This document shows positions 1 through 64,000 of a stretch of DNA of 64,000 bases, piece by piece. The notes beneath the pieces were generated by a model, which was not told where the DNA came from, did no database searches, and saw only the letters and a program-made list of their open reading frames with translations. The stretch is from contig NZ_JAFN01000001.1 in the NCBI RefSeq assembly GCF_000526155.1, forward strand, positions 3,102,264-3,166,263, given 5' to 3'. The stretch's first letter is position 1. Every line of letters begins with the position of its first letter. The position numbers and the translations under genes were made by a program. Origin of the DNA: Deferrisoma camini S3R1 (GTDB lineage: Bacteria; Desulfobacterota; Deferrisomatia; Deferrisomatales; Deferrisomataceae).

Positions 1-197
1 ACCACCCCGGCCGCGTCCCCCCCCTGGATCCGGGCCTCCACGTCCCGGTAGCTGGCCTCCACCGCGGCCGGGTCCACCCGGGAGGCGCAGGGATCGGTCC
101 GGGCCCGGCGGTCCCGGCTCAGGCCCCGGGCCTCCACCCCGGCCCACACGAGCAGCAGGGCCGCGGCCACCAGAAACCAGGTCCGCTCCCGGTCCAC
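1..197 (-). CDS. Partial membrane-anchored protein, 5' end only
   Basis: The minus strand is open from a GTG at 197 to the window edge (65 codons, no stop). It starts five bases after the stop of the upstream binding-protein gene. The N-terminus has one hydrophobic segment (WFLVAAALLLVWAGV, residues 7-21) followed by a basic and acidic region, as in a single-pass inner-membrane or exported protein. A sensor protein fed by the PhnD-like lipoprotein is a plausible guess from position, but no domain is visible. The GTG start has no strong ribosome site. Confidence 0.5.
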   Translation of the reverse strand, partial: MDRERTWFLVAAALLLVWAGVEARGLSRDRRARTDPCASRVDPAAVEASYRDVEARIQGGDAAGV

Positions 198-201
198 CGG
201 C

Positions 202-1092
202 TCAGTACTCCTCGTAGGGAGGAAGCTTGGCCCGGCGGGCCCACTGCCGGATGCGGTCGTAGTCCGAGTCGGTCACGGCCTCGAACCCGCTCAGGCCGGC
301 CCGGCCGAGCACCCGGAGCCGTTCCCCGGCCCACTCCACCGTGGTTTCGGGGGTGAGCCCCAGCAGGGCCTCGCGCACCCGGTCCACCCACTCCCTCGGC
401 ACCTCCGGCCGGGCCCCCACGGTGCAGTAGGGGGCCAGCTCGCTCTTGGCGAGGATCACGAAGTCGTCGGGGGAGACCTTGCCCTCGGCCGTCATCTCCT
501 CCAGGTCGATCATGGGCGCGGCCCCCGCGTCGAAGGCGCCGTACAGCACCGCGTAGATCACCTTCTCGTGCTTCCACGACCCGTGGGGGATGGCGTAGTA
601 GCCCAGGTCGGTCTCGGGGTCGATCCCGTTCTCCAGGAGCAGGGCGTACTGGGCCAGGAACCCGAACGGCGCCCACTGGGGGCCGAACACGAACCGCTTG
701 CCCTTCAGGTCGGCCAGGGTGCGGATGCCCGAGTCCCTGCGGGCGATGATCGCGCCCAGGGTGCGGGCCCCGAACGCGCCCCGCCGGTCCGCGGCCACGA
801 CCCGCAGGCCGTGGCGTTCGCGCAGGGTGACGTACAGGGCCGAGTTGGTGTGGGTGAAGTCCAGGTCCCCGCGGACGTAGGCATCCTCCACGTCCACGGT
901 GTCCAGGTACACCGGCACGAACCGGGCGCCGGTGGCCTCGGACAGGTAGGCGGTCAGCGGTCCGAACCGGGCCTCGGTCTCGGCCCGGGAGTTGCAGATC
1001 ATGTACCCGATCCGGAACGTCCGGGGCTCGCGGCACGCCCCGGTCGCCAGGGCCAGGAGGGCGAGCCCGAGGACCCCGAGCCTACGGAGCAT
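202..1092 (-). CDS. PhnD-like periplasmic substrate-binding lipoprotein
   Basis: A 296-residue protein with a lipoprotein signal peptide (ALLALATGAC, Cys about 19). The mature part follows the phosphate/phosphonate-binding (PhnD/PF12974) pattern: an early RIGYM strand, a DFTHTNSALYVTL segment near residue 80 and an LADLKGKRFVFGP segment near 125, typical of the hinge of this fold. It should bind a small anion outside the cytoplasmic membrane. No ABC permease or ATPase is adjacent; the next gene downstream starts with a membrane anchor, so a sensory role is as likely as transport. Its ATG overlaps the end of the upstream exported-protein gene by 11 bases. Ligand unknown. Confidence 0.75.
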   Translation of the reverse strand: MLRRLGVLGLALLALATGACREPRTFRIGYMICNSRAETEARFGPLTAYLSEATGARFVPVYLDTVDVEDAYVRGDLDFTHTNSALYVTLRERHGLRVVAADRRGAFGARTLGAIIARRDSGIRTLADLKGKRFVFGPQWAPFGFLAQYALLLENGIDPETDLGYYAIPHGSWKHEKVIYAVLYGAFDAGAAPMIDLEEMTAEGKVSPDDFVILAKSELAPYCTVGARPEVPREWVDRVREALLGLTPETTVEWAGERLRVLGRAGLSGFEAVTDSDYDRIRQWARRAKLPPYEEY

Positions 1093-1543
1093 CGAGCACC
1101 ACCTGCCGCGCCGCGGCCTTGGGGGGCCGGTCCCCTGCGGACCGAAACGAGCCCGAGGTCCACAGGGGGGGCACCTTGCCCAGGGCCCGCTCCACCAGGG
1201 TGAACCGCAGGTCGTCGAACACCTGGGGCCGCAGCCAGAACACCACCGGCCCGACCCCGGCCACGTCTCCTCCGGGCCGGGTCTCCACGCCCTCGGGCGG
1301 GGCTCGATCGGCCGGAACCACGGCCACGTCGGCCCGGTCCCCGAGCAGGGTGGCCCCCGGGTCGGCCGCGTCCACGAACTCCACCCCGGTTCCCGCCCGG
1401 TCCTCCACGTAGTACCCGAACACGTACGCCGCCAACGCCACCTCCGGCACCACCGCCACGCGCAGCCTCGGCCCGAAGCAGCCCCAGGCCGGGCCCGCGG
1501 ACACCGCGGCGGCGACGATCGCCGCCCACACGAGTCGAGTCAT
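1082..1543 (-). CDS. Small exported protein of unknown function
   Basis: A 153-residue protein beginning MTRLVWAAIVAAAVSAGPAWG, a Sec signal peptide likely cleaved after AWG. The mature part has an RVAVVPEVALAAYVFGYY stretch and a DVAVVPAD stretch, loosely like the two half-strands of a truncated periplasmic binding fold. The start ATG (1541-1543) touches the stop of the GlcD-like gene and the 3' end overlaps the PhnD-like gene, so it belongs to a compact minus-strand operon. A longer reading upstream in the same frame exists but lies inside the GlcD-like gene and lacks a signal peptide. Function not recognised. Confidence 0.65.
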   Translation of the reverse strand: MTRLVWAAIVAAAVSAGPAWGCFGPRLRVAVVPEVALAAYVFGYYVEDRAGTGVEFVDAADPGATLLGDRADVAVVPADRAPPEGVETRPGGDVAGVGPVVFWLRPQVFDDLRFTLVERALGKVPPLWTSGSFRSAGDRPPKAAARQVVLDAP

Positions 1544-3009
1544 CACATCACTTTGCCGGGGTTCAGGATGCCCAGGGGGTCGAAGGCCGTCTTGACCGAG
1601 GCCATCAGGGCCAAGGCCCGCGCCGGCAGGAACCGGTGGAGATAGGGCCGCTTCAGCACCCCGATCCCGTGCTCGCCCGAAGGAAGCCCGCCCAGGGCCT
1701 TCACCGCCTCCATGATCTCGGCCAGGGCCTGGGAGCGCCGCCGGTCCCACTCGCCGTCGGCCAGGTCGCCCCGGAGCAGGTTCACGTGCACGTTGCCGTC
1801 GCCCGCGTGGCCGAAGCTGGCGGCCACCAGGCCGTGGCGTTGGCCCGCCCCCCGCACGGCCTCCACCAGCTCGGGCACCCGGGCCCGGGGCACCACCACG
1901 TCGGCCTTGCCCAGCTGCCGGCCCCAGGCCCGCAGGGCCTCGCCCAGGCACCGGCGGCTCTCCCACAGCCGCTCCTGCTGGCCGGGGTCCTCGGCGGCCA
2001 GCACGTCCAGGGCCCCGTGAGCCTGCACCACCCCGGCCACCCGCTCCGTCTCGGCCTCCAGGGCGGCCGGGGTCTCACCGTCCAGCTCCAGAAAAACATA
2101 CGCCCCGACGGCATCGCCGCCGGGGAGATCGCGGCCCAGGTACCTGCGGGCGGCCTCGATGGTTACGTCGTCCATGAACTCGGCCGCGGCCGGCAGCACC
2201 CGGGCCCCGAGCACCGCCGTGACCGCCCGGGCGGCGTGGTGGATCGATGGGAACGGCACCAGCAGCACCACCCGCCGGCCCGGCCGGGGCACGAGCCGCA
2301 GGGTGATCCGGGTGATCACCCCCAGGGTGCCCTCGCTCCCCACCAAGAGGTCCCGCAGGTGGTAGCCGGTGGCGTCCTTCACGTTCTTGCCGCCGAGCTC
2401 CAGGACCTCGCCGTCGGCCAGCACCACCTCGAGCCCCAGCACGTAGTCCCGGGTGGTGCCGTACTTCACGGCCCGCGCGCCCCCGGCGCCCACGGCCACG
2501 TTGCCCCCGATGGAGCAGCTCTCCAGGCTGGCCGGATCCGGGGGGTAGAACAGGCCGTGGCGCCGGGCCTCGTCGTCGATGCGGGCCGTGATCACCCCGG
2601 GCTCCACCGTCACGGCCAGGTTCTCGGGATCGAGCTCCACGATCCGGTCCATCCGCTCCAGGCTCAGCACCACCCCGCCCCCCACGGCCACCGCCCCGCC
2701 GGCCACCCCCGTGCCGGCGCCCCGGGGCACCACCGGAAACCGCCCCGCCGAGGCCCACCGCAGGGTCTCGGCCACCTCGGCGGTGGACCGGGGCCGCACC
2801 ACTGCCCACGGTCGCGCCTCGACCACGGTGGACTCGTCCCGGGCGTACCGCTCAACCGACTCGGGCGAGGCGCTCACCCGGTCCCGACCGATCCGCCCGG
2901 CCAGGGCCGCCAGGTCTGCGTCGGTGGGCCGGCGCAGCCGGCCGGACGAACAAACGGCCCCGGGGGACGCCCCGGGGCCCTGGATCGGCGACCCTCGCTG
3001 CCCGGTCAT
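1543..3009 (-). CDS. GlcD-like FAD-linked oxidase (D-2-hydroxyacid dehydrogenase type)
   Basis: About 488 residues of the glycolate oxidase subunit D / D-lactate dehydrogenase family (FAD_binding_4 plus FAD-oxidase_C). Visible landmarks are VVPRGAGTGVAGGAV (PP-loop of the FAD domain, near residue 95), SCSIGGNVAVGAGG near 165, the KNVKDATGYHLRDLLVGSEGTLG block, and the C-terminal SFGHAGDGNVHVNL and PSGEHGIG motifs that hold the metal and flavin site. It oxidises a 2-hydroxyacid to a 2-oxoacid. No GlcE or GlcF-type iron-sulfur partner is next to it. ATG at 3007-3009 overlaps the upstream stop (GTG at 3010-3012 is an alternative). Substrate cannot be read from sequence. Confidence 0.85.
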   Translation of the reverse strand: MTGQRGSPIQGPGASPGAVCSSGRLRRPTDADLAALAGRIGRDRVSASPESVERYARDESTVVEARPWAVVRPRSTAEVAETLRWASAGRFPVVPRGAGTGVAGGAVAVGGGVVLSLERMDRIVELDPENLAVTVEPGVITARIDDEARRHGLFYPPDPASLESCSIGGNVAVGAGGARAVKYGTTRDYVLGLEVVLADGEVLELGGKNVKDATGYHLRDLLVGSEGTLGVITRITLRLVPRPGRRVVLLVPFPSIHHAARAVTAVLGARVLPAAAEFMDDVTIEAARRYLGRDLPGGDAVGAYVFLELDGETPAALEAETERVAGVVQAHGALDVLAAEDPGQQERLWESRRCLGEALRAWGRQLGKADVVVPRARVPELVEAVRGAGQRHGLVAASFGHAGDGNVHVNLLRGDLADGEWDRRRSQALAEIMEAVKALGGLPSGEHGIGVLKRPYLHRFLPARALALMASVKTAFDPLGILNPGKVM

Positions 3010-3737
3010 CACAGCGGGAGCATGACCGTCTTGGCCTCGCCCGTGCGGGTGTCGCGGATGCGAAGCCGCAGCTGCCGGGGGTTCTTGGCCTCGGCCGGGA
3101 AGAACAGCACCCCGTGGGTCAGCACGCCCGGCTCGATCGGTTTGTTCGCCAGGGACCGGTTGCGCAGGTCCTGCCGGATCGAGCGGCCCACGTCCGGTTC
3201 CTGGGCGCCCTTGACCCCGCCCAGAACCGCGCCGCCCGCGCCACCCACCGCCGCCCCCTTGCCGGCGGCCTCGGGGATGCTCTTGCCGGTCACGATGCCG
3301 ATGGCCGCCCCCACGATCGCGCCCGCGGCCGCCCCCAGCAGGGCGCCCTTGCCCGCCTCCGGCGCGATCTCACCCCACTCGGTCTTTTCCTGGATCCGCT
3401 TGTAGGCGAGCTTCCGCTCAAGGATGTTCCACAGCCGGCCCTGGGCGTCCACCAGGAAGGTCTGTTCGGGAACGATCTCCACCGGGTCCGAACCCTGATG
3501 ATCGAACACCACCTGCACCGGCAGGACCCCGGCGCCCACGATGTCGAACCCGTAGAGCTCCTTGGCCCGGGCCGGATCGGCGTGGGCCTCGGCCGCCAGG
3601 GTCACCCCGAACACCGTGGTGGCGTTGGGATACGCGGCCGGAAGCCGCATGGGAAGGGGTTTCTGCTCGTAACGCGCGCAGGCGGCCGTCGCAAGGGCCG
3701 CCCCGACCAGCAGCACGGCCAGCCGGTTCCGGATCAT
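3009..3737 (-). CDS. Glycine-zipper outer-membrane lipoprotein
   Basis: 242 residues with a lipobox (GAALATAAC, Cys 20). Residues about 120-165 are a glycine-zipper hydrophobic pair (GKGALLGAAAGAIVGAAIGIVTGK and a second AVGGAGGAVLGGV run), as in 17-kDa-antigen and SlyB-like proteins. The N-terminal half contains a beta-rich VQVVFDHQGSDPVEIVPEQTFLV region and the C-terminal part has GVLFFPAEAKNPRQLRLRI, both typical of surface lipoproteins. It overlaps the GlcD-like gene by a few bases, suggesting co-transcription. Specific function unknown. Confidence 0.7.
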   Translation of the reverse strand: MIRNRLAVLLVGAALATAACARYEQKPLPMRLPAAYPNATTVFGVTLAAEAHADPARAKELYGFDIVGAGVLPVQVVFDHQGSDPVEIVPEQTFLVDAQGRLWNILERKLAYKRIQEKTEWGEIAPEAGKGALLGAAAGAIVGAAIGIVTGKSIPEAAGKGAAVGGAGGAVLGGVKGAQEPDVGRSIRQDLRNRSLANKPIEPGVLTHGVLFFPAEAKNPRQLRLRIRDTRTGEAKTVMLPL

Positions 3738-3780
3738 GGCTCTCCTCCCTCCATGGCGGGGTCGAACCCGCCGAACGGGC

Positions 3781-3978
3781 CTACTCCTCGTAGGCCACCA
3801 CCCGCAGCAGACCGATCGTGGTGCCCGAGTCGTCGGTGACCGGCATGTCGCTCACCCCGATCAGCCGGGCCTGGGGTCGGTCGGCGAAAAACCGGTTCAC
3901 CTGGTCGTCCAGCCGCTCCAACTCCTCGTGCACGTGGAACACCTTCATGTCGGTGCCGAAGGTCTTCACCTTGTACAT
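3781..3978 (-). CDS. Small conserved-looking protein, unknown function
   Basis: A 65-residue protein (starts MYKVKTFGTDMKVFHVHEELERL, ends GLLRVVAYEE) lying 19 bases downstream of the NifU-like gene on the same strand. It is soluble and mixed-charge with an alternating strand/helix pattern. The start ATG is preceded by a short purine-rich stretch (ggggagcga). No family recognised; its pairing with an iron-sulfur scaffold hints at a cofactor or redox context. Confidence 0.55.
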   Translation of the reverse strand: MYKVKTFGTDMKVFHVHEELERLDDQVNRFFADRPQARLIGVSDMPVTDDSGTTIGLLRVVAYEE

Positions 3979-3997
3979 CGCTCGTCGCTCCCCGTGC

Positions 3998-4222
3998 CTA
4001 GTCCACGGCCACCACCTCTTTCACCTCGGGCACCTCGGCCTTGATGGCCCGCTCGATTCCCCGCTTGAGGGTCATCTGGCTCATGGGGCAGCCGTGGCAC
4101 GCCCCCTTGAGCCGCACCCGCACCACCCCGTCGTCGCTCACGTCCACCAGCTCGGCGTCGCCCCCGTCGGCCTGCAGGTTCACCCGCACCTTGTCCAGCG
4201 CCGCCTGCACCTTTTCTTTCAT
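3998..4222 (-). CDS. NifU C-terminal-domain iron-sulfur scaffold
   Basis: A 74-residue stand-alone NifU-C domain (PF01106). The diagnostic [16 protein letters not shown] segment carries the two cysteines (C-x2-C) that hold a transient [4Fe-4S] cluster, preceded by [13 protein letters not shown], the usual GGD motif. It assembles or delivers iron-sulfur clusters in the cytoplasm. An AAGGAG ribosome site precedes the ATG. It is transcribed away from rubrerythrin, from a promoter of its own. Confidence 0.9.
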
Positions 4223-4275
4223 GGCGAACTCCTTCCTTTGGCCGGAAATTATGTACCGAAGCGGTCAACGTCCCC

Positions 4276-4304
4276 AATCTAGCCCCCGTGCCCCGCACTG
4301 TCAA
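4276..4304 (-). promoter_or_regulatory. Sigma70-type promoter of the NifU-like gene
   Basis: On the minus strand TTGACA (4304-4299) and TAGATT (4281-4276) are separated by exactly 17 bases, about 55 bases before the NifU-like ATG. Confidence 0.6.
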
Positions 4305-4364
4305 ACCGGCCGGGCGGGCAGGCTTGCACCCGAAAAAAACCCTGGTAGCCTGCCAAACGAGCCC

Positions 4365-4394
4365 TTGACAATGCTAACCGTATTGGTTAGCATT
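4365..4394 (+). promoter_or_regulatory. Rubrerythrin promoter with operator filling the spacer
   Basis: TTGACA (4365-4370) and TAGCAT (4388-4393) are 17 bases apart. The interval is a perfect inverted repeat: AATGCTAACC (4370-4379), 5-base loop GTATT, GGTTAGCATT (4385-4394). A regulator bound here would block RNA polymerase, so peroxide-, metal- or redox-responsive repression of rubrerythrin is inferred. The motif is not one I can assign to a named regulator. Confidence 0.7.
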
Positions 4395-4440
4395 CGGGTG
4401 CTCAAGACGTCCATCCCTTATTTGACCGAAGGAGGAACCC

Positions 4441-4938
4441 ATGGGCAAGACGACCGAGAACCTGAAGGCCGCGTTCGCCGGCGAGTCCCAAGCCAACCGT
4501 TCGTACCTGGCCTTCGCCAAGAAGGCCGAGGAGGAAGGGTACCCCCAGGTGGCCAAGCTGTTCCGCGCGGCCGCGGCGGCCGAGACGGTGCACGCCCACA
4601 ACCACTTCCGGGTCCTGGGCAACATCAAGAGCACCAAGGAGAACCTGCAGGCCGCGATCGAAGGCGAGAACCACGAGGTGGTCTCGATGTACCCCGAGTT
4701 CATCAAGGACGCCGAGGCCGAGGGCGAGAAGGCGGCCCTGCGGAGCTTCCAGTGGGCCTGGGAGGTGGAGAAGATCCACGAGTCCCTGTACCGCAAGGCC
4801 CTCGAGGCCCTGGACGAGAAGGGGGAGACCTTCGACTACTACGTGTGCCCGGTGTGCGGGTACACCCACGAGCGCCAGGCGCCGGACAAGTGTCCCGTGT
4901 GCGGCGCCCCGGGGAGCCGGTTCGAGAAGGTCGAGTAG
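4441..4938 (+). CDS. rbr: Rubrerythrin
   Basis: 165 residues: an N-terminal ferritin-like four-helix domain (GESQANRSYLAFAKKAEEEG, and EGENHEVVSMYPEF with the second diiron ligands) followed by a C-terminal rubredoxin-like domain with two C-x2-C pairs (YVCPVCGYTH and DKCPVCGAPG). It reduces hydrogen peroxide with electrons from rubredoxin or NADH systems in the cytoplasm of anaerobes. A strong GGAGGA site precedes the ATG. The gene is flanked by an operator-promoter and a strong terminator, so it is monocistronic. Confidence 0.97.
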   Translation: MGKTTENLKAAFAGESQANRSYLAFAKKAEEEGYPQVAKLFRAAAAAETVHAHNHFRVLGNIKSTKENLQAAIEGENHEVVSMYPEFIKDAEAEGEKAALRSFQWAWEVEKIHESLYRKALEALDEKGETFDYYVCPVCGYTHERQAPDKCPVCGAPGSRFEKVE

Positions 4939-4962
4939 CTCGGCCCCACCACCGCGCCCCGA

Positions 4963-4995
4963 AACGCGGCGTCCCCCGGGACGCCGCGTTTTTTT
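4963..4995 (+). terminator. Rho-independent terminator after rubrerythrin
   Basis: An 11-base stem (CGCGGCGTCCC paired with GGGACGCCGCG, 4965-4988) is followed by seven T residues (4989-4995). Confidence 0.92.
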
Positions 4996-5073
4996 CGTGG
5001 TCCGGGTTCGCTTGCGGCCAATCCCTGTAGTACCCTGTTTCGCTTCCCCACCGCCCCGAGAGGTTCCGCTTTC

Positions 5074-6954
5074 ATGTCCGACGAAGTCCGCTTCCTCCCC
5101 GAGGCCCCCGACGGCCCCGACGACCGGTTCGACGTGGTGCTCGTGACCGGCGACGCCTACGTGGACCACCCGGCCTTCGGTGCGGCCCTGGTGGGCCGGT
5201 ACCTGGAGGGCCTGGGGTTCCGGGTGGGCATCCTGGCCCAGCCCGACTGGACCCGGCCCGACGACTTCCGCCGCTTCGGCCGGCCCCGGCTGTTCTTCGG
5301 GGTGACCGCCGGAAACCTGGACTCGGCCGTGGCCCACTTCACCCCGGACCGGAGGCGGCGCAAGCGCGACGCGTACTCCCCCGGGGGCCAGCCCGGCCGC
5401 CGGCCCGACCACGCCACGGTGGTGTACGCCCAGCGGTGCAAGGAGGCGTTTCCCGACGTGCCCGTGGTGCTGGGGGGCATCGAGGCGAGCCTCCGGCGGC
5501 TGGCCCACTACGACTACGTGGAGGACCGGGTGCGCCGCTCGGTCCTGGTGGACGCCAAGGCCGACTTCCTGGTCTACGGCATGGGGGAGCGGGCCGTGCG
5601 CGCCCTGGCCGAGGGCCTGGCGGCCGGGCAGCCCCCGGAGGCCCTCCGGCGGATCCCGGGGCTGGCGTACCGCACCGCGGAGCCGCCGACCGGAGAGGGC
5701 ACGTTGGAGCTGCCCCCGTTCGAGGCCGCGGCCGAGAGCCCGGAGGGGTTCTTCCGCTACTTCCGGGAGCTCGACCGGGCCCTGCGGCAACCCAACCCGC
5801 CGGTGCTGGTGCAGCGCCACGGATCCCTGGCCGTGGTGGTGAACCCGCCGGCCGCCCCCCTGACCCCGGAGGAGCTGGACGGCCTGTATCAGCTGCCGTT
5901 CACCCGCCGGTATCCGCAGCGGTACGAGCGCGAGGGGGGGGTGCCGGCCCTGGAGCCGGTGCGGTTCTCGGTGGTGACCCACCGGGGGTGCTACGGCGGG
6001 TGCTCGTTCTGCGCCCTGGCCGCCCACCAGGGCAAGGGCATCGTGAGCCGGCCCGCCGAGGGCATCGTGCGGGAGATCCGGAGGCTGGCGAAGCATCCGG
6101 ACTTCCGGGGCACCGTGACCGACCTGGGAGGCCCCACCGCCAACATGTACGGCACCGGCTGCACACGGGCCGGGCCCGGCCGGTTCGCCTGCGACCGGCC
6201 CAGCTGCCTGGTGCCCGAGGTGTGCCCCCACCTGGAGACCGGGGGCCAGCCCTACCTCCAGCTCCTGCGGACCGTACGCCGGATCCCGGGGGTGAAGCAC
6301 GTGTTCGTGGCCTCGGGGCTCCGCCACGACCTGCTCCTCCGGCCCAACCAGCGCCGGCTGTTCCGGGAGATCGTGGCCCACCACGTGGGGGGGCAGATGA
6401 AGGTGGCCCCGGAGCACGTGGCCAACCGGGTGCTCCGGTTGATGGAGAAGCCGGGCCGCCGCACCTGGAAGGAGTTTCAGGAGGCCTTCGGCCGGATCCG
6501 CCGGGACCTGGACCGGCCCGTGTACCTGATCCCGTACCTCATGACCGGACACCCCGGGTGCGATCTGACCGACGGCCTGGACCTGGCCTGGTTCGTCCGG
6601 GACCTGGGCCGGTTCGCGGAGCAGGTGCAGGACTTCACGCCCACCCCCATGACCCGGTCCACCTGCATGTACTGGACCGGCCGGGATCCGCTGAGGGGCG
6701 AGGAGGTGCCGGTGCCCCGGGGCCGGGACAAGCGGGCCCACCGGGCCCTGGCCCAGTACCAGAACCCCCGGAACCGGGAGTTCCTGATCCGCTATTTCGA
6801 GGAGGCCGGCCGGCCCGAGGTGCTCCGCAGGCTGTACGGCCCCGGCTACAACAGCCGGCCCAAGGGACGAGGCCGGGGTTTTGACTCCCGTTCCAAACGC
6901 TGTGATACTAGGGGCCGTCGATCCCGGAAACCCAGGAGTGAGGAGTCCCCATGA
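5074..6954 (+). CDS. YgiQ-family radical SAM protein
   Basis: 626 residues of the YgiQ (UPF0313) family: an N-terminal B12-binding-like region (VVLVTGDAYVDHPAFGAALVGRYLE), the radical SAM cluster motif RGCYGGCSFCALAAHQGK (C-x3-C-x2-C, about residue 307), and the C-terminal family region with FTPTPMTRSTCMYWTG. The molecular reaction is not established for this family. Basic and arginine-rich C-terminus after GYNSR. The last 70 bases also contain the promoter of the following gene, whose ATG overlaps this stop. Confidence 0.88.
   Translation: MSDEVRFLPEAPDGPDDRFDVVLVTGDAYVDHPAFGAALVGRYLEGLGFRVGILAQPDWTRPDDFRRFGRPRLFFGVTAGNLDSAVAHFTPDRRRRKRDAYSPGGQPGRRPDHATVVYAQRCKEAFPDVPVVLGGIEASLRRLAHYDYVEDRVRRSVLVDAKADFLVYGMGERAVRALAEGLAAGQPPEALRRIPGLAYRTAEPPTGEGTLELPPFEAAAESPEGFFRYFRELDRALRQPNPPVLVQRHGSLAVVVNPPAAPLTPEELDGLYQLPFTRRYPQRYEREGGVPALEPVRFSVVTHRGCYGGCSFCALAAHQGKGIVSRPAEGIVREIRRLAKHPDFRGTVTDLGGPTANMYGTGCTRAGPGRFACDRPSCLVPEVCPHLETGGQPYLQLLRTVRRIPGVKHVFVASGLRHDLLLRPNQRRLFREIVAHHVGGQMKVAPEHVANRVLRLMEKPGRRTWKEFQEAFGRIRRDLDRPVYLIPYLMTGHPGCDLTDGLDLAWFVRDLGRFAEQVQDFTPTPMTRSTCMYWTGRDPLRGEEVPVPRGRDKRAHRALAQYQNPRNREFLIRYFEEAGRPEVLRRLYGPGYNSRPKGRGRGFDSRSKRCDTRGRRSRKPRSEESP
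6881..6909 (+). promoter_or_regulatory. Promoter of the XRE-cupin gene inside the ygiQ 3' end
   Basis: TTGACT (6881-6886), a 17-base spacer and GATACT (6904-6909) lie about 41 bases upstream of the regulator's ATG, so the regulator can be expressed independently of the radical SAM gene. Confidence 0.5.
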
Positions 6955-7514
6955 ACGTCGGAAAACGGATCCGGAGGATGCGGGAGGCCCAGGATCTGTC
7001 GCTGGCCCAGGTGGCCCAGATGACCGGGTTGAGCGAGGCGTATCTCCAGGCGGTGGAGGAGGGCACCGAGGTCCCGTCCATCGGCGCCGTGCTCAAGATC
7101 TCGCGGGCCCTGGGCTCGAAAATGGGCCAACTCCTCCACGAGGCCGGCACCCGCTCCGACATCTTCAGCATCGTGCCGGCGGGCAACGGCACCACGGTGG
7201 ACCGGTCGGTCCAGCGCACCGGCCAGGGCTACACCTACCTGAGCCTGGTGGCCCCCGACCTCCGGGGCCAGGGCATGGAGCCGTTTCTGGTGACCTTCGA
7301 CCCCAAGGCCGCCAGCTCGATCCAGCCCATGGTGCACGAGGGGGAGGAGTTCCTCTACATCCTGTCGGGCACGGTCGAGCTCCTGTACGACGGCGAGACC
7401 TACACCCTGAAGAAGGGCGACAGCCTCTACATCGACTCGTCCCGGCCCCACGCCCTGCGGGGCATCGGCAAGACCCCGCCCCAGGCCCTGGCCGTGATCT
7501 TCAGCCGGGACTGA
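6951..7514 (+). CDS. XRE-type HTH transcriptional regulator with C-terminal cupin
   Basis: 187 residues. Residues 5-60 are a Cro/CI helix-turn-helix (IRRMREAQDLSLAQVAQMTGLSEAYLQAVEEG); residues 110-180 are a cupin_2 barrel (MVHEGEEFLYILSGTVELLYDGETYTLKKGDSLYIDSSRPHALRG) with the H-x-E-E...E and P-H metal ligands. Proteins of this build sense a small ligand and control nearby metabolic genes. The target is not evident; it overlaps ygiQ and has its own promoter. GAGGAG ribosome site. Confidence 0.9.
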   Translation: MNVGKRIRRMREAQDLSLAQVAQMTGLSEAYLQAVEEGTEVPSIGAVLKISRALGSKMGQLLHEAGTRSDIFSIVPAGNGTTVDRSVQRTGQGYTYLSLVAPDLRGQGMEPFLVTFDPKAASSIQPMVHEGEEFLYILSGTVELLYDGETYTLKKGDSLYIDSSRPHALRGIGKTPPQALAVIFSRD

Positions 7515-7520
7515 TCCGGC

Positions 7521-8153
7521 TCACCGCGCCACCCGGAACGTCGGGCCGCTCACGGCCGGGATGAACCGGCGGCCCACGGCCGTGAAAGGGGGGTACCACG
7601 CCAGGTCCGGCAATGGGACCCCCAGGTAGCGGGCTGCCTCGGTCAGGATCCTCCGGCCCAAACCCGTGCGGCGGTACCGGGGGGCCACCCAAAGGAAGTC
7701 CACGGACCAGGCCGTCCCCTCCCCCGGCTCCCGCACCCGCCACCCCTTGCGGGGGGCCACGCCGTCGGGCTCCTCGCCCTCCACCCACTCGGCCACGGCC
7801 TCCACCCGCCGGTGGGCCAGCAGGAACACCCCGGCCAGCCGCGCCCCCCGGTACCCCAGGAACCCGTGGGTCCTGAGCTCCGGGGGCTCCCGCAGCGAGT
7901 AGGGGGACCCGGTGTAGCCCATCTCCCGGGCCCCGATCCGGGCGATCTCCTCCACCCTGCGGCGCTGCGCCCGGGGCGCGGCCGGCACCACCACCGTGAC
8001 CCGCAGCCCGTCGCCCTGCCACAGCACCCGCTCCCCCGCCAGGGGGCGGCGGGGGAGCCCCCGGGTGACCCGGTCGTGGAGCCTGCGATGCCGGGCCGCA
8101 TCGGCCGGGTCGTCGGGGTCGTAGCGGGTGTGGCACACGCGGCACCGGGCCAC
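7521..8153 (-). CDS. Zinc-finger GNAT acetyltransferase resembling Eco1/ESCO
   Basis: 210 residues. The N-terminus is a C2H2-type finger (CRVCHTRYDPDDPADAARH, then LHDR), with the C-x2-C, tyrosine, acidic loop and H-x3-H order of the zf-C2H2_3 domain of eukaryotic cohesin acetyltransferases. After a variable middle (GYRGARLAGVFLLAHR, AVAEW) comes an acetyl-CoA loop (DFLWVAPRYRRTGLGRRIL, residues 150-168) and a C-terminus (LAWYPPFTAVGRRFIPAVSG) that parallels the ESCO 'AFS-PT-x-G-x-x-F' ending. Acetyltransferase activity is likely; the substrate is unknown. It sits 4 bases downstream of alanine dehydrogenase on the same strand. Confidence 0.7.
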   Translation of the reverse strand: MARCRVCHTRYDPDDPADAARHRRLHDRVTRGLPRRPLAGERVLWQGDGLRVTVVVPAAPRAQRRRVEEIARIGAREMGYTGSPYSLREPPELRTHGFLGYRGARLAGVFLLAHRRVEAVAEWVEGEEPDGVAPRKGWRVREPGEGTAWSVDFLWVAPRYRRTGLGRRILTEAARYLGVPLPDLAWYPPFTAVGRRFIPAVSGPTFRVAR

Positions 8154-8157
8154 GGCC

Positions 8158-9270
8158 CTACCCCAGCAACCGCTCCAGGGGGGTCCACTCCATGCCGAAC
8201 GCCTCGGCCACGGGCCGGCAGGTGACGTGGCCGTCCCAGGTGTTCACGCCCTTGGCAAGGCTCGGGTCGGCCCGCAGGGCCTCCTCCACGCCGGACGCGA
8301 GCTTGCGGCAGTAGGGCAGGGTCACGTTGGTCAGGGCGTAGGTGCTGGTCATCGGCACCGAGCCCGGGATATTGGGCACGCAGTAGTGGATCACCCCCTC
8401 CTCCTCGTACACCGGGTCGGAGTGGGAGGTGGGCCGGCTCGTCTCGCTCACCCCCCCCTGGTCGATGGCCACGTCCACGAACACGCTGCCCGGCTTCATG
8501 CCCCGCAGGATCTCCCGGTCCACGAGGCGGGGGGCCTTGGCCCCGGGCACCAGAACCGCTCCCACCAGCATGTCGCAGCTGGCCGCGGCCTCGCGCACGT
8601 TCCGGCGGTTGGACATGAGGGTCACCACCTTGCCGTCGAACACGTCGTCGATGTAGGAGAGCCGGGCGTGGTTGATGTCGATGATGACCACCTCGGCCCC
8701 CAGCCCGTAGGCCACCTTGGCCGCGTTGATGCCCACCGCGCCGCCCCCGATGATCACGATGCGGCCGTGCTTGGTGCCCGGCACCCCGCCCAGCAGGATG
8801 CCCATGCCGCCCCTCTCCCGCTGGAGGAACGCCGCGCCCAGCTGCACCGCCATCTTCCCGGCCACCTGGCTCATGGGAGCCAGGAGCGGCAGGCTCCCGT
8901 CGCCGAGCTGAATCGTCTCGTAGGCCACGGCCCGGATCCGGCGCTCCAGCAGCACCCGCCCCAGCTCCGGCAGGGGCGCCAGGTGCAGGAACGTGAACAG
9001 GATCTGGCCCTCCTGGAGCAGGTCGTACTCCTCGGGCAGGGGCTCCTTGACCTTCATCACCAGGTCCGCGGCCTCCCACACCTCCCGGGCCGAGGAGGCG
9101 ATGCGGGCGCCGGCCGAGACGAACTCGTCGTCGGAGATGCCGCTTCCCAGCCCCGCACCGGTCTCGATCAGCACGGTGTGGCCGTCGCGGGTGAGCTCCT
9201 CCACGCCCGACGGCACGATGCCCACCCGGTACTCGTTGTTCTTTCGCTCCTTGGGTATCCCGACGATCAT
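8158..9270 (-). CDS. ald: Alanine dehydrogenase
   Basis: 370 residues, the usual length. MIVGIPKERKNNEYRVGIVPSGV at the start, the substrate-binding KVKEPLPEEYDLL, the catalytic region FTFLHLAP, and the NAD-binding GGGAVGINAAKVAYGLGAEVVIID (residues 170-195) all match the AlaDH/PNT family. It interconverts L-alanine with pyruvate and ammonia using NAD+. The ATG follows an AAGGAGGCG site. The ESCO-like gene is directly downstream and probably co-transcribed. Confidence 0.97.
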   Translation of the reverse strand: MIVGIPKERKNNEYRVGIVPSGVEELTRDGHTVLIETGAGLGSGISDDEFVSAGARIASSAREVWEAADLVMKVKEPLPEEYDLLQEGQILFTFLHLAPLPELGRVLLERRIRAVAYETIQLGDGSLPLLAPMSQVAGKMAVQLGAAFLQRERGGMGILLGGVPGTKHGRIVIIGGGAVGINAAKVAYGLGAEVVIIDINHARLSYIDDVFDGKVVTLMSNRRNVREAAASCDMLVGAVLVPGAKAPRLVDREILRGMKPGSVFVDVAIDQGGVSETSRPTSHSDPVYEEEGVIHYCVPNIPGSVPMTSTYALTNVTLPYCRKLASGVEEALRADPSLAKGVNTWDGHVTCRPVAEAFGMEWTPLERLLG

Positions 9271-9700
9271 GGCGCCTCCTTATACACCAGGTCGCGTTCG
9301 AAGCCGGCGATCGACCCCCAAATCGCCCTTCCATGAGCTCATCTTGATCGCAAATGGTAGGAAGCCCTCCAGGCCCGCCATCGGGCGGCCAACGGGAAAG
9401 GTATCAACCCGGCGGATAACCAGGCGCTACCGCTCCCTGCTCGGAGGGGCAAGGGACCCGTCGAAGAGCCGGGCGCGGCCGCCTACCATACCCCAACCAC
9501 TCCCCCCAGCCAACTCTCGGACCGGCTTGCCCGGCCGGACCCCGGTGGTAGGGTGGGCAATACAAGTTGCGTTCAAAATCATTGATCGGAGAGCCGGGCG
9601 CGGCGTCTCTGGCGCGAGGCAGATCCCTTGCCCGCCCCACGACCGCTCCCGGTTTGAACACAACTTGGTATGAGGGCTCTTGGCTTCTTCGGAGGAAACC
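9271..9700 (+). other. Gene-free interval between ald and msrP
   Basis: About 430 bases between divergent genes. No convincing coding region, RNA or terminator was seen. A 14-base string (GAGCCGGGCGCGGC) occurs twice, near 9473 and 9591. Promoters for ald (minus) and msrP (plus) must lie here, but I cannot identify clear -35/-10 pairs. Confidence 0.5.
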
Positions 9701-10561
9701 GTGCCGCTTCGCCTTCCGTCCCTTCCCATCACCCCCGAAGGGGTCTGGGCCGACCGCAGGCGCTTCCTGGCCCGGCTGGGGCTCCGGGGGCTCGGGGTTT
9801 GGGGCCTGCTGACCCGGCCGGGCTGGGGGCTCGACCTGCCTCCCCCGGCCGGCCCGATCACCCCCGAGGCCTCCGCCACCCGGTTCAACAACTACTACGA
9901 GTTCACCCCGGACAAGCGCCGGGTGTGGCGGGAGGTGGCGGCCCTGCGGACCCGTCCGTGGGCGGTGGAGATCGGGGGACTCGTGGCCAAGCCCCGCACC
10001 GTGGACGTCGGGGATCTGGCGCGGCGGCTGGGCACCGTGGACCGGGTGTACCGCCACCGGTGCGTGGAGGGGTGGTCGGCCGTGATCCCCTGGACCGGGA
10101 TCCCCCTGCGCGCCCTGGTGGACTGGGCCCAGCCCCTGGGCTCGGCCCGGTACGTGGCGTTCACCGCGTTCCTCGACCCGAAGGTGGCCCCGGGTCAGGC
10201 CCGGCATCCGGACTGGCCCTGGCCCTACACCGAGGGCCTCACCCTGGCCGAGGCCCGAAACCCGCTCGCCCTCCTGGCCACCGGGGCCTACGGCAAGCCC
10301 CTGGCCAAATCGCTCGGCGCCCCCATCCGGCTGGTGGTGCCGTGGAAGTACGGGTTCAAGAGCATCAAGGGCATCGTCCGGATCCGGTTCACCGAGGCCC
10401 GGCCCGCCACCTTCTGGACCACCCTGGCACCCGGCGTGTACGGGTTCAGCTCGAACGTGGCCGGCGGAGACCGGGAGTGGCGCATCGACACGGGCGAACG
10501 CCAGCCCACCCCGCGGCTCAACGGGTACGGGCCCTGGGTCGCGTACCTGTACGGCGGCTGA
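9701..10561 (+). CDS. msrP: MsrP-type molybdopterin methionine-sulfoxide reductase subunit
   Basis: About 286 residues of the YedY/MsrP family (sulfite-oxidase fold). A near-Tat motif (DRRRFLARLG) precedes a short hydrophobic stretch; then NNYYEFTPDKRRVW, and RHRCVEGWSAVIPWTGIPL, whose cysteine ligates molybdenum. WKYGFKSIKGIVRI near the C-terminus is also family-typical. It repairs oxidised methionine in periplasmic proteins, with electrons from a haem membrane partner (MsrQ) that is not adjacent. GTG at 9701 is chosen because GGAGGA ends 5 bases before it; a TTG at 9680 would be upstream of that site. Confidence 0.88.
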   Translation: MPLRLPSLPITPEGVWADRRRFLARLGLRGLGVWGLLTRPGWGLDLPPPAGPITPEASATRFNNYYEFTPDKRRVWREVAALRTRPWAVEIGGLVAKPRTVDVGDLARRLGTVDRVYRHRCVEGWSAVIPWTGIPLRALVDWAQPLGSARYVAFTAFLDPKVAPGQARHPDWPWPYTEGLTLAEARNPLALLATGAYGKPLAKSLGAPIRLVVPWKYGFKSIKGIVRIRFTEARPATFWTTLAPGVYGFSSNVAGGDREWRIDTGERQPTPRLNGYGPWVAYLYGG

Positions 10562-10691
10562 GCACAACCATCGTGATTACGGGTAGATGTAATTCACTCC
10601 TTGCCGAAGGGGAAATCCCCGGCTACCCTGCCAAAGACCGCGTCCTCCCGATCGCTCGGCATGCGGAGCCGCGCCGGAAAGGGGGTGCACC

Positions 10692-12508
<1,817 letters not shown>

Positions 12509-12512
<4 letters not shown>

Positions 12513-14776
12513 GTCCCCCGCGCCTGCGGGTCATCATCGCCGACGACAACCCCGACGACCGGACCCTGGCCCTTCGGGAGCTGCGCAAGGAGTTCCCGGC
12601 GGTGGACGCCACCGAGGTGGGCGACCAGGAGGCGTGGGAGGCCGCCCTGGCAGGGGAGGCGCCGGACCTGGTGGTGACCGACTACCACCTGCGCTGGTCC
12701 GACGGCCTGGTGGTCCTGCGGCAGGCCAGGACCCGGTGGCCGGGGGTGCCGGTGATCATGTTCACCGGCACCGGCACCCAGGAGGTGGCGGTCGAGGCCA
12801 TGAAGCAGGGTCTGGCGGACTACGTGGTCAAGTCACCCCGGCACTTCGCCCGGCTGGCGGTCGCGGCCCGCAACTCCCTGGAGCGGGCGGCCAAGGAGCG
12901 GGCCCTGGCCGAGGCCGAGGCCCGGTACCAGGACCTGGTGGAGAACCTGCCGGTGGGCATCTACGTGTCCACCCCGTCGGGCCGCATCCTCACGGTGAAC
13001 CGGGCCTTCGTGGAGATCCTGGGCTACCCCGACACCGAGTCCCTCATCCGCTTGGACGCCCGGGCCCTGTGGGCCGATCCTGCGCAGCGGGACCGGTGGA
13101 TCCGGGCCCTGGAGACCCAGGGCCGGGTGGCGGGGTTCGTGGGGCAGCTCCTGCGGGCCGACGGAACCCCGGTCTGGGTGGAGGGCCGGGCCAGCGCCAT
13201 CCGGGATCCCCGGGGCCGGCTGGTGGCCTGGCAGGGCTCGGCCGTGGACGTGACCGAGCGGGTTCTGGCCCAGAAGGAGCGGGAGCGGGCCCTGCGGGAG
13301 GTGGAGGCCGTGCTCGAGGCCGTGCCCGCTGGCATCGCCCTCCTGACACCCGGGGGCACGATCCGCCGGGCCAACGGCGAGGCCCGCGCCCTCATGGAGG
13401 CCCACGCGGACCTGGACGACCAGGGCCGGCTCCGGGCCGTGGCCGGCCGGCCGCTGCCCGACCTGCTGGCCCCGCCCGACGACGGCCGGCAGGTCCACGA
13501 GATGTTCACCCCGGGCCCCGCGCCCCGGGTCCTCCAGGTTCAGGCCCGGCCGGTGGGGGACCCGGACCGGCCCGAGGCGTGGGTGATGGTGATCCGGGAC
13601 GCCACCGCCGAGCACCACCGGTTCGAGAAGATCGCCCTCCAGGAGAGGCTGGCGGCCCTGGGCCAGCTGGCCGCCGGCATCGCCCACGACTTCAACAACA
13701 TCCTGAGCGCGATCGTCGGGTATGCCGAGATGCTCCGGGGCCGCGAGGACATCCCGTCCGACGTCAGGGAGCGGCTCGAGCAGATGCTGGTCCAGTCGTT
13801 TCGCGCCGCAGACCTGGTGCGGCAGGTGCTCGACTTCGGCCGCCGGGCCGAGAGCGAGCGCCAGCCCCTCGATCTTCTGAGCTTCGCCAAGGAGCTCACC
13901 CGCCTGTTCCAGACCACCTTCCCCGCGGGGATCCGGGTGCGCATGGCCTACGAGCCCGGCAGCTACTGGGTGCTGGCGGACCCGACCCAGATCCAGCAGA
14001 TTCTGACGAACCTGGCCGTGAACGCCCGGGACGCCATGCCCGAGGGCGGCGAGCTCACGATCCGGCTGGCCTGTCGGCCCGTGGTGGCCGGGGAGGCCCC
14101 GCCGGTGCCGGGCATGAAACCCGGCGACTACGTGTGCTTGAGCGTCACCGACACCGGTTGCGGCATCGCCCCCGAGCACCTGGACCGCGTGTTCGAGCCG
14201 TTCTACACCACCAAACCCTCGGACGAGGGCACCGGCCTGGGCCTGAGCCAGGTCTACGGCCTGGTCCGGGAGCACGGCGGGTTCGTGGACCTGCACAGCA
14301 CCCCGGGCGCGGGCACCGAGGTGAGCGTGTACCTGCCGGCTGCCGAGCGGGCCCACGGCCGTCGGTCCACGGTGATCGGGGCCGTGCCGGAGGGCGCGGG
14401 CCAGACCGTGCTCCTGGCCGAGGACGACGTCAATGTGCGCGAGATCCTGCGCGCCATCCTCGAGCGCCTCAACTACCGGGTGCTCGAGGCCCGCGACGGA
14501 GACCAGGCCCTGGCCCTGTGGGAGCGCCACGCCGACACCGTGGACGCGGTGGTGACCGACCTGGTGATGCCCGGGCTCGACGGCCGGGAGTTCGCCCGCC
14601 GGGTCAAGGCCCGAAAACCCGGGGTGCCGGTCATCGCGGTCTCGGGGTACCCGCTGCCCAGGAGGGCCGACCGCCGCCCCGACGACGGGTTCGACGAGTG
14701 GATGCCCAAGCCCATCCACATCCGGGAGCTGGCCAGGGCCCTGGCCCGGCTCCTGGCCGCCGGCCCGGGTCGCTGA
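12509..14776 (+). CDS. Hybrid sensor histidine kinase (REC-PAS-PAS-HisKA-HATPase-REC)
   Basis: 755 residues, cytoplasmic. N-terminal receiver (Asp58 in DLVVTDYHLRW), two PAS regions (about 130-250 and 265-380), HisKA with His393 in AAGIAHDFNNILSAIVGYAEM, HATPase_c (NLAVNARDAMPEGGELTI, DTGCGIAPEH, GTGLGLSQVYGLV) and a C-terminal receiver with Asp684 (VVTDLVMPGLDG). ATG overlaps the previous kinase stop by four bases, implying translational coupling. The N-terminal REC is a natural target of the upstream HPt. No DNA-binding output domain is present in either protein. Confidence 0.92.
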
Positions 14777-14796
14777 CCCGGGCCCGACAGACACCG

Positions 14797-16995
14797 ATGT
14801 CCAGGGTGTTCGCCGATGCGGTGGGCCGGGCCCGAAGGATCCTCGACTCCAACTGGACCGGCCGGTTCACCAAGCCCGCGCCGACCCTCTACCCCCACCA
14901 GTGGAGCTGGGACTCGGGGTTCGCCGCCATCGGCCGGGCCCACTGGAGCCCCGTGCGGGCCATGCGCGAGATCGGGGCCCTGCTCGAAGGCCAGTGGGCC
15001 AACGGGCTCGTCCCCCAGATCGTGTTCGACCCCTCGGCCCTGGGCCACTACTTCCCGGAACCGGACTTCTGGCAGACCGAGGGGACCGGCCTCGCCCCGC
15101 CCCGCGTGCCGACCTCGGGCATCACCATGCCGCCGGTGGTCACCGTGGCCGCCGAGTGGATCCTGCGGCACGCCCGGCACCGGGACGTGCGGGGGTTCCT
15201 CCGGCGCATCTATCCCAGGCTGCTCGCGTTCCACGCCTACCTGCACCGGGAGCGCGATCCCGACGGCCGGGGCCTGGCGTACCTGCGGCACCCGTGGGAG
15301 TCGGGCATGGACAACTCCCCCACCTGGGACGAGCCGCTCTCCCGGATCCGGGTGGAGCCGGGAAAGCTTCCCCCCTATGGCCGCCGGGACCTGGGCCACG
15401 GCGTGGACCCGTCCATGCGGCCGTCCGACGCGGACTACGACCGATACGTCCTGCTGGTGGATCTGTTCCGCCGGGCCCGGTACGACGAGGCAGCCATCCG
15501 GGCCGAGTGTCCGTTCCTGGTGGAAGACCCCCTGTTCAACGCGGTGCTGGCCCGGGCCGACGAGAGCCTGGCCCGGCTGGCCGAGGCCGTGGGCGAAGAC
15601 CCGGCCCTGCCCAGGGAGTGGGCCGAGGCCACGGCCCGGGCGATCCGGACCCGGCTGTGGCACGCCGACCACGCCATCTTCGACGCCTTCGACCGGGTGG
15701 CCGGCCGGCCCATCGAGGTGGACACGGCGGCCGGGTTCGTGCCCCTGTGGGCCGGCGCGGCCGACCGGCAGCAGGCCGAGGCCCTGTACCGCCACCTGGA
15801 CTCGGCCGCGTTCTGCGCCCTGCACCAGGGCAACTGCTACACCGTGCCCAACTACGACACGGGCCGGGACGGGTTCGACCGGGCCCGGTACTGGCGCGGC
15901 CCGGTGTGGATCAACGTCAACTGGATGATCGCCGAGGGCCTGGCCCGGTACGGGTTCACCCAGAAGGCCGACAACCTGCGCAAGGACCTGCTGCAGCTTC
16001 CCATCCGGTTCGGGTTCCGGGAGTACTACGACTCCTTCGACGGCACGGGCTACGGCTCGGACCGGTTCACCTGGACCGCGGCCCTGTTCCTGGATCTGGT
16101 CCACCGGTTCTACCAGCCAGCCCCCCGGCGGCCCCTGGCCTCGCGGTGGGGCGCCGGGTCGGTCCGCCCCCTCGTGCTGAACGCCCCGGCTCCCGGCCGG
16201 CCGCCGCCGGCCCCGCCCGGGCTGTCGGGGCGGCTCCTGGAGACCCTGGGGGACCTGCGGGATCGGTTCTTCGACACGGCCCGGGGCGTGGTGGACTACG
16301 AGGGCATCTCCGCCTCACCGGAGTACGGGGCGTACCGGGCGTTGACCCGTTCCCTGGACTCCTTCGATCCGGCCGCCCTGGCCGCCCGGACCGAACGGCT
16401 CGCGTTCTGGATCAACCTGTACAACGCCCTGGTGATCGACGGTATCGTGGCCCGCCGCATCCGCGGATCGGTGCGGGAGGTTCCCGAGTTCTTCAGCCAC
16501 ACCGGCTACCGGATCGGCGGCCGGTTCTACTCGGCCGACGACATCGAGCACGGGGTCTTACGAGGAAACCAGCGGCCCTGGCGCCGGGCCCGGCGTCCCT
16601 TCGGCCGGGGGGACCCCCGCCGGGCCTTTGCCATCTCCCCCTTGGACCCCCGGATCCACTTCGCCCTGGTGTGCGGGTCGCGCTCCTGCGCGCCGGTGCG
16701 GTTCTACGACCCCGGCCGGATCGACGCCCAGCTCGACGAGGCCGCCCGGGGGTTCGTGAACTCCTCCGAGGTCCTGGTGCTGCCCGAGCGGGGGCGGATC
16801 CTCCTGTCGGAGATCTTCCGGTGGTACGCCCGCGACTTCGGGGGGCGGCCGGGCATCGTGGGGTTCCTGCTGCGTTACCTCACCGCCCACGACGCCGTGG
16901 CGTTCCTCCGGACCCGGGGCCACCGAGCCCCCCTCGGCTACATCGACTACGACTGGAACCTGAACCGGGGGATGCCCCGGGGCCCGGCGGGTTGA
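14797..16995 (+). CDS. GH63/MGH1-like glycosidase fused to a DUF547 domain
   Basis: 732 residues, no signal peptide. Residues 1-435 match the (alpha/alpha)6 barrel of GH63-type glucosidases and mannosylglycerate hydrolases: HQWSWDSGFAAIGRAHW, WESGMDNSPTWDEPL, and YWRGPVWINVNWMIAEGL with REYYDSFDG. After a proline-rich linker (about 440-465), residues 470-720 are a DUF547 domain (RLAFWINLYNALVIDGI, HFALVCGSRSCAPVRFY, GYIDYDWNLN). The reading frame is continuous across the join. The first half should hydrolyse a small alpha-glucoside or mannoside; DUF547 has no established activity. Short (17-base) spacing to the kinase gene suggests one transcript. Confidence 0.82.
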   Translation: MSRVFADAVGRARRILDSNWTGRFTKPAPTLYPHQWSWDSGFAAIGRAHWSPVRAMREIGALLEGQWANGLVPQIVFDPSALGHYFPEPDFWQTEGTGLAPPRVPTSGITMPPVVTVAAEWILRHARHRDVRGFLRRIYPRLLAFHAYLHRERDPDGRGLAYLRHPWESGMDNSPTWDEPLSRIRVEPGKLPPYGRRDLGHGVDPSMRPSDADYDRYVLLVDLFRRARYDEAAIRAECPFLVEDPLFNAVLARADESLARLAEAVGEDPALPREWAEATARAIRTRLWHADHAIFDAFDRVAGRPIEVDTAAGFVPLWAGAADRQQAEALYRHLDSAAFCALHQGNCYTVPNYDTGRDGFDRARYWRGPVWINVNWMIAEGLARYGFTQKADNLRKDLLQLPIRFGFREYYDSFDGTGYGSDRFTWTAALFLDLVHRFYQPAPRRPLASRWGAGSVRPLVLNAPAPGRPPPAPPGLSGRLLETLGDLRDRFFDTARGVVDYEGISASPEYGAYRALTRSLDSFDPAALAARTERLAFWINLYNALVIDGIVARRIRGSVREVPEFFSHTGYRIGGRFYSADDIEHGVLRGNQRPWRRARRPFGRGDPRRAFAISPLDPRIHFALVCGSRSCAPVRFYDPGRIDAQLDEAARGFVNSSEVLVLPERGRILLSEIFRWYARDFGGRPGIVGFLLRYLTAHDAVAFLRTRGHRAPLGYIDYDWNLNRGMPRGPAG

Positions 16996-17058
16996 GGAAC
17001 GCCCGGCGGCGGCGTATCATGGCGCGCCCCCGAAGCCGAACGCCGGGAGGGAACGCCG

Positions 17059-18849
17059 TTGAGCACCCCGCGCCCCTTGAAGTCCCTTTCGGACCGCCTG
17101 AACCGTTGGATCGACCGGATCCGTCCCTCGGAACACACGGCCACCCTCTACATGGCGGTGGCCGTGGGGCTGCTGGCCGGCGCGGGCAACGTGGGCTACC
17201 GCTACCTGATCCACCTGGTGCACCAGGGGGTGTTCGAAACCGGGTGGCAGGTGCTCGGGCTCGACTACGGGTTTCCCCTGCTTCTCCTTCTGCCGCTGCT
17301 CCCCATGACGGGAGCGGCCCTCCTGATCCCCCTGGACATGCTGTTCCCGGGCGAGGTGCGGGGCTACGGGCTGCCCCGGTTCCTGGAGACCGTGAACCTC
17401 AAGGGCGCGGTGTTCCGGGCCCGGACCCTGGTGGTCAAGTCCCTGGCCTCGGCCATCACCATCGGCACCGGGGGCTCAGCCGGGACCGAGGGCCCGATCG
17501 CCCAGATCGGGGGCACCCTGGGCTCGCTGGTGGGCCAGGTGCTGCGCGTGGGCCAGGAACGGATGCGCACCCTGGTGGCCTGCGGGGTGGCCGGCGGAAT
17601 CGCGGGGACATTCAACGCCCCGATCGCCGGGGTGTTCTTCGCCCACGAGATCGTGCTGCTGCGCAACTTCGACGCCACCAGCTTCACCCCCATCGTCATC
17701 AGCTCGGGCCTGGGGGCTCTGGTCACCCGGATGACCGAGGGCAACCGGCCGGCCTTCGAGGTGCCCCGCCACTACGTGCTGCGCAGCCCCTGGGAGATCG
17801 TGTTCTACTTCCTGCTGGGGGTGGTGGTGGCCCTGGCCGCGGTGGCGTTCATCCGCAGCTTCTACGACCTCACCGACCGGTTCGGCCGGTGGAAGGCCCC
17901 CGACCGCCTCAAACCCCTGGTGGGCGCGGCCCTCACCGGCGTGATCGGCATCGCCCTGCCCCAGGTCCTGGGGGACGGCTACGAACACATCGAACAGGCC
18001 CTGGCCGGCCAGATCGGGGGATGGCTCCTCCTGAGCCTGGCCCTGGCCAAGATCCTGGCCACCGGCCTGACCCTGGGCAGCGGCAACGCCGGCGGGGTGT
18101 TCGCCCCGAGCCTGTTCATCGGGGCCGCCCTGGGGGGCGCCTTCGGCAGCCTCGTCCACACCCTGTTCCCCAACCTGGCGGCCGGCCCCGGCGCCTACGC
18201 CCTGGTGGGCATGGGAGGATTCCTGGCCGCGGCCACCCACGCACCCATGACCGCCATGTTCCTGATCTTCGAGATGACCGGCGAGTACTCGGTGATCCTG
18301 CCCATCATGTTCTCGTGCGTCATCGGGTACACGGTGTGCCGGTACTTCGAGCGGGAGTCCATCGACACGCTGGAGCTGGCCCGGCGGGGCATCCACCTGG
18401 AGGAGGGGCGCGAGGTGGGGCTGCTGGAGTCGATCCGGGCCGGCGACATCATGAACCCCGACGTGGAGGTGATCCACGAGGGCACGCCCCTGCGGCGGCT
18501 GCTCGCGGTGATCCCCTCGTCCCGCCACGTGACGTTTCCCCTGGTGGACAGCGAAAACCGGCTGACCGGGATCCTGAGCCTCCAGGATCTCCGGGAGGTG
18601 GCCTACGAGGAGGGGCTGGAGGACCTGATCGTGGCCAAGGAGCTCGGCACCCCCAACGTGATCACCATCTTCCCCGACGAGAACCTGCGCCACGCCCTGG
18701 CCAAGATCGGATACCGCAACATCGAGCACCTGCCCGTGGTCAGCCGGGACGACCCCCGCAGGGTGATCGGCATGCTGTCGCGGCGTGACATCCTGGCCGC
18801 CTACAACAAGGCCCTGATCGACCGCAGTTTCCGGGGGGATGCCGCGTGA
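17059..18849 (+). CDS. CLC-family chloride channel/transporter with CBS domains
   Basis: 596 residues. The membrane part has about ten hydrophobic helices with the CLC signatures GSAGTEGPIAQIGG (selectivity and gating glutamate, about residue 140) and GSGNAGGVFAPSLFIGA (about 345). Residues 470-590 are two CBS domains (GDIMNPDVEVIHEGTPLRRLL and VITIFPDENLRHALAKIGYRNIEHLPVV). It moves chloride across the cytoplasmic membrane, possibly gated by nucleotides at the CBS pair. A TTG start is used, backed by GGAGGGAACG. It overlaps the helicase gene by four bases. Confidence 0.92.
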   Translation: MSTPRPLKSLSDRLNRWIDRIRPSEHTATLYMAVAVGLLAGAGNVGYRYLIHLVHQGVFETGWQVLGLDYGFPLLLLLPLLPMTGAALLIPLDMLFPGEVRGYGLPRFLETVNLKGAVFRARTLVVKSLASAITIGTGGSAGTEGPIAQIGGTLGSLVGQVLRVGQERMRTLVACGVAGGIAGTFNAPIAGVFFAHEIVLLRNFDATSFTPIVISSGLGALVTRMTEGNRPAFEVPRHYVLRSPWEIVFYFLLGVVVALAAVAFIRSFYDLTDRFGRWKAPDRLKPLVGAALTGVIGIALPQVLGDGYEHIEQALAGQIGGWLLLSLALAKILATGLTLGSGNAGGVFAPSLFIGAALGGAFGSLVHTLFPNLAAGPGAYALVGMGGFLAAATHAPMTAMFLIFEMTGEYSVILPIMFSCVIGYTVCRYFERESIDTLELARRGIHLEEGREVGLLESIRAGDIMNPDVEVIHEGTPLRRLLAVIPSSRHVTFPLVDSENRLTGILSLQDLREVAYEEGLEDLIVAKELGTPNVITIFPDENLRHALAKIGYRNIEHLPVVSRDDPRRVIGMLSRRDILAAYNKALIDRSFRGDAA

Positions 18850-21044
18850 CCCGCGGCCCCGCCCTGGAGGACCTCCGGGCCCGCCTCAACCCGGCCCAGT
18901 GGGAGGCGGTCACCCACACCGACGGCCCCCTGCTGATCCTGGCCGGAGCCGGAAGCGGCAAGACCCGGGTCCTCACCTACCGCATCGCCTACCTGATCGG
19001 AGCGGCCGGGGTCTCCCCCCGGGAGATCCTGGCGGTCACCTTCACCAACAAGGCGGCCCGGGAGATGATCCGCCGGGTCGAGGCCCTGCTGGGCACGGAC
19101 TCGGCCGGGGTCTGGATCGGCACGTTCCACGGCATCTGCCTGCGCATCCTGCGGGCCCACGGTCACCTTCTGGCGGTGGGCCCGGACTTCACCATCTACG
19201 ACACCGACGACCAGCGCAGGCTGGCCAAGGCCGTGGTGGAGGAGATGGGGCTGGACCCCCGTCGGGTGTCCCCCGGCAAGCTCCTGCACCGGGTCGGACG
19301 ATGGAAGGACGAGGGGGTCCCGGCCGATCGGGTGCCGGACGAGGTGGAGGAGGACGTCCGGGAGTTCTACCGGCGCTACCAGGACAGGCTCCGGGAGGCC
19401 CGGGCCATGGACTTCGGCGACCTGCTCCTGGAGACCCTGCTCCTGTTCGAGGCCCACCCGGACCTGGCCGATCACTACCGCCGCCGGTTCCGCCACGTGC
19501 TGATCGACGAGTTCCAGGACACCAACCGGGTCCAGTACCGGCTGGCGGTGCACCTGGCACGGCTCCACGGCAACCTGTGCGTGGTGGGGGACGACGACCA
19601 GTCGATCTACGCCTGGCGCGGGGCCGACGTGCGCAACATCCTCTCGTTCGAGGAGGACTTCCCCGGCGCCCGGGTCGTGAAGCTCGAGCAGAACTACCGC
19701 AGCACCCAGGCCATCCTGGACGCGGCGTGGTCCGTGGTGAGCCGCAACCGCCACCGCCACCCGAAACGCCTGTGGACCGACCGCAACGACGGGGACCCGG
19801 TGGTGGTCCACGAGGCCCGCACCGAGGAGGAGGAGGCGGCCTGGGTGGCCGACACCATCGCGGAGCTCCGGCGCCAGGGGATGCCCCTGGGCGAGATCGC
19901 CGTGCTCTACCGGGTCCACGCACTGTCGCGGCCCCTGGAGGAGGCCCTGCTGACCCGGGCGATCCCCTACGTGGTCTACGGCGGCTTGCGGTTCTACGAC
20001 CGCAAGGAGGTCAAGGACGCGCTGGCGTACCTGCGGCTGGTGCTCAACCCCGACGATCCCATGGCGTTCCGCCGGGTGGTCAACGTGCCGCCCCGGGGCA
20101 TCGGGGCGTCCACGGTCGCGGCCGTGGAGGAGCTGGCCCGCCGGGAGGGGCTCGGGCTCCACCGGGCCGCCCAGGAGGCCGTGACCGGGGGACGCCTGAG
20201 GACCCGGCAGGCCCGCTCCCTGGGGACCTTCCTGGGCCTTTTGGACGGGTGGCGCCGGCTCCTGGGCACCGTGCCCCTCCGGGAGCTCCTCCTTCGGATC
20301 CTGGAGGACTCGGGCTACCTCGAGAGCCTGCCGAGGCTCGACCCCCGCGAGGCCCGGGAACGCCGGGAGAACCTCCAGGAGCTCCTGAACGCGGCCGAAA
20401 CCTTCGAGCGCGAGGAGGGGGGCGACCCCAAGGCGTTCCTCGACCGGGCCGCGCTGGTGTCCGACCAGGACCTGGGGCCGGACCGGGCCGAGGTGGTGAC
20501 CCTGATGACCCTCCACGCCGCCAAGGGGCTGGAGTACCGGGTGGTGTTCCTCACCGGCCTCGAGGAGGGGGTGCTCCCCCACCAGTTCAGCATGTGGGAG
20601 GACGGGGAGGTGGAGGAGGAGCGCCGGCTCTGCTACGTGGGCATGACCCGGGCCAAGGACCGGCTGTTCCTCTCCCGGGCCCGGATCCGGACCCTGTACG
20701 GCCGCGACGGCGGCATCCGGGAGCCCAGCCGGTTCCTGGGCGACCTGCCGGCCGGCGTGTTCCGCAGGGTGGAACCCGAGCCGGCCTCCCCCTGGCCCCC
20801 CCAGCAGGCCCCTGCCCCGGCCGACGCCCCCCCGGCCGACGGCGGCCGCTACATCCAGCCCGAGCCCGGCGCGGTGGCGTTCCGGGCCGGCATGCGGGTC
20901 CGCCACCCCACCTACGGCCCCGGCCGGATCGTCCGGGTCCAGGGCCGCGGCCCCGCCACCAAGCTGGTGGTCCGGTTCGCCGGCGCCACCCGCAAGCTGC
21001 TCGCTTGGATGAGCGACATCGAGGTGGCGGCCGAGGACCTCTGA
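18846..21044 (+). CDS. pcrA: PcrA/UvrD-type superfamily 1 DNA helicase
   Basis: 732 residues. All SF1A motifs are visible: Walker A GAGSGKTRVL (about 35), FTNKAAREM, DEFQDTN, GDDDQSIYAWRGAD, LEQNYRST and TLHAAKGLEYRVVFLTGLEEGVLPH. The C-terminal 60 residues (RVRHPTYGPGRIVRVQ, KLVVRF) form the tudor-like tail of PcrA that binds RNA polymerase. It unwinds DNA 3'-5' in repair and replication-conflict resolution. GTG start overlaps the CLC stop (GTGA). Confidence 0.94.
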   Translation: MTRGPALEDLRARLNPAQWEAVTHTDGPLLILAGAGSGKTRVLTYRIAYLIGAAGVSPREILAVTFTNKAAREMIRRVEALLGTDSAGVWIGTFHGICLRILRAHGHLLAVGPDFTIYDTDDQRRLAKAVVEEMGLDPRRVSPGKLLHRVGRWKDEGVPADRVPDEVEEDVREFYRRYQDRLREARAMDFGDLLLETLLLFEAHPDLADHYRRRFRHVLIDEFQDTNRVQYRLAVHLARLHGNLCVVGDDDQSIYAWRGADVRNILSFEEDFPGARVVKLEQNYRSTQAILDAAWSVVSRNRHRHPKRLWTDRNDGDPVVVHEARTEEEEAAWVADTIAELRRQGMPLGEIAVLYRVHALSRPLEEALLTRAIPYVVYGGLRFYDRKEVKDALAYLRLVLNPDDPMAFRRVVNVPPRGIGASTVAAVEELARREGLGLHRAAQEAVTGGRLRTRQARSLGTFLGLLDGWRRLLGTVPLRELLLRILEDSGYLESLPRLDPREARERRENLQELLNAAETFEREEGGDPKAFLDRAALVSDQDLGPDRAEVVTLMTLHAAKGLEYRVVFLTGLEEGVLPHQFSMWEDGEVEEERRLCYVGMTRAKDRLFLSRARIRTLYGRDGGIREPSRFLGDLPAGVFRRVEPEPASPWPPQQAPAPADAPPADGGRYIQPEPGAVAFRAGMRVRHPTYGPGRIVRVQGRGPATKLVVRFAGATRKLLAWMSDIEVAAEDL

Positions 21045-21056
21045 CCGCTGGCCAGG

Positions 21057-21223
21057 AACTTCGGTCGTCGGTCTACGGTCAACGGTCGTCAGTCGGGGCC
21101 CTCGGCCCGCCAGGCGGCTCTCGAACCGCGCCGAAGCTAGGCGGCATGGAGGCTGGTGGGGCGCCGCGCACGGCCGGAAGCAGGCCCCATGCCCCGCCGC
21201 CGGCAATGGCCCCCGGACCAACG
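21057..21223 (+). repeat. Composite intergenic repeat, truncated copy
   Basis: Starting 12 bases after the pcrA stop: a degenerate 7-base array (TTCGGTCGTCGGTCTACGG and on, 21057-21094), a GGGCCCTCGGCCC palindrome, CAGGCGGCTCTCGAACCGCG, then only the outer end of the 185-bp element (CGGCCGGAAGCAGGCCCCAT..., 21171-21195) with 28 further bases shared with the flank of the copy at 31991. The order of modules matches the full copy at 35802-36060. Confidence 0.75.
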
Positions 21224-21361
21224 GGAGTTCCCCTTCCCCGGTGCCCGGCTCCGCTGGGGCCTGACGAGACTTCCGAAAAATCCAGCCCGGATTTGCAATA
21301 CAACATCGTTTTGTGCAAGAAGTGGGGACTCCCCGAGTTCTGTTCCGGAAAGGAGGTCCCC

Positions 21362-22510
21362 ATGACGCCACCCCAACCCGTCGAAACCATCCCCGCCCCC
21401 GCCACCCGTCTGGTGACCCGGTTGGACCGGGTTCCGGGTCTGTCGCCGGAGGACCGCCGGAGGATCGCGCCGGTGGCCAAGAGGTTCCGGTTCCAGGCCC
21501 CTTCCTACTACCTTTCCCGCATCCGGTGGGACGATCCGGCGGATCCGCTTCGCCGCATCGTCGTGCCCGATCCCGGCGAGGACGACGCGGCCGGGCGGCT
21601 CGATCCTTCCAACGAAAGGGCGAACACGGTGCTCCCCGGCCTCCAGCACAAGTACCGGGACACCGTGGTGGTGCTGCTCACCGACCGGTGCGCCGGCCTG
21701 TGCCGGTACTGCTTCCGGAAGCGGCTGTTCATGCAGGACGAGAGGGAGTGTCTGCAGGACGTCGGCGCCGCGGTGGCGTACGTGGCGCGCCACCCCGAGG
21801 TCACCGACGTGCTGCTGACCGGGGGGGACCCGCTGACCCTTCCCACCGAGCGCCTCGCGGCCGCGGCCCTGGCGTTCGCGTCGGTGCCCCACGTGCGCAC
21901 GATCCGCCTGGGCTCCAAGACCCCCGCCTACAACCCCCCGCGGGTGCTCGAGGATCCGGCCGTTCCCGACCTGGTGCGGGCCCTGCGGGCCCGGGGCAAG
22001 GCCGTGGCCCTCATGAGCCATTTCGATCACCCGGCCGAGCTGGGCCCCGAGGCCCGGCGATGCATCGCGGCGTTTCAGGAGGCCGGGGCCCAGGTGTTCA
22101 ACCAGTGCCCCCTGGTCCGCGGGGTCAACGACGACCCCTCGGTGCTGGCCGAGCTGTACCGGGAGCTGGTCGGCCTGGGGGTCACCCCGTACTACCTCTT
22201 CCAGATGCGACCCGCCGTGGGAAACCGGGTGTACGCCGTGCCGATCGTGGAGGGGTGGCAGATCCTGAGCCGGGCCCGGCGCCGGCTCTCGGGCCTGGCC
22301 CGCCGGGTCCGCTACGCCATGAGCCACTCCACCGGCAAGGTGGAGATCCTGGGGGTGGACGACCGGTCGATCTACGCCCGCTACCACCGGGCCCGGGCTC
22401 CGGAGGACGAGGACCGGGTGCTGGTGCTGCCCCGGGACGACCGGGCCCTGTGGCTGGACGAGCTGTGGCACCAGGAGGAGCCGCCCGAGGACGACGCCGC
22501 GGCCGCGTGA
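21362..22510 (+). CDS. KamA-family radical SAM enzyme (lysine 2,3-aminomutase-like)
   Basis: 382 residues. The radical SAM motif is CAGLCRYCFRKR (C-x3-C-x2-C, near residue 115), preceded by the family-typical RYPDRV-like block HKYRDTVVVLLTDR and followed by LTGGDPLTLP and PYYLFQMRPAVGN. KamA-type enzymes shift an amino group between alpha and beta carbons of lysine or a related residue using PLP; the C-terminal STGKVEILG lies in the PLP-lysine region. EF-P modification (EpmB) is a possible alternative but length favours KamA-like. Start chosen at the ATG 6 bases after AAAGGAGGT. Confidence 0.88.
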   Translation: MTPPQPVETIPAPATRLVTRLDRVPGLSPEDRRRIAPVAKRFRFQAPSYYLSRIRWDDPADPLRRIVVPDPGEDDAAGRLDPSNERANTVLPGLQHKYRDTVVVLLTDRCAGLCRYCFRKRLFMQDERECLQDVGAAVAYVARHPEVTDVLLTGGDPLTLPTERLAAAALAFASVPHVRTIRLGSKTPAYNPPRVLEDPAVPDLVRALRARGKAVALMSHFDHPAELGPEARRCIAAFQEAGAQVFNQCPLVRGVNDDPSVLAELYRELVGLGVTPYYLFQMRPAVGNRVYAVPIVEGWQILSRARRRLSGLARRVRYAMSHSTGKVEILGVDDRSIYARYHRARAPEDEDRVLVLPRDDRALWLDELWHQEEPPEDDAAAA

Positions 22511-22516
22511 CCGGCT

Positions 22517-22693
22517 TGGCCTTCGGCCCGCTGGAGGGCTAGGAGGCTAGCATTCAGGGGTCAGAATTCAGGCGACAGAAGACAGAACGCAAAGCCACCG
22601 TGGCCGAGGCGACGTCGCGGGACCACGCCCCGTCCACTGACCCCTGCCCTCTGACCCCTGATCTCCGACACCGTGAGGTGACGCCAACGAGGC
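22517..22693 (+). repeat. Composite repeat modules left of the 22.7-kb element
   Basis: GGCCTTCGGCCCGCTGGAGGGCTAGGAGGCTAG-type palindrome plus octad array starts 7 bases after the kamA stop. It is followed by loose 7-8-base periodic sequence (CAGGGGTCAGAATTCAGG) and by ACCGTGAGGTGACGCCAA, a module that recurs right of this element and at 61930. No gene is seen in this interval. Confidence 0.65.
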
Positions 22694-22883
22694 GGGGCAT
22701 GGGGCCTGCTTCCGGCCGGGCGCGAGTGCGGCATCCGATCGCCGCGCCTTCGCATGCCGTTGCCGGAGCAGCCTGTTCGGGCGGCGACAGCGGAGGGGCC
22801 TGGAATTCGACAAAGCTACAGATGTTCGGGGGGCGCGGCGAGCCAAGGAGCCGCGCCCGGCTCTCCAGCAGGCCCCATGCCCC
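22694..22883 (+). repeat. 185-bp dispersed element, diverged copy
   Basis: Terminal inverted repeats GGGGCATGGGGCCTGC (22694-22709) and GCAGGCCCCATGCCCC. The outer ~30 bases at each end match the other copies (TTCCGGCCG... and GGCGAGCCAAGGAGCCGC) but the middle 100 bases are different, so the ends are conserved independently of the core. Confidence 0.75.
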
Positions 22884-22984
22884 CCGGACCGTGAGGTGAC
22901 GCCAAAAAGGCGTGGCTATGCTTGAAACGCTGGGAGATCACGGAGGTTTTTTAAGCGTTCTAGCCTCCCAGCCTCCTAGCCGAA
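22884..22984 (-). repeat. Composite repeat modules right of the 22.7-kb element
   Basis: ACCGTGAGGTGACGCCAAAA, then a GGAGGTTTT-containing stretch and the octad array AGCCTCCCAGCCTCCTAGCC, abutting the stop codon of the next minus-strand gene. Read on the minus strand, module order is the same as beside the element at 61744-61927, with recognisable base-by-base similarity. Confidence 0.65.
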
Positions 22985-22985
22985 A

Positions 22986-23634
22986 TTACTGGGAGGCGGG
23001 GCGGTCCTCGGGCTCCACCACCTCGAACCCACCGGCCGGCAGGGTCCGCTCCAGCCGGCGGCGGGCGCCCAGCAGGTTCTCGTGGGGCTTCATCACGAGG
23101 CACGGCTTTCCGTTCCGGCCGGTTTCCACCGGCTCGGCCGAGGGCTCGATGCCCGCGAACACCCGCACGGACTCGGCCCACCTCTTGTTGGGCCGGAACC
23201 CGAACCGTCGGGCGAACTCGATGGCCTGCTCCACGATCGCCCGGGCCAGGGAGGGGTCGCAGGGTTCGAACTCCACCTCGTCGTGGAAGATCTCGGGCTT
23301 GATGCTCTGCTGGTACTCGTCCGGGTCCAGGTCGGGGAGCACCGCCGTGTCCTTGAGCCCCATGCACCACAGGTCCACGTAGTACCCGCCCACAAGCAGG
23401 CGCCCGTTCTCGCGACGCCTCGCGAGAAGGATGTGGGCCGACCCCCTGTCGCGCCAACCCCGGCTGATCACGCACTCCTCCACGGGCAGCTCGCCGGCCT
23501 TGGCCAGGAGCCGCCCCAGGCTCGACTGGGATCGGGCGGCCTCCCTGCGCGCCCGCTCCCTGCGCTTTTTCTCCTCGCGTTCCTTCCGCTTCTTCTCCAA
23601 AGCCCTCTGGCGGCGTCGCTGCGCGGAACTCATG
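22986..23634 (-). CDS. Hypothetical protein with lysine/arginine-rich N-terminal coil
   Basis: About 215 residues from the ATG at 23634 (AAGGAG 11 bases upstream; a GTG at 23645 is an alternative). Residues 4-45 are an extreme basic helix of KKR/REE repeats. The remainder (ILLARRRENGRLLVGGYYVDLWCMGLKDTAVLP; EQAIEFARRFGFRPNKRWAESVRVFAG) looks like a compact alpha/beta domain. I do not recognise a family. It lies alone between two repeat blocks, upstream of the origin region. The basic tail suggests nucleic acid or ribosome contact. Confidence 0.7.
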
Positions 23635-23653
23635 CCACTTCTCACTCCTTTTC

Positions 23654-23720
23654 TTGGGCCTTCGGCCCGCTGGGACGCTAGGAGGCTGGGAGGCCGAAAA
23701 CAGACCCCCTGCCCCCGGGC
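23654..23720 (+). repeat. Composite repeat fragment upstream of dnaA
   Basis: GGGCCTTCGGCCCGCTGGGA, the octad array CGCTAGGAGGCTGGGAGGC and a degraded terminal arm (CAGACCCCCTGCCCCC). It sits in the leader of the preceding minus-strand gene. Confidence 0.6.
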
Positions 23721-23940
23721 ACGGGCGCGTCACGCTATCGGGACCGGGCCGGCGGCGTCAAGCCCCAACCCCGGGGTCCGGGCCGGGCTCGGCCGATCAA
23801 TTTCTCGCCCCCCCTTGCGGGGCCGGAGCCGCCTTTGCTAGTCTCGCTCCGTTCCGGGCCGGTTGTCCTCCGGCTCCTTCCCCCCTGCTTCCCCGTTTCC
23901 GCTGGGATCGTGTATCCGCCACCGTCGGATCGGGGTGAGC

Positions 23941-23972
23941 GTTATCCACACTTGTGGATAACCCTGTGGATA
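23941..23972 (+). promoter_or_regulatory. DnaA boxes immediately upstream of dnaA
   Basis: TTATCCACA (23942-23950) faces TGTGGATAA a few bases later, with a third CTGTGGATA before the dnaA ATG. Two perfect boxes in head-to-head orientation suggest autoregulation and possibly one half of a bipartite origin. The remaining ~220 bases back to the repeat fragment show no other feature. Confidence 0.8.
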
Positions 23973-23982
23973 CCAAGCCCCC

Positions 23983-25314
23983 ATGGAACAGATCTGGCGA
24001 TCCGTCCTGAGCGACCTGGAGTCCTCGCTGCCCACCCAGACGTTCCAGACCTGGATCCGCCCGATCCGTCCCCTGCGTCTGGACGGAAACGAGCTCCTGG
24101 TGGAGGTTCCCAGCAAGTTCTTCGCCGACTGGCTCCAGGACCACGACTACCTCAGCCTGATCGAGCGCTCCGCCACGGGCCACGCCGGCCGCCCGGTGCA
24201 GGTGCGCTGCGTCCCCTCGAAGCAGGAAAAGGCCTATGTGCGCCCGTCGAAGAAGGAGTCGACGGCCCCGCCGGGGTGGCAGGAACGGGCGCGGCGCATC
24301 GGCCTGAACCCCAAGTACACGTTCGAGGCCTTCGTGGTGGGCAGCTCCAACCAGTTCGCCCACGCGGCCAGCCTGGCCGTGGCCGAACGGTCCACGCGGA
24401 CCTACAACCCCCTGTTCATCTACGGCGGCGTGGGGCTCGGAAAGACCCATCTTCTCAACGCCATCGGAAACTTTCGGCTCGCCAACGATCCCAACGCCAA
24501 GGTCTGCTACGTCCACAGCGAGAGCTTCGTCAACGAGATGATCCAGGCCCTCGCCCACAACCGGATGCCCGAGTTCCGGGAGAAGTACCGGAAGATGGAC
24601 ATCCTGCTGATGGACGACATCCAGTTCATCGCGGGCAAGGAACGCACCCAGGAGGAGTTCTTCCACACCTTCAACACGCTCTACGAGAACCACCGCAACA
24701 TCGTGGTGACGAGCGACAAGTTCCCCAAGGAGATCCCCGGCCTGGCCGACCGGCTGCGCTCCCGGTTCGAGTGGGGCCTGATCGCCGACATCCAGCCCCC
24801 GGACGTGGAGACCAAGGTGGCCATTCTCCAGAAGAAGGCCGAGCTGGAGTCGATCTTCCTGCCCCTGGACGTGGCCCATTTCCTGGCGTCCCACTGCCCC
24901 TCGAACATCCGGGAGCTCGAGGGGTCGCTGATCACCATCATGGCGTTTGCGAGCCTCACCAAGGCCGAGCTCACGGTGGATCTGGCCAAGAGCGTGCTGC
25001 GGGGCATGATCCGCGAGAACTCGCAGAAGGTCACGGTCGACCGCATCGTCAAGGCGGTGGCCCAGCACTACCACCTGACCGCGGCCGATCTCCGGGGCAA
25101 GCGCCGAACCAAGGCCGTGGCCCTGCCCCGGCAGATCGCCATGTACCTGGCCCGGGAGCTCACCGACTGCTCGTTCCCCGAGATCGGCCAGAAGATCGGG
25201 GGCCGCGACCATTCCACCGTGATGTACGCCTGCGAGAAGATCTCGAAGGCCCTGGAGGCGGATGCGGATCTGCGAGCCGAGGTGGAATCGATCCGACGGA
25301 AGATCTCTGGATGA
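23983..25314 (+). CDS. dnaA: Chromosomal replication initiator DnaA
   Basis: 443 residues: N-terminal DnaB-interaction domain (TFQTWIRPIRPL), linker rich in KK and P (70-105), AAA+ domain with Walker A GGVGLGKTHLL (about 147) and Walker B LLMDDIQFI, and the C-terminal DNA-binding domain with the signature GRDHSTVMYACEKI. Binds DnaA boxes on both sides of its own gene and opens oriC. Confidence 0.99.
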   Translation: MEQIWRSVLSDLESSLPTQTFQTWIRPIRPLRLDGNELLVEVPSKFFADWLQDHDYLSLIERSATGHAGRPVQVRCVPSKQEKAYVRPSKKESTAPPGWQERARRIGLNPKYTFEAFVVGSSNQFAHAASLAVAERSTRTYNPLFIYGGVGLGKTHLLNAIGNFRLANDPNAKVCYVHSESFVNEMIQALAHNRMPEFREKYRKMDILLMDDIQFIAGKERTQEEFFHTFNTLYENHRNIVVTSDKFPKEIPGLADRLRSRFEWGLIADIQPPDVETKVAILQKKAELESIFLPLDVAHFLASHCPSNIRELEGSLITIMAFASLTKAELTVDLAKSVLRGMIRENSQKVTVDRIVKAVAQHYHLTAADLRGKRRTKAVALPRQIAMYLARELTDCSFPEIGQKIGGRDHSTVMYACEKISKALEADADLRAEVESIRRKISG

Positions 25315-25318
25315 CCTG

Positions 25319-25505
25319 GGGATCACCCGGGGGACAACCCTGGGGATAACCTGTGGGCGAAACCGATGACCTCGGGTCCTGTGGATAAACCCGGGGTTAT
25401 CCACAAAGTCATCCACAGCGGAAACCCGCCGGACCGGCGCCTGGTTTTCACCTTATCCACAAAATCCACAGGCCCTATGACTTACGAATAAAGAAAAAAA
25501 AACCA
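25319..25505 (+). other. oriC: Probable oriC: DnaA-box cluster and A-rich tract between dnaA and dnaN
   Basis: Perfect boxes are TGTGGATAA (25380-25388), TTATCCACA (25397-25405) and TTATCCACA (25453-25461), with weaker forms (GGGGATAACC, CATCCACAG, AATCCACAG) among them. They are followed by an A-rich run (about 25480-25503), the most AT-rich stretch of the neighbourhood and a candidate unwinding element. Location dnaA-oriC-dnaN fits many bacteria. Confidence 0.8.
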
Positions 25506-25523
25506 TCACCCCTAGGAGGAGCC

Positions 25524-26645
25524 ATGATCGTCCACATCGACAAGGACGCCGCCGTTCCGGTGCTGGCCCAAGCGATCTCCGTGCTGGAGCGCAAGACCAC
25601 CCGGGAGATCCTGGAACACATCCTCCTCGAGGCCCAGGGAGACGTGCTCGAGGTTCGGTCCACGGACCTCAAGATCAGCCTCGTCCAAAGCCTGCCCTGT
25701 CAGGTCCAGGTGCCTGGGTCGCTCGCGGCCCCCGGCCGAAAGCTCTACGAGATCGTCCGGGAGCTCCCCACGGGCACGGCCACCCTCGAGCTCGAGGAGA
25801 ACGGCTGGCTCCACATCACGGCCGCGAAGACCAGCTTCCGGATCCCCACGGAGCGGCCCGACGAGTTCCCGGAGTTCCCGGTGGAGCCCGGCGAGTTCTC
25901 CCGGTTTCCCGCGCCGTCCTTCGTGACCATGCTGGAGAAGACGCTGTTCTCGGCCTCCAACGACGAGACCCGACCGACCCTGTGCGGCGTGTACCTCCAT
26001 TCCCACGAGGACCCGGACACCGGCTCCCACACCCTGCGCATGGTGTCCACCGACGGCCACCGGCTGACCATCATGGACCAGCCGACCCCGGTGGGCCTGC
26101 ACATGTTCCAAGACGGGCTGATCCTCCCGAAGAAAGGGCTCGCCAGCCTGAAGTCCCTGATCGAGGAGGCCGGGGAGGAGTTCGAGATCGCCCAGTCCGG
26201 CGGAAAGATCTTCTGCAGGATCCCCAACGCCCAGATGTGCCTGACACCGATCGACGGATCGTTCCCCCGCTACCAGGACGTCATCCCAGCCGACCCCAGG
26301 AACCGCGTCACCGTGGCCAAGGAGGCCTTCGCCGACGCCCTGCGGCGGGTCTCGCTGATGACCGACCCCGACACCCACAGCGTCATCCTCGACGCCGCCC
26401 AGGGCCGCGTGCTGCTGACCTCCATGAACACCCGCACCGGCGACAGCCGCGAGGAGATCGAGGCCACGCTCGAAGGCGAGCCGCTGCGCATCGCCTTCAA
26501 CGCGTCGTACTTCCTGGACGCCCTGCGTCACCTCAGCGGCCCGGAGGTTCGCATCGAGATCGACCAGCCCCTGGCACCCTGTCTGATCCGCTCGGACGAG
26601 GACCCCGGCTACCTCTGCGTGGTGATGCCGATCCGCATCGACTGA
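25524..26645 (+). CDS. dnaN: DNA polymerase III beta sliding clamp
   Basis: 373 residues in three clamp folds. Landmarks: ETKTTREILEHILLEA-like opening (ERKTTREILEHILLEAQGD), FVTMLEKTLFSASNDETRPTLCGVYLH at domain II, and the C-terminal CLIRSDEDPGYLCVVMPIRID, ending in the usual VMP-x-R motif. It clamps polymerase to DNA. GGAGGAG site 5 bases from the ATG. Confidence 0.99.
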   Translation: MIVHIDKDAAVPVLAQAISVLERKTTREILEHILLEAQGDVLEVRSTDLKISLVQSLPCQVQVPGSLAAPGRKLYEIVRELPTGTATLELEENGWLHITAAKTSFRIPTERPDEFPEFPVEPGEFSRFPAPSFVTMLEKTLFSASNDETRPTLCGVYLHSHEDPDTGSHTLRMVSTDGHRLTIMDQPTPVGLHMFQDGLILPKKGLASLKSLIEEAGEEFEIAQSGGKIFCRIPNAQMCLTPIDGSFPRYQDVIPADPRNRVTVAKEAFADALRRVSLMTDPDTHSVILDAAQGRVLLTSMNTRTGDSREEIEATLEGEPLRIAFNASYFLDALRHLSGPEVRIEIDQPLAPCLIRSDEDPGYLCVVMPIRID

Positions 26646-26647
26646 CG

Positions 26648-30183
<3,536 letters not shown>

Positions 30184-30191
30184 CGGGGGGA

Positions 30192-30240
30192 GCTTCGGTC
30201 GAGGGTCCTCCGGTCAACGGTCAACGGTCGTCGGTCTTGG
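30192..30240 (+). repeat. Degenerate 7-base tandem array at the gyrB/galT-like junction
   Basis: CTTCGGTCGAGGG, then GGTCAACGGTCAACGGTCGT and CGGTCTTGGGCC. It starts 9 bases after gyrB stops. The minus-strand galT-like gene ends inside it: its last codons (ACC GAC GAC CGT TGA) are repeat sequence. Confidence 0.7.
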
Positions 30241-31285
30241 GCCCTGGTGTCTCGAGGTTCTGCTCCGACCCCCGGAACGCGGCCCGCAGCTCCTCGGCCA
30301 CCTCCTCGGGAGCCCGCAGCACCATGGGCTCGTGCTCGATCACGTCGAAGTGGATGTCGCTGCAGGCGGCCGGAGGAAAAACGGCCCGGGGAACCAGCCG
30401 GACCTGGCACCGGAACCGGCGGTCGCCCTCGGGCAGCCCCATCAGGGCCAGATTGAAGCTCCACAGCCCCTGGGACGCCAGGTATCGAAACAGGGTGAGT
30501 AACGGCCCGATCAACCCATCGTAGTCCTGCGCGTCCAGGTCGGCCAGGTCCGACTTGGCCCGGTGCACCCCCACCCACTCGAAGAACCGGCCCTGGGGCG
30601 CCGGGTCCACGAAGAACCGCCACGGGCCGTGCTCTCCCAGCCACCGCTTGCCGGCCTCGCGCTCCGCGCGCACGACCTCCTCCCATGGGTTGTCCCCCGG
30701 CGGGACCTGGAGCGAATCGGCCCCCTCCGCCAGGCGACGAAGCCGGGTGGGGGGGATGGCGGTGGCCATCAGCTGGTGGTGGGGGTGCAGGATGCTGGAG
30801 CCGGCCGGGGGCATGTAGTTCCAGTGGAGCAGCCGCACGGGAAGGTCCGGCCGGCTGCGGCGGGTCCGGTCGAAGAAGATCCGGGCCGCGGCAAAGGCGT
30901 CGGACAGCACCGCCGGAGAGAGCTGCTCGATCCCCACGAAGTGCTCCCGGGTGAGCACCGACACGGCGCACACCCCGGAGTAGGCGAGCAGGTTGGGGAA
31001 CACCCGCACCTCCCCGACCCGGATCCGGGGCTCGCCCAGGTCCCCCGGCGAGAACGAGGGGGTCTGGGCCTCCACGGCCTCGGGGCAGAAGGGGCAGTGT
31101 TCCCGGGTGTGCCCGTACTCGGCCACCAGGTCCGGGATCCGAAGGGGCCGATGGGGCGGGGTCAGCACCCGAACCGTGTCGCCGGTGAGCGGGTGGATGC
31201 GCACCTGCACGGTTCGCTCCACCGACCTGCCGTCGGGAAGCACCATGCGGGCCCTCTCCTCGCGGATCTCCACCCGATAGCTCAC
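30221..31285 (-). CDS. Galactose-1-phosphate uridylyltransferase-like HIT-superfamily protein
   Basis: 354 residues. A zinc-type C-x2-C (HCPFCPEAV, about 73), GVCAVSVLTREHF in the middle, and the nucleotidyl-transfer active site SILHPHHQLMA (HxHxQ, about 172). A second GalT_C-like half contains HGPWRFFVDPAP and LALMGLPEGD. It probably transfers a nucleotide to a sugar phosphate, but the real substrate may differ from galactose. GTG start overlaps the thioesterase stop. The last residues (PKTDDR) come from the tandem repeat. Confidence 0.75.
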   Translation of the reverse strand: MSYRVEIREERARMVLPDGRSVERTVQVRIHPLTGDTVRVLTPPHRPLRIPDLVAEYGHTREHCPFCPEAVEAQTPSFSPGDLGEPRIRVGEVRVFPNLLAYSGVCAVSVLTREHFVGIEQLSPAVLSDAFAAARIFFDRTRRSRPDLPVRLLHWNYMPPAGSSILHPHHQLMATAIPPTRLRRLAEGADSLQVPPGDNPWEEVVRAEREAGKRWLGEHGPWRFFVDPAPQGRFFEWVGVHRAKSDLADLDAQDYDGLIGPLLTLFRYLASQGLWSFNLALMGLPEGDRRFRCQVRLVPRAVFPPAACSDIHFDVIEHEPMVLRAPEEVAEELRAAFRGSEQNLETPGPKTDDR

Positions 31286-31698
31286 GGCCGGCCCTCCTTG
31301 CGGGCGGCCTTCTTCTCCACGGCCCGCAGGAATGGCTCCTGGTCGATCACGAACCGCACGTGGCGGGCCGTGCCGATCTGCTCGAGCTCGTCGAAGCACT
31401 CCACCTCGAACACGTACTTGCGGCCCTCCTTCTCCACCAGCCGGGCCACCGCCCGCACCTTCCAGCCCAAGGGGGTGGGTTTCGTGTGCCGAAGCTCGAC
31501 GAACCCGCCCACGCTCATCTGGCCGGGGCCCAGGTCCGGCTCCATCAGCCGGGCCGCGGCCGCCTCCACCGCGCCCACCAGGAACGGGGTGGCGAACACC
31601 GGGGGAGAGCTGTCCTGGAACCGATGGGCCCCCATGTCCGGGGTTGTGGTCATCTCGTAGGTGAAGGTGTCGCCGATGCTCACGTTCGCGCTCGCCAT
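31282..31698 (-). CDS. FlK-like hot-dog thioesterase
   Basis: 138 residues from the ATG at 31698 (GGAGGACGTCC before it). The hot-dog fold signature is FATPFLVGAVEAAAARLMEPDLG followed by SVGGFVELRHTKPTPLG, where T, E and H are the catalytic-type residues of fluoroacetyl-CoA thioesterase relatives. It likely hydrolyses a short acyl-CoA. Co-transcribed with the GalT-like gene. Confidence 0.8.
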   Translation of the reverse strand: MASANVSIGDTFTYEMTTTPDMGAHRFQDSSPPVFATPFLVGAVEAAAARLMEPDLGPGQMSVGGFVELRHTKPTPLGWKVRAVARLVEKEGRKYVFEVECFDELEQIGTARHVRFVIDQEPFLRAVEKKAARKEGRP

Positions 31699-31990
31699 GG
31701 ACGTCCTCCTGCAACCGGGGAACCGAGGGCAACTTGGTACCCATCCCAACGAAAGTATGGTGCGAGACTCGCGCCCGGCCGGAGCCAGACCCCCACCCCG
31801 CACTCCGGCAATACTTTTGGCATCCGCACCGCATCGAGATCGCGCGGATGCCGCAGTGTCGATCTTACCCATCGACGCGGCCGTTGACTACTCCACGGAG
31901 CCCCAACGCAGGGAAGCCCCTCCAGGCCCCTGCGGGGCCCTACAACGGAGAAGGGTAACGTGCGTTGGTCCGGGGCCATTGCCGGCGGCG
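31699..31990 (+). other. Gene-free interval left of a repeat copy
   Basis: About 290 bases. No supported gene. The last ~30 bases (GTTGGTCCGGGGCCATTGCC) are shared with the flank of the truncated copy at 21196-21223, so the repeat family sometimes extends past the inverted ends. Confidence 0.45.
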
Positions 31991-32176
31991 GGGCATGGGG
32001 CCTGCTTCCGGCCGCGCGCGAAGCCGGGCATTGAGATTCGCCGCGCAGGCACGGGGCAGCGGCGGTGGTTTCATGACCGTTCGGTGGGGCCCGAACGAAC
32101 TCACGGTGCGGAACGTTGGAGGCGCTGCGCGGCGAGCTAAGGAGCCGCGCGCGGCTCTCCGGCAGACCCCATGCCC
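31991..32176 (+). repeat. 185-bp dispersed element, full copy
   Basis: Arms GGGCATGGGGCCTGC (31991-32005) and GCAGACCCCATGCCC (32162-32176). Interior landmarks are shared with the copies at 35876, 39177 and 61744: GAGATTCGCCGCGCAGGCAC, GGTGGTTTCATGACCGTTCGG, TTGGAGGCGCTGCGCGGCGA and the hairpin GAGCCGCGCGCGGCTC. Confidence 0.88.
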
Positions 32177-32275
32177 TCCGAAGGCCTTGGCGTCGGGGCT
32201 CAGGAGCGGCCTGGCCGCCTAGCTGCCTAGCCGCCCGGCAGGCCGAAGGCCCGAGACCGACGACCGAAGTTAAAC
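32177..32275 (-). repeat. Composite repeat modules beside the 32-kb element
   Basis: Read on the minus strand: AACTTCGGTCGTCGGTCTCG, GGGCCTTCGGCCTGC, and GGGCGGCTAGGCAGCTAGGC leading into the element. This is the same order as at 35802-35875, directly upstream of the feo promoter. Confidence 0.7.
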
Positions 32276-32296
32276 GAAGGCCTCGGCAGATTTTTG

Positions 32297-32325
32297 TTGC
32301 AAGTGAGTTGCAATAGTGTTAAAAC
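32297..32325 (+). promoter_or_regulatory. feo promoter with overlapping TTGCAA-N5-TTGCAA operator
   Basis: TTGCAA (32297-32302) as -35, exactly 17 bases, then TAAAAC (32320-32325) as -10. A second TTGCAA (32308-32313) lies in the spacer, forming a symmetrical pair of sites. The DtxR-FeoA protein encoded by the third gene of the operon is the obvious candidate binder (inference). Confidence 0.6.
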
Positions 32326-32356
32326 CCCCAGGGTCGGATCCGTTCGAGGAGGAGCC

Positions 32357-34339
32357 ATGCCTGGTCGTTGTCACTCGTCTGCCGCGCCCCAAGCCGATCC
32401 GTCCCTGCGGAAGATCGTGCTGGTGGGCAACCCCAATGTGGGTAAGAGCGCGCTGTTCAACCGGATCACCGGCACCTACGTGGTGGTGTCGAACTACCCG
32501 GGCACCACGGTGGAGGTGTCGCGGGGAAGGCTGCGTCTGGGGTCCACGGACGTGGAGGTGGAGGACACCCCGGGCATGTACAGCCTGCTGCCCATCACCG
32601 AGGAGGAGAGGGTGGCCCGGGACATCCTCCTGGAGTCCCACGCCGACGCGGTGCTCCACGTGGTGGACGCCAAGAACCTGAAGCGCATGCTGCCCATGAC
32701 CCTCCAGCTGATCGAGGCCGGCCTGCCGGTGGTCCTGGTTCTCAACATGATCGACGAGGCCGAGCGGCTGGGGGTGCGGATCGACACGGATCGGCTCGCC
32801 CGGTCCCTGGGGGTGCCGGTGGCCACCACGGCCGCCCTCACCGGACGGGGGGTGAAGGAGCTGATCGCTCGTCTCGGCGAGGCGGGAAGGGGCCGGACCC
32901 TTCCGGAGATCTACTACGGCCCCGAGGTGGAGGCCGCCCTCGCCCGGGTGGAGCCCCTGGTCCCGGCCCGGGCCGGCCTCTGCCCCCGGGCCCTGGCCCT
33001 GCTGCTCCTCCAGGGTGACGAGCGGCTGGAGGAGACCCTGGGGCTGTCGGCCGCGGACGTGGAGCGGGTGGCCGAGGCCCGCAGTGAGGTGGAGCGCAGG
33101 GCCGGAGCCCCGGCGAGCCTGCTGATCCCCGAGCGCCTCCACGACGAGGCCGCCCGCCTCGCGGACGAGGTGTTCCGGGCGCCGGAGGCCGGGCGGGTGA
33201 CCTGGGCGGAGCGGTTGAGCAAGTGGATGATGCACCCCGTGACCGGTCTGCCGATCCTGGCGGTGGTGCTCTACTACGGGCTGTACAAGTTCGTGGGGGG
33301 GTTCGGGGCGGGGACGGTGGTGGACTTCCTGGAAGGGCACGTGTTCGAGACCTATGTGAACCCCTGGGTCAACGACGCGGTGACCCGATGGATCCCGTGG
33401 CCGTGGCTCCAGGAGCTGATCGGGCTGGACTACGGGGTGGTGACCCTGGGGCTTCGCTACGCGGTGGCGATCATCCTTCCGATCGTGGGCACGTTCTTCA
33501 TCGCCTTCTCGATCATCGAGGACTCCGGCTACCTGCCCCGGTTGGCCATGCTGGTGGATCGGCTGTTCAAGGCGATCGGGCTGAACGGCCGGGCGGTCAT
33601 CCCCATGACCCTCGGGTTCGGGTGCGACACCATGGCTACCATGGTGACCCGTACCCTGGAGACCACCCGGGAGCGGATCATCGCCACGGTCCTGCTGGCC
33701 CTGGCCATTCCTTGCAGCGCCCAGCTGGGGGTGATCCTGGGCATGATGTCGGCCGAGCCCCGGGCCATGGCGGTGTGGGCGGCGTTCGTCATAGGGGTGT
33801 TCCTCCTGATCGGGTGGCTCACGGCCCGGATCCTCCCCGGGGAGCCTCCGATGTTCTACATGGAGATCCCTCCCCTTCGCCTGCCGCGGCCCGGAGCCGT
33901 GGCGGTGAAGACCCTGACCCGCATGCAGTGGTACTTTGCCGAGATCCTGCCCCTGTTCCTGCTGGCCAGCGTGCTGATCTGGCTCGGCAAGATCACCGGC
34001 CTGTTCGACGCGGCGGTGTCCGGCCTGGGCGTGGTGATGAGGTGGATCGGGCTGCCCAAGGAGGCGGCCGTGGCGTTCCTGTTCGGGTTCTTCCGGCGCG
34101 ACTACGGGGCCGCCGGTCTGTACGACCTGCAGTCCCGGGGGCTGCTGACCGGAAACCAGCTGGCCGTGGCCGCGATCACCCTGACCCTGTTCGTGCCGTG
34201 CATCGCCCAGTTCCTGGTGATGCAGAAGGAGCGGGGCACCAAGACGGCGCTGGCCATCGCCGGGTTCGTGTTCACGTTCGCCTTCGGGGTGGGCGCCCTG
34301 GTGAACGTCGTCTTGACGGCCTTGGGGGTGAAGCTATGA
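32357..34339 (+). CDS. feoB: Ferrous iron transporter FeoB
   Basis: 660 residues. N-terminal G domain: GNPNVGKSALFNRITG (G1, about 28), DTPGMY (G3), NMID (G4). A helical GDI-like linker follows, then a membrane domain with about ten helices (GLPILAVVLYYGLYKF; the FGFGCDTMATMVTRTLE motif; FRRDYGAAGLYDL). It imports Fe2+ across the cytoplasmic membrane. ATG at 32357 follows GAGGAGGAG. The stop overlaps the ATG of a Cys-rich peptide. Confidence 0.97.
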   Translation: MPGRCHSSAAPQADPSLRKIVLVGNPNVGKSALFNRITGTYVVVSNYPGTTVEVSRGRLRLGSTDVEVEDTPGMYSLLPITEEERVARDILLESHADAVLHVVDAKNLKRMLPMTLQLIEAGLPVVLVLNMIDEAERLGVRIDTDRLARSLGVPVATTAALTGRGVKELIARLGEAGRGRTLPEIYYGPEVEAALARVEPLVPARAGLCPRALALLLLQGDERLEETLGLSAADVERVAEARSEVERRAGAPASLLIPERLHDEAARLADEVFRAPEAGRVTWAERLSKWMMHPVTGLPILAVVLYYGLYKFVGGFGAGTVVDFLEGHVFETYVNPWVNDAVTRWIPWPWLQELIGLDYGVVTLGLRYAVAIILPIVGTFFIAFSIIEDSGYLPRLAMLVDRLFKAIGLNGRAVIPMTLGFGCDTMATMVTRTLETTRERIIATVLLALAIPCSAQLGVILGMMSAEPRAMAVWAAFVIGVFLLIGWLTARILPGEPPMFYMEIPPLRLPRPGAVAVKTLTRMQWYFAEILPLFLLASVLIWLGKITGLFDAAVSGLGVVMRWIGLPKEAAVAFLFGFFRRDYGAAGLYDLQSRGLLTGNQLAVAAITLTLFVPCIAQFLVMQKERGTKTALAIAGFVFTFAFGVGALVNVVLTALGVKL

Positions 34340-34512
34340 AGTGTGATTTCTGTGGTAGGTGGTTCTCCGAGGACGAGGCGCGCAAGGAGTGTCGGGGCTG
34401 CGCGGTGTTCGGAGGCTGCAAGAACGTGAAATGCCCCTACTGCGGGTACGAGATGCCCCGGGAGGCGGGGTGGGTCCGTTGGCTCCGCACCCGCAAGGAG
34501 AAGCGGTCATGA
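34336..34512 (+). CDS. Cysteine-rich small Feo-associated protein
   Basis: 58 residues with eight cysteines: CDFC, CRGC, GGCKNVKC and PYCGYEM, looking like two zinc-ribbon or metal-binding knuckles, followed by a basic tail. It overlaps feoB and the DtxR-FeoA gene by four bases each side, so it is translationally coupled. Small Cys-rich proteins (FeoC/FeoB-associated type) are common next to feoB; a role in iron sensing or delivery is inferred. Confidence 0.8.
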   Translation: MKCDFCGRWFSEDEARKECRGCAVFGGCKNVKCPYCGYEMPREAGWVRWLRTRKEKRS

Positions 34513-35189
34513 AGTTGGACGAGCGGGCGGAGGAGGCTCTGGAGACCCTGTGGGAGACCTTGGAGGAGGGCAAGCCCCGGAGCACCATGCCGAGCGGCGA
34601 GGATCTCCAGGCCCTGGCGGACCTGGGGTTGGTCACCGGGCAGGGGGAGTCGGTGGGGTTCACCGACCGGGGTAGGGAGGAGGCCCGCCAGGTGATCCGG
34701 CGGCACCGGTTGGCCGAGCGGCTGATGAACGACGTGGTGGACACGGCCCGGGCCGACATGGAGGCAGCGGCGTGCCAGATGGAGCACGCCCTGAGGCCCG
34801 GGGTGGAGGAGAGGGTGTGCGAGCTCCTCGGTCACCCCGAGACCTGCCCCCACGGTCGGCCGATCCCTCCGGGGCCGTGCTGCGAGAGGGCGCGGGCCGA
34901 AGGCGAGCGCTACGTAGCACCCCTGGCCCACCTGCGGCCCGGCGAGGAGGGTACGGTCGCCTACCTGCGCACCCAAGACTCCAAGAAGCTCCAAAAGCTC
35001 ATGGCCATGGGCGTACGGCCCGGCAGCCGGCTGCAGGTGGAGCAGGCGTACCCCGCCTACGTGTTCACGGTGGGGTTCAGCCGGTTCGCGGTGGACGCGG
35101 ACATGGCCGGCCTGATCATGGTGCGCCGGGACGGGGAGCCGCCGCCCCGACGGCGCCGGAGGCGGTGGGGGTTCCGGTTCGGGGGGTGA
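34509..35189 (+). CDS. DtxR-type regulator fused to a FeoA domain
   Basis: 226 residues. Residues 1-65 are a winged-helix region (LQALADLGLVTGQGESVGFTDRGREEA) with RLAERLMNDVVD at the dimerisation part; metal-ligand type residues occur in MEAAACQMEHALRPGVEE and LGHPETCPHG, as in DtxR/MntR. Residues 140-205 are an SH3-like FeoA domain (VAPLAHLRPGEEGTVAYL, LMAMGVRPGSRLQVEQ). Likely senses Fe2+ and controls the operon. C-terminus is a poly-arginine stretch. Confidence 0.85.
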   Translation: MKLDERAEEALETLWETLEEGKPRSTMPSGEDLQALADLGLVTGQGESVGFTDRGREEARQVIRRHRLAERLMNDVVDTARADMEAAACQMEHALRPGVEERVCELLGHPETCPHGRPIPPGPCCERARAEGERYVAPLAHLRPGEEGTVAYLRTQDSKKLQKLMAMGVRPGSRLQVEQAYPAYVFTVGFSRFAVDADMAGLIMVRRDGEPPPRRRRRRWGFRFGG

Positions 35190-35197
35190 TGGGGAGA

Positions 35198-35779
35198 TCA
35201 GGGACGGCCGACGACCAACGGCCACAAGGTGGCCAGGCCGAAGGCGAGGAACAGGAGCCCGGCGATCCTCCGGATCCGGCGGGCAGGGATCCAGCGGTGG
35301 ATCCGGACACCCACCGCCAGGGCCAGGCCGCTCACGCCCCACAGCGCCAGGCAGGAGCCGGCGAACACCTCAAGGGGCGCGGCCCATCGGGCCGCGAGGC
35401 CTGCCGTGGCGAGCTGGGTCTTGTCGCCCAGCTCGGAGACGAGGATCAACAGGAACGAGGTGCCGAACGGCCCCAGGGATCGCGCCCCGGGGCCGCTTTC
35501 GTTTCCGGGCTCGTCCCGGCTCACGAAGGAGAGCCCGCCGAACAGGAGGAACAGGCCGCCTGCCCCGACCTGGATCCAGGCCGGGGGCACCGCGGCCGCA
35601 GCCACCCCTCCCACGGTCACCGCGGCGGCGTTGAGCAGGGCGAACGCGGCCACCACCCCCGCCAGCACCGGCCTCCACGGGTACCGCGCGGCCAGGGCCA
35701 GGGTGGCGAGCTGGGTTTTGTCCCCGAGCTCGGCCACGAACACGAGGCCCAGGGTCGATGCGAACGCCGAGAGGTCCAT
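35198..35779 (-). CDS. GDT1/TMEM165 (UPF0016) family membrane transporter
   Basis: 193 residues with six hydrophobic segments in two repeats, each starting with the family motif: FVAELGDKTQLATLALAARY (about 15) and LVSELGDKTQLATAGLAARW (about 115). Bacterial members export Mn2+ or exchange Ca2+/Mn2+. Being tail-to-tail with the feo operon suits metal balance. The ATG at 35779 is preferred; upstream codons in frame are repeat sequence. Confidence 0.9.
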   Translation of the reverse strand: MDLSAFASTLGLVFVAELGDKTQLATLALAARYPWRPVLAGVVAAFALLNAAAVTVGGVAAAAVPPAWIQVGAGGLFLLFGGLSFVSRDEPGNESGPGARSLGPFGTSFLLILVSELGDKTQLATAGLAARWAAPLEVFAGSCLALWGVSGLALAVGVRIHRWIPARRIRRIAGLLFLAFGLATLWPLVVGRP

Positions 35780-35801
35780 CGGTTCGGTCACCTCGGTAAC
35801 T

Positions 35802-35875
35802 TCGGTCGTCAGTCGACGGTCATCGGTCTGGGGCCTTCGGCCCGCTAGGCGGCTCTCGAACCGCGCCAAAGCCCG
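35802..35875 (+). repeat. Composite repeat modules left of the 35.9-kb element
   Basis: AACTTCGGTCGTCAGTCGAC heptad array, then GGGGCCTTCGGCCCGCTAGG and CGGCTCTCGAACCGCGCC. Nearly identical in order and sequence to 21057-21138. Confidence 0.72.
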
Positions 35876-36060
35876 GGGGCATGGGGTCTGCTGGAGAGCC
35901 GCGTGCGGCTCCTTGGCTCGCCGCGCAGCGCCTCCAACGCTCGTACCGTGAGTTCGTTCGTGCCCGACCGAACTGTTATGAAACCACCGCCGCTGCCCCG
36001 TGCCTGCGCGGCGGATCTCAATGCCCGGCTTCGCACGCGGCCGGAAGCAGGCCCCATGCC
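35876..36060 (-). repeat. 185-bp dispersed element, full copy (inverted)
   Basis: Arms GGGGCATGGGGTCTGC and GCAGGCCCCATGCC. It reads as the reverse complement of the copy at 31991-32176 and keeps the same interior landmarks. Located between the Gdt1 gene leader and the end of the PfkB gene. Confidence 0.88.
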
Positions 36061-36128
36061 TTGCCGCCGAAACTCTGGGGTCGGGTCGGTGCTGTACTTA
36101 CGGGTTCGCAAATAGGCCGCCTCTCGGC

Positions 36129-37028
36129 CTATCGGGGCTCCCAAGGGAACGGGCGGGCTTCGTCCAGCCCGGGAAAGCTCCGACCCCCCAGCCCGCGGCA
36201 GCACAGGCTGGCGACCCGCACGGCCCAGCCGATCGCCGCGGGCACGGCCACGCCCCGGGCCAACGCCAGGGCCAGGGCGCCGTGGAAGGCGTCGCCGGCT
36301 CCGGTGGTGTCGCGGACCTCCACCCGGGGCGCGGGGAACCGCCGGGGTTTCCCGTCGATCCAGGCCAGGGCCCCGTCCGGCCCCAGGGTGGCCAGGCAGA
36401 GGCCCCGGGCCGCCGTGCCGAGCCGCTCCAGGGCCGCGACGGGCGAAAGACCGGGAAACGCCTCGGCCAGGAACGAGCTGCCCGCCGCGAGCACGTCCAC
36501 GAGACCCCAGGTGCGCTCCCAGCCCGGCCGGGCGTGCTCGGCGTCGGCCACCACCAGGGTTCCGGCCTGCCGGCACAGGGGTGCGAGGTAGGGGAGGAGG
36601 TGCTCGGCCTGGGGGTCCACCAGGATCACCGAGGCCTCTGGGATCAGGGAAGGGGGCACGTCCCGTTCGGTCAGCGGCTCGGCCGACGGCTCGTACACGA
36701 TCGTGCGGCTGCCCGTGGCCCGGGAGGCCAGGCAGAACGCCACGGGGGTTCGACCCCGGGGTCGAGGGCAGGGGCCCAGGTCCACCCCGAAGCGGGCCAT
36801 GCGCTGTCGAGCGAACCGCCCCGGGGCGTCTTCGCCCAGCACCCCCAGGAACGCCACCCTCCCCCCCAGGTGGGCCGCCAGGCATGCGGCGGTGGACGCC
36901 TGGCCCCCGCCCTCGGTGAGGCGCTCCCGCAAGGGCGCCTTGGTGTCCTCCGCGGGAAACGAGTCCACCACCAGGATCTCGTCCACGCACGCCCGGCCGA
37001 TGCACACCACGTCGTACCGACGCACCAC
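36129..37028 (-). CDS. PfkB/ribokinase-family sugar kinase
   Basis: About 299 residues. N-terminal YDVVCIGRACVDEILVVD, di-glycine substrate region GGGQASTAACLAAHLGGRVAFLG, and C-terminal ATP/anion-hole signature DTTGAGDAFHGALALALA with catalytic Asp. It phosphorylates a sugar or nucleoside; substrate unresolved. GTG at 37028 has a GGAG 7-8 bases upstream; a TTG at 37058 would add ten residues without a ribosome site. Confidence 0.87.
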   Translation of the reverse strand: MVRRYDVVCIGRACVDEILVVDSFPAEDTKAPLRERLTEGGGQASTAACLAAHLGGRVAFLGVLGEDAPGRFARQRMARFGVDLGPCPRPRGRTPVAFCLASRATGSRTIVYEPSAEPLTERDVPPSLIPEASVILVDPQAEHLLPYLAPLCRQAGTLVVADAEHARPGWERTWGLVDVLAAGSSFLAEAFPGLSPVAALERLGTAARGLCLATLGPDGALAWIDGKPRRFPAPRVEVRDTTGAGDAFHGALALALARGVAVPAAIGWAVRVASLCCRGLGGRSFPGLDEARPFPWEPR

Positions 37029-37122
37029 CCTATCTCCGCTCGCTTGGGGGAGAGGCAACGGGGCGGTAGGGTAGCGGAAAACGGGCCGGAAGGGATAGGG
37101 CGGCGGGCCTGCCCCGGCTGGG

Positions 37123-37311
37123 TCAGCGCGGAACCTTGTCCCAGACCGGGCCGCGCACCTTCACGGAGTGGGGCCCGGTCCAGGTGAGCCGCCACTCCAT
37201 CGAGCAGCCGGGGCAGCGGGCCTGGGCCTGGCCCGGCTCCGGGAAGAACCGCTCGAAGCAGTTCAGGCACCGGACCTGGGCCTTTCGTTTCTCCGCATCA
37301 GCGTTCGGCAT
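37123..37311 (-). CDS. Small zinc-ribbon protein
   Basis: 62 residues with two C-x2-C knuckles (VRCLNCFERF and ARCPGCSMEW), forming one zinc ribbon. Basic N-terminus (AEKRKAQ) and Trp-rich end. GGGGAGA precedes the ATG. Function unknown; it may act in RNA or protein contact. Confidence 0.7.
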   Translation of the reverse strand: MPNADAEKRKAQVRCLNCFERFFPEPGQAQARCPGCSMEWRLTWTGPHSVKVRGPVWDKVPR

Positions 37312-37362
37312 GGTCGAATCTCCCCAGGAGTCAGCTCGAGTGGGCCGCGGGGCGGCCTGTTT

Positions 37363-37398
37363 CTAGAAACTAGAGACTAGAAACTAGAGACTAGAGAA
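37363..37398 (+). repeat. Five tandem 7-base units (TAGARAC)
   Basis: TAGAAAC, TAGAGAC, TAGAAAC, TAGAGAC, TAGAGAA follow one another exactly between 37364 and 37398. The unit sequence differs from the GGTCAAC arrays elsewhere but the period is the same. Confidence 0.85.
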
Positions 37399-37404
37399 AT
37401 TCCT

Positions 37405-37560
37405 GCTATCTCGGCTCGTTAGACGGGCGGCCGCTCCACTGGGCCCCATGTCCCCGAGTTGTGACGCCGGCGTAGCGCTCAGAGATGAAAGAGGTTTTTG
37501 GCCTCCTAGCCTTCCAGCTTTCTAGCCTTTGAGCCTTCCAGCGGGCCGAAGGCCCGAAGG
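37405..37560 (-). repeat. Degraded composite repeat overlapping the aorC 3' end
   Basis: Minus-strand order: GGGCCTTCGGCCCGCTGGAA, octad array (AAGGCTAGAAAGCTGGAAGG), a CCAAAAACCTC stretch and a decayed arm (GACATGGGGCCCAG). The array and palindrome encode the last residues of aorC. Confidence 0.6.
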
Positions 37561-38771
37561 GCGCGCAGGCGCACCGCCCAGGCCGGGGGGGTGCGAACCA
37601 AGGGCTCGGCCTGGACGTGGCGGAGCACCGCCCCGAGCAGGCCGCCGATCCGGGCGGTGTTTCCCAGGGCTTGGGCCCCCACCACCCGGCCGTTGCGGAT
37701 CACCAGGCTCAGCTCCCCGTCCGGGGTGACCCGATGCACCAGGTCGGCCGATCCGTCCCGGTGCTCGGCCGCGGGCAGGCCCACGGACGCGGCCGCCCGG
37801 TCCCCGGCGTGCACCGTGGACACCCCCAGGCTGCCCGGGAACCGGGCCGGCGCGCCGGCGGCCGCCCGGCCGGCGACCCGGCCCTGGAGCCGGGCGTTGT
37901 TCCACAGCATGAACACCCCCCGCCGGCCGGTGAGCCGGTCCACGGTCTCGGCGCAGTCGCCGCAGGCGTACGCACCTTCGAGCCCCGTGGCCATGGTCGG
38001 GTCCGTGGCGATCCCCCCGGAGGGCCCCAGGGGGACCCCCCCTGCCGCGGCGAGCTCCGCCTGGGGTCGCTGGCCCGCCCCGAACACCACCAGGTCCGCG
38101 GGATAGGTGCTGCGGCTCGTGCGAAGCCCTTCGGACCGCCCGGTTCCCAGGACCTCCACGGGGCTCTCGCCCAACACCAGCCGGATACCCATCCGCTCCA
38201 GGGCCTCGGCCAGCCGCCCGGCGATGGGCTCGTCGAACAGCCGGGGCAGCACCCGGTGGCGGCGGCCCACCAGGGTCACGTCCCAGCCCCGCTCCCGCAG
38301 GGCCCAGGCCGCCTCCACCCCCACCAGGCCCGTGCCCACCACCACGGCCCGACCGGCCGGCGCCCGGCGCATCCGGTCGGCATCGCCCAGGGTGCGAAGG
38401 GACAGCACCCCGGGCAGATCCACCCCCGGAAGGTCGGGGAACGCGGCCCGGCTGCCCGTGGCGAACACCAGGCGGTCGAAGGCGAACCGGCCGGAGTCGG
38501 TGACCAGCTCCCGGCGGTCCGGGTCCCACTCCCGGACCGGATCGTTCAGGCGAAGCTCGATGCCGGCCCGGGCGTACTCCCCGGGTCGGCGCAGCACCGT
38601 GCGCTCCCGCGGAATCTCCCCGGCCACGTAGTCGGCCAGCACGCAGGGGCTGATCAGCGGGTCGGGCTCGGCCGTGAACACCACCACCCGGGCCGTGGGG
38701 TCGGCCCGTCGGGCGGCGAACGCGGCCTCGTCGCCGGCGATGCCGCACCCCACCACGGCGATGGTCGGCAC
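37506..38771 (-). CDS. aorC: FAD-dependent NADH oxidoreductase subunit of the AOR system (AorC-like)
   Basis: 421 residues. FAD-binding TIAVVGCGIAGDEAAFAARR at the N-terminus, NAD-binding AVVVGTGLVGVEAAWALRERG near 145, and the second FAD motif GAYACGDCAETVDRLTG near 260. This pyridine nucleotide-disulfide oxidoreductase family member lacks the redox CxxxxC. As in Aromatoleum AOR it would pass electrons from the ferredoxin-like subunit to NAD+. The final FGPLEGSKARKLEG is encoded by repeat sequence, so the original C-terminus may have been different. MoaD-like gene 2 bases upstream. Confidence 0.75.
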   Translation of the reverse strand: MPTIAVVGCGIAGDEAAFAARRADPTARVVVFTAEPDPLISPCVLADYVAGEIPRERTVLRRPGEYARAGIELRLNDPVREWDPDRRELVTDSGRFAFDRLVFATGSRAAFPDLPGVDLPGVLSLRTLGDADRMRRAPAGRAVVVGTGLVGVEAAWALRERGWDVTLVGRRHRVLPRLFDEPIAGRLAEALERMGIRLVLGESPVEVLGTGRSEGLRTSRSTYPADLVVFGAGQRPQAELAAAGGVPLGPSGGIATDPTMATGLEGAYACGDCAETVDRLTGRRGVFMLWNNARLQGRVAGRAAAGAPARFPGSLGVSTVHAGDRAAASVGLPAAEHRDGSADLVHRVTPDGELSLVIRNGRVVGAQALGNTARIGGLLGAVLRHVQAEPLVRTPPAWAVRLRALRAFGPLEGSKARKLEG

Positions 38772-38773
38772 GG

Positions 38774-39058
38774 TCAGCCCCCGGCCATCATGAACAGGAA
38801 GGTGATCTCGTCGTCCGGCCCCAGGGGGGTGTCGGGCCGGTCCCGGGGGATCCAGTCGTCCCCGTTGCGGATCACCTGGACCGTGGGCCGCACGTGCCCC
38901 TCCTCGGTCACCACGGCGTCGTCCACCGGCACGCCCTGCGCGCGCAGTGCCTCGAGCAGGCCGGCCAGGGTGGGGGGGTCGGCCTCCACCCGAAACTCGG
39001 TGCGGCCGAGGATTCGCTTGATCTCCGGAAAACCGAGAAATCGCACCACGATCGCCAT
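38774..39058 (-). CDS. MoaD/ThiS-family protein of the AOR operon
   Basis: 94 residues. Beta-grasp opening (VVRFLGFPEIKRILGRTEFRV), PTLAGLLEALRAQGVP and the C-terminal DEITFLFMMAGG ending in the di-glycine that is thiocarboxylated to donate sulfur. It probably serves pterin maturation for the tungsten enzyme. Position corresponds to AorD of Aromatoleum-type operons. Confidence 0.85.
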   Translation of the reverse strand: MAIVVRFLGFPEIKRILGRTEFRVEADPPTLAGLLEALRAQGVPVDDAVVTEEGHVRPTVQVIRNGDDWIPRDRPDTPLGPDDEITFLFMMAGG

Positions 39059-39073
39059 GGCGGTTCTCCGATC

Positions 39074-39117
39074 TGGGCCTTCGGCCCGCGGGGCAGCTGG
39101 GAATCTCCGGCAGGCCA
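39074..39117 (+). repeat. Composite repeat fragment inside the AOR operon
   Basis: TGGGCCTTCGGCCCGCGGGG plus a short AGCTGGGAATCTCC run lies directly upstream of the moaD-like gene. The next 60 bases show no other feature. Confidence 0.6.
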
Positions 39118-39176
39118 CGAGGTGGCCTGTTTGCGAAAAAGGAACTTGCACGGATCCCCGAGCAGTTTCAGCGGCA

Positions 39177-39361
39177 GGGGCATGGGCTCTGCTTCCGGCC
39201 GCGCGCAAAGCCGGGCATGAGATTCGCCGCGCAGGCACGAGCACCAACGGTGGTTTCATGACAGTCCGGCCGCAGACGAACGGTCTCACGGTACAAGCGC
39301 GGGAGGCGCTGCGCGGCGAGCATAGGAGCCGCACGCGGCTCTCCAGCAGACCCCATGCCCC
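39177..39361 (+). repeat. 185-bp dispersed element, full copy, inside the AOR operon
   Basis: Arms GGGGCATGGGCTCTGC and GCAGACCCCATGCCCC. Interior landmarks are conserved (GAGATTCGCCGCGCAGGCAC, GGTGGTTTCATGAC, GGAGGCGCTGCGCGGCGAGC, GAGCCGCACGCGGCTC). It separates aorA from the moaD-like and aorC genes, so the transcript must pass through it or be terminated or processed there. Confidence 0.88.
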
Positions 39362-39420
39362 CCGAGGCGTTGGCAACGGCTCGGCAGCCGCCGGGCCGCC
39401 TAGCGGGCCGAAGGCCCATG
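39362..39420 (-). repeat. Composite repeat modules abutting the aorA stop codon
   Basis: On the minus strand GGGCCTTCGGCCCGCTAGGC follows the aorA stop by a few bases, then CGGCCCGGCGGCTGCCGAGC leads into the element. Confidence 0.65.
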
Positions 39421-39421
39421 C

Positions 39422-39892
39422 CTACTCTGCCACGGCCTGCCGGAACCGGGCTGCGGCAGCCCTGCGACGGCCGGCCACCACCCGATCGCCCTCCTCGTAC
39501 CGCAGGGCCCGGGTCTCGCAGAACTTCACGCAGGTGGGGTCGCCGTGGCACAGGTCGCACCGGAAGGTCTTGCCCCGGTCCTCGTGGAACCCCAGCACCC
39601 CGAACGGGCAGGCGGACACGCACGCCCGGCACCCGATGCACAGGTCGTGGTCGGTCGTGACCCGGCCCAGCTCGGGATCCCGGCCGATGGCGTTCACCGG
39701 GCACACCGCCGCGCAGGGCGCGTCCTCGCACTGGCGACAGGCCATGGGCAGGTACACCCCCTCCTCCTCCCACTTCACGATCTGGATCCGGGCCCGGGCC
39801 GGGTCCGCGGCCCCCTCGTGGCGCACCGAGCACACCAGCTCACACAGGCGGCACCCCGTGCATCGTTTTTCGTCCACGGCCAGAATCTTCAT
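39422..39892 (-). CDS. aorA: AOR electron-transfer subunit, four-cluster ferredoxin-like protein
   Basis: 156 residues with sixteen cysteines in four groups: CTGCRLCELVC, CRQCEDAPCAAVC, CIGCRACVSAC and CDLCHGDPTCVKFC, enough for four [4Fe-4S] clusters (HycB-like fold). It should link the tungsten subunit to the FAD subunit. The ATG at 39892 is chosen because AAAGGAGG lies 8 bases before it; an ATG six bases upstream is too close to that site. Confidence 0.88.
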   Translation of the reverse strand: MKILAVDEKRCTGCRLCELVCSVRHEGAADPARARIQIVKWEEEGVYLPMACRQCEDAPCAAVCPVNAIGRDPELGRVTTDHDLCIGCRACVSACPFGVLGFHEDRGKTFRCDLCHGDPTCVKFCETRALRYEEGDRVVAGRRRAAAARFRQAVAE

Positions 39893-39912
39893 TGCCATCG
39901 CCTCCTTTGGGA

Positions 39913-41805
39913 TCACACCAGCCGGGTGGGCTCGGCGTCGAGGCCCAGACGGGCCAAGGTCTCGGGCGTGGGCCGACCCTCGCGGTCCCAGCCGTGGAGG
40001 TCGTAGTACTCGTCGAGCATGGCTTCGAACCGGTCCCGGTCGATGCACTTGCCCCGCACCGCCGGCAGCCCCTCGGGCGTGGGCTCGGTGAAGTAGCGCT
40101 CGGGCAGGTCGTCGTCGGCCCGGGTGGCGCCCTCGCGCAGGTTGAACAGCCGCTCCAGGGTGGTGACCCGCTCGCCGATCTCCATCAGCTCCTCGGGCGT
40201 GAACTCCAGGCCGGTCACGAGCCTCAGCACCCGGGCGTACTCCTCGGCCTTGGGCATGTTCGGCGACAGGAACACCGACTGGAACTTGCACACGCCCAGG
40301 GCGTCGACCAGGGCGTAGAGCCGCTCCTGCCACACCACCATCCAGGGCTTGCCCTCGTACACCCGGTAGTCGTCGCTCAGGCCGGGCTTGCCGTAGATGC
40401 GCTCCAGCACCTTGGGGGGCAGGTGGTAGAGGTCGATGGCCGGCCGGCTGCGCAGGTGGTCGGCACCCCGGGTCGAGGTGGCGATGTTCAGGGCCAGCGA
40501 GGGCGTGGGCCGCTCGTCCGAGTGGAGGTTGCTCATGCCCTTGACGTGGATGTTGTAGTAGGCGGTCTCGGGGCCCAGGCGCTCGATGGCCCCCTTCGGC
40601 CCCTCGGCGAGCACGTCGCCCAGCCCCCTGCGGTGGGCGATGTCGTCGATCAGCCGGATCACGGCGTCCAGGTTGCCCCACCGCAGGTCCAGGTCCCCCA
40701 CCAGCTCGGCCGGCAGGAGCCCCTTCTCGTGGAGCTCCATGGCCCAGCCGATCATGCTTCCCACCTCCAGGGTGTCGAGCCCGTGGAGGTTCACGAGCTG
40801 ATTGGCCTCGAGCACCCCGAGCATGCTGGCCGCGCCCACCTCGGTTCCGAACGCCCCCTGGCTGGTGTACTCGGGGCCCTCTCCGTACTGGCCCCGGAAC
40901 CGGCCCTCGGGCAGCACGTACTTGTGGCGGCAGTGCATGGTGCAGCCGAAGCAGGCGGCCATGCCCATGGTGTAGCGGTCCATGGCCTCGCACTCCAGGT
41001 CCTCGGAGTGGGGCATCTGGTTCGACTGGAAGTTGCGGGTGCGGATCAGGCCGGTGGAGTTGGTGACGTCGAAGATGAACAGGGTGCCCCACTTTCCCAT
41101 GATCTCGGCGTACTTGGAGGACTGGATGTAGTCCACCAGCTCCTCCAGGTACCCGAGCGCACCCTCGGGGTCGGCCAGCCGGATCGGAAGGGTGCCCCGC
41201 ACCGCCACCGCCTTCAGGTTCTTGGACCCCATCACGGCCCCCATGCCGGTGCGGCCGGCCGCGTTCTTGATGCCGGTGCGCACGCAGGCGAACCGGACCT
41301 GGTTCTCCCCGGCCACGCCGATGCAGGCCACCTTCACGTCGGGATCGCCGAGCTCCTCGCGCAGCCGGGTCTGGGTCTGGACCGCGTCGCCGCCCCAGAG
41401 GTGGTCCGCGTCCCGGATCTCGACCGAGCCGTTGTGCACCCACAGGTACACCGGCTTCTCCGCCCGGCCCTGGATCACGATGTGGTCGAACCCGGCGTAC
41501 CGGAGCTCGGGGCCGAAGAACCCCCCCATGTTGGCGCTTCCCAGCAGCCCGGTCAGGGGCGACTTGGCGCTGATCTGGCACCGGGCCCCGGCCGGGGCCG
41601 GGGTGCCCGAGAGCAGCCCGGCGCTCAGCACCAGGGCGTTGTCCGGGCCCAGGGGGTCGGTGCCCGGCTCGACGTGGTTGTACAGGAGGTAGGCGTCCAT
41701 GCCCCTGCCGCCCAGGTACTTCCGCCGGAGCTCCAGGGGAACGTCCCGAACCTCCACCGAGCCGGCCGAGAGGTCCACGTAGGCGATCCTTCGGTTCAGG
41801 GCCAT
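39913..41805 (-). CDS. aorB: Tungsten-containing aldehyde ferredoxin oxidoreductase
   Basis: 630 residues. N-terminal MALNRRIAYVDLSAGSVEVRDVP and KYLGGRGMDAYLLY, then CIGVAGENQVRFACV and GRTGMGAVMGSKNLKAV, all typical of AOR domain 1 binding tungstopterin. The cluster ligands are CFGCTMHC (C-x2-C-x3-C, about 290) plus a C-terminal cysteine in DALGVCKF. It oxidises aldehydes to acids. It leads a minus-strand operon aorB-aorA-(repeat)-moaD-aorC with a promoter just upstream and a divergent IclR gene. Confidence 0.95.
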   Translation of the reverse strand: MALNRRIAYVDLSAGSVEVRDVPLELRRKYLGGRGMDAYLLYNHVEPGTDPLGPDNALVLSAGLLSGTPAPAGARCQISAKSPLTGLLGSANMGGFFGPELRYAGFDHIVIQGRAEKPVYLWVHNGSVEIRDADHLWGGDAVQTQTRLREELGDPDVKVACIGVAGENQVRFACVRTGIKNAAGRTGMGAVMGSKNLKAVAVRGTLPIRLADPEGALGYLEELVDYIQSSKYAEIMGKWGTLFIFDVTNSTGLIRTRNFQSNQMPHSEDLECEAMDRYTMGMAACFGCTMHCRHKYVLPEGRFRGQYGEGPEYTSQGAFGTEVGAASMLGVLEANQLVNLHGLDTLEVGSMIGWAMELHEKGLLPAELVGDLDLRWGNLDAVIRLIDDIAHRRGLGDVLAEGPKGAIERLGPETAYYNIHVKGMSNLHSDERPTPSLALNIATSTRGADHLRSRPAIDLYHLPPKVLERIYGKPGLSDDYRVYEGKPWMVVWQERLYALVDALGVCKFQSVFLSPNMPKAEEYARVLRLVTGLEFTPEELMEIGERVTTLERLFNLREGATRADDDLPERYFTEPTPEGLPAVRGKCIDRDRFEAMLDEYYDLHGWDREGRPTPETLARLGLDAEPTRLV

Positions 41806-41847
41806 GGGGTCCCTCCGTTCGTTCAGTGTAGAAAACGACTGTTAGGG

Positions 41848-41876
41848 ACTATGCCTCGGCCCCCGGCATATGTCAA
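41848..41876 (-). promoter_or_regulatory. Promoter of the AOR operon
   Basis: On the minus strand TTGACA (41876-41871) and CATAGT (41853-41848) with 17 bases between, 43 bases before the aorB ATG. Confidence 0.6.
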
Positions 41877-41927
41877 GCGGTGATGAGGATATTTTTTGTT
41901 TGCCGGGAAGACGATTCCGGTGTAATG

Positions 41928-41945
41928 TGTTCACTATAATAAACA
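41928..41945 (+). promoter_or_regulatory. Putative IclR operator over the iclR -10 region
   Basis: TGTTCACTATAATAAACA is an 18-base imperfect palindrome (7 of 9 positions pair) that contains TATAAT (41935-41940). It lies between the divergent iclR and aorB genes, so binding would repress iclR and could affect AOR expression. Confidence 0.5.
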
Positions 41946-41957
41946 AAGGAGGCGGTC

Positions 41958-42725
41958 ATGGCAGGAGAACCCGCGCGGTACCGCCCCCCGGCCGTGGCCC
42001 GGGCCCTGGAGGCGGTGGAACGGCTGGCCGAGGGCGGCCCGATGCGCCTGAGCGGGCTGGCCCGGGAGATGGGGGTGGGAAAGAGCAGCCTCCTGGGGGT
42101 GCTCGCGGCCCTGGAGGAGGCGGGGTGGGTGCGGAGGGAGGGGAACCTCTACCGCCTGGGCGAGGGCCTGCTGCGGGTGGCCCGCCGGGCCTACGGCCCC
42201 TGGGAGGTGGGGGCGGTGGCCCGGCCGTTCCTGGAGCGCCTGGCCGAGCGATGGGGTGTGACCTCCGTGTTGGGGGTCCCGCGGGCCGATGGGGTGCGCA
42301 TCGAGGCGTGCGTGCCCGGCGGGCGGGGCATGCAGGTGTCGGTCCGGCCCGGGGCGGTTCTGCCCCTGCTGGCGCCGGCCACCGGAAAGGCCCTGCTGGC
42401 CGCCCTGCCTCCGGAGCGGGCCCGCGCCCTGGTGGGAGACGGGCCCCTGCCCCGGTTCACGGACCGGACGATCACCGAAGCCGCAAGGTTCTGGGCCGAG
42501 GTGGAGGGGGCTCGGAAGCAGGGGTACGCGGTGGACGACGGGGAGTACCTGGAAGGGGTGCGGGCCGTGGCCGCGGCCGTGACGACCGGCGGAGAGCCCG
42601 CGGCCCTGGTATGGGTGGTGGGGTTTGCCGCGGACCTGCCCAGAGATATGTGGGACCGGGTCGGCGGGGACCTTCGGGACGCGGCCGACCTGATCGGCAA
42701 GATGCTCCAACCCCGCCCCGCTTGA
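41958..42725 (+). CDS. IclR-family transcriptional regulator
   Basis: 255 residues. Winged helix at 9-65 (ALEAVERLAEGGPMRLSGLAREMGVGKSSLLGVLAALEEAGWV) and an IclR effector domain (RPGAVLPLLAPATGKALLAALP, QGYAVDDGEYLEGVRAVAAAV). The effector is probably an aldehyde or its acid, given the divergent AOR operon (inference). AAAGGAGG site. The last 48 bases and the whole downstream region are duplicated beyond the IS element. Confidence 0.9.
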   Translation: MAGEPARYRPPAVARALEAVERLAEGGPMRLSGLAREMGVGKSSLLGVLAALEEAGWVRREGNLYRLGEGLLRVARRAYGPWEVGAVARPFLERLAERWGVTSVLGVPRADGVRIEACVPGGRGMQVSVRPGAVLPLLAPATGKALLAALPPERARALVGDGPLPRFTDRTITEAARFWAEVEGARKQGYAVDDGEYLEGVRAVAAAVTTGGEPAALVWVVGFAADLPRDMWDRVGGDLRDAADLIGKMLQPRPA

Positions 42726-42959
42726 CACGGAAGAGCGCGTGCCTGTATGGAAGGAGAATCCGATATAGAGGGAAATCGACCCGGGGGTGGCGATGTCCCG
42801 ATACCGAACCGCGATCATCCCGTACGGCCGCAACGCCCAGCGAGGCGTTTGCGGCCGTTTTGCGTCAAGGGCACTAGCCAGCAGCGGCCTTGCCGCGTAT
42901 CTTTTTTACGAATCCGCCCCTCGCGCGAGGGCGCCGTTCGTCAGGCCCCAGCGTATTAT
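42678..42959 (+). repeat. iclR 3' region, copy A of a ~285-bp diverged direct repeat
   Basis: It runs from GACGCGGCCGACCTGATCGG in the iclR 3' end to GCGTATTAT. Copy B is at 46372-46665 and is similar but clearly diverged. Shared parts are the iclR end, GGAAATCGACCCGGGGG, the terminator hairpin, and a 14-base palindrome (CCCTCGCGCGAGGG, 42918-42931). The palindrome differs from copy B by a paired change. AT-rich foreign DNA begins just after the last shared bases in both copies. Confidence 0.8.
42824..42862 (+). terminator. Terminator downstream of iclR
   Basis: ACGGCCGCAACGCC pairs with GGCGTTTGCGGCCGT around a CAGCGA-containing loop, followed by TTTTGCG. It is conserved in copy B at 46517-46555. 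Overlapping short reading frames (RTAIIPYGRNAQRG) are present in both copies but a hairpin explains the conservation better. Confidence 0.7.
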
Positions 42960-42991
42960 CCCAGCAAGCGGCCTTGATGCTGGAACAGTGA

Positions 42992-43231
42992 ATGACTTCA
43001 ACAGTATTTAAAGAACGGGGGTATAGGTTCTTCTTCTTTTCTAGGGAAGAAGAGCGAATGCATGTTCATGTAATTTCGAGCGACGGAGAAGCAAAATTTT
43101 GGCTGGATCCAGAAATTGAGCTTGCCAAAAACTATAGATTTACTCGCAAGCAATTAAAGGAAATAGAATCTATTATTGAGGATCACTACGATGAACTTAG
43201 CAATGCGTGGCAAAAACACTTCAGAAATTGA
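42992..43231 (+). CDS. DUF4160-family protein
   Basis: 79 residues: KERGYRFFFFSREEERMHVHVISSDGEAKFWLDPEIELAKNYRFT, the typical DUF4160 core with HVHV and a FWLDP motif. It pairs with a DUF2442 gene that overlaps its 3' end. Such pairs resemble toxin-antitoxin modules but function is unproven. The coding region is AT-rich, unlike the flanking genes, indicating acquisition. Confidence 0.85.
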   Translation: MTSTVFKERGYRFFFFSREEERMHVHVISSDGEAKFWLDPEIELAKNYRFTRKQLKEIESIIEDHYDELSNAWQKHFRN

Positions 43232-43457
43232 GGTGACGAATATTTCTTCTTTTGGAATTTGGATGCTGGTCCATGGAAGGGAATATTTTATGTCGTACGA
43301 TGAATTTCCGTGGTTTAAGGATCAGCCGGTAAAGAAGATTATCAATGTAAAGGAAATTTCTCCTGGCCATTTTTATTGGCCCGATCTAGACGTGGATTTG
43401 AGCGAAGAAATTATCAAGAATCCGGAGCGCTTCCCCCTCAAAGCCAAGCATGCATAG
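43191..43457 (+). CDS. DUF2442-family protein
   Basis: 88 residues from the ATG at 43191 (overlapping the DUF4160 gene by 41 bases): ISSFGIWMLVHGREYFMSYDEFPWFKDQPVKKIINV and SPGHFYWPDLDVDLSEEII are diagnostic of DUF2442. The overlap implies coupled translation of the two small proteins. AT-rich. Confidence 0.85.
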   Translation: MNLAMRGKNTSEIEVTNISSFGIWMLVHGREYFMSYDEFPWFKDQPVKKIINVKEISPGHFYWPDLDVDLSEEIIKNPERFPLKAKHA

Positions 43458-43793
43458 CCGAATTAGGGAGTCAGGCGGATAAATATCTTTGTTGTCCAAA
43501 AAAGAATAACAGAACTCCGGAGGGTGCCCCGGATGGCCTACTGGCGCGGTTTGGGACGGTCATCCTGCGCGAGATACGGCCTGTTGCTGATCGCCAATAT
43601 GGAGCCATTCGAGGATCGCCGTAATGGAGCCACCTCATGATCGCCTAATGGGGCCACCCGATGATCACCTAATGGAGCCACCCCAGGATCGGGGTAATCG
43701 AGCCACCTGATCTGCCTGCCCGAGGGTCTCGGACTTCCATCCACCGGGGTATCCTCCCCGCTCCCCTTTCCCAGGAGCCGAGAGGAGATCCCC

Positions 43794-45383
43794 ATGGCCA
43801 ACCGGAGGTTCGAGATGCACCAGTACCGACACGTCCTCGTTCGCATGCGGCTTGGAGACTCCAACCGCCAGATCGCCAAAGCCGGCCTCATGGGCCGCCG
43901 CAAGGCCTCTGCCTTCCGTGAGCTCGCCGCCCACAACGGCTGGCTCGACCCCGACTCCCCCGTGCCCGACGAGGCCGCCATCGCCCAGGCCCTCGGCTCC
44001 TCCCCTGCACGGGCCACCCCGCGGGCCGGTTCCTCCCTCGAGCGCTACCGCGACGAGATCACCCGCTGGGTCGAGCTCGGCATCCAGGGCACCACCATCC
44101 ACGAGGCCCTGTGCCGAAAGCACGGCTACACCGGCCACTACTCTTCGGTACGGCGATTCCTCCAAGGCATCCGGAAGGCCAACCCCCAGGCCACCGTCAT
44201 GCTGGAGTTCGCCCCCGGCGAGGCCGCCCAGGTCGACTTCGGCAAGGGCCCCACGATCCCCCATCCCCTCACCGGCGAGCCCCAACTCACCTGGGTCTTC
44301 GTGATGACGCTTGCCTGGAGCCGCCATCAGTACGCCGAGATCGTCCCCGACCAGAAGGTCTCCACATGGATCGCCTGCCACCGCCGGGCCTTCGAGTGGT
44401 TTGGCGGCGTTCCTGCCCGGATCATCATCGACAACGCCAAGTGCGCCATTGTCCGCGCCTGCTACCACGATCCCGAGGTCCAGCGCTCCTATGCCGAGCT
44501 GGCCGAGGGCTACGGGTTCCGCATCGCCCCTTGTCCCGTCCGGGACCCCAAGAAGAAGGGCCGGGTGGAGTCCGGGGTGAAGTACATCAAGCGCTCGTTT
44601 CTGCCCCTTCGCGAGTTCCGAGACCGGGTCGACGCCAACCGCCAGCTCCACGAGTGGATCCGCTCCACCGCCGGCAACCGCCTTCACGGCACCACCCACG
44701 AGCGACCCCTCACCCGGTTCGTCGAGGTGGAGCGCCACGTGCTCAGGCCCCTGCCCGACGTGCCCCCCATCCTCGGCGTGTGGACCCGCGTGAAGCTCCA
44801 CGGCAACTGCCACGTCACCTTCGAGAAGGCCTACTACTCCGCCCCCTTTCGCCTCGTGCGCCAGCATCTGTGGCTGCGCGCCACCCCCTCGACCGTGGAG
44901 CTCTACCTCGACCACGAGCTCGTCGCCTCCCACCCCCGCCTGGCTCGCCCCGGCGAGCGCTCCACCGTCCAAGACCACCTCCCCCCGGAGGCGGTGGCCT
45001 ACCAGATGCAAGACCCCCAGTGGTGCCTCAAGAAGGCCCGAGCCCTCGGGCCCTCCACCCATGAGCTCGTCGAGCGCCTCTTCGCCCACCGCGTCCTCGA
45101 CAACCTCCGTGCCGCCCAGGGGGTGATCCGCCTGGCCCAGCGCTTCGGGCACGAGCGCCTGGAGGCCGCGTGCCGCCGGGCCCTTCGCTTCGATGATCCC
45201 CGCTACCGCACCGTGAAGACCATCCTCCAAAAGGGCCTCGATCAGGAGCCCGAACCGGCCGAGCCCTCCGCCCTCGCCGAGGCCTACACCGGCAAGGGCC
45301 GCTTCTGCCGCGATGCCGCCCAACTGCTCCTGTGGGATCCGCCCCCGGCCCCCCAGCGGCGGGGCCCCGGCGAAACCCTCTGA
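43794..45383 (+). CDS. istA: IS21 transposase IstA
   Basis: 529 residues. N-terminal HTH (VRMRLGDSNRQIAKAGLMGRRKASAF), second HTH near 85-115 (GTTIHEALCRKHGYTGHYSSVRRF), and an rve-type DDE core: APGEAAQVDFGKGP, FGGVPARIIIDNAKCAI and KKKGRVESGVKYIKRSF with the catalytic D, D, E. C-terminal Mu-type beta domain. Intact, so the element may be active. Confidence 0.95.
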   Translation: MANRRFEMHQYRHVLVRMRLGDSNRQIAKAGLMGRRKASAFRELAAHNGWLDPDSPVPDEAAIAQALGSSPARATPRAGSSLERYRDEITRWVELGIQGTTIHEALCRKHGYTGHYSSVRRFLQGIRKANPQATVMLEFAPGEAAQVDFGKGPTIPHPLTGEPQLTWVFVMTLAWSRHQYAEIVPDQKVSTWIACHRRAFEWFGGVPARIIIDNAKCAIVRACYHDPEVQRSYAELAEGYGFRIAPCPVRDPKKKGRVESGVKYIKRSFLPLREFRDRVDANRQLHEWIRSTAGNRLHGTTHERPLTRFVEVERHVLRPLPDVPPILGVWTRVKLHGNCHVTFEKAYYSAPFRLVRQHLWLRATPSTVELYLDHELVASHPRLARPGERSTVQDHLPPEAVAYQMQDPQWCLKKARALGPSTHELVERLFAHRVLDNLRAAQGVIRLAQRFGHERLEAACRRALRFDDPRYRTVKTILQKGLDQEPEPAEPSALAEAYTGKGRFCRDAAQLLLWDPPPAPQRRGPGETL

Positions 45384-45442
45384 GTTCCCGCCGCGCTGCC
45401 GAGCCTGTGCCTTCCACCCCTTCACGCAACGGAGACCAGACC

Positions 45443-46225
45443 ATGAACCCCATGCCCCAGCTCGCCCCCTTGCTCAAGCAGCTTCGCCTCTCTGGTATCC
45501 TCGACTCCCTCGAGGCCCGAAACCGTCAGGCCGTGGAGCATCAGCTCTCCTACACCGAGTTCCTCTCCCTGCTCATCCAGGACGAGATCGCCCGCCGCGA
45601 GCACAAAAAGCTCGCCCTCAGGTTCCGGCGCGCCGGCTTCCGCGGCGAAAAAACCATCGAGAACTTCGACTTCGCCTTCAACCCCGGCGTCAACAAGGCC
45701 CTCATCCTCGATGTCGCCACCTGCCGCTTCCTCCACGAAAAGGTCTGTGTCCTCATCGTCGGCCCCACCGGCACCGGCAAAAGCCATCTCGCCCAGGCCA
45801 TCGGCCACTGCGCCATCCGCCAGGGCCACGATGTGCTGTTTACCTCCGCCTCCAAGCTCCTGGGCTCGCTCCATGCCGCCCGGGCCACCGATACCTACGA
45901 ACGCCGCTTCGCCGCCCTGGCACGGGTCGATCTGCTCATCATCGACGACTTCGGCCTCAAACCCCTGCGCCCTCCCCAGGACGAGGACTTCCACGACCTC
46001 ATGAACGAACGCTACGAGCGCGCCTCCACCATCCTCACCAGCAACCTCGATTTGGGCGAGTGGGGCCAGGCCTTCCCCAACCGCCTGCTGGGGGCCGCCA
46101 CCATCGACCGGATCCGCCACGGCGCCTACCGGATCGTCCTGGAGGGCCAGAGCTACCGATCACCCCGACCCCTGCCGGACGACGCCCCCCAGGAGGTCGT
46201 TGCCTCGACGCGTCGAAAGGGGTAG
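45443..46225 (+). CDS. istB: IS21 transposition helper ATPase IstB
   Basis: 260 residues. LAPLLKQLRLSGILDSLEARN at the N-terminus, Walker A GPTGTGKSHLAQAIGHCA, Walker B LLIIDDFGLKPL and sensor TSNLDLGEW. A DnaC-like AAA+ protein that stimulates IstA. It starts 59 bases after istA. Confidence 0.95.
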   Translation: MNPMPQLAPLLKQLRLSGILDSLEARNRQAVEHQLSYTEFLSLLIQDEIARREHKKLALRFRRAGFRGEKTIENFDFAFNPGVNKALILDVATCRFLHEKVCVLIVGPTGTGKSHLAQAIGHCAIRQGHDVLFTSASKLLGSLHAARATDTYERRFAALARVDLLIIDDFGLKPLRPPQDEDFHDLMNERYERASTILTSNLDLGEWGQAFPNRLLGAATIDRIRHGAYRIVLEGQSYRSPRPLPDDAPQEVVASTRRKG

Positions 46226-46371
46226 GGTCAACACCGCCGGGACCCTCTGAGGTAGGTCGGTCCGAGTGGCTCCATTACGGCGATCATGACCCGGCTCCAT
46301 TAGCCCGATCATGGCACCCCCAAACTGGCTCCATTAGGCCGATCATGGGTGGCTCCATTAGGGCGATCCGT

Positions 46372-46419
46372 GACACGGCCGACCTGATCGGCAAGATGCT
46401 CCACCTACGCCCCGCTTGA
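46372..46419 (+). pseudogene. 3' fragment of a second iclR gene
   Basis: In frame, these bases encode DTADLIGKMLHLRPA-stop, matching the intact iclR end DAADLIGKMLQPRPA. The rest of the gene is missing; the IS21 right end takes its place. Confidence 0.85.
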
Positions 46420-46665
46420 CACAAAAGAGACTGTGCTCGTATAGAGGAAAATCCGTTTAGGGAAATCGACCCGGGGGAGGCGATGGCCCGCGACCACCGA
46501 ACCGCGATCATCCCGTACGGCCGCAACGCCCAGCGAGGCGCTTGCGGCCGTTTTGCGTCAAGGGTACCACCCCGCGGCTTTCCCGCGTATCCCCTCGTTC
46601 CCGAGAACATCTCTCTGACCATCCACTCGCGCGAGTGCGCGGGTCGTCAGTCCACAGCGTATTAT
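46372..46665 (+). repeat. iclR 3' region, copy B of the diverged direct repeat
   Basis: Partner of 42678-42959. It keeps the terminator hairpin (46517-46555) and the palindrome CACTCGCGCGAGTG (46624-46637). Relative to copy A, C to A and G to T changes fall at paired positions, preserving the symmetry. Ends at GCGTATTAT (46657-46665), after which AT-rich cassette DNA begins. Confidence 0.8.
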
Positions 46666-46684
46666 ACCGACGCCAAAATAAATC

Positions 46685-46717
46685 CCTTATGCGGACGTCC
46701 GTATAAGGCCCTGTTAT
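46685..46717 (+). other. Palindromic site at the left edge of the cassette array (degenerate attC or attI?)
   Basis: CCTTATGCGGAC followed directly by GTCCGTATAAGG is a 24-base palindrome with one mismatch (46685-46708). Then comes CCCTGTTATG, whose G|TTATG (46713) resembles the crossover base of the later attC sites. The left core box expected of a full attC is missing or decayed. Confidence 0.45.
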
Positions 46718-46732
46718 GTGGACGGATAATGA

Positions 46733-47137
46733 ATGAATGAGCTTCTCAAAATTGTACCAACATCATGGCGGTGGTACCTTGGCTTTGCGCTTGTGATCCC
46801 TTTTGCCGTACGACTTTTTATCTGCTGGATCGAGTCAAAACGACTCAGTATCCCGTTCAAAAAAATCTTCAAGGGCTTTGGAGGCGAGGAAAACGATAAA
46901 GACGTCCCTGCGGACTATTGGCTGGCTTTCATCATCGGTATCTTGGAGATGCTGGCATATCCGCCCCTCATTGGTAGCAATACCCCAGAGATAATAGGTG
47001 GTTGGCTTGCTTTCAAGACCATTAACCGTTGGCAGTACGCGCCAAATTGGTCGCGTGGCCCGTTCAATAGGTATCTTGTCGCTAATGCTGTAGTACTTTT
47101 CGGCGCGTACCTCAGCGCAAGGTTTGCGTTCTCCTAA
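46733..47137 (+). CDS. Cassette 1: small membrane protein, unknown
   Basis: 134 residues with three hydrophobic segments (YLGFALVIPFAVRLFICWI, YWLAFIIGILEMLAYPPLIG, YLVANAVVLFGAYLSARFAF). Starts within 20 bases of the presumed cassette boundary and ends 11 bases before attC1. AT-rich. No family recognised. Two-component membrane-effector defence systems often include such small proteins, but nothing here proves it. Confidence 0.75.
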   Translation: MNELLKIVPTSWRWYLGFALVIPFAVRLFICWIESKRLSIPFKKIFKGFGGEENDKDVPADYWLAFIIGILEMLAYPPLIGSNTPEIIGGWLAFKTINRWQYAPNWSRGPFNRYLVANAVVLFGAYLSARFAFS

Positions 47138-47147
47138 TGATTCACAA

Positions 47148-47207
47148 CATAACAACGGCATCCAGTCGGACGGCGCTACGCGCCGCCGCTGATGCCGAGC
47201 GTTAGCG
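47148..47207 (+). repeat. attC site 1
   Basis: ATAACAACGGCATC ... GATGCCGAGCGTTAGC. Outer boxes ACAACG and GCGTTAGC, stem GGCATC/GATGCC, and a GC-rich inner hairpin. Right box with crossover G|TTAGC at 47201. Confidence 0.8.
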
Positions 47208-47223
47208 CGGAAACAGTTACATC

Positions 47224-48507
47224 ATGACTATTCAGCTCCCGAGAGACGCTCACGGTTACGATTATGAAAATCAAGTGTGTGCTCTGCTACTTGCGCGAGG
47301 CTATTACCTCGAAACACGTCTGATTCTCAAAAAAGGCACAGAGGAAGTATTAGAGTTTGACGCAATAGCCACACCAGTCACTGACTATGAAAATCGCTCA
47401 ATCGTCGAGGTTAAAAGCGGCAACTGGGGTATATCCGATATATTCAAGCTTTACGGACAGGTTATGTATATGGGTGAGCAAGACGCCAAGCTCATCCATA
47501 AGAAGCCCGTTAGTGATACAAAAAAACAGGCAATAGATGAAGTCATTAAAAACGTTCCTGTAACTCCACTGCATGTCAATCTTGACTCAGATGATCCTCT
47601 TGGCGCTATACCATCTGGATTAGAAATCACTAATGATATCACGAAAGCTATTTTTCTAGGTTCTTGGTGGGCACGATCAGCTGAACGTGTTGCTCAGAAG
47701 CGTTTTCGAGATTATTTCAAATCCTTCCAAGAAAAACCTGAAGTTGTCGAATGCGCAAAGACATATGTAGATGCAATAGCTGAATGCCTTTTTAGGAAAA
47801 CGCCGCTATCTCGAGTGGATGCGCTTTATGATGCGTACAAAGAAGCACCACAACTCACGTCAAGATTGATCGACTATATCGTCGAAAATTCTAATGAGAG
47901 CAAGCAAGCAGTTAGAGCATCCGTATTCAATAATCATGAGAGGCCTTATCTACAGCATGTAGCCGCCAAGGAGTTCAGTGCGCGGATATCTATAATAAAA
48001 AATGCGTATGACGCCGTACTGAAAGAACGAAATATACTGGAAAGTGGTGGAATTGGTTGGAGTTGGGATGGCCTAATAAAAAGCGTACTTCCAGTTGCCT
48101 TTCGCCGCGGAATGGAAGAATTGGCGGAATTTCCATTGCCCAACAATATTCCCTTCTTTTTCCAAGTGTTTATAGAAGTCTTTGGCGGTTTCTATTATCC
48201 AGAGAATGATAGAGAAAATAACGCTATTTCTGAAGCAACCGGTATTCCGGTTGATGTTATACCTAACGCCTTAGATCTTCTTGATATTTTCTTTCCTATT
48301 CCGAACGGCTGGCTTTTTAAGGGAGACGAAATTCATATGCTAAAAGGCGTACCCGCTTATCTTCGAGGTGCTGGCTGTTTTACAAGAGATAGTTTATATG
48401 GAGAAGATTGGAAATCAAATGTTTCCTCAAGGCAGAGGCAGTTTTTGGGGGAGTGGCACAATGCCCTGTACCACATACTTGAACCGTCGCTCAAAGTGGA
48501 GGAATGA
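47224..48507 (+). CDS. Cassette 2: protein with PD-(D/E)XK nuclease-like N-terminus
   Basis: 427 residues. Residues 11-85 have the layout of a PD-(D/E)XK nuclease: Glu15 in GYDYENQVCALLLARGYY, Asp46 in VLEFDAIATP, and Glu62-x-Lys64 in SIVEVKSGNWG, followed by an amphipathic helix (DIFKLYGQVMYM). This is the order of Mrr/YraN-like and restriction endonucleases. Residues 150-427 are mostly helical with no recognised domain. Nuclease activity and defence role are inferred. Single gene in its cassette, ends directly at attC2; AT-rich. Confidence 0.75.
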   Translation: MTIQLPRDAHGYDYENQVCALLLARGYYLETRLILKKGTEEVLEFDAIATPVTDYENRSIVEVKSGNWGISDIFKLYGQVMYMGEQDAKLIHKKPVSDTKKQAIDEVIKNVPVTPLHVNLDSDDPLGAIPSGLEITNDITKAIFLGSWWARSAERVAQKRFRDYFKSFQEKPEVVECAKTYVDAIAECLFRKTPLSRVDALYDAYKEAPQLTSRLIDYIVENSNESKQAVRASVFNNHERPYLQHVAAKEFSARISIIKNAYDAVLKERNILESGGIGWSWDGLIKSVLPVAFRRGMEELAEFPLPNNIPFFFQVFIEVFGGFYYPENDRENNAISEATGIPVDVIPNALDLLDIFFPIPNGWLFKGDEIHMLKGVPAYLRGAGCFTRDSLYGEDWKSNVSSRQRQFLGEWHNALYHILEPSLKVEE

Positions 48508-48594
48508 GCGCTAACAAGCGCATACAGTCGACCGTAAAAAGCGCCGCTTGTTCCTCGCTCCGCTTTTTCCGTCGGCTGATGCTAGTCGTTAAGC
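48508..48594 (+). repeat. attC site 2
   Basis: GCGCTAACAAGCGCATACAG at the left, GCTGATGCTAGTCGTTAAGC at the right. Core boxes GCTAAC/GTTAAGC; inner stem AAAAAGCG/CGCTTTTT. Crossover G|TTAAGC at 48588. Confidence 0.9.
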
Positions 48595-48601
48595 CTAAAA
48601 C

Positions 48602-49657
48602 ATGGACTATAAGTACATCGTCATATACAGATTTGAAGGAATATCGCCTAGCAACTTAGACGAAGATAAGCCTGTTTATCAAGATGATGAGCGTGGGATT
48701 AATGTCATTTTAACAGCGGACATTAATCGGCACTGTCTGCTCATTGATACGGGTTTAGCTTGCGCAAGTCTCCTGTTACGCGGGATGTTTGGTGGAGAAA
48801 AAATCCAAGATTTGCCAATAGCGATTGATGCTGAAGTAACAAAAATCCAGGAAAAAAGAGTATCCACGAGTAAAACCGGCGCATATGTAGTAATAATTAT
48901 TGATGGGCGGGCGGAACTAGATATAAAAGAGAATCTACATAGGGAAACGGAACATTTTCGCATTTGCTTTGCTGCCATTGATAAAGAATTAATACGCAAA
49001 CAGCATAGAGAAACAATTAATGCAATAGTGGCTTCGTTGGCGATAGCGACAGGCCCTGAATACCATGCAGAAAAGGTTGCTAGTGGAATTCACTTTATAG
49101 ATGAAAATGGTAAGCCATTATTTAGCTACACATTTCAAGGTGGGCGAGTTCGCGAAATTCTGTCAAAGCCAGTTAGTTCCGATAAGGAATGTGAAATTAA
49201 TAAGGTAATCAGTCTATTCATTTCTAATCCAACACTTAAGACGCCTGTTCGGTTGGTGACGCAATCACTCGAAACCACGCAAGATAATTTAAGAGCCTTC
49301 ATGTCCGCGTGGTCAGCACTAGAAATATTGGTCAATAAAATATTTCCTATTTACGAAGAAAAATTCATATCTGCAATATCAGATGACCACAACTCTCATG
49401 GAGTGGGCAATTTCCTAGAGCGCATCAAAGTTGTAATGAAAGACAAATATAGACTTACAGATAAGTTCTCGTTGATTGCGTCTTTCTTGAGTAGTGAGAT
49501 AGCAGATGATATTGAATTGTTTAAGCGCATGAAGCAGTTACGAGACGACATTTATCATGGTAAGGAGTTTGATGAAGAGGATCTTCCTGTAGAAGATGTA
49601 CGTAAAATGGCAGCGAAATATCTAAAGGATCATATGCTAACAAATAAAAATGGTTAA
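48602..49657 (+). CDS. Cassette 3: protein with C-terminal HEPN-like domain
   Basis: 351 residues. The last 120 residues resemble an ApeA-type HEPN domain: FMSAWSALEILVNKIFP, then FLERIKVVMKDKYRL, and RMKQLRDDIYHGKEF, where Arg314-x4-His319 is the canonical R-x4-6-H ribonuclease motif. The N-terminal two thirds is beta-rich and unrecognised. HEPN proteins commonly act as RNases in defence or toxin systems. Single-gene cassette, stop codon overlaps attC3; AT-rich. Confidence 0.72.
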   Translation: MDYKYIVIYRFEGISPSNLDEDKPVYQDDERGINVILTADINRHCLLIDTGLACASLLLRGMFGGEKIQDLPIAIDAEVTKIQEKRVSTSKTGAYVVIIIDGRAELDIKENLHRETEHFRICFAAIDKELIRKQHRETINAIVASLAIATGPEYHAEKVASGIHFIDENGKPLFSYTFQGGRVREILSKPVSSDKECEINKVISLFISNPTLKTPVRLVTQSLETTQDNLRAFMSAWSALEILVNKIFPIYEEKFISAISDDHNSHGVGNFLERIKVVMKDKYRLTDKFSLIASFLSSEIADDIELFKRMKQLRDDIYHGKEFDEEDLPVEDVRKMAAKYLKDHMLTNKNG

Positions 49658-49726
49658 CAAACGCATTAACTCGGACAATTTGCTACGCTGCGCTTCGCAA
49701 ATTACCGGTTATGCGAGGCGTTAGCT
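49652..49726 (+). repeat. attC site 3
   Basis: GTTAACAAACGCATTAACTC ... CCGGTTATGCGAGGCGTTAG. Inner stem AATTTGC/GCAAATT around TACGCTGCGCTTC. Crossover G|TTAGC at 49720. The inner loop sequence is shared with attC4. Confidence 0.92.
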
Positions 49727-49740
49727 GCTGAAGGAAGCTC

Positions 49741-50340
49741 ATGGGTATAGAACATGCAAAGTCTGAATCCCCCATACACTGGCGCTATTTTTTGGCGCTG
49801 GAAGAGGATTTACGTCAGCTAGCTAGGTATATCGAATTTGCGGAAGATAATTTTTCAACATATTCTGTAGAGCTTGCCTCCTTGTTACTTAGCGCAGGTT
49901 CTGAAATAGATGTTGTTGCGAAACAAATATGTAAAAGGATAAAAAGGGATTCTAAAGCAAATAACATTGGGCATTACGCTAATCAAATAGGGGCGGCATT
50001 GCCAAGCGTGGGCAAATTCAAATTGTCTCTTCCAAAATACGGTTTGTGTTTGCACCCTTGGAAAAACTGGTCTTCTAATCCAAGAAAAAGTCCATATTGG
50101 TGGAAATCATATAACAACGTAAAACACCAAAGGCACACTCACTATAAGGAGGCCAATCTAAAGAATGTGTTGAATGCACTTGGGGGGCTGTATGTGTTGG
50201 TTCTGTACCTTTATCCCGAACTTGCTGAGCAGGGTAGGCTGTCCCCAAATCCGTCATTATTCCGGCCTGAAGCATCATTTTTTAATGGTATATCATGCTT
50301 GGATACAGAGCTTCTAATAAAGTATGAGTTACGCAGCTAA
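49741..50340 (+). CDS. Cassette 4: helical protein, possibly HEPN-like
   Basis: 199 residues, mainly helical. LALEEDLRQLARYIEFAEDN and VELASLLLSAGSEIDVVAKQIC suggest a helical bundle, and YWWKSYNNVKHQRHTHY (119-135) has an N-x-x-K-H motif seen in HEPN-like proteins. No R-x4-6-H in the usual place, so the assignment is weak. The stop codon overlaps attC4; AT-rich. Confidence 0.7.
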   Translation: MGIEHAKSESPIHWRYFLALEEDLRQLARYIEFAEDNFSTYSVELASLLLSAGSEIDVVAKQICKRIKRDSKANNIGHYANQIGAALPSVGKFKLSLPKYGLCLHPWKNWSSNPRKSPYWWKSYNNVKHQRHTHYKEANLKNVLNALGGLYVLVLYLYPELAEQGRLSPNPSLFRPEASFFNGISCLDTELLIKYELRS

Positions 50341-50406
50341 CAAGGCGCTCGTTCGGACGCAAACTACGCTGCGCTTCGTTTGCGCCGCACAGCTTGGTCG
50401 TTATAC
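50335..50406 (+). repeat. attC site 4
   Basis: GCTAACAAGGCGCTCGTTCG ... CACAGCTTGGTCGTTATACC. Inner stem GCAAAC/GTTTGC around TACGCTGCGCTTC, as in attC3. Crossover G|TTATA at 50400. Confidence 0.92.
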
Positions 50407-50710
50407 CGATTGAAAATTTGGTAGTAGTGAAAGAGCATAAAGCATGAAATTCTGTAGATGACATTGAGGGTATGTATAGTCGCTATCATAAGAAAAGTGG
50501 CTTTGTTGGTGGTCTTGTTTTATATATGTACCAGAAAAAACTGCAAAATGGGTTCTTCCGGGTTTCTGGTGGGTAGAGATCGCGGTAGTTTGGTTCGCCG
50601 AAGGGAAAGTTGGCATCGGAGTGGATGGGAGAAGTTGGGAAGGCATATAATCACAACCGACAGGGTGATCCTGGTCCTTTTAGGCCAGACATGTAATAGT
50701 GAGGTGCCAA
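50407..50710 (+). other. Gene-free start of the fifth cassette
   Basis: About 300 AT-rich bases before hicB. Short reading frames on both strands (60-87 codons) have no ribosome site or recognisable motif and I do not support any of them. It could hold the hicBA promoter and operator. Confidence 0.4.
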
Positions 50711-50929
50711 ATGAAAGCTGAGTTTACAGCTATCATAGAAAAGGCCCCTGAAGGCGGGTATTGGGCAATATGTCCAGAAATACCGGGAGCCAACGGTCAA
50801 GGTGAAACAATTGAAGAGGCAAAAAATAGCTTAAGAGAGGCTATTGAGTTGATCTTGAAAGACAGAAGGGAAGACGTCCTGCGTGGTTTGCCGGAAGATG
50901 TGATACGTGACAAGGTGCAGGTAGCATGA
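50711..50929 (+). CDS. hicB: HicB-family antitoxin
   Basis: 72 residues: KAEFTAIIEKAPEGGYWAICPEIPGANGQGETIEEAKNSLREAIEL is the HicB partial RNase-H fold. The C-terminus (LKDRREDVLRGLPEDVIRDKV) lacks an added HTH. It normally neutralises HicA RNase. ATG at 50711 has GAGGTG upstream. The stop overlaps the ATG of hicA, whose product is broken. Confidence 0.88.
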   Translation: MKAEFTAIIEKAPEGGYWAICPEIPGANGQGETIEEAKNSLREAIELILKDRREDVLRGLPEDVIRDKVQVA

Positions 50930-50975
50930 AGCGTCGTGATCTAGAGCGAAAGCTCAGGATCGCGGGCTGCTATCC
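50926..50975 (+). pseudogene. hicA: Truncated hicA toxin gene
   Basis: The frame starts MKRRDLERKLRIAGCY, the normal HicA N-terminus (first helix and the GCY before the RNA-binding loop). It then changes to GC-rich, proline/arginine-coding sequence (PPAGGEARCRPAAP) with no HicA features; the catalytic histidine region is absent. The switch near 50973 is also the right edge of the AT-rich island. Confidence 0.8.
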
Positions 50976-51029
50976 TCCGGCCGGGGGCGAAGCCAGGTGC
51001 CGCCCGGCCGCCCCGGCGGGCCGTGGCTG

Positions 51030-51057
51030 TTCGACCGACGACCGACGACCGAACTTA
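51030..51057 (-). repeat. Heptad array at the stop codon of the diguanylate cyclase gene
   Basis: Minus strand: TAAGTTCGGTCGTCGGTCGT, continuing CGGTCG. The TAA is the stop codon of the diguanylate cyclase gene. Confidence 0.75.
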
Positions 51058-53115
51058 CCCCCAGCCCGCGTACTCCCGGATGTCCGAGAACAGCACCACA
51101 CGGTTCCGGCCGGTCTCCTTGGCCGCGTACAGGGCCTGGTCGGCCTGGGAGATCAAGTTGTCGGGGGGGTCTTGGCCGTCCTGGGTCACGCTGATGCCCA
51201 GGCTCGCCGTGACCCGGATCGTCGTGTCCTCCCAGGGGATCTCGGTCTCTTCCAGGGCGGAGCGGATCCGCTCGGCCAGGGCCCGGGCTCCGGCCTCGTC
51301 GGTGTTGGGCAGCAGCACCGCGAACTCCTCCCCGCCGTACCGGGCCACCAGGTCCGTCTCCCGGCCCATGCTCCGCAGCGTGGCGGCCACGACCCGCAGC
51401 ACCTCGTCGCCGGCCGGATGGCCGTAGCGGTCGTTGATCCGCTTGAAGTGGTCCACGTCGGCCAGGATCAATGCAACCGAGGTCGGGTACCGGCGGGCCC
51501 GGGACAGCTCGGCGGTGAGACGGTCCAGGAACGCCCGGCGGTTCCACAGCCCGGTCAGGCCGTCGCGGGTGGCCAGCTCCCGAAGCTGGTCCAGGGTGCG
51601 TAGCTGCAGCAGGGCTTGGGCGGCCAGTTGGGCCAGCACGTCGCAGAACGCCACCGCGGCCGGGTCGAACGCCCCGGGCTGACGGTGTCCGGCACACAGC
51701 ACCCCCAGGGGCTCGCCGTGGGCCTGTAGGGGGTACATGAGCAGGCTCGGGAACTCCGGCAGCCGGATGCCAGGACCGAGCAGGGGCCGCCGGGTGTTGG
51801 TGCGCCCCTCGTGGTAGTGGAGGTAGTTGCGGCTGGCCAGCACCCAGCCGGCCAGGCCGGAGTCCAGGCCGAACTCGGTGCCCCGAAGGTGGGCCCAGGG
51901 CTCCAGGGAGGCCTCGACCCGGAGGCGGCGGTCCTCGCCCACCAGGGCCACCAGGCCGAATGGGGGGGCGAGCCGCTGGGAGAGGGTGGTCAGCAGCAGG
52001 TCCAGTACCTCGCCGGGGGACGAGAATTCGGCCACCCGTCGGGAGAACTCGTGGAGGTGCTGGAAGTCGCGGGCCTCCCGCTTGACCGCCTCGAACGCCC
52101 GGATCTGGTCGAGGAACTCCCCCACCAGGTGCGCCGCCACCTCCAGGGCGGTGACGTGGGCCTCGCCGAACGCCTGGGGGCCCAGGCTGTCCACGGCCAG
52201 CACCCCTTGCACCCGGTCGTCCGACACCAGGGGAACCCCGGCGAACGATCGCACCGGCACCCGGGAGGCGTAGTAGCCCAGCCGCGCCGTGGGATCCTGA
52301 AGGTCGCCGATGCACAGGGGTTTGCCGTTGCGGACGATCCAATGGAACGCGGTGGCGTCTAAGCGGATCTGGGCGTCCTCGCGCAGCCCGCCCTCGCTGT
52401 CGGACACCAGCTCCCGGATGTACAGGCCGCCGTCCCCGGTTCGGAGCACCAGCAGGGCCGAGTGGGCGTGCACCCTCTCCTTGAGCTGGGTCAGGAACCG
52501 GAACAGGGTCTCGTCGATCCGCACCAGCCCCCCCCGGCCCCCCAGCTCCACCGGGGTGCGGGCGCCCAGGGTCTCGGTGTCGCGTCGGAGCTTCTCGTAA
52601 GCGATCCGGAGCTTCCCCCTGCGGCGGCGCTCGGCCCAGGCCACGGCCGCGGCCGACACGGTCACCAGCTCCAGCCGCAGGAACTCCCAAGGGATGTCGG
52701 GAAGGGGGCGAAGCCCGGCGGCCACCGCGGGCAGGGCCAGCAGGCCCCCCAGGGGCACCCACGCCGACAGCGCCACCAGCACCGCGGCCAGGGCCGCCGT
52801 GGGCCACGGCGGGGGGGCTCCGAGGGCCCGAACCACGGTGTGCACGGCCAGGATGGTGAGCACCCCCACCTCGACCCGATCCAGGTCCGCCGGGCGGTCG
52901 GCCACGGTGGCGGCGTGGAGGCGCCACACGTAGTGGAGGGTGAACACGGCCAGCAGGGCCAGGGAGCCGGGCCCCACCCCGGCCTCGGGCGAGAACGCCC
53001 CGGCCCACAGGGCTGCCGCGTAGCCCGCGGGAACGAGGGTGCGGACCGCCAGGGACCAGGCCGCGACCCGATCGGCGGGGAGCCGGGACCGGGAGCGCCT
53101 AGCGGCTGGGGGCAT
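51055..53115 (-). CDS. Membrane diguanylate cyclase with two GAF domains
   Basis: 686 residues. Five to six hydrophobic segments in residues 18-160, a first GAF (about 200-350: FAGVPLVSDDRVQGVLAVDSLG), a second GAF (about 370-510: FPSLLMYPLQAHGEPLGVLCAGH) and a C-terminal GGDEF domain with an active GGEEF motif (RYGGEEFAVLLP) and an RxxD inhibitory site five residues before it (RETDLVARY). It makes cyclic di-GMP and is probably product-inhibited. The start overlaps ftsB by 17 bases, placing it last in the envelope operon. Confidence 0.92.
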   Translation of the reverse strand: MPPAARRSRSRLPADRVAAWSLAVRTLVPAGYAAALWAGAFSPEAGVGPGSLALLAVFTLHYVWRLHAATVADRPADLDRVEVGVLTILAVHTVVRALGAPPPWPTAALAAVLVALSAWVPLGGLLALPAVAAGLRPLPDIPWEFLRLELVTVSAAAVAWAERRRRGKLRIAYEKLRRDTETLGARTPVELGGRGGLVRIDETLFRFLTQLKERVHAHSALLVLRTGDGGLYIRELVSDSEGGLREDAQIRLDATAFHWIVRNGKPLCIGDLQDPTARLGYYASRVPVRSFAGVPLVSDDRVQGVLAVDSLGPQAFGEAHVTALEVAAHLVGEFLDQIRAFEAVKREARDFQHLHEFSRRVAEFSSPGEVLDLLLTTLSQRLAPPFGLVALVGEDRRLRVEASLEPWAHLRGTEFGLDSGLAGWVLASRNYLHYHEGRTNTRRPLLGPGIRLPEFPSLLMYPLQAHGEPLGVLCAGHRQPGAFDPAAVAFCDVLAQLAAQALLQLRTLDQLRELATRDGLTGLWNRRAFLDRLTAELSRARRYPTSVALILADVDHFKRINDRYGHPAGDEVLRVVAATLRSMGRETDLVARYGGEEFAVLLPNTDEAGARALAERIRSALEETEIPWEDTTIRVTASLGISVTQDGQDPPDNLISQADQALYAAKETGRNRVVLFSDIREYAGWG

Positions 53116-53401
53116 CGGCGTCGGGGAGGAGGAAGAGGGTTTCGCCCTTGCGGATCATGCCCAGGTCCGCCCGGGCCCGGCGCTCGATGATGCGGGGGTC
53201 GGCCGCCTGGAGGGCCCGGATCTCGCGGACGAGGTCGCGCTCCCTGCGGCCCATCTCCGCCAGGTCCCGGACCAGATCGGCCTTCTCCCCCTGGAGCCGT
53301 CGCACCTCCGGGATCCCGTCGGGCCCCCACAGGGCCACGCCCAGGAACCCCGCCGCGGCCAGCACCAGGGCTGCGCACAGGAACCGGTCTTTCCTGCTCA
53401 T
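53099..53401 (-). CDS. ftsB: FtsB/DivIC-family septum protein
   Basis: 100 residues: short cytoplasmic start, one membrane helix (AALVLAAAGFLGVALWG), then a coiled coil (EVRRLQGEKADLVRDLAEMGRRERDLVREIRAL) and RRARADLGMIRKGETLFLLP, the DivIC signature. It links divisome assembly and sits downstream of the TonB-like gene. Confidence 0.9.
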   Translation of the reverse strand: MSRKDRFLCAALVLAAAGFLGVALWGPDGIPEVRRLQGEKADLVRDLAEMGRRERDLVREIRALQAADPRIIERRARADLGMIRKGETLFLLPDADAPSR

Positions 53402-53424
53402 GGCGAACGCCCTCCCAGGGCGGG

Positions 53425-54210
53425 TCATTCCAGCACGAACCGAAGGGTGACTGTGCCCCACTGCTCCGTATCGTCCCCCGGCGGCAGGGGATTGAACCGC
53501 AGGCGGCTCACGTAGTCGCGGGCCACCCGGTCCAGCTCGGCGGAGCCCCGCTGCACGACCAGGGTTTGGGTCACCTCCCCCCGGGGCGACACCCAGAACC
53601 GGATCCGCACGGTCACCGGCTCCACCACCCGAACCCGGGGCACCGGCGGGGCCTCCACGAGCCGCCGCTCGGCCCCTTCCTGCCACTCGATCTCCAGGGG
53701 CGCGGGCGGGGCCTCGGGTTCGGGCTCCGGCCGTTCCCGGGCCAACCGGGCCAGCAGCTCCTGGGCCCGGGCCGGGGCCTCGGCCGGGCCCGGAACCTCG
53801 GGGGCCACCTCGGGCAGGGGCCCCGCCGGGGCGGGGGCCGGCGCCCGGGGTGCCGGCCGGACCCAGGGGATCTCGGTGGGCTCGGGCAGCCGGGGGGGCT
53901 GCCGGGCGGGCAGCCGAACCGGCGGAGGGGCCCGGCGGGGCGGGGGAGCCGTCAGGGCCGGGGTCAGGGCCTCCTCGAGCACCGCGGCCGCCTCCCGGGC
54001 CGCCAGGGGCTCGGGGGGCGGCGGCTCGGCCGGCTCCGGAGGCGGCTCCGGCTCCGCGGGTGGGGGCTCGGGCCGGACCAGCTCCACCTCCACCGGGACC
54101 CGGTCCCGCACGGGAACGAACCATCGGGCCTCCGGGTAGACCGCCACCAGGGCGATGTGCAGGCCCAGGCTCGCCGCCAGGGCGAAGGCGAGGTGGCCCC
54201 GTCGGGACAC
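53425..54210 (-). CDS. tonB: TonB-family energy transducer
   Basis: 261 residues. One N-terminal membrane helix (LAFALAASLGLHIALVAVY), a long proline/glutamate-rich periplasmic spacer (about 45-160), and a C-terminal TonB domain (VTVRIRFWVSPRGEVTQTLVVQRGSAELD, RLRFNPLP). Together with ExbB and ExbD it uses the proton gradient to drive outer-membrane transport; a TolA-like role is possible. GTG start. Confidence 0.85.
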   Translation of the reverse strand: MSRRGHLAFALAASLGLHIALVAVYPEARWFVPVRDRVPVEVELVRPEPPPAEPEPPPEPAEPPPPEPLAAREAAAVLEEALTPALTAPPPRRAPPPVRLPARQPPRLPEPTEIPWVRPAPRAPAPAPAGPLPEVAPEVPGPAEAPARAQELLARLARERPEPEPEAPPAPLEIEWQEGAERRLVEAPPVPRVRVVEPVTVRIRFWVSPRGEVTQTLVVQRGSAELDRVARDYVSRLRFNPLPPGDDTEQWGTVTLRFVLE

Positions 54211-54214
54211 CGCG

Positions 54215-54619
54215 TCACCGCTTGGGGCGGGTCGCGATGGCCAGGCGGTGCAGACCCGCCCTCTTCGCCCGGTCCATCACGTCGACCACGTGGAGGTGCC
54301 GCGTGGCCTCGTCGGCCTCGATGATCACCATGGTGTCCGGGTTGGCCCGGGCCACCTCGGCGAACCGGGCGCCCAGATCCTCGGGGCTCACCCGCCGATC
54401 GCCCAGGTACAGGTTGCCGGCGGCGTCGATCTTGACCCGCAGGTCCCGAACCTCCTGGCGCACGGGCTCGGACCGGGCCTTGGGTAGGTCGATGCGGATG
54501 CCCGGCGACACCACGAACGTGGTGGACAGCATGAAGAAGATCAGCAGCAGGAACACCACGTCCACCAGGGGCGTGATCTCCAGGTTCACCAGCTCGCGGC
54601 GCTTCTTGCGGAACTCCAT
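54215..54619 (-). CDS. exbD: ExbD/TolR biopolymer transport protein
   Basis: 134 residues. Opening FRKKRRELVNLEITPLVDVVFLLLIFFMLSTTF contains the single membrane helix with its proton-carrying Asp; the rest is a periplasmic beta domain (VIIEADEATRHLHVVDVMD). Four bases from tonB and two from exbB. Confidence 0.93.
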   Translation of the reverse strand: MEFRKKRRELVNLEITPLVDVVFLLLIFFMLSTTFVVSPGIRIDLPKARSEPVRQEVRDLRVKIDAAGNLYLGDRRVSPEDLGARFAEVARANPDTMVIIEADEATRHLHVVDVMDRAKRAGLHRLAIATRPKR

Positions 54620-54621
54620 GC

Positions 54622-55275
54622 TCAGGCCCCTGCGGCCCGGGACGCCGGCGCGGCGCGGCGCTCCGGGCGTTTCACCAGGTCCACGAAATGGATGGCGTGC
54701 TGCTCGAGCTCCAGCACGATCCGGTCCACCTTACCGAGGAAGTAGCGGTAGGCCACGAACGCCGGGATCGCCACGGTCAGCCCCGCGGCGGTGGTGATCA
54801 GGGCCTCGCTGATCCCGCCGGCCAGGCTGGCGGGGTTGCCCACCCCTTCCACGCTGATCACGGTGAAGGCCTTGATCATCCCGGACACGGTTCCCAGCAG
54901 GCCCAGCAGGGGGGAGACGTTGGCCACGGTGCCCAGCACCCCCACGTACCGCTCCAGGTGGGCGGCCTCCCTGCGGCCCACCTCCTGCACGGCCTCCTTG
55001 ACCGCTTCGCGTTCCAGGCCGGCGTTCTTGAGGGCGGCCGACAGGATGCGGGCCAGGGGGCTACGGTTTCGGCGGCACAGGGCCAGGGCCTCTTCCTCCT
55101 GGCCCCGTCGGTACAGGTCCTCGACCCGGCGCAGCAGGTCCCGGGGGATGTTCCGGCCCGCGCGCAGCATCCACGCCCGCTCCAGGAACACCGCGAGCCC
55201 GATCACGGAGCACGCCGCGATGGGGATCATCAGGATGCCGCCTTTGAGGAGGTAGTCGTACATGGGGTTCTCCAT
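54622..55275 (-). CDS. exbB: ExbB/TolQ/MotA-family proton channel protein
   Basis: 217 residues with three membrane helices: YLLKGGILMIPIAACSVIGLAVFLERAW, then LGTVANVSPLLGLLGTVSGMIKAF (the conserved channel helix) and ITTAAGLTVAIPAFVAYRYF. Forms the stator with ExbD. Confidence 0.93.
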   Translation of the reverse strand: MENPMYDYLLKGGILMIPIAACSVIGLAVFLERAWMLRAGRNIPRDLLRRVEDLYRRGQEEEALALCRRNRSPLARILSAALKNAGLEREAVKEAVQEVGRREAAHLERYVGVLGTVANVSPLLGLLGTVSGMIKAFTVISVEGVGNPASLAGGISEALITTAAGLTVAIPAFVAYRYFLGKVDRIVLELEQHAIHFVDLVKRPERRAAPASRAAGA

Positions 55276-55284
55276 GCAAGGGGA

Positions 55285-58197
55285 TCAGGGTTCGGCGTTC
55301 GATCCGGATCGGCCCCCCAGGCGCTCCCGGAGGGCCTGGGCCTGCTGGGTGCGGCCCTGGGCCTCGAGGAGGCCGGCGGCCCGCTCCAACGCCCCGGCCA
55401 CCAGGGGGTCGTCCAGGGGATACAGATACCCGATTCGGAGGTAGGTTTCCAAGGCCTGGTCCTGGCGGCCCGCCGCCTCCAGGGCCCGGCCCCTGAGGGT
55501 CATGGCCCTCAGGCCCAGGGGGCTCGTTCCCAGATCGGCGGCGGCCCGGAGGACCGAGGCCGCCTCGGCCGGACGGCCCGCCAGAAGAAGCACCCGGCCC
55601 CGCTCGGTCTCCACGGTCTGCAGCAGGTCCTTGCGGTCGTCGGGGCAGGCCGATGCCGCCCGGTCGAGCCGTTTCAAGGCGCCGGCCCAGTCGAGCACTG
55701 CCAGGCGGTTCCGGGCCGCTGCCAGCAGGGCCTCGACCCGGTCGGCGCCCTGGGAGCGGTCGGCGACCTGGTCCCACCTTCGCGCAGCCCGCCCGTAGGC
55801 CTGCCGGGCCTCGGCCAGCCGGGCCAGCTCCCGCAGGGCGGCCAGGCCCACCAGGTCGTCCCGGCCGGCCAGGCTCTCCAGGATCTGCCGGGCCTGCTCG
55901 GTCTCACCGGCCTCCAGCCGCCGCCGGGCGGCCTCGAGCCGGGCCTCGGCGGCCCGGGCCGTGGGCCCGGCCGCCCGCGCAGCCCGCTCGTAGGCCCGGG
56001 CCGCCTCCGGATGGCGGCCCTCGTCCTCCAGGAGCCGAGCCAGGGCCAGGGTCAGGTCCACCCCCCGCGGGTCGTCGGGAAAGTCCCGGAGGAACCCGTC
56101 CACCGCCGCGGCCAGGTCGTCGCTGCGGCCCAGGCGAACCAGGCACAGCGCCTGCCCGTACCGGCTCTCCGGGCCCGGGGGCAGCGACCGGTAGGCCGCG
56201 AGGGCCTCCTCGAACCGGCCCAGGTTGTACAGGCAGTCGGCCACCTTGAGCCGGGCCTCCTGCGCGACGTCGGCCTGGGGGACCTTGGCCAGCAGCCGGA
56301 ACGCCGCGAGGGCGTCCTCGAACCGGCCGGCCCGGTAATGGAGCCAGGCCAGGGTCCGGCGGGCCTGTACGGTGTAAGGGCCCTGGGGCTCCTCCCGGAG
56401 GAGGGTCTCCAGCACGTCCCGGGCCTCGTCCTCCCGGCCGGACCGGGCCAGCATCCACCCCCGGAAGAACCGGGCGGCCGATCGGTACGCCGGGTCCGCC
56501 GCGGTGGCCTCGAGCCGGCCCAGCGCCGACAGGGCGGCCGGCAGGTCCTGGCGGTTGAAATGGGCCCGGGCCAGGGTCAGCAGGGCCTCGTCGTGGTTCG
56601 GGTCGTCCGGGAACCGCGACAGAAACGCGGCGAACCGCCGGGCCGCCTCGTCCCACCGCTTCTGGTCGAACGCGACCCAGGCCTCGCCGTACCGGGCCAG
56701 GGCCTCGGCCGGGCTGCCCGCGGGCACCTCGGCGAACGTCTCGGCAGCGGCCTCCAGGTCCCCGAGCCGGTACCGGGCCTCCCCCAGCCAGACCCGGACC
56801 CAGTCCCGGCGGTCGTAGGTGGGGTACCGGGTCAGGGCCTGGGCCAGCACCTCGGCGGCCCGGGCCGGGTCTCCGGCGAGCAGCAGGCACAGGCCCTGCC
56901 GGTGGCGGGCCGCCGCGGCCAGCGGGGTCTCGGGCGGCACCCGGCCGAACGCCTCGGCCGCCTCGGAGAACCGGCCCATCAGGTACAGGGCCTCACCCCG
57001 GAGGTACGCCGCCTCGGCGGCCACGGGGGGGGGCGCACCTTCCGTGGCCGTGGCCAGCTCCAGGGCCCGGTCGGGCTCGTCGGAGGCGAGGTGGGCCCGG
57101 GCCAGGGCCACCCGGGCCCGGTCGGCCCACGGGCCGGGGGCCATCGAGTCGAGCACCCGGCCGGCTGCCCCGCGCTCCCCCAGGGCGGCCAGGGCCCGCA
57201 CCAGCCCGTACCGGGCCGGCTCCGACACCTCGGGCGGGCCGTCCGCCTGCACCAGGGAGAGAAACTGCTGCCGGGCCTCCTCCGGCTTGGCCCGGCGGAG
57301 GAGGACCCACCCCAGCACCAGGCGGGCCCGGTCCCGGGCCGGGTGGTCGGGGTGGCGGAGCAGGAACGACAGCAGGGCCTTTTCCGCGGCCGGCAGGTCG
57401 CCGGCCCGGAACCCGGCCACCCCGAGACCGAGCAGGGCCGGGGCCTCCGCCGGCCCCCAGCCGGCCGCAAGGGCCTTGGAGAACGCCTCGGCCGCTTCCT
57501 GGGGGCTCCCCTGGTCCAGGCGGGCCGCGCCCAGCCGGTACCACGCCCGGGCCCGCACCGAGGGGTCGTCGGCCGCGGTGAGGTCCTCCCATACCGGCAG
57601 GGCCTCCCGGGGGCGTCCCAGTTGATCCAGCACCCAGGCCTGGCGGAACCGGGCCTGGGTGCGGCGGGCCCCCCGGACCTGGGCGTAGAACCCGGCCGCG
57701 TCCTGGAGCCGGCCCTGCTCCCGCCGGATCTCACCGAGCCAGAAGGCCGCGTCGTCGGCCTGGGGCGACGAGGGGTACTCGTGGCGGACCTGCAGGAAGA
57801 ACCGCTCGGCCTCCCTCAGGTTGCCCCGGCTGAGCCGGTCCAGACCGGTCTTGTACACGCCCTCGGCCCCTTTGGTGGCCCGGGCCAGGGCGGAGAGCAG
57901 CGCCCCCCGGTAGGCGCAGCCGGGGGAGCGCACGGCCGGGGCCTGGGGGGCCTGGGGAGCGGGAAGCTGGGGTGGCGGCAGGCGGGGCAGGGCCACCGGC
58001 ACGGGAATCTCGCCCGGCTCCAGGGGCAGCACCGCCCGCCGTACCGCCTCCAGGCGCACCGGGTCCCGGGCCCGGACCACCACCTCGGGCAGGCGCAGCT
58101 CGTCCGGGCCGGTCTCGATTCCCAGGCTGAGGGACGACAGCCACAACGCGGCCGCAGCGGCCAGGAGGCCGCGGGCCCAACGGGGGGCGGGGGTCAC
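55285..58197 (-). CDS. Large TPR-repeat periplasmic/outer-membrane protein
   Basis: 970 residues: signal peptide (GLLAAAAALWLSSLSLG), a proline-rich region (60-90) and then about 20 tetratricopeptide-type repeats with alternating A/L/G/Y positions (ERFFLQVRHEYPSSPQADDAAFWLGEI; RFEEALAAYRSLPPGPES; YERAARAAGPTARAAEARLE). Resembles YbgF/BamD-type scaffolds. It lies 9 bases upstream of exbB, so it may couple the Tol/Ton motor to an envelope target. GTG start. Confidence 0.82.
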   Translation of the reverse strand: MTPAPRWARGLLAAAAALWLSSLSLGIETGPDELRLPEVVVRARDPVRLEAVRRAVLPLEPGEIPVPVALPRLPPPQLPAPQAPQAPAVRSPGCAYRGALLSALARATKGAEGVYKTGLDRLSRGNLREAERFFLQVRHEYPSSPQADDAAFWLGEIRREQGRLQDAAGFYAQVRGARRTQARFRQAWVLDQLGRPREALPVWEDLTAADDPSVRARAWYRLGAARLDQGSPQEAAEAFSKALAAGWGPAEAPALLGLGVAGFRAGDLPAAEKALLSFLLRHPDHPARDRARLVLGWVLLRRAKPEEARQQFLSLVQADGPPEVSEPARYGLVRALAALGERGAAGRVLDSMAPGPWADRARVALARAHLASDEPDRALELATATEGAPPPVAAEAAYLRGEALYLMGRFSEAAEAFGRVPPETPLAAAARHRQGLCLLLAGDPARAAEVLAQALTRYPTYDRRDWVRVWLGEARYRLGDLEAAAETFAEVPAGSPAEALARYGEAWVAFDQKRWDEAARRFAAFLSRFPDDPNHDEALLTLARAHFNRQDLPAALSALGRLEATAADPAYRSAARFFRGWMLARSGREDEARDVLETLLREEPQGPYTVQARRTLAWLHYRAGRFEDALAAFRLLAKVPQADVAQEARLKVADCLYNLGRFEEALAAYRSLPPGPESRYGQALCLVRLGRSDDLAAAVDGFLRDFPDDPRGVDLTLALARLLEDEGRHPEAARAYERAARAAGPTARAAEARLEAARRRLEAGETEQARQILESLAGRDDLVGLAALRELARLAEARQAYGRAARRWDQVADRSQGADRVEALLAAARNRLAVLDWAGALKRLDRAASACPDDRKDLLQTVETERGRVLLLAGRPAEAASVLRAAADLGTSPLGLRAMTLRGRALEAAGRQDQALETYLRIGYLYPLDDPLVAGALERAAGLLEAQGRTQQAQALRERLGGRSGSNAEP

Positions 58198-58203
58198 CGG
58201 CGC

Positions 58204-58479
58204 CTACTGGGCCGGGCCGCGCACCCGGGACAGGTACTCCACGATCACGGCCGCCTCGTCCTCCGAGATCGCGCCCGAGGCGTAGCGGACCATGCGCGAG
58301 ACGGTCTTCTCCCACCCCGCCCGGTCCTTGTTCTTTTTGAGGGGCCGGTCGACGGTGTGGCACTTGGAACAGCGTTTCTCGAAGGTGGACTTGGCGGCTT
58401 CCAGGTCGAATTCGCCGGCCCAGGCCGTGCCGGCCGCGAGCACGGCCGCGGCCACCAGGAACGGGAGCGTTCTGCGCAT
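58204..58479 (-). CDS. Small periplasmic monohaem cytochrome c
   Basis: 91 residues. Signal peptide cleaved near AWAGEF; one haem motif CSKCH (37-41) and a distal Met in SRMVRYASGAISEDEAAVIVEYL, as in class I cytochromes. First gene of the envelope operon; its stop is 6 bases before the TPR protein start. Electron partner unknown. Confidence 0.88.
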   Translation of the reverse strand: MRRTLPFLVAAAVLAAGTAWAGEFDLEAAKSTFEKRCSKCHTVDRPLKKNKDRAGWEKTVSRMVRYASGAISEDEAAVIVEYLSRVRGPAQ

Positions 58480-58579
58480 TGGGGGTCCCTCCTTCGGAGA
58501 ACGGGTGGAGGACGTCGGGACGGGCCAGTATAGCACCCCGACCTGCGGCCTCAAACCGCCGTCGTCCGAGGCGAAAGGG

Positions 58580-59743
58580 TCATCCCCCCCCGGAGCGCAC
58601 CTCGGACAAAACGGTGTCCAGGAACTCGGCCACGTGGTGGGTGTAGAGGGGGTACTCCACCAGGAAGGCGTCGTGGCCGTAATCGCTCTCGATGCGCAGG
58701 TGCTCCACCCGCTTGCCCTGGCGCCGGAGGCTCTGCTCCATGATCTCCGTGTCCAGGGGGGGGTACAGCCAGTCCCCCGTGAACGTGATGAACCGCACGG
58801 GGCATCGGATCTGGGCCATGGCCTCGTCCATGCCCCCTGGGAACCCGTCGCCCAGGTCGAAGATGTCGAGGGCCTTGGTGAGATACAGGTAGCTGTTGGC
58901 GTCGAACCGCTCGGCGAACTTGTACCCGTTGTAGTGGAGGTAGCGCTCCACGTCGTACTGGGCGGAGAACGCGAAGATACCCTCCCGGCCCGAGAGGCGG
59001 CGGTCGAACTTCTTGCGCATGGAGGCGTCGCTCAGGAAGGTGATGTGGCCGATCATGCGCGCCACCGCCAGGCCGTCCCGCGGCGGCTCGTGTCCGTAGT
59101 AGTTGCCGCCCCTCCAGTTCGGGTCGCTCATGATGGCCCGCCGGCCGATCTTGTTGAACCCGATGCTCAGGGGCGACGAGGCCCCAGTCGTGGAGATGGG
59201 CACGATGGACCGGACCCGATCCGGGAACCGCACGGCCCACTCCAGGGCCTGCATGCCCCCCATGGAGCCGCCGATCACGCACAGGACCTGGGGGATGCCC
59301 AGATGGTCGAGCAGCATCGCCTGGACCCGCACCATGTCCCGGACCGTGACCACCGGAAAGGCCATGCCGAAGGGCCGGCCGGTGCGGGGGTTGGTGCTGG
59401 CCGGGCCGGTGGTGCCCCGGCAGCTCCCCAGCACGTTGGAGCAGATCACGAAGTATCGGTCCGTGTCGATGGGCCGGCCCGGGCCGATCATGGGGTCCCA
59501 CCACCCCGGCTTGGGGTCGTTGGGCGAGTGGTACCCGGCGGCGTGGGCGTCGCCCGATAGGGCGTGGCACACCAGCACCACGTTGTCCCGGTCGGGGGAC
59601 AGGGTGCCGTAAGTCTCGTACACCACCTGGATGGGGCCGAGGATCCGGCCGCTCTCGAGGTAGAACTCGTTGGGGGGGGAGCACAGAACGGCCTTCTGGG
59701 GGGACACCAGCCCCACCCCGGCCAGGGCGGACTGAGTTGTCAA
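58580..59743 (-). CDS. metX: Homoserine O-acetyltransferase
   Basis: 387 residues, alpha/beta-hydrolase fold. VLVCHALSGDAHAAGY, the nucleophile elbow GGSMGGMQALEW (Ser about 154), the FRNDYGHDAFL-like acid/base end (ESDYGHDAFLVEY with Asp and His). Activates homoserine for methionine synthesis. TTG start with GAGGAGGAA 5 bases upstream; preceded by a SAM-I riboswitch. Confidence 0.95.
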   Translation of the reverse strand: MTTQSALAGVGLVSPQKAVLCSPPNEFYLESGRILGPIQVVYETYGTLSPDRDNVVLVCHALSGDAHAAGYHSPNDPKPGWWDPMIGPGRPIDTDRYFVICSNVLGSCRGTTGPASTNPRTGRPFGMAFPVVTVRDMVRVQAMLLDHLGIPQVLCVIGGSMGGMQALEWAVRFPDRVRSIVPISTTGASSPLSIGFNKIGRRAIMSDPNWRGGNYYGHEPPRDGLAVARMIGHITFLSDASMRKKFDRRLSGREGIFAFSAQYDVERYLHYNGYKFAERFDANSYLYLTKALDIFDLGDGFPGGMDEAMAQIRCPVRFITFTGDWLYPPLDTEIMEQSLRRQGKRVEHLRIESDYGHDAFLVEYPLYTHHVAEFLDTVLSEVRSGGG

Positions 59744-59824
59744 CCGGGTTCCTCCTCTCGCAGGGAAGGGGAGCGGAACGCGGCCGGGGTCGGGAAGGGG
59801 TTGGGCCGCGAGTCCGAACCTGTC

Positions 59825-59914
59825 TTCTCATCTGTCCAGGATGGAGCACCGGACCCCGAGGGGTTGGTTGCTGTGGCTTCGCAGGGCCTGGTCCCTCCGC
59901 CACTCTCGATAAGA
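59825..59914 (-). ncRNA. SAM-I riboswitch (S box) of metX
   Basis: Minus strand, in order: CTTATCGAGAG, GGCGGAGGGACCAGGCCCTG, GAAGCCACAGCAACC, a P3 hairpin, GGTGCTCCATCC, and CAGATGAGAAG. All conserved S-box elements are present. The downstream leader has a GC stem (CGCGGCC/GGCCGCG) but no T run, so control may be at translation. Confidence 0.93.
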
Positions 59915-60025
59915 AGTCGCCGGCCTCGCGGCGGGGGGTCCGGGACGCCGGACCCCAAAAATAGAAGAACAGGGGTAGAGCGATTGCTCGCTGCTAACTC
60001 CCTGCTCTTCCGGGGGGGCTCTATG
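59915..60025 (-). other. Interval between fur and the riboswitch
   Basis: Contains a 9-bp stem with GACG loop (GGGGTCCGG/CCGGACCCC, 59935-59956) with a T-rich run on its 5' side on the minus strand, so not a normal terminator for fur. No gene seen. Confidence 0.45.
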
Positions 60026-60592
60026 TCACCGGCGGCGCCGGTTGATGTCGGCGTTACGGTGCCCTTTATACGGATCCGGAAGGTCGGTGTCAACCCCCTG
60101 GGACGATTTTTTTTTGGGATCGGCCCGGCACCGGCCGCAGAGGCCGTAGAGCTCGAGCCGGTGGAACCGCACGACGAACCCCCGGCTGCGGGCGATCTCT
60201 TGCTGGAGCCGCTCGATGGTGGGGTCCTCGAACTCCTCGATGCGGCCGCAGTCCAGGCACACCAGATGGTCGTGGTGGTCCACTCCGATGCCGGGCTCGT
60301 AGCGGACCCGTTCCCCGTGGAACCGGCGCTCCTTGGCGATGCCGGCGTTCACGAAGAGGGCCATGGACCGGTACACGGTCGACGGGCTGAGGTTGGGGTG
60401 GGTGGGCCGGAGGCGGTCGTAGAGCTCGTCCACGCTGACGTGGGCGTCCTCCGCGAGAAACGCCTCGAGCACCGCCTCCCGCTGTCGGGAGGCCCGCAAG
60501 CCCCGGTCCCTCAGGTAGGCCCGCAGGCGGGCCTTGGCCTCTCGGAGGCGGTCGAAGCGGGACGGGGGCTCAGGCATGGGGCTGCTGGGCAT
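60026..60592 (-). CDS. fur: Fur-family metalloregulator
   Basis: 188 residues. N-terminal winged helix (LRASRQREAVLEAFLAEDAHVSVDELYDRL, STVYRSMALF), metal region HHDHLVCLDCGRIEEF and C-terminal CGRC zinc pair. It could sense iron or peroxide. Basic C-terminal extension after KKKSSQG. ATG at 60592 overlaps the flavodoxin-like gene; ATG at 60577 is an alternative. Confidence 0.88.
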   Translation of the reverse strand: MPSSPMPEPPSRFDRLREAKARLRAYLRDRGLRASRQREAVLEAFLAEDAHVSVDELYDRLRPTHPNLSPSTVYRSMALFVNAGIAKERRFHGERVRYEPGIGVDHHDHLVCLDCGRIEEFEDPTIERLQQEIARSRGFVVRFHRLELYGLCGRCRADPKKKSSQGVDTDLPDPYKGHRNADINRRRR

Positions 60593-61220
60593 GGGGCGGT
60601 TGGAGGAGGCGGGCGAGCTCGGTGCCCAGGCGGTGGGCCCGGTCGAGGGCGTCGGGGTGCTGGAGGATCTCGCCGGCGTGGTCCACGCCGGGAACGGTGA
60701 CGCTCTGCCAGGGTTGGGCCTCTACGGCGTCGCACACGTACCGGAAGGTACGAAGGGCCCCTTCGAACAGCCGTTGGCCTCGGGTGGCGCCCACCGATAG
60801 GAACACGGCCGGTTTCGGACCGCCGGGGGCCCGGTTGACCGGCTCCCGGCGCAGGTACCGAAGGCTCCAGAGGGCCTGGCAGCGGTCGATGAACGCCTTG
60901 GCAAGGGCGCTCACGCCGTAGAACATGATCGGGCTGGCCAGGGCCAGGGCCCGGGCGTCCCGGATGCGGTCGTACAGGGGGGTCATGTCGTCCTGCAGGG
61001 CGCAGGCGCCGTGGTCCCGGCAGGCGTAGATCTCCCGGCAGGGGCTGAAGGCGAGCTGCCGCAGGTACACCCGCTCCGCGGCCAGCCCGCCGTCCTCGAG
61101 GCCCTCGACGAACCGATCCATCAAAACGTCGGTGTTGCCCCGGATGCGGGGGCTCCCGTACACGCACAGCACGAACGGCTGTGCGATTGACACCCCGTTG
61201 ACCGCCTGACTAGAATCCAT
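60570..61220 (-). CDS. Flavodoxin-like NAD(P)H/FMN reductase, possible iron-sulfur flavoprotein
   Basis: 216 residues. FMN-binding YGSPRIRGNTDVLMDRFVEGLEDGG, then a cysteine-bearing FSPCREIYACRDHGACALQDDM, and LASPIMFYGVSALAKAFIDR, as in the NADPH-dependent FMN reductase / Isf family. The three cysteines may bind iron-sulfur or be redox active. It is upstream of fur and divergent from a rubrerythrin gene, so an oxidative-stress role is likely. Confidence 0.82.
   Translation of the reverse strand: MDSSQAVNGVSIAQPFVLCVYGSPRIRGNTDVLMDRFVEGLEDGGLAAERVYLRQLAFSPCREIYACRDHGACALQDDMTPLYDRIRDARALALASPIMFYGVSALAKAFIDRCQALWSLRYLRREPVNRAPGGPKPAVFLSVGATRGQRLFEGALRTFRYVCDAVEAQPWQSVTVPGVDHAGEILQHPDALDRAHRLGTELARLLQPPHAQQPHA
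61187..61216 (+). promoter_or_regulatory. Promoter of the rubrerythrin-family gene
   Basis: TTGACA (61187-61192), 18 bases, TAGAAT (61211-61216), about 52 bases before the ATG and overlapping the start of the divergent flavodoxin-like gene. Confidence 0.5.
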
Positions 61221-61268
61221 GTGCCAATTTTCTCGAGTTTGCGATCCACCCTTGTAAGGAGTTGCCCC

Positions 61269-61745
61269 ATGAGCACGCCCGAAGCCGCCGTCCTTGCCCT
61301 TTCCGAGGCCGTGAAGTTCGAGTCGGACGGCCGGGACTTCTACCTCCAGGCCGTGGAGCGGGTGGCGAACCCGTTGGCCAAGGCGGTGTTTCAGGCCCTG
61401 GCCGAGGACGAGCTCGACCACATCCGAAGGGTACGGGAGATCTATGAGGAACTCAAGTCCCAGGCCGGTTGGCCGGACTCCACGGCCATGGTGGCCCGGG
61501 CCTCGGGCGTGGAGGACGCGTTCGCCCGGGCGGCCCGAGATCTGGACCGGCACGTGGCCCCGGACGCCGACGCGCTCGAGGCTTTGGAGAAGGCCGCGGA
61601 GATGGAGCGCAAGGGCCTGGGGTTCTACCGGGACCGCCTGGCCCAGGCCACGTGCGACGCAGAGGCGGAGTTCTACCGCCGGCTGGTGGCCGAGGAGGAG
61701 GTCCACCTGCGCACCATCGAGAAGGCGTTGGAGGACCTGCGGTAG
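61269..61745 (+). CDS. Rubrerythrin-family ferritin-like diiron protein
   Basis: 158 residues, four-helix ferritin-like fold without a rubredoxin tail. Ligand-type motifs: KFESDGRDFYLQAVERV, EDELDHIRRVREIYEEL, EMERKGLGFYRDRL and EEEVHLRTIEKALEDL (E...E-x2-H twice). AAGGAG 7 bases from the ATG. Likely peroxide or oxygen reduction. Its stop codon is the first bases of a repeat element. Confidence 0.88.
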   Translation: MSTPEAAVLALSEAVKFESDGRDFYLQAVERVANPLAKAVFQALAEDELDHIRRVREIYEELKSQAGWPDSTAMVARASGVEDAFARAARDLDRHVAPDADALEALEKAAEMERKGLGFYRDRLAQATCDAEAEFYRRLVAEEEVHLRTIEKALEDLR

Positions 61746-61927
61746 GGCATGGGGTCTGTTTCCGGCCGCGCGCGAAGCCGGGCATCAGATTCGCCGCGCA
61801 GGCACGGGGCAGCAACAATGGTTTCATGGGGCCGGCCGGGGACGGACGGTTTCACGGTACGAGCGTTGGAGGCGCTGCGCGGCGAGCTAAGGAGCCGCAC
61901 GCGGCTTTCCAACAGACCCCATGCCCT
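61744..61927 (+). repeat. 185-bp dispersed element, full copy with perfect 17-bp arms
   Basis: AGGGCATGGGGTCTGTT (61744-61760) is the exact reverse complement of AACAGACCCCATGCCCT (61911-61927). Interior landmarks match the other copies. It begins inside the stop codon of the rubrerythrin-family gene. Confidence 0.92.
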
Positions 61928-62050
61928 CCGGACCGTGAGGTGATGCCAAAGAGGGGTGGTCGTGATTAAAGCGCCTGGAAAGCAGGGAGGTTTTCAAGCC
62001 TCCAAGCCTCCCAGCGTCCCAGCATCCCAGCGGGCCGAAGGCCCGAGGTT
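61928..62050 (-). repeat. Composite repeat modules beside the 61.7-kb element
   Basis: Minus strand: GGGCCTTCGGCCCGCTGGGA, an octad array (GCTGGGACGCTGGGAGGCTT), CTTGAAAACCTCC, a TTTGGCATCACCTCACGGTC module and the element arm. The same module set lies at 22884-22984. Confidence 0.7.
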
Positions 62051-62066
62051 ACACGGAGGCCGCATC

Positions 62067-62906
62067 TTGAACGGCCCGGGCCCCTCGGTGGGTCCGGGCC
62101 TTCATCGTCTGGGGCCTGGGGTCTGGATCACCTCGGGCCGGGCCGCCGTGGTGGAGGGGCGGGATCGCTTGGCGGTGGTGGACCCGGGGGACGAGCCGTG
62201 GGACATCGTGGGCGAGGAGGTCCGGCGGCTGGAACGCGACACCGGCAAGCCCGTGGGATGGGTGCTGGTCACCCACTCCCACCCGGACCACGTGGCGAAC
62301 CTGGCGGTGGCCCGGCGGATGCGGCCCGACGTGCGGGTGGTGGCCCATCCTGCGGGGGGGCTGGGGCCCGACCTGGCGGTGACGGAGGACCGGGCCTTGG
62401 ACGAGGTGGGCCCCGGGGTGCGGGCCCTGGCGACCCCAGGCCACTCGGACCGGGGGGACGACCTGTCGTTTTGGGTGCCGCCGGGGATCCTGTTCTCCGG
62501 CGACCTGGTCCAGCCCAAGGGCGAGACCTGGGAGCGGGCGTTCTACCCCAGCCCGTACCCCTACTTCCGGGACGGCGACGCGTACCTGGACAGCCTAGCG
62601 CGGCTGGAGGCCCTGCCCCTGGAGGTGCTGGTCACGGGCCACCGGGAGATCCGAGTAGGAGACCGGGGCCGGGCCTGGATCCGGTTGACCCGGCGGGCCA
62701 TCGAGCGGCTGTTCGAGGAGGCGGCCCGGTGGGAGGGACCTCCCGACCCCGTGGCTGCGGGGCGGGAGGTGTTCCGCCGGCTGTGCCGGGAACGGGGCAT
62801 CCCCTCCGAGGCGGTGGAGCGGCGGCTCGCTGGCGCTCCGGGGGAGAGCCCGTTCGAGCGGTTCGATCTGCCCGGGTTCCTGTGGGCGTGGCGGCGGCGC
62901 CTTTGA
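62067..62906 (+). CDS. MBL-fold metallo-hydrolase
   Basis: About 279 residues. Metal motif VTHSHPDHVANL (HxHxDH, about 72), a later ATPGHSDRGDDLSFWV and FSGDLV, and a far His in VLVTGHREI. Typical of glyoxalase II-like hydrolases; substrate unknown. TTG at 62067 has CGGAGG 7 bases upstream; codons further upstream belong to the repeat. Confidence 0.82.
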   Translation: MNGPGPSVGPGLHRLGPGVWITSGRAAVVEGRDRLAVVDPGDEPWDIVGEEVRRLERDTGKPVGWVLVTHSHPDHVANLAVARRMRPDVRVVAHPAGGLGPDLAVTEDRALDEVGPGVRALATPGHSDRGDDLSFWVPPGILFSGDLVQPKGETWERAFYPSPYPYFRDGDAYLDSLARLEALPLEVLVTGHREIRVGDRGRAWIRLTRRAIERLFEEAARWEGPPDPVAAGREVFRRLCRERGIPSEAVERRLAGAPGESPFERFDLPGFLWAWRRRL

Positions 62907-62940
62907 CCGGGCCGACCCGCGGCCGTATCCTGGGGCCGCC

Positions 62941-63999
62941 ATGGAAATCGTGCGAGCCGTTGCCACGGGCCTGATCGGGGCCGCGGTCCTGGTGCTGGGG
63001 GGGTGTTCGGCCCCGCCCCACGAGGGCCCCCAGGAGAAGACCGGCGGAGAGAGCGTCACCGTCGAGGTGAACGCGCTGGCGCCGGCGTTCGCCGGCAAGA
63101 CCCTCGATGGGGGCGTGGTGCGGCTGGCGGACTACATGGGCTCTCGGGTGGTGCTCCTGGAGTTCTGGAGCGTGTTCTGCAAGTCGTGCCTCGACGAGAT
63201 GCCCCACATCGAGGACCTGTACCGCCGGTACGAAGATAAGGGCCTGGCGGTGATCAGCGTGAACACCGACGTGTTCTCGGCCCAGCGCATCCGCCGGTTC
63301 CTCAAGAAGACCGGCATCCGGCCGCCGTACCCGGTGGTGCTGGACGCCCGGCAGGAGGTGGTGAAGGCCTACGGGGTGGAGGTGCTGCCGGTCACCGTGA
63401 TCGTGGACCGGTCGGGATGGATCCGGCTGTACCAGGAGGGCTACCGGCCGGGCGACGAGGATCGGTTCGAGCGGGTCGTGCGGCGGTACCTGGGCCGCAG
63501 GGGGGAGACCGACGTGACCCTGGCGCCCCGGGGGGGGATGACGGCGTTCGCGCCGGCCGGAAGCCGGCTGGTGGAGGTGGGGACCCGGCTGGAGCCGCTC
63601 CGGGGCACGGCCCTGGAGGGCGGCGAGGTCACGATCGGGCCCGGGTCGGCCCACTTCCTGTTTTTCTGGAGCCTGTACTGCCGGCCGTGCCGGAGCGAGT
63701 TCGGGCCGTTGTGGGCGCTGGCCCGGCGCTACCAGCAGAGGGGGGTGCGGTTCTACTCGGTGAACGTGGACACGCCCGCCCTGGGCCACCGGATCCGGCG
63801 GTTCCTAGAGGGCCGGGGCAGCCCGCCGTGCCTGGCCGACTGGGAGGGCAAGGGGGTGGCCCGGGCCCTGGGGGTGCGGGCCACCCCCACGGTCGTGGTG
63901 ATCGACCGGGAGGGGAGGGTGGTGCACGCGTCGGCCGGGAAGGTGGACCTGGAGGCCCTGGAGGCCTCGTTGAAGGGGGTGGCCGCCCCGGCGCGTTGA
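62941..63999 (+). CDS. Lipoprotein with two TlpA/thioredoxin-like domains
   Basis: 352 residues. Lipobox VLVLGGCSA (Cys 22). Domain 1 (45-185) has LEFWSVFCKSCLDEMP, domain 2 (210-345) has FFWSLYCRPCRSEFG; both keep W-x4-C-x2-C and a cis-Pro (VLPVTVIVD, ATPTVVVID). A disulfide reductase anchored to the membrane, perhaps for cytochrome c or haem handling. The two domains differ enough to suggest distinct partners. Confidence 0.88.
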   Translation: MEIVRAVATGLIGAAVLVLGGCSAPPHEGPQEKTGGESVTVEVNALAPAFAGKTLDGGVVRLADYMGSRVVLLEFWSVFCKSCLDEMPHIEDLYRRYEDKGLAVISVNTDVFSAQRIRRFLKKTGIRPPYPVVLDARQEVVKAYGVEVLPVTVIVDRSGWIRLYQEGYRPGDEDRFERVVRRYLGRRGETDVTLAPRGGMTAFAPAGSRLVEVGTRLEPLRGTALEGGEVTIGPGSAHFLFFWSLYCRPCRSEFGPLWALARRYQQRGVRFYSVNVDTPALGHRIRRFLEGRGSPPCLADWEGKGVARALGVRATPTVVVIDREGRVVHASAGKVDLEALEASLKGVAAPAR

Positions 64000-64000
64000 C

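Follow-up and report, generated by a model that had tools for sequence, protein, structure and literature searches.

ESCO1 and ESCO2 are the eukaryotic enzymes that lock cohesin, and to our knowledge ESCO/Eco1 has been treated as a cohesion factor specific to eukaryotes and bacteria have no cohesin. In these proteins, the elements of the catalytic module follow one another in the order zinc finger, strands, helix, GNAT core, and C-terminal motif, and structures of ESCO1, ESCO2, and Eco1 (PDB 5t53, 6sp0, 5n1u/5n1w/5n22, and 4mxe) were used for comparison. In a search of the literature, no bacterial ESCO was present in the titles and abstract beginnings of the matches listed, with preprints and most subscription papers lying outside the scope of the search.

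The same order of elements is found in a protein encoded by Deferrisoma camini S3R1, within the 64,000-nucleotide stretch of contig NZ_JAFN01000001.1 that was analyzed here (the window). The gene, at positions 7521..8153 of the minus strand, has a GTG start and encodes 210 amino acids; its description as an ESCO-like zinc-finger GNAT acetyltransferase draws on Pfam, phmmer, profile, predicted-fold, and dN/dS analyses. The source genome (one 4.24-Mb contig) has a single copy, and within the order the gene is carried by 4 of the 12 genomes, three from the same genus and one from another family. The codons of this gene are under purifying selection, with a dN/dS of ∼0.14–0.19 in three genus pairs (0.027/0.142, 0.043/0.252, and 0.047/0.341).

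Domain layout and sequence match to ESCO

The zinc finger of the window protein (8076..8144, minus strand, as are all of the features of this gene) has the arrangement C4-x2-C7-x14-H22-x3-H26, which is the spacing of ESCO1 and ESCO2, and its four ligands do not vary among the 15 bacterial sequences that make up an alignment described below (A8). Alignments place a strand-strand-helix segment after the finger, as in ESCO, at residues 41–80 (7914..8033, ERVL to REMGY), in which Y80 is invariant in A8. Farther along the chain are W138 (7740..7742), which is paired in the joint alignment with W623 of the xEco2 substrate β-hairpin, and RRTGLG at residues 161–166 (7656..7673), the acetyl-CoA pyrophosphate loop of GNAT motif A, with R161, R162, and G164 invariant in A8. 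The segment PPFTAVGRRF at residues 188–197 (7563..7592) is aligned with DP-TPDGKLF of ESCO. The proposal of the first-pass annotation that the finger, the RRTGLG loop, and the PPFTAVGRRF segment follow the ESCO order is borne out by the open reading frame, by the motifs, and by an alignment that runs from the finger into the C terminus.

The two ESCO-derived Pfam families that were suggested as a check both match the protein, yet both remain under their gathering scores. PF13878 (zf-C2H2_3) scored 21.3 bits on the finger (E = 2.3e-4, gathering score 27), and PF13880 (Acetyltransf_13) scored 13.9 bits on the C-terminal part (E = 0.051, gathering score 22.8). The sole Pfam family above threshold was Acetyltransf_1 (22.5, just over the cut-off of 20.7, E = 1.5e-4), and the protein has the [QR]xxGx[GA] loop after β4 and the predicted fold of the GNAT superfamily. 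NCBIfam returned nothing for this protein beyond a sub-threshold PuhB row, PHROGs gave no useful name (phrog_36762, function not assigned, at 0.052), and models of defense systems had no match to any of the five proteins scanned.

When the window protein was compared with 177,635 PDB sequences by phmmer, ESCO2 and ESCO1 were the first matches (E = 1.8e-5 each), in a single alignment that covers residues 3–171, from the finger to motif A, and XEco2 was the third (E = 0.0022). A profile of the four family sequences found ESCO2 at 6.5e-7 and ESCO1 at 1e-5, with the best non-ESCO row at 0.08. Profile-profile comparison of the window family with ESCO gave 94.6% (E = 7.2e-8 in one comparison) over columns 3–200, and the profiles are thin (four and three sequences). 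Alignment A4 takes in three of the four members. The 49%-identical homologue L006, searched alone against the PDB, found ESCO2 (0.0073) and ESCO1 (0.08), both weakly, and nothing else at E values up to 10. The residues W138, R161, R162, T191, G194, F197, and F206 are common to the window protein and ESCO in the joint alignment, and the identity to vertebrate ESCO is 21–23%. A control GNAT from the same genome had 43 phmmer matches in the PDB, none of which was ESCO, and its hhalign values were 4.9% with the window family and 0.7% with ESCO.

An ordinary GNAT that acquired an unrelated C2H2 finger might come to resemble ESCO by convergence, given that the C2H2 spacing is simple, that GNAT cores are alike, and that Pfam finds a generic GNAT first. 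However, the alignment covers the stretch that links the finger to the core and reaches the C terminus, neither phmmer nor hhalign connects the control GNAT with ESCO, and ESCO is first for the predicted models of both the window protein and L006 (see below); we consider convergence to be highly improbable. Chance resemblance, or a generic GNAT, is ruled out by the phmmer, profile, and Foldseek matches to ESCO together with the behavior of the control GNAT.

Predicted fold and active site

The window protein was modeled by template-free AlphaFold2 (pLDDT 72.7, pTM 0.72, with low confidence at residues 119–143 and 189–210), as was L006 (pLDDT 70.3). In a Foldseek search with the window-protein model, ESCO/Eco chains occupied ranks 1–12 (5t53, E = 4.9e-10), and VIA aligned this model from residue 1, finger included, with both 5t53 (Z = 16.2, 178 residues, rmsd 5.0) and 6sp0 (Z = 16.1, 186 residues, rmsd 4.3). 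The next folds found by VIA were those of the protein acetyltransferases ATAT1 (Z = 12.8) and HAT1 (Z = 11.5), followed by aminoglycoside enzymes at 10.6 and lower. With the L006 model, ESCO filled Foldseek ranks 1–9, after which aminoglycoside and RimI-type GNATs were interspersed with weaker ESCO rows, and VIA gave 5t53 a Z of 15.6, with the next family at 11.8. The comparison with the ESCO1 structure that had been recommended earlier thus placed ESCO first for both proteins by both programs, and the finger-plus-GNAT fold of ESCO is the best structural match of these two predicted models. Because the ESCO structures in the PDB may have been among those from which the predictor learned, we give more weight to the sequence evidence.

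The first-pass annotation had also named an outcome that would speak against it, namely that an ordinary GNAT family with an unrelated metal site would match better. This was not the case, because ESCO is the top match by phmmer, by profile, and by both structure searches. Judged from the alignments and the predicted models, the build of the window protein is homologous to that of ESCO.

The active site gives a different picture. In mouse Esco2, the catalytic candidates weighed in PMC7300003 are E491, S527, S566, and D567. The corresponding columns hold H114, D152, Y187, and P188 in the window protein (the last three at the positions of ESCO1 S770, S809, and D810) and R, D, L, and P in L006, such that all four of these ESCO candidates are replaced. 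For xEco2, PMC5349539 describes W623 as a residue of the substrate β-hairpin. When the hairpin residues R621, W623, and C625 are followed into the window protein, the tryptophan is kept as W138 and the arginine and cysteine are not. D152 (7698..7700), a candidate general base, is invariant in the four family members, and its position is presumably that of the GCN5 general base E173 by the usual GNAT spacing; in the mobile relatives described below, this column holds D, Q, S, or G. Because the four candidate catalytic residues are all replaced, the name Eco1/ESCO enzyme is not appropriate for the window protein. It combines the build of ESCO with an active site of another kind, and, given these replacements, the sub-threshold Pfam scores, and a host Smc that lacks a lysine pair of the Smc3 type (see below), it is not an Eco1 orthologue.

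Relatives on mobile elements and the origin of ESCO

A tblastn search of plasmids with the window protein found nothing at 1e-5, and very weak leads (E = 1, 0.4, and 0.1) pointed to a GNAT of a Streptomyces linear plasmid and to a Shinella protein. The finger of the Shinella protein passes the PF13878 cut-off (35.8 versus 27), and its finger-GNAT type is present on 135 of 72,556 plasmid records; Pseudomonas accounts for 126 of these, and many are near copies. A profile of the plasmid proteins led to 15 loci on viral contigs, and the member from pQBR103 matched 1 of 50,697 phage records. Scans of the viral contigs with the window protein, with the four-member alignment A2, or with the Shinella protein found no relative, and tblastn of phages with the window protein, L006, or mouse ESCO2 found no match. 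Among the mobile relatives scanned with PF13878, L071, L079, L088, and L072 pass (30.0–35.8) and L092, L076, and L074 fail (17.7–24.1). The C-x2-C-x14-H-x3-H spacing is present in eight of the nine plasmid proteins examined. At 10 of the 15 viral loci, a scan for the finger found five with it (L079, L082 H-x4-H), three without it (L086:2028-2633, L089:3187-3672, and L091:5839-6438), and two with no open reading frame listed. Three mobile relatives, L086 among them, are matched by phrog_36762. In the records opened, these proteins are annotated as "C2H2-type zinc finger protein," as GNAT, or as hypothetical, and the mobile bacterial family with this finger-GNAT layout is new here.

The plasmid profile matched the window family at 97.1% (E = 7.6e-11), versus 0.2% for the control GNAT, and matched ESCO more weakly (83.2%, E = 8.7e-6); its top two PDB matches were ESCO2 and ESCO1, over the fingers only (0.0015 and 0.0051). 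Alignment A8 pools 15 sequences, namely seven of the eight proteobacterial plasmid proteins (L078 left out), the Streptomyces protein, the four window-family members, and 3 of the 15 viral loci. With this pooling, the PDB match to ESCO2 went from 6.5e-7 to 3.5e-10, ESCO1 was found at 3.3e-9, and the profile-profile comparison with ESCO gave 96.9% (E = 1.6e-10); a designed TIM barrel (1.1e-3) ranked ahead of XEco2 (0.014), which is probably fortuitous. The addition of distant relatives therefore strengthens the ESCO2 match, as true homology should.

The Streptomyces protein (Streptomyces sp. NBC_01174, WP_331730883.1; DLVWVADVYRRQGVG) has, like the window protein, a Cys/His finger-like stretch before the GNAT, and hhalign matches it to the window family over the GNAT part (95.3%, E = 2.1e-8). 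It differs in having a C-x-C spacing, a finger that is not recognized by Pfam, and a longer N terminus, and its search against the PDB returned no ESCO match.

Other features of the mobile proteins were also recorded. The N-terminal ∼205–220 amino acids that the plasmid forms have in common showed no Pfam match in the Shinella protein (L071:1844-2480). On the Agrobacterium plasmid pQ15_94_4, two overlapping open reading frames (L074:4384-4902 and L074:4815-5564) separately encode the N-terminal part and the finger-GNAT, which form a single frame in the longer plasmid form. A gene for MvaT/MvaU (H-NS-like) is within ∼4 kb of the finger-GNAT on three of the five Pseudomonas megaplasmids opened but not on the other two; the three are related (L072:5395-6576, L078:3395-4576, and L097:4395-5576). 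This proximity is a possible hint toward a nucleoid-protein substrate for the megaplasmid GNATs.

On chromosomes the family is sparse. Among the 395 genomes sampled from the phylum, the pooled profile found it in 4, and the narrower profile (A2) at E = 0.05 reported 14, four of them full length; the other 10 (E = 6.5e-5 to 0.05) were set aside as partial matches, the longest covering 120 of 210 positions. A scan of the phylum with PF13878, with hits that were weak outside the family, also gave 14 genomes, of which four are the window family. Eight of the other 10 loci were translated and had no C2H2 pattern in the frames that run through the match, three being adenylate kinase-like and two zinc-ribbon-like by eye, with the frame read for L009, L013, and L016 being other than the matched one. 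A search of genome contigs with peptides of the window protein found two records.

Such a sparse distribution (4 of 395 genomes) would also fit a recent transfer of a eukaryotic ESCO gene into this bacterial lineage. From a comparison with vertebrate ESCO sequences, this is very unlikely, however, because the identity is just 21–23%. Within a single order, two members are 49% identical, the third-position GC content of the four family genes is 0.86–0.97, the ESCO catalytic residues are absent, and relatives exist on bacterial plasmids and viral contigs. In addition, ESCO falls outside the window family in a tree that is unrooted and has long branches. This tree (18 rows) separates the window family, ESCO, and the Streptomyces protein from the mobile family (91/89), with long branches that may join falsely, and it neither shows nor excludes a descent of ESCO from bacteria.

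The relatives on plasmids and viral contigs, together with the pooled ESCO2 match, lend more weight to the suggestion of the first-pass annotation that this protein may bear on how the eukaryotic family arose. Because such distant relatives are found on bacterial plasmids and viral contigs, the source of the eukaryotic enzyme becomes a question that is open to direct study. A bolder reading, which we hold to be less likely than not, is that the eukaryotic cohesin acetyltransferase may have arisen from a bacterial finger-GNAT family that persists on plasmids, phages, and a few chromosomes, that the catalytic base of ESCO may have moved from the canonical acid in β4 (D152 here) to the C-terminal S-D pair upon recruitment to Smc3, and that the bacterial members may acetylate other DNA-associated proteins.

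Gene neighbors, substrate, and comparison with known acetyltransferases

Upstream of the ESCO-like gene, ending 4 bases before its start, is a gene on the same strand (8158..9270, minus strand) that is alanine dehydrogenase-like by eye. The same 4-base arrangement is found within the genus, and the two genes are perhaps co-transcribed, in this genus only. In G265, the ESCO-like gene instead follows a gene that is penicillin-binding-protein-like by eye. Across the genomes compared, no stable operon partner was found and the neighbors are not conserved; in G223, the alanine dehydrogenase gene is close to the end of its contig, and adjacency could not be read. Elsewhere in the window, dnaA-, dnaN-, and recF-like genes lie in a row at 23983-26836 (dnaA and dnaN by eye, recF-like by an SMC_N match), which places a replication-initiation region ∼16 kb from the ESCO-like gene, and two adjacent open reading frames at 43794-46225 resemble, by eye, an IstA/IstB (IS21-type) transposase pair.

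The alanine dehydrogenase-like neighbor in one genus is among the observations that would fit a protein of the same zinc-finger GNAT stock that acetylates a small molecule, such as an amino acid, a polyamine, or an antibiotic, and in which the finger is only structural. Most bacterial GNATs act on small molecules, Acetyltransf_1 alone is over its Pfam cut-off, and aminoglycoside N-acetyltransferases are among the lower structural matches. However, the neighboring gene is unlinked in G265, seven genomes of the order have it but lack the ESCO-like gene, the folds of the protein-acetylating ESCO and ATAT1 outrank those of small-molecule enzymes when the window-protein model is compared by VIA, and the tryptophan of the ESCO substrate hairpin is kept. 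We regard acetylation of a small molecule as unlikely, although it deserves more weight than the other alternatives.

An SMC/MukB-like protein had been raised as a possible substrate, and the analysis of bacterial Smc does not support it. At the place of the acetylated lysine pair (KK) of Smc3, which we take as the position to be compared, Smc has RSGESEY or one of the variants RSGDSEY, RTGESEY, and RNGESEY in all 10 genomes read, with the motif alike in three carriers and seven non-carriers of the ESCO-like gene. The motif was located by a pattern that requires G[ED]SxY, and this pattern matched in all 10 loci tried of the 11 found. A tandem-lysine pair of the Smc3 type was not found in the host Smc of these 10 genomes of the order; therefore, the way in which Eco1 acts on Smc3 does not apply here. 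An enzyme equivalent to Eco1 in function, which would acetylate bacterial Smc or an SMC-like protein such as RecN and so lock it on DNA, would fit the homology to ESCO, a source genome that has a canonical Smc and a RecN-like protein (by eye), and the ∼16-kb distance to the dnaA-dnaN-recF cluster. Besides the motif, however, only 4 of the order's 12 genomes carry the gene as opposed to 11 of 12 for Smc, and neither the ESCO catalytic residues nor R621 and C625 of xEco2 are kept, and we consider this role improbable.

The reading that we prefer, with a probability of roughly 0.6, is that the window protein is a chromosomal member of a sparse bacterial zinc-finger GNAT family. As profiles and the predicted fold show, it is homologous over nearly its full length to the catalytic module of ESCO/Eco1, and we infer common descent of the two. 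Counting against this reading are the sub-threshold scores of the ESCO Pfam families, the replaced catalytic residues, the weak match of L006, the thin profiles, the moderate confidence of the models, the other GNATs among the ESCO rows for the L006 model, and the lack of conserved neighbors. The window protein is most likely an acetyl-CoA-dependent protein N-acetyltransferase with a substrate that is not of the Smc3 type. On the basis of the GNAT fold, acetyl-CoA would bind at the RRxGxG loop. In the predicted model, the finger is packed against the GNAT core in the manner of ESCO, and by analogy it would probably help to dock or position a protein substrate. D152, at the place of ESCO1 S770, would then likely act as the general base that deprotonates the substrate amine, and the reaction would yield a protein that is N-acetylated, most likely on lysine and not at a KK site of the Smc3 type.

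A near full-length bacterial homologue, together with the mobile family, provides an outgroup for the origin of ESCO and a simple system in which to seek the ancestral substrate, and the substituted active site leads to a testable prediction on how catalysis evolved in the cohesin enzyme.

Compared with known systems, the window protein has in common with ESCO the finger C-x2-C-x14-H-x3-H, the hairpin tryptophan, and the motif A-[WF]-x-x-P-x-T-x-x-G-[RK]-x-F. It lacks the long N-terminal extension of ESCO that serves in PCNA/Pds5 recruitment, its first Cys being residue 4, and it has a canonical RRTGLG loop where ESCO1 has RRKKIA. ATAT1, the next-best fold, is aligned without the finger (model residues 31–210) and is absent among the sequence matches. 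The mobile zinc-finger GNATs, from megaplasmids such as pQBR103 and Shinella pZ25 and from viral contigs, share an RRxG GNAT and, in eight of the nine plasmid proteins examined, the finger spacing of the window family, whereas the seven aligned plasmid forms (381–396 amino acids) are distinguished from the window protein by ∼205–220 extra N-terminal residues, a shorter loop before β4, and a P[LVY]S ending.

Follow-up and report, generated by a model that had tools for sequence, protein, structure and literature searches.

A candidate defence nuclease with an N-terminal PD-(D/E)XK domain carried as an integron cassette in Deferrisoma camini

Deferrisoma camini S3R1 carries a gene (47224–48507, plus strand) encoding a 427-residue protein, in which a predicted PD-(D/E)XK nuclease domain (residues about 2–137) is followed by a helical domain at the C-terminus (about 138–427). 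Coordinates refer to the window, which is the whole 64,000-nucleotide stretch of contig NZ_JAFN01000001.1 that was analysed. We lean towards the view that the product is an active, single-protein, metal-dependent DNA endonuclease directed against DNA that enters the cell, the helical domain serving as its sensor or specificity part; that it cleaves, that DNA is its substrate and that immunity is its purpose are what we infer from the fold, the residues and the genomic setting described below.

Nuclease domain

The start codon of the candidate is supported by a Thiobacillus relative, since the two proteins begin collinearly in the alignment (MPIRLPKDAKEYDYEDQ in the candidate and MTIQLPRDAHGYDYENQ in Thiobacillus). 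The preliminary description had pointed to E, D and E-x-K at residues 15, 46, 62 and 64, spaced as in nucleases, and these positions proved exact: E15 (codon 47266–47268), D46 (47359–47361) and the E62-V63-K64 motif (47407–47415), all on the plus strand. E15, D46, E62 and K64 are kept in 13 of 13 aligned members, namely the candidate and 12 full-length relatives of 26–58% identity. As 50 of the 427 residues are invariant in this alignment, the chance of all four named residues falling there is about 1.7e-4. G66, W68, G69, D72, F74 and K75, which lie just past the E-x-K motif, are likewise invariant among the 13 members.

Structure prediction had been proposed as the check on this domain, with the lack of a nuclease fold as the outcome that would speak against it, and AlphaFold2 did predict such a fold. 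The model of the candidate, with the family alignment as input (pLDDT 85.6, pTM 0.89), contains an αβββαβ PD-(D/E)XK core consisting of a helix at residues 12–24, strands at 27–37, 40–51 and 59–64, a helix at 70–83 and a strand at 87–92. The four residues occupy canonical positions in this core, with E15 on the first helix (helix A), D46 on strand 2, and E62 and K64 on strand 3, so that their expected clustering is borne out as far as it can be read from the strand topology of the model. According to the hairpin register, D46 should face K64 and E62 on the adjacent strand.

In the structural comparison of residues 2–151, the top match was AF1548 (Z 10.5 over 111 residues, 3.3 Å), followed by Can2 (8bao; Z 10.3), EndoMS/NucS (9.8), VC1899 (9.2), Cdn1 (8.7), FokI (8.5), EcoT38I (8.5) and Card1 (8.3), with Bax1 and Hjc also present. 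The leading matches are mostly PD-(D/E)XK proteins, and none of the nucleases matched extends past the N-terminal domain. The modelled fold appears closest to the Mrr/AF1548/Can2-Card1/NucS group. Because Foldseek gave no E-value under 0.07 for the model, the assignment is based on how consistent the matches are and on the invariant motif. A viral structure library yielded weak matches, the better of which were of nuclease-domain length. As well, Pfam Mrr_cat (PF04471) has no match in the candidate itself and reaches its gathering score in no member, but it is found below threshold in two relatives (E 0.002–0.003; 18.6 and 18.1 bits, cut-off 21), and NA-iREase1 occurs below threshold in several members (best E 0.0014). 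These sub-threshold matches in the relatives agree with a nuclease fold.

Integron platform and cassettes

The candidate was described beforehand as a single-gene mobile cassette, and the flanking sequence confirms this, with attC sites on both sides in direct orientation and an attI-like leader upstream. It is the second cassette of the window integron. Four attC sites, all on the plus strand, were found by eye, by folding and by alignment to the host's other integrons, after having been missed by a strict attC regular expression. Site 1 (47146–47207) forms the 5' boundary of the cassette, with a folding z of -3.9 for the bottom strand of 47138–47222; site 2 (48507–48594) is the candidate's own attC and, like site 3 (49651–49728), is supported by folding and alignment. 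Site 4 (50334–50410) was recognised by alignment to the attC sites of the host's other two integrons, where two attC sites next to the intact integrase are 97% identical to it over 67 nt and one attC in the second integron is 100% identical over 50 nt. Common to the four sites are a central palindrome and the R''/R' boxes (TAAC...CGTTA). For sites 1–3 the bottom strand folds better than nearly all shuffles, and for site 4 it folds no better than chance against its shuffles.

The attI-like leader (46624–46716, plus strand) has 84% identity to the stretch that separates intI from the first attC in the host's intact integron, and it also resembles the leader of the host's second integron. Upstream of it, 46411–46564 (plus strand) is 77% identical to the 3' flank of the intact integrase gene, and 46555–46610 matches the region around the 5' end of that gene (82%). 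The integrase gene itself is absent between these two segments, about 1.3 kb having been deleted. The intact IntI (TIGR02249, 424.6 bits against a cut-off of 265) is encoded at G000:C1:2111851-2112783, about 1 Mb from the window, and a partial integron integrase lies at about 1.51 Mb. Because the leader and the intI-flank homology are present and the integrase gene is missing between them, the window holds, on sequence homology, the third integron platform of the host genome, with its attI-like leader kept, its integrase lost and an IS21 element adjoining. The deletion of the integrase is almost clean, and the leader and cassettes are retained (46411–46716). A tyrosine recombinase about 36 kb upstream was ruled out as the integron integrase; it is XerC-like and adjoins hslV/hslU.

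The first cassette (46733–47137) encodes a hydrophobic 134-residue protein of no family. The third (48602–49657) encodes 351 residues with a C-terminal RDDIYH, an RX4H motif of HEPN type, and a weak Csx1-like PADLOC match (E 0.0043, residues 261–341), and the fourth (49741–50340) encodes 199 residues of no family; all three reading frames lie on the plus strand. The IS21-type istA/istB genes (43794–46225, plus strand) adjoin the truncated platform, and four copies of a 22-bp repeat (TGGCTCCATTA..GCGATCATG), probably IS21 end repeats, follow istB at 46267–46371. Past the cassettes, at 50699–51000 (plus strand), a HicB-like antitoxin gene precedes a HicA-like frame, of which the start is present before high-G+C sequence interrupts it, and a SAM riboswitch (70.2 bits) occurs at 59825–59915 on the minus strand. 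The G+C content of the candidate gene (0.43, compared with 0.69 in the window) marks it as acquired DNA.

The host's second integron, at about 1.51 Mb, was also inspected. A ThsB-TIR (Thoeris) gene lies right behind its attI-like leader (L026:10287-11233; Pfam E 4.9e-16, PADLOC 2.5e-12) and is followed by a gene for an 8xMP octameric membrane protein (E 7.5e-43); together they are likely to form a two-gene defence cassette in first position. A further cassette there (L026:13741-14217, plus strand) encodes a HEPN-like protein of 158 residues, with an RNNVIH motif and weak HEPN, Csx1 and DUF3644 PADLOC matches.

Family members and their neighbourhoods

Searched by itself, the candidate had no match beyond chance in Pfam, in PADLOC or among PDB chains (phmmer), and single-sequence scans of genomes and viruses returned no close relative. 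A tblastn search of plasmids yielded four relatives, all full-length and all from linear plasmids of Streptomyces; a search alignment was then built from these copies and one deltaproteobacterial relative. With this alignment, a scan of 84,980 species genomes found 11 loci and a viral scan found one more. The family is rare, being present in 2 of 395 genomes of the host's phylum and absent from the two other genomes of the host's genus that were searched. The nearest relative of the candidate is the Thiobacillus protein (58% identity); the two pair in a maximum-likelihood tree (support 100/100) and are separate there from the members in Myxococcota, actinobacteria and phages. Among the Streptomyces copies, dN/dS ranges from 0.16 to 0.28, and these copies are therefore under purifying selection. 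The family is unnamed in Pfam, NCBIfam, PADLOC-DB (2023) and PHROGs, and may have been named since. One copy lies on a contig filed as Vibrio cholerae strain 35D (L018), which has 61% G+C with flanks of about 68% and whose copy is about 57% identical to those of the Streptomyces plasmids; the contig is probably an actinobacterial contaminant.

The Thiobacillus relative is also a cassette, behind which an attC folds at z -10.5; the next cassette is a DpnI-family nuclease reading frame, and a NERD-domain gene comes after it. Another copy is part of a prophage (L013), where it sits between the terminase and portal genes and has a fusion of HsdR_N and N6_Mtase and a Methylase_S protein as neighbours, and that on contig L018 adjoins Dcm (split over two reading frames), FRG and GmrSD_N. 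ABC-three-component (ABC-3C) systems stand next to the copies on two Streptomyces plasmids (L003 and L005) and on contig L010. Moreover, a Schlafen/AlbA_2 protein occurs near one copy (L011), an integrase near another with a caspase-like protein a few kb off (L016), and a Ku gene near a third (L004), and one copy lies on a phage contig with TerL and DnaB (L027). A partner gene conserved beside family members was looked for and none was found, so the candidate appears to act alone.

In a plain tally of neighbours, the family recurs beside anti-phage genes, which makes it a good candidate for a one-gene defence against viruses or plasmids. This candidate role is drawn from context, that is, from the restriction, ABC-3C, caspase-like and Schlafen-like neighbours and from carriage by integrons, a prophage, a phage contig and plasmids. 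Against it, no defence-library model fits the family, and four Streptomyces loci (L009, L012, L014 and L015) have no recognised defence gene around the copy.

The same carriage bears on another explanation, unlikely but deserving of weight, that the protein is a weapon between mobile elements (phage–phage, plasmid–phage or plasmid–plasmid exclusion) and that the integron copies are captured versions of it. The relatives in the prophage (L013), on the phage contig (L027) and on the Streptomyces linear plasmids are what it would predict, and for copies on phage or plasmid DNA the role may indeed be competition between mobile elements. However, two members are chromosomal integron cassettes, where the host benefits, and several copies adjoin classical host defence systems. 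The action of the enzyme would moreover be identical, which leaves the distinction mainly an ecological one.

C-terminal domain and proposed action

The C-terminal part had been characterised as a helical stretch of about 280 residues with no recognised domain, and it still fits that account: residues 138–427 are helical save for a short beta-hairpin and have no Pfam match. Folded alone, residues 135–427 gave a confident model (pLDDT 89.4, pTM 0.88) of about 14 helices and one beta-hairpin, for which the PDB gave no match with Z at or above 5. At residues about 329–373 (48208–48342, plus strand), two helices and the short hairpin behind them form a possible, weak winged-helix-like element; a winged helix is not claimed there, as Foldseek returned only weak matches (3lmm and 7pza) and Pfam none. 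Judging from the model, the C-terminal domain most probably supplies target recognition or control of the nuclease.

On the favoured reading, a catalytically competent PD-(D/E)XK endonuclease, its N-terminal nuclease domain joined to the helical domain, would cut invading phage or plasmid DNA in a lone restriction-type action without a partner methyltransferase. The C-terminal domain would either recognise the target or keep the enzyme inactive until an invader arrives. Because the cassette has no methyltransferase, host DNA must be spared by other means, and self might be told from non-self by DNA modification, by DNA ends or structure, or by a phage component. There are known DNA-targeting defence nucleases that respond to base modification, to the ends or structure of DNA, or to a phage protein (PMC12904381). 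In two bacteria the vehicle of the gene would be an integron cassette, and elsewhere phages, plasmids and islands would carry it.

The lack of a methyltransferase to shield self DNA could also suit an abortive-infection effector, whose C-terminal domain restrains the nuclease and, on sensing a phage component, releases it onto host DNA. A large, conserved and confidently predicted C-terminal domain without DNA-binding homology is in keeping with such an effector, but no toxin, antitoxin or second-messenger synthase is conserved as a neighbour, and we hold this possibility to be improbable.

Comparison with known nucleases and defence systems

Structural matches to NucS/EndoMS (Z 9.8), Bax1 and Hjc, together with the Ku gene near the copy at L004, raise the question of a nuclease for DNA repair or recombination, akin to NucS, Bax1 or Hjc, that has no part in immunity. 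Such a function is decidedly improbable for a gene so patchily distributed (found in 2 of the 395 phylum genomes and missing from the two further genomes of the genus that were searched), which lies in accessory DNA wherever its context is readable and has an anomalous G+C content for its window. Still less can be said for a degenerate, catalytically dead nuclease-like protein with a DNA-binding or structural role, which the weak match to NA-iREase1 (inactive REase) would suit but which is hardly credible given four catalytic residues invariant in 13 divergent members and a Streptomyces dN/dS well below 1.

As a putative active nuclease, the candidate resembles the Mrr (type IV) restriction endonucleases in its PD-(D/E)XK core, in its D and E-x-K residues and in standing as one protein, with no methyltransferase. 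An N-terminal winged-helix domain precedes the catalytic domain in E. coli Mrr. In the candidate, by contrast, the catalytic domain comes first, followed by a helical domain of 290 residues, and Mrr_cat stays below its gathering score. Can2 and Card1, which with Cdn1 rank high among the structural matches of the nuclease domain, have a cyclic-oligoadenylate-sensing CARF domain preceding the nuclease. The nuclease of the candidate starts at the N-terminus, so that no CARF domain stands before it, and no CRISPR genes were recognised nearby. The DpnI/Dam-replacing family (PF06044) is a neighbour in Thiobacillus only, and the candidate has no match to it.

Shedu (SduA, DUF4263) is a PD-(D/E)XK nuclease that defends as a single protein and whose regulatory domain is distinct from the catalytic one (PMC12137116, PMC12904381), and the candidate shares with it the plan of a lone nuclease with a second domain. 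The order is reversed, however, as the nuclease of Shedu is C-terminal, after variable N-terminal sensors (PMC12137116), and that of the candidate is N-terminal; DUF4263, in Pfam or PADLOC, matched none of the 13 members.

Integrons have been shown experimentally to store anti-phage cassettes (PMC12409362), among them those of Darracq et al. 2025, Kieffer et al. 2025 and Getz et al., as that review presents them. The candidate is like these in being a single gene flanked by attC sites, and PADLOC-DB 2023 predates their named systems. Since integrons are established stores of such cassettes, the setting is not new. The earlier suggestion of an anti-phage gene of a new type holds for the nuclease fold and the cassette and falls short on novelty of type, anti-phage integron cassettes of one gene and single-protein PD-(D/E)XK defence nucleases such as Shedu being already known; what is new here is the family and its C-terminal domain.

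A further-reaching proposal, which we offer tentatively and consider rather doubtful as a whole, is that the members form a separate, unnamed family of lone defence nucleases, with a helical sensor of a fold not seen before at the C-terminus governing the PD-(D/E)XK domain at the N-terminus, and that this family has spread via integrons, phages, prophages and Streptomyces linear plasmids. If the candidate is active, it would represent a compact one-gene restriction system working from an integron cassette and crossing distant groups (a Thiobacillus, Myxococcota, Actinomycetota and phages), and the catalogue of defence systems would gain an unnamed family. Its C-terminal domain would then give a lone nuclease a new means of distinguishing invader from host DNA, and the integrons of this little-studied bacterium hold several likely defence genes.
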